Positions 1 to 6,191 of a DNA stretch of 6,191 bases are shown here, in pieces (the first letter of the stretch is position 1; every line of letters begins with the position of its first letter). The notes under the pieces are model-generated. The model was not told the DNA's origin. It saw only the letters and a program-made list of their open reading frames with translations, and searched no databases. Position numbers and translations under genes: made by a program. This DNA is from Bacteroidales bacterium 45-6 (GTDB lineage: Bacteria > Bacteroidota > Bacteroidia > Bacteroidales > Dysgonomonadaceae). The stretch lies in contig MKRS01000610.1 of the NCBI GenBank assembly GCA_001897035.1, forward strand, positions 1-6,191, given 5' to 3'.

Positions 1-1
1 A

Positions 2-250
2 AGAGAGGATATAACAACGACAATAGAGGGGAAAACAGTACTCTCTGCTAAAGGTGAACTTTTTCTGCACAACTTAAATAAGGAATTAAGAAAGAGTGGT
101 TTATATAGATATGTTTCCTCTAGTATAGAAAACCGAATTGAAAAAATAGAAAAAGAAGAAATTTATATACCTTTGTCAACTGTTAAGAAAGAGAAGCTTT
201 TTAGTTTGTCACATGAAAATGTGAAGATTGACGAGTCGTCAATCGACTGA
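2..250 (+). CDS. C-terminal fragment (82 aa) of an unrecognised protein; possible retron partner gene
   Basis: The frame is open from the window edge to a TGA at 248-250; the start lies outside the window. In a region this AT-rich, 82 codons without a stop is unlikely by chance. The residues also look like real protein: a stretch EGKTVLSAKGELFLHNLNKE resembles the hairpin-plus-helix end of a winged-helix domain, followed by a highly charged helix (IENRIEKIEKEEIY) and a polar tail. I do not recognise the family, and the winged-helix idea is weak. The last 22 codons or so coincide with the a1 segment and msr hairpins of the retron ncRNA, so this DNA does two jobs or the tail of the gene is relaxed. 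Lying immediately upstream on the same strand, the gene could encode the retron effector, or be an unrelated neighbour. Confidence 0.6.
   Translation, partial: REDITTTIEGKTVLSAKGELFLHNLNKELRKSGLYRYVSSSIENRIEKIEKEEIYIPLSTVKKEKLFSLSHENVKIDESSID
168..175 (+). promoter_or_regulatory. Predicted Bacteroides-type -7 promoter box of the retron ncRNA
   Basis: TACCTTTG matches the Bacteroides -7 consensus TAnnTTTG exactly. Counting to +1 puts the transcript start at about 182-183, which is the first base of the a1 segment found independently by base pairing. No good TTTG is seen near -33; the nearest is TTG at 138-140, too far upstream. The box lies inside the coding region of the upstream gene. Confidence 0.55.
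183..203 (+). repeat. Retron a1 segment (left arm of the a1/a2 inverted repeat)
   Basis: It begins TTAAGAAAGAGAAGC and pairs with 382-403. In retrons the a1/a2 duplex brings the branching G next to the start of the template; here the duplex ends exactly at G204. At 21 pairs it is long for a retron a1/a2 stem. It lies within the coding region of the upstream gene. Confidence 0.85.
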
Positions 251-269
251 GAATTTCCTTTCAAGCCTG

Positions 270-323
270 GAAGTAAGATGCAAATTTTGCTTTCTGGAGA
301 AAGCGAAATTTGCATCTTACTTC
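270..323 (+). repeat. 26-bp msd inverted repeat (long hairpin)
   Basis: Arms 270-295 and 298-323 are complementary over 26 positions around a central GG. The only imperfection is one T-G wobble (position 288 with 305). No T-run follows it on either strand, so it is not an intrinsic terminator. Its place between the msr hairpins and the a2 segment fits the main msd stem, which would become the duplex hairpin of the msDNA. Confidence 0.85.
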
Positions 324-381
324 GACTGCGCAAGCTAAAGCTTGCTTGTCACAGATTACAAGTAATCTGAAGATAATTTAG

Positions 382-403
382 TAAAAAGCTTTTCTTATCT
401 TAA
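382..403 (+). repeat. Retron a2 segment (right arm of the a1/a2 inverted repeat)
   Basis: It pairs with 183-203, with A397 unpaired, and ends 12 nt before the ATG of the reverse transcriptase. Position 381 is the first unpaired template base beside the duplex and the likely start of cDNA synthesis. Confidence 0.85.
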
Positions 404-415
404 CAATATAATATT

Positions 416-1471
416 ATGATAGACTTTAAAATATATAAACAAAATTTCTCTACTGAAGCAGAACGATTAGGTTTATCAAATGAAGTAATAGAGCTTCTTC
501 TTAATTACGCTCAAAGTTTAAACTCTCATAATTTCCCTATTATATATGATCAATCTCATTTTTCTAAATTAGTGGGATATCGTTATGGATATATTCTATG
601 CATATGTAATTCTCCAGATGTATTTTATAAAGAATGGAAAATAACTAAAAGAAATGGCAAGTTACGCACTATACATGAGCCTTTGCCTAGCTTAAAAGAA
701 ATTCAGAACTGGATATTAAAAGAAATACTGAACACTGCTGTTAATGAATTTGTTTCTCCTGTAGCTAAGGCATATACTCCTGACAGAAATATAAGGGATA
801 ATGCACGATTTCATAAAAATAAAAAAATTGTTGTTTGCTTAGATATTGTTGATTTCTTTGGCACTGTAACATATAAGCAAGTCTATTCTATTTTTAGACA
901 ATTTGGGTATAACAAATCTATTGCAACATTGTTAAGTAATTTGTGTATTTTGGAAGGAAGCTTACCTCAAGGAGCTCCAACAAGCCCGATGCTTTCAAAT
1001 CTCATATTTTATCATATTGATACTGCTATATTTAAATTCTGTAAAGAACGAAAAATAATGTATACAAGGTATGCTGACGATCTATCTTTCTCTGGGGATT
1101 TTAATGTCGGTTTATTAATATCTTATATTTCAAATTTATTATCCTATCATGGATTCTCTATAAATGAGAAAAAGACCAAAGTCCTCTCACGGGGAAGATC
1201 TCAACAAATAACAGGTATTGTTGTTAATGAAAAAATTCAAGTTTCTCGTCGATATAGGAAGCGAATCCGCCAAGAAATATATCATATAATTAAATATGGA
1301 TTAGAAAATCACTTAAAAAAAATAGCATATCCTAAATCTTCTATCCAATATTTACATCATTTAATGGGTAAAATAAACTTTGTCTTATTGATAAATAAGA
1401 GCGACAATGAAGCGATTCGATATATGGAGTATTTAAAAAGTATATATAATTCATACAAAACATTGATTTAA
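416..1471 (+). CDS. Retron reverse transcriptase (351 aa)
   Basis: RNA-dependent DNA polymerase expected to extend the 2'-OH of the branching G in the upstream ncRNA and make msDNA. Retron hallmarks seen: NAxxH as NARFH at 129-133, motif A LDIVDFF with D143, QGAPTSP at 185-191, YADD at 219-222 with the two metal-binding aspartates, and the region Y motif as ITGIVVN at 265-271 (normally VTG). The N-terminal stretch with PIIYDQSHFSKLVGY (41-55) and EPLPSLKEIQNWIL (88-101) is typical of retron RTs. The protein ends soon after the thumb segment (HHLMGKINFV, 314-323), leaving no room for a fused effector domain. No maturase or endonuclease domain is present, so a group II intron RT is excluded. 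The ATG at 416 is the first start in the frame and lies 12 nt after a2, so ncRNA and RT are probably on one transcript. All catalytic residues are intact. Confidence 0.95.
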   Translation: MIDFKIYKQNFSTEAERLGLSNEVIELLLNYAQSLNSHNFPIIYDQSHFSKLVGYRYGYILCICNSPDVFYKEWKITKRNGKLRTIHEPLPSLKEIQNWILKEILNTAVNEFVSPVAKAYTPDRNIRDNARFHKNKKIVVCLDIVDFFGTVTYKQVYSIFRQFGYNKSIATLLSNLCILEGSLPQGAPTSPMLSNLIFYHIDTAIFKFCKERKIMYTRYADDLSFSGDFNVGLLISYISNLLSYHGFSINEKKTKVLSRGRSQQITGIVVNEKIQVSRRYRKRIRQEIYHIIKYGLENHLKKIAYPKSSIQYLHHLMGKINFVLLINKSDNEAIRYMEYLKSIYNSYKTLI

Positions 1472-1528
1472 ATTATACTTTTAGCCTCAAGCAAGATCTT
1501 TTAGTTCTCTTCTTTGTAGTATAATTTA
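1469..1528. terminator. Possible bidirectional terminator between convergent genes
   Basis: TAAATTATACT (1469-1479) and AGTATAATTTA (1518-1528) form an 11-bp perfect inverted repeat. It spans the stop of the reverse transcriptase and the stop of the opposing NA37 gene. The 38-nt interior contains the palindrome AAGATCTT (1493-1500). The stem is AT-rich with a long loop, so termination is only a positional guess. Confidence 0.3.
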
Positions 1529-2544
1529 TAAAAATTCATTTTTTTTTCTTGATCAAATCCTTGCTCAATAAATTCTTCCCCTCCATGAATTTTTATATCA
1601 AAATTTTTATCTAATTTAATAGTAGACATTTTCCCTTTAGCTCTTTTCTTCAAGGCTTGTTCAGATATTACAAATGACTCCTTAAGTATAATATCTCTTT
1701 CTTGAATATAAGAATCTTTATATTTCTCGAAACTTTGAATAACATTAGGGTCGGAAAAAACTTCTTCTGTAAACTCTTTGATATTAAAGCTTGCATTATT
1801 CTTTAAAGCATTAATCCCTTTGTTTAAGAATAAAGCTTGATCAATCTTAGATACTTCAAATTCATTTGGCAATTCCTTATTTATATAATTCTTCAATAAT
1901 GATATAACTTTCTGTGTATCATGATATTCATCTTGTCTAGGTTTAACCCGAAGAAAATCATCAGTCCAATACTTTGCTTCAACACCTTTATTAATATTAT
2001 CAACAATAGTAACAAGATAACCAGCATCTTTTTCAATATTAAAAATAACACATCCTTTATCTAACTTATTAATATTGATACCTTTTTCACTTTCTATTTC
2101 AAAATTGCTGCCAGAAGAAAACACTTTCAAAAAAGTATCTTTATTTTCAGACTTAAAGAGCCCAATAGCATCAACATTTTCATTATTAATTCTACAATTT
2201 CTAAAATGTACTATGTAACATTCTCCATTTTTTATTTTAGGATGTATACTCCTTTCATATAGATGTTTAACTATATTGATTGATTGATTGAAAAACGAAG
2301 TAGGGGTTTGAAATATTTCAGAAACAAAAGAATATATTTCATTTAAAGACAAATCAGTTTCATGGTATAAATTGTAATATTCTTCTGATTTAAACGGAGT
2401 GACGAAATAATGCAATAATAAACTTTTAATTTCATCACTTGGCGCAATCGATGATTTTGAGAACTTACAAATGTCATCATTGGTTTTATTCCCTACACTA
2501 TGAATTATAAGTTGAGATATTTCAGATGCGGAAAAATCTATCAT
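1501..2544 (-). CDS. Nucleoid-associated protein, NA37 family, Bacteroidota type (347 aa)
   Basis: Last gene of the three-gene operon. The pattern (IDFSASEISQLIIHSVGNK at 2-20, LLLHYFVTPFKSEEYY at 42-57, HLYERSIHPKIKNGE at 94-108, DAIGLFKSENKDTFLKV at 125-141, AGYLVTIVDN at 174-183, KYWTDDFL at 191-198) is what I recall of the roughly 340-aa nucleoid-associated protein common in Bacteroidota and assigned to NA37 (NdpA/YejK). Family members bind the nucleoid; the E. coli homologue YejK is reported to interact with type II topoisomerases. The role here is unknown. The start is fixed by a TAATG overlap with the stop of the membrane-protein gene, which suggests translational coupling. No signal peptide or membrane segment is seen. 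It differs strongly from the NA37 protein encoded first in the operon, so the two are not a recent duplication. The coding strand contains a short four-unit tetranucleotide tract (2275-2290), frame intact. Confidence 0.8.
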   Translation of the reverse strand: MIDFSASEISQLIIHSVGNKTNDDICKFSKSSIAPSDEIKSLLLHYFVTPFKSEEYYNLYHETDLSLNEIYSFVSEIFQTPTSFFNQSINIVKHLYERSIHPKIKNGECYIVHFRNCRINNENVDAIGLFKSENKDTFLKVFSSGSNFEIESEKGININKLDKGCVIFNIEKDAGYLVTIVDNINKGVEAKYWTDDFLRVKPRQDEYHDTQKVISLLKNYINKELPNEFEVSKIDQALFLNKGINALKNNASFNIKEFTEEVFSDPNVIQSFEKYKDSYIQERDIILKESFVISEQALKKRAKGKMSTIKLDKNFDIKIHGGEEFIEQGFDQEKKMNFYKLYYKEEN

Positions 2545-3734
2545 TATATAATTATTTTAAATATAATACTGACTAAAGTGAATCCTGCTAAAATATAAGA
2601 CAAGATGCTAAACCCTATTAAGCATAGCCAAAGTATAAGTAATCCTATTGGTATCATCCAAAGAATTACTTCAACAACAAATAGTCTATCTTGTTGTTTT
2701 TTTAACTCTAACTCGACTAAGCTAAACTTACTTGATATTATTTCGACATTATTGTTCTTAAAAGTTTCTTTATATGAGTCAATGTTACCATTGATAAAAT
2801 CCAAGGAACTCTTTTGATTATTAATGAATTGTTGAATTATAATTGCAAAAATAAATAGACTGATAATGGTTACGACATTCTTTATAGTAAATAAGTCACT
2901 ATCGTAATTAAAGGTAGCACATGCAAGAACAAAAACTGTTGGGATTGCAATTAATTTCGTTTGTGCTTCATTTATTATTGACTGAATTTTTTGTGTATAT
3001 TCTAAAGCTTTTGAATCTAGCTCAATTTTTAATTTATTGTAGGAAAAATCTCTTAAATAAAATTGATATGCATCATTACATTTTTGATAAAATTCAGAGA
3101 AATGAGACAGTAAATATTTGAAACGCTGATTCTCTCTCTGTAAAGAAAGGAAGTCGATTAGTTCGTTTATATATAGAAGTTGCTTTTCATTACTTTCACC
3201 TCCAAAGACTTCAGATACAAAATTTAATTTGTTTAAATCAATATCCTTTAGTTGAGTAATATCTTTAATGCTATATTCAAAAGTGACAAAAAGAGATTTA
3301 TCTTCTCTGAATATTATCATGTTTTTTATATCAACATCATCATATGTATGTCTGGCAATATTTTCTAAAGAACTTATTAAATTAGTTATTGCAATATATT
3401 TTGAAATAGATACATTGTTTCCCGAAAGACTGGAATATTCAAGATCGAATATGTAATAAGCTCCATCTGGCTGCTTATATCTATTTTGGGATAAAAAATT
3501 ATTAAAGGAATAATAAAACCCCACCTTAGATAATCCATATATAGACAAATTCAAGTCAATAATTTCATTATCATTTAGGTCATTGAGATATACTATATCC
3601 TCAAAACAATCATTGTTATATAAGAATTCTAAGCATTCCTTATCTGTAATTTTATATTTTGCACAAAATAATGCTCCTGACTTTAGAGAATGGCTTTGGC
3701 TCTGATTTATGATAGAAACAATATGGGATAACAT
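2544..3734 (-). CDS. Unrecognised protein with four C-terminal membrane segments (396 aa)
   Basis: I do not recognise the family. Residues 1 to about 255 are soluble, without a signal peptide, so the N-terminal part is probably cytoplasmic. Two pairs of hydrophobic segments follow: about 261-275 and 284-303, then about 352-374 and 377-395. Between the pairs lies a polar, probably coiled-coil stretch (305-350, with VELELKKQQDR at 340-350), and another helical charged stretch precedes the first pair (228-260). Two membrane hairpins with the bulk of the protein in the cytoplasm is a layout seen in membrane-acting effectors, but that is only an analogy. The gene is joined to both neighbours by TAATG overlaps (A3734 and A2544 shared), so it should be made together with the two NA37 proteins. 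It ends in a very hydrophobic tail (IIFKIII) with no room for a C-terminal soluble domain. Confidence 0.85.
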   Translation of the reverse strand: MLSHIVSIINQSQSHSLKSGALFCAKYKITDKECLEFLYNNDCFEDIVYLNDLNDNEIIDLNLSIYGLSKVGFYYSFNNFLSQNRYKQPDGAYYIFDLEYSSLSGNNVSISKYIAITNLISSLENIARHTYDDVDIKNMIIFREDKSLFVTFEYSIKDITQLKDIDLNKLNFVSEVFGGESNEKQLLYINELIDFLSLQRENQRFKYLLSHFSEFYQKCNDAYQFYLRDFSYNKLKIELDSKALEYTQKIQSIINEAQTKLIAIPTVFVLACATFNYDSDLFTIKNVVTIISLFIFAIIIQQFINNQKSSLDFINGNIDSYKETFKNNNVEIISSKFSLVELELKKQQDRLFVVEVILWMIPIGLLILWLCLIGFSILSYILAGFTLVSIIFKIII

Positions 3735-4771
3735 TATCTCTCTAATTCCTTAATTAAGTTTGTAGGCAAGTTCTTAAATGTTAATTGTTTTTTACTTTTA
3801 TCATAAAAAACATCTTTTCCTAGTAAATTATTATCAAAGCCAACTGTAATATCATTGTCTTTATAATATATATATCGTAATTTTTTTAGTTGGGGTTTAT
3901 CACCACTTATTATAGGGTTTACACCATATTCTTCATTGCAGGCAAATTCCTCGAATTCAGCTGGACTGTCTGGGTTAAGAATTGCAGATATTGTTGAAAG
4001 TAATATTTCTTTATTATTCTTCATACAACCATCACAATACTCAAAAACTTCATTTCTTTTTTTAAGAGTATCCTTGTGATTATATCCTTTCTCTTTACAG
4101 TAACTATTAAAAGCGATAATAAGTCTTTTTGTTGATTCTGTATTCGTCGTTTTATCTGCACAATCAATAAAAGACATAAAATAATAGCTTACGTCTTTGA
4201 TTCCTTTTGCAAAAGATAGGTATGTTTTGCTCTCTTTGTCTAATTCGGATTCGATTTTTTGCCATTTTGTTATATTTATCTGGCATGCAACATCAACTTT
4301 ACTTAAATCAATATTTTTAATATCTTGAATTGTTAGATCAGCTTCGCTTACCATGTACCCATCTTTGTTATTAATCGTTAGAACTAGTAGGTATTCACTA
4401 TTGTTTTCTGAATTAAGATAATGGGCAAAAATAATAAAACCTCCTGTCGCTGGAGCAGATGTAGAAAGTACCCGTTCATAATGAGCTACAGCTTTTCTTG
4501 AAAAAGATAAGAAATCGTCTTCTAAAAGATAATTTTCTAACAAATTCTTAAAAGTTGGATCAATATCACCAAAGATCCCATATATCGGGGATTTTTGACC
4601 ATAAGCTTTATTGATTCGTCCTACAAACTGTTTTTCTTTTTTACTTGTCTTGATTAAAGATTTTGCTTCTTTCAAGGCTGTGTCTCTTTCTCCAGCTGTT
4701 TTTATCACTTGATGAATTACAAAACCTCTCAGTGTGATGTTATGTCCAATCTCTTTCAATGTTTTAGCCAT
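3734..4771 (-). CDS. NdpA/YejK-like nucleoid-associated protein, NA37 family (345 aa)
   Basis: First gene of the operon. It follows E. coli YejK (about 335 aa) along its length: FVIHQVIK (17-24), GRINKAYGQKSPIYGIF (51-67), DDFLSFSRKAVAHYERVL (85-102), GGFIIFAHY (110-118), EYLLVLTINNKDGY (126-139), IDLSKVDVACQINITKW (154-170), TYLSFAKGIKDVSYYFMSFI (183-202), FEEFACNEEYGV (273-284) and a C-terminal VGFDNNLLGKDVFYD (310-324) with ITV before it. YejK is a nucleoid protein reported to interact with type II topoisomerases. I chose the ATG at 4771 (MAKTLKE). A longer frame to 4846 would start at TTG, add 25 residues with no counterpart in the family, and lie upstream of the predicted promoter box. 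The stop overlaps the next ATG by one base (TAATG). The gene is AT-rich compared with the mobilization genes upstream. Confidence 0.9.
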   Translation of the reverse strand: MAKTLKEIGHNITLRGFVIHQVIKTAGERDTALKEAKSLIKTSKKEKQFVGRINKAYGQKSPIYGIFGDIDPTFKNLLENYLLEDDFLSFSRKAVAHYERVLSTSAPATGGFIIFAHYLNSENNSEYLLVLTINNKDGYMVSEADLTIQDIKNIDLSKVDVACQINITKWQKIESELDKESKTYLSFAKGIKDVSYYFMSFIDCADKTTNTESTKRLIIAFNSYCKEKGYNHKDTLKKRNEVFEYCDGCMKNNKEILLSTISAILNPDSPAEFEEFACNEEYGVNPIISGDKPQLKKLRYIYYKDNDITVGFDNNLLGKDVFYDKSKKQLTFKNLPTNLIKELER

Positions 4772-4827
4772 GGCGATAAGTTTAAATCGATATTTTCTTA
4801 TATGATGGTTTAAGAAAATAAGAAAAA

Positions 4828-4854
4828 CAAATATATTGAATTTCAACGTACAAG
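4828..4854 (-). promoter_or_regulatory. Predicted Bacteroides-type promoter of the NA37 - membrane protein - NA37 operon
   Basis: On the minus strand TATATTTG (4835 to 4828) matches the -7 consensus TAnnTTTG exactly. CTTG (4854 to 4851) is a partial -33 element, but the 15-nt gap is shorter than usual. Transcription would start near 4821, leaving about 50 nt of leader before the ATG at 4771. Confidence 0.45.
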
Positions 4855-4957
4855 TATTATAAAAAAATGATTTTTATACTGTATTTGTTGTGAAATTATT
4901 TTGCTTGGTCTCTTTTTATAATTAAGACATATATTCAACTATATTTCAAAAATATCC

Positions 4958-4973
4958 CAATCTTTATGGATTG
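4958..4973 (-). terminator. Weak hairpin downstream of the relaxase gene, possible terminator
   Basis: CAATC (4958-4962) and GATTG (4969-4973) form a 5-bp stem with a 6-nt loop. On the minus strand it is followed within a few bases by GGATATTTTTG. The stem is short, so read-through into the NA37 operon is quite possible. Confidence 0.25.
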
Positions 4974-5003
4974 TATACAAATTTATCGTTAAAATGTAAT
5001 AAG

Positions 5004-5798
5004 TTACCTTTTCAATCCCCTACTTAGCATCTTTTCCTTTACTTCCTTCCGCTGATTGACTGATTGACTTACTGAGTTCATGTCTTCATGTTGTAATGAA
5101 TTAGTTAGTTCACTCATTCGTTCCTGAATCTTGATTTGTTCTGCAATAGTCCCATTCTTCATCGTATTATAATATTCAAAGCTCTCATCTAATGGTCTGT
5201 TATAATTAAAAAGCTTATCAAATTTCTGCTCTGCCTGTTGGAATAAATTCTTTCTATCAAAACCGCCTGTTATAACGCCTTTCTTTGTATTGCGATGGTT
5301 AGTTAATGGTGAAAGCTTAATTTTATTGGTTTGGTCTTTACGGCTGACAATAATATGACAGTGTATATTCCCTTCGGTCTTCTCTGATCTATCCCTATCG
5401 AAATGTACCTTTCCGTAGAATTTAATATCCTTTGCCGATAGTCCTTTATTGAAATTCTTGGCATATTCAGGAATAAAAATTTCCCGAATATATCTTCTCA
5501 TGGCTTTGCCTTGCTCTTCCTCTGTTGTTCCCATGGCTTTGAGTTCTTTTTCCGATGGACTGATATGAATAGCATAAAACTTAGCATCTGTTTTTAGAAG
5601 TTGGGCTTTGTTATTGTCGATGTCTTTTACGACTTGCGATTTATATAGATTCTCTTCTGTCAGATTGAAAAAGCCCTCGGTATAAATGCCTTTCTCCATA
5701 CGTTCTAAGTCTTCGTGTTCGAGGTAATTTCCTAGTCGTCTACAGCTACCGGCATTATTATATACTCCGTTCGATGGTGGTGGGAAATCTATATTCAT
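5004..5798 (-). CDS. Relaxase-like mobilization protein, BtgB / DUF5712 type (264 aa)
   Basis: Likely the DNA-nicking mobilization protein that cuts at oriT for conjugal transfer using another element's machinery. The histidine motif of HUH relaxases is visible: VHFDRDRSEK (131-140) and GNIHCHIIVSRKD (143-155), with H146 and H148 as the HxH pair and H132/D134 as upstream partners. A conserved FYAIHISPSEKELK (74-87) precedes it. The catalytic tyrosine is probably among Y13 and Y25 near the N-terminus (VYNNAGSCRRLGNYLEHED); which one cannot be decided. The N-terminus MNIDFPPPSNGVYNNAGS agrees with what I recall of Bacteroides mobilization proteins annotated as DUF5712. The C-terminal part (205-264) is helical and charged. 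It lies 25 nt downstream of the BtgA-family gene, as in the btgA-btgB pair of pBFTM10. Base composition is less AT-rich than the NA37 operon. Confidence 0.85.
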   Translation of the reverse strand: MNIDFPPPSNGVYNNAGSCRRLGNYLEHEDLERMEKGIYTEGFFNLTEENLYKSQVVKDIDNNKAQLLKTDAKFYAIHISPSEKELKAMGTTEEEQGKAMRRYIREIFIPEYAKNFNKGLSAKDIKFYGKVHFDRDRSEKTEGNIHCHIIVSRKDQTNKIKLSPLTNHRNTKKGVITGGFDRKNLFQQAEQKFDKLFNYNRPLDESFEYYNTMKNGTIAEQIKIQERMSELTNSLQHEDMNSVSQSVNQRKEVKEKMLSRGLKR

Positions 5799-5823
5799 TT
5801 TTGTTTATTGTTTGTGTGTGATG

Positions 5824-6191
5824 TTATTGTTCATTTGTCAGATTGATAATCTCAGTTTTTAGATTCTCTTTTCGTTTTCCATCCATCAGTCCTGCTGTAG
5901 CTAGTTCGGAATATAGACTGATTAGTTGCAGTAGTTTCTTATTATCTTTCTGTTGCATCTTGTACACTGCTGATATCTGTTTCGCTTGATTATTGATTGC
6001 ATCTGCATGTCCTGTAAATCTCTCACTCAACAACTTTAACAGATTGCTTTGGCCTTCTTGGTTGGCTTTAAGATGGGAAAGAATACTCTCTTCCATTGAC
6101 TTGGCAATACTGTCAAATCTTGTGGCAATAGAATTACTTGTCCGTATCATCGGATTAAGTTGTTCTTCTTCATAGTGTCGAATAAAACGAA
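5824..6191 (-). CDS. btgA: BtgA/BfmA-family mobilization accessory protein, partial (C-terminal 122 aa)
   Basis: BtgA of Bacteroides plasmid pBFTM10 binds the oriT region and helps the relaxase. The visible part is a helical, charged C-terminal region: RFIRHYEEEQLNPM, then long helices (SMEESILSHLKANQEGQSNL, KLLSERFTGHADAINNQAKQ), and a short basic end (DGKRKENLKTEIINLTNEQ). The ATG at 6150 would give 108 aa, but the frame stays open to the window edge and the extra residues, including a FIRxxEEExLxPM-like stretch, fit what I recall of the family. So 6150 is probably internal and the real start, with the DNA-binding part, lies beyond 6191. It is followed after 25 nt by the relaxase-like gene, so the two are probably one transcript, with the promoter and probably oriT outside the window. 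Confidence 0.75.
   Translation of the reverse strand, partial: RFIRHYEEEQLNPMIRTSNSIATRFDSIAKSMEESILSHLKANQEGQSNLLKLLSERFTGHADAINNQAKQISAVYKMQQKDNKKLLQLISLYSELATAGLMDGKRKENLKTEIINLTNEQ

What the first reader, a model, noticed from the sequence alone, without database searches (positions are those of the whole stretch)
183..1471. Complete retron with ncRNA boundaries set by a 21-pair a1/a2 stem
The 183-203 / 382-403 duplex, the candidate branch G204 directly after it, two msr hairpins, a 26-bp msd hairpin and an intact retron RT together define a full retron. The RT and ncRNA were identified by independent evidence (protein motifs and base pairing) and agree. The organism group and the three-hairpin msd make it unlike the classic enterobacterial retrons.
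Basis: partly seen in the sequence, partly recalled or inferred. Interest (0 to 1): 0.8.

Follow-up and report, generated by a model that had tools for sequence, protein, structure and literature searches.

The report
Retron RNA overlapping its partner gene
This is a type III-A-like retron (a reverse transcriptase gene next to an RNA predicted to fold as its DNA template, likely a phage-defence device) in which the reading frame of the partner winged-helix protein runs on through the first third of that RNA, so the same bases spell a protein tail and would also fold as the primer; eight protein clusters, its own included, carry this tail.

Summary
Positions 181-203/382-405 pair (23 pairs, one bulge), followed by G204, two msr hairpins, a 26-bp msd hairpin and two small ones. 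The fold is far below shuffles (z -11.2; 0 of 200). The 351-aa protein is an intact retron RT (NAxxH, YADD, ITG); PADLOC ranks RT_III-A first (1.6e-141).

Two corrections. The retron is not complete in the window: type III-A systems carry PRTase and winged-helix (WH) genes upstream. Only the last 82 of 127 WH residues are here; the contig starts inside WH. And the RNA is partly coding: the WH frame runs through a1, G204 and both msr hairpins, stopping at 248-250.

Eight WH clusters carry the tail LFSLSHENVKIDESSID or close variants (mean pairwise identity 0.93, core 0.55); one runs on into the msd. The nearest relative with DNA (L003) keeps the RNA but stops WH inside a1, so RNA constraint alone could explain the tail; a peptide role is open.

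An msr model from window and L003 gives 8 further hits just upstream of related RTs, mostly weak. msDNA, priming and defence are untested.

The parts
2..250 (+). C-terminal 82 codons and stop of the WH_III-A partner gene (5' end beyond the contig start)
   Evidence: PADLOC WH_III-A 2.2e-9; identical to residues 46-127 of P0121
181..203 (+). a1, 5' arm of the closing stem; also WH codons
204..204 (+). candidate priming (branch) G, in TAGT; also a base of a WH serine codon
   Evidence: position after a1; same context in L003; priming itself untested
209..224 (+). msr hairpin 1; also WH codons
   Evidence: differs in L003
226..244 (+). msr hairpin 2 with AGT loop; also WH codons
   Evidence: strict form in 10 of 26 loci, one doubtful; R1 hits
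248..263 (+). small helix at the msr/msd junction, starts with the WH stop codon TGA; identical in L003
268..325 (+). long msd hairpin, 26 bp
   Evidence: 8 compensated pairs and 2 broken against L003 over 24 pairs
330..345 (+). second msd hairpin, 6 bp
352..369 (+). third msd hairpin, 7 bp
   Evidence: longer hairpin at this place in L003
382..405 (+). a2, 3' arm of the closing stem
168..175 (+). TACCTTTG, possible Bacteroidota -7 promoter element inside WH (weak)
416..1471 (+). retron RT, 351 aa, type III-A

Best explanation
This locus is a type III-A-like retron in a likely Bacteroidales genome, whose partner winged-helix reading frame runs through the 5' third of the template RNA, and which would work as an anti-phage toxin held in check by the RT and its msDNA. 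The RT is predicted to bind the msr, prime from the 2'-OH of G204 and copy the msd from about 380 back to about 265, giving a branched DNA of roughly 110-116 nt with three hairpins (inferred). The WH protein and the PRTase expected off the contig would be the effector pair, held inactive by RT and msDNA and released on infection (inferred from other retrons). Because the WH frame ends inside the msr, one RNA molecule would not be both translated to the WH stop and folded as primer at the same moment; the ncRNA is therefore likely made from transcripts that start or are cut near 178-181 (inferred).
For: RT type: PADLOC RT_III-A 469 bits against 331 for the best other type; the window pairs with P0002 in the tree (100/98) among RTs typed III-A where tested. 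Partner: WH_III-A frame directly upstream; L003 and L009 have PRTase_III-A, then WH_III-A, then RT. RNA: z -11.2; same series of elements in L003 (z -8.35); over 57 aligned pairs 40 are unchanged, 13 change on both sides and still pair, 1 changes on one side and still pairs, 3 break (arms aligned by hand to the structure; hairpin 1, the third msd hairpin and the outer a1/a2 pairs left out). msr model R1 over 90 sources: of 12 hits at E<=1 other than the two training copies, 8 lie on the RT strand upstream of an RT. Overlap: 8 of 8 tail-bearing WH clusters read the msr in one frame.
Against: No msDNA, priming or defence was measured. No PRTase was found in the assembly, so that part is inferred from relatives. 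Only the two training copies score strongly with R1; of the 8 well-placed hits two reach E about 0.001, the rest 0.02 to 1, and 4 of the 12 lie elsewhere. R1 finds nothing but the own genome in 393 genomes of the order. The long a1/a2 stem does not stand out in 18 of 25 RT loci. Branch context is AGT, not AGC. NCBIfam retron St85 scores just under its cut-off (229.8 of 235). In print, III-A Retron-Bpu1 made RT-DNA in E. coli but showed no defence against the panel tested (PMC12548924, passages).
Confidence: 0.85

Rival explanations
1. The overlap is neutral: a lost WH stop let the frame run into an RNA that is conserved only for the RT's sake, and the tail has no function of its own.
For: L003 keeps the msr sequence while its WH stops with TAA inside a1; stop positions vary among the eight clusters; three of the five tail substitutions seen (P0127 E to S in a loop, P0128 S to R and L to F) look harmless to the RNA by my reading of the codons (inference).
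Against: The frame stays open in 8 of 8 clusters although the WH core differs by up to 58% (P0121 against P0128); hairpin 2 varies freely by compensation in other loci but the tail hardly varies here.
Confidence: 0.65
2. The tail is a working part of WH, selected as peptide as well as RNA, for instance to dock on the RT-RNA complex.
For: Tail identity 0.93 against core 0.55, 12 of 17 against 26 of 106 invariant columns; WH-like C-terminal stretches persist next to the RNA in loci without a full WH (L004, L005, L008, L012), and PMC12548924 reports the same for DUF3037.
Against: RNA constraint explains the identity equally well; those persisting stretches lie upstream of the msr-coded tail; residues 79-127 are predicted with confidence below 50.
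Confidence: 0.3
3. The locus is a decaying retron: the PRTase is truly lost and the RT and RNA are remnants.
For: No PRTase match in the assembly; Flavobacterium loci without PRTase or full WH upstream of the RT exist.
Against: WH and RT frames are intact as far as the contig goes; the gap is explained by the contig start; the assembly is 85% complete.
Confidence: 0.08
4. It is another RT defence system (DRT2-like) or a group II intron RT with an unrelated RNA fold.
For: Low-scoring matches to Drt2 (42.6 bits) and group II RT (56.5 bits) models.
Against: Both far below cut-offs of 390 and 300; retron motifs and retron RNA layout.
Confidence: 0.02

Closest known systems
Type III-A retrons (PRTase + WH + ncRNA + RT), e.g. 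Retron-Bpu1 and Retron-Ppe1 of PMC12548924
   Same: RT and WH match the PADLOC III-A models; gene order as in L003 and L009
   Different: WH frame runs 70 nt into the ncRNA; likely Bacteroidales host; no sequence comparison with Bpu1 or Ppe1 was made
L003 locus, Muribaculaceae MAG JAFQAS010000026.1
   Same: 57% RT identity, same series of RNA elements, identical CTTTTTAGTTTGTC, PRTase-WH-ncRNA-RT order
   Different: WH stops with TAA inside a1; hairpin 1 differs; longer third msd hairpin
Retron-Eco1 (Ec86; type II-A from recall)
   Same: Best-scoring solved RT by sequence; closing stem ending at a priming G, msr hairpins, msd hairpin (PMC6868368, passages)
   Different: Different effector type (recalled); TAGC is the usual branch context there
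Retron-Sda1 (III-A1-like RT with HipA/DUF3037)
   Same: III-A1-like RNA and RT; C-terminus of the neighbouring protein resembles the DNA-binding protein of III-A1 (PMC12548924 section 10)
   Different: Effector replaced there; here WH is kept

Membership tests
retron | RT with retron motifs: NAXXH in region X, YADD core, VTG at region Y | tested here: met
   NARFH at 129-133, YADD at 219-222, ITG at 265-267 (V to I, as reported for RT-Vch2)
retron | complementary ends of the msr-msd transcript, about 8-30 bases, containing or ending just 5' of the priming G | tested here: met
   23 pairs, 181-203/382-405, then G204; context TAGT, not the commonest TAGC
retron | msr hairpins and a long msd hairpin next to the RT | tested here: met
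   kept in L003
retron | msDNA with 2'-5' branch | not testable with these tools
   needs nucleic acid extraction and sequencing
type III-A retron | RT of the III-A kind | tested here: met
   PDLC02942 1.6e-141; tree with typed relatives
type III-A retron | WH protein gene with the system | tested here: met
   WH_III-A 2.2e-9 for the fragment in the window; 1.9e-20 for P0121
type III-A retron | PRTase gene with the system | tested here: inconclusive
   contig starts inside WH; no match in G000 (no positive control); present in L003, L006, L009
type III-A retron | III-A ncRNA | tested here: inconclusive
   no Rfam match of note; PADLOC's ncRNA models are not on hand; own msr model gives 8 well-placed hits, mostly weak
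DRT2 system | Drt2 RT above the NCBIfam cut-off | tested here: not met
   42.6 bits, cut-off 390
NCBIfam retron St85 RT | score above cut-off | tested here: not met
   229.8 bits, cut-off 235

The most novel reading that the evidence does not exclude
The msr of this retron clade is a dual-use sequence under selection twice: as the RT's primer RNA and as the C-terminal tail of the effector's winged-helix partner. A ribosome finishing WH opens a1/a2 and covers the msr, while a folded msr stops the ribosome, so each transcript makes either toxin partner or antitoxin RNA. The overlap is a built-in switch that sets their ratio.
Probability: 0.22. Interest if true: 0.75.

Novelty: new variant of a known kind. 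Interest (0 to 1): 0.5.

Why it matters
How retrons keep toxin and antitoxin RNA in balance is open. A clade in which the partner gene ends inside the primer RNA gives a simple test: move the stop codon, keep the RNA, and see whether msDNA yield and toxicity change. It also warns annotators that retron RNA and partner genes can overlap. I saw no description of such an overlap in the listings of my full-text searches, and 'overlap' does not occur in the main text of PMC12548924; but I did not read the listed papers through, and the classification paper of Mestre et al. 2020 is not held, so it may be described there.

Tried and rejected
Rfam scan: two microRNA models at E 0.034 and 0.94, both far under their gathering scores. 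RT relatives at E<=1e-60, own genome included: 2 of 393 genomes of the order, 2 of 101 of the family, 5 of 395 of the class. The msr model at E<=0.001 over 393 genomes of the order found only the own genome. So no DNA of tail-bearing relatives other than the window was obtained, and synonymous change could not be tested.

A duplex test on loci found by a motif anchor was clear for window, L003 and L017 (0 of 200) and poor for most others; the partition-function test gave 7 of 25 loci with 2 or fewer of 20 shuffles reaching the observed value: window, L003, L007, L014, L017, L023, L316. Hairpin 2 under a strict rule was found in 10 of 26 loci, one of them (L316) doubtful, 8 distinct forms. The internal promoter idea is weak: TANNTTTG within 60 nt of the WH end in 5 of 21 loci (for the window counted from base 196, not from its stop), confounded by the protein motif around YIPL, and the window as a whole has 9 matches against 10.3 expected. 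Fold search of the WH model: 0 matches at E<=0.001; the best hits, at E 0.16 and above, are mostly DNA-binding regulators. Solved structures gave nothing for the 396-aa neighbour (best E 0.7).

Full report
What is there. The window is one whole contig, G000:C610, 6191 nt, of an 899-contig assembly. From left to right it holds a frame open at the contig start (2-250), a strong RNA fold (181-405), an RT gene (416-1471), three genes on the other strand, and on the same strand a relaxase-like gene and an open-ended frame without a Pfam or NCBIfam match.

The RT. It has no stop inside, 351 aa, Pfam RVT_1 at 1.2e-20, and carries NARFH, YADD and ITG at the places of the retron motifs described in PMC6868368 (passages and section 8 seen). 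PADLOC ranks RT_III-A first by a wide margin (469 bits; next type Ec107-like 331). The protein search lists 120 of 7069 relatives with E<=0.001; after its own entry the nearest are at 80, 72, 70, 70 and 62%. The best-scoring solved structure by sequence is the Ec86 RT.

The RNA. The fold is -100.8 kcal/mol against -49.8 for shuffles (z -11.2). The closing stem has 23 pairs and one bulge, then G204. PMC6868368 states that this stem contains or ends just before the priming G and that TAGC is commonest; here it is TAGT, and the same in L003. L003, a Muribaculaceae locus with 57% RT identity, folds into the same series of elements (z -8.35). With helix arms aligned by hand, 57 pairs compare as 40 unchanged, 13 changed on both sides and still paired, 1 changed on one side and still paired, 3 broken; hairpin 1, the third msd hairpin and the outer a1/a2 pairs, which differ too much, were left out. 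A covariance model of the msr built from just these two was run over 90 sources, 693 kb. Apart from the two training copies it gave 12 hits at E<=1. Eight lie on the RT strand upstream of an RT (L317, L017, L016, L083, L009, L014, L316, L021); four do not (window minus strand, L014 minus strand, L022, L081; the first two are the palindromic hairpin read backwards). Two of the eight reach about 0.001, the others are weak one by one; it is their placement that speaks. The long a1/a2 stem is not universal: 7 of 25 loci stand out, 18 do not.

The overlap. The frame 2-250 is the end of a WH_III-A protein. A full-length cluster, P0121, of 127 aa, contains it identically. PADLOC's model matches residues 8-103; residues 104-127 are read from nucleotides 176-247, and 181-250 is also ncRNA. 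Two searches gave eight clusters with this tail, P0121-P0128. Their tails agree at 0.93 mean pairwise identity against 0.55 for the core; 12 of 17 tail columns are invariant against 26 of 106 core columns (Fisher p 0.0003; the best 17-column core block has 10). P0123-P0126 run on to 128 aa in all, ending in ELPF or EFPF, and P0127 ends NELSFKPGSKI, which matches the window's frame past its TGA (EFPFKPGSKM), that is, into the 5' arm of the msd hairpin. In the 22-row alignment the other 14 WH proteins have no such tail; they end in IRKE, NELHF or the like, as does P0165. I did not inspect the end of each of the 45 proteins.

What the tail means. In L003 the RNA is kept although WH stops inside a1, so RNA constraint is enough to explain the conservation. 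A peptide role cannot be excluded: the frame is open in all eight clusters. Without DNA of the relatives the two cannot be separated. The structure model has fair confidence for residues 1-78 of WH and is below 50 for 79-127; the fold search gave no significant match.

How it likely works. By analogy with known retrons (PMC12548924: start of the abstract, passages, sections 6 and 10; PMC6868368: passages and section 8) the RT binds the msr, primes from G204, copies the msd, and the RT-msDNA complex restrains the effector until infection. All of that is inferred here. For type III-A in that paper, Bpu1 made RT-DNA in E. coli without defence against the panel tested, and Ppe1 could not be transformed (passages). 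The WH stop directly after hairpin 2 implies that a transcript translated to its end does not at that moment carry a folded msr; a start or cut near a1 would solve this. A TACCTTTG lies at 168-175, where the -7 consensus given in PMC7366714 (passage) would place a start at about 178, but the support is weak.

Context. Genes 1501-4846 on the minus strand are NA37, a 396-aa protein with no Pfam match, and NA37. The 396-aa protein and one NA37 protein match the DS1 anti-phage models below their cut-offs. With a MobB/DUF5712 relaxase-like gene next to them, this looks like a defence island on a mobilisable element (inference).

Verdict. An ordinary type by its parts, with one unusual and testable feature: a partner gene that ends inside the primer RNA.

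Noticed in passing
1501-4846 (minus strand): Three-gene set NA37 / 396-aa protein / NA37. The 396-aa protein matches NCBIfam DS1_2_antiphage (83 bits, cut-off 315) and the NA37 protein at 3734-4846 matches DS1_1_antiphage (94 bits, cut-off 330): a possible distant relative of the DS1 defence pair with an extra NA37 gene.
   Followed up: partly
5004-5798 (minus strand): Relaxase-like gene (DUF5712 2.8e-71, above cut-off; NCBIfam MobB_relaxase 156 bits, cut-off 200), which suggests a mobilisable element.
   Followed up: no
L004, L005, L008, L011, L015 (upstream of the RT): No PRTase or full WH gene seen upstream; a WH-like C-terminal stretch still ends next to the ncRNA (L004, L005, L008 by script; L011 and L015 by eye from the letters). 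In L004, L005, L008 and L011 a gene that looks like a phospholipase D (named by eye) lies upstream.
   Followed up: partly
L012:3491-3814: A WH-like C-terminal stretch fused to an unrelated N-terminal part, reminiscent of the DUF3037 case of Retron-Sda1.
   Followed up: no
L034:1816-2286: Only RT residues 192-348 match, directly behind a long ORF whose start resembles that of the ORF upstream of the PRTase in L003: a deletion or an assembly join.
   Followed up: no
206-210, 346-350 and 372-376: TTGTC occurs twice and can pair with GATAA from either place; in L003 the copy just after the branch G pairs. Alternative folds near the start of reverse transcription.
   Followed up: no
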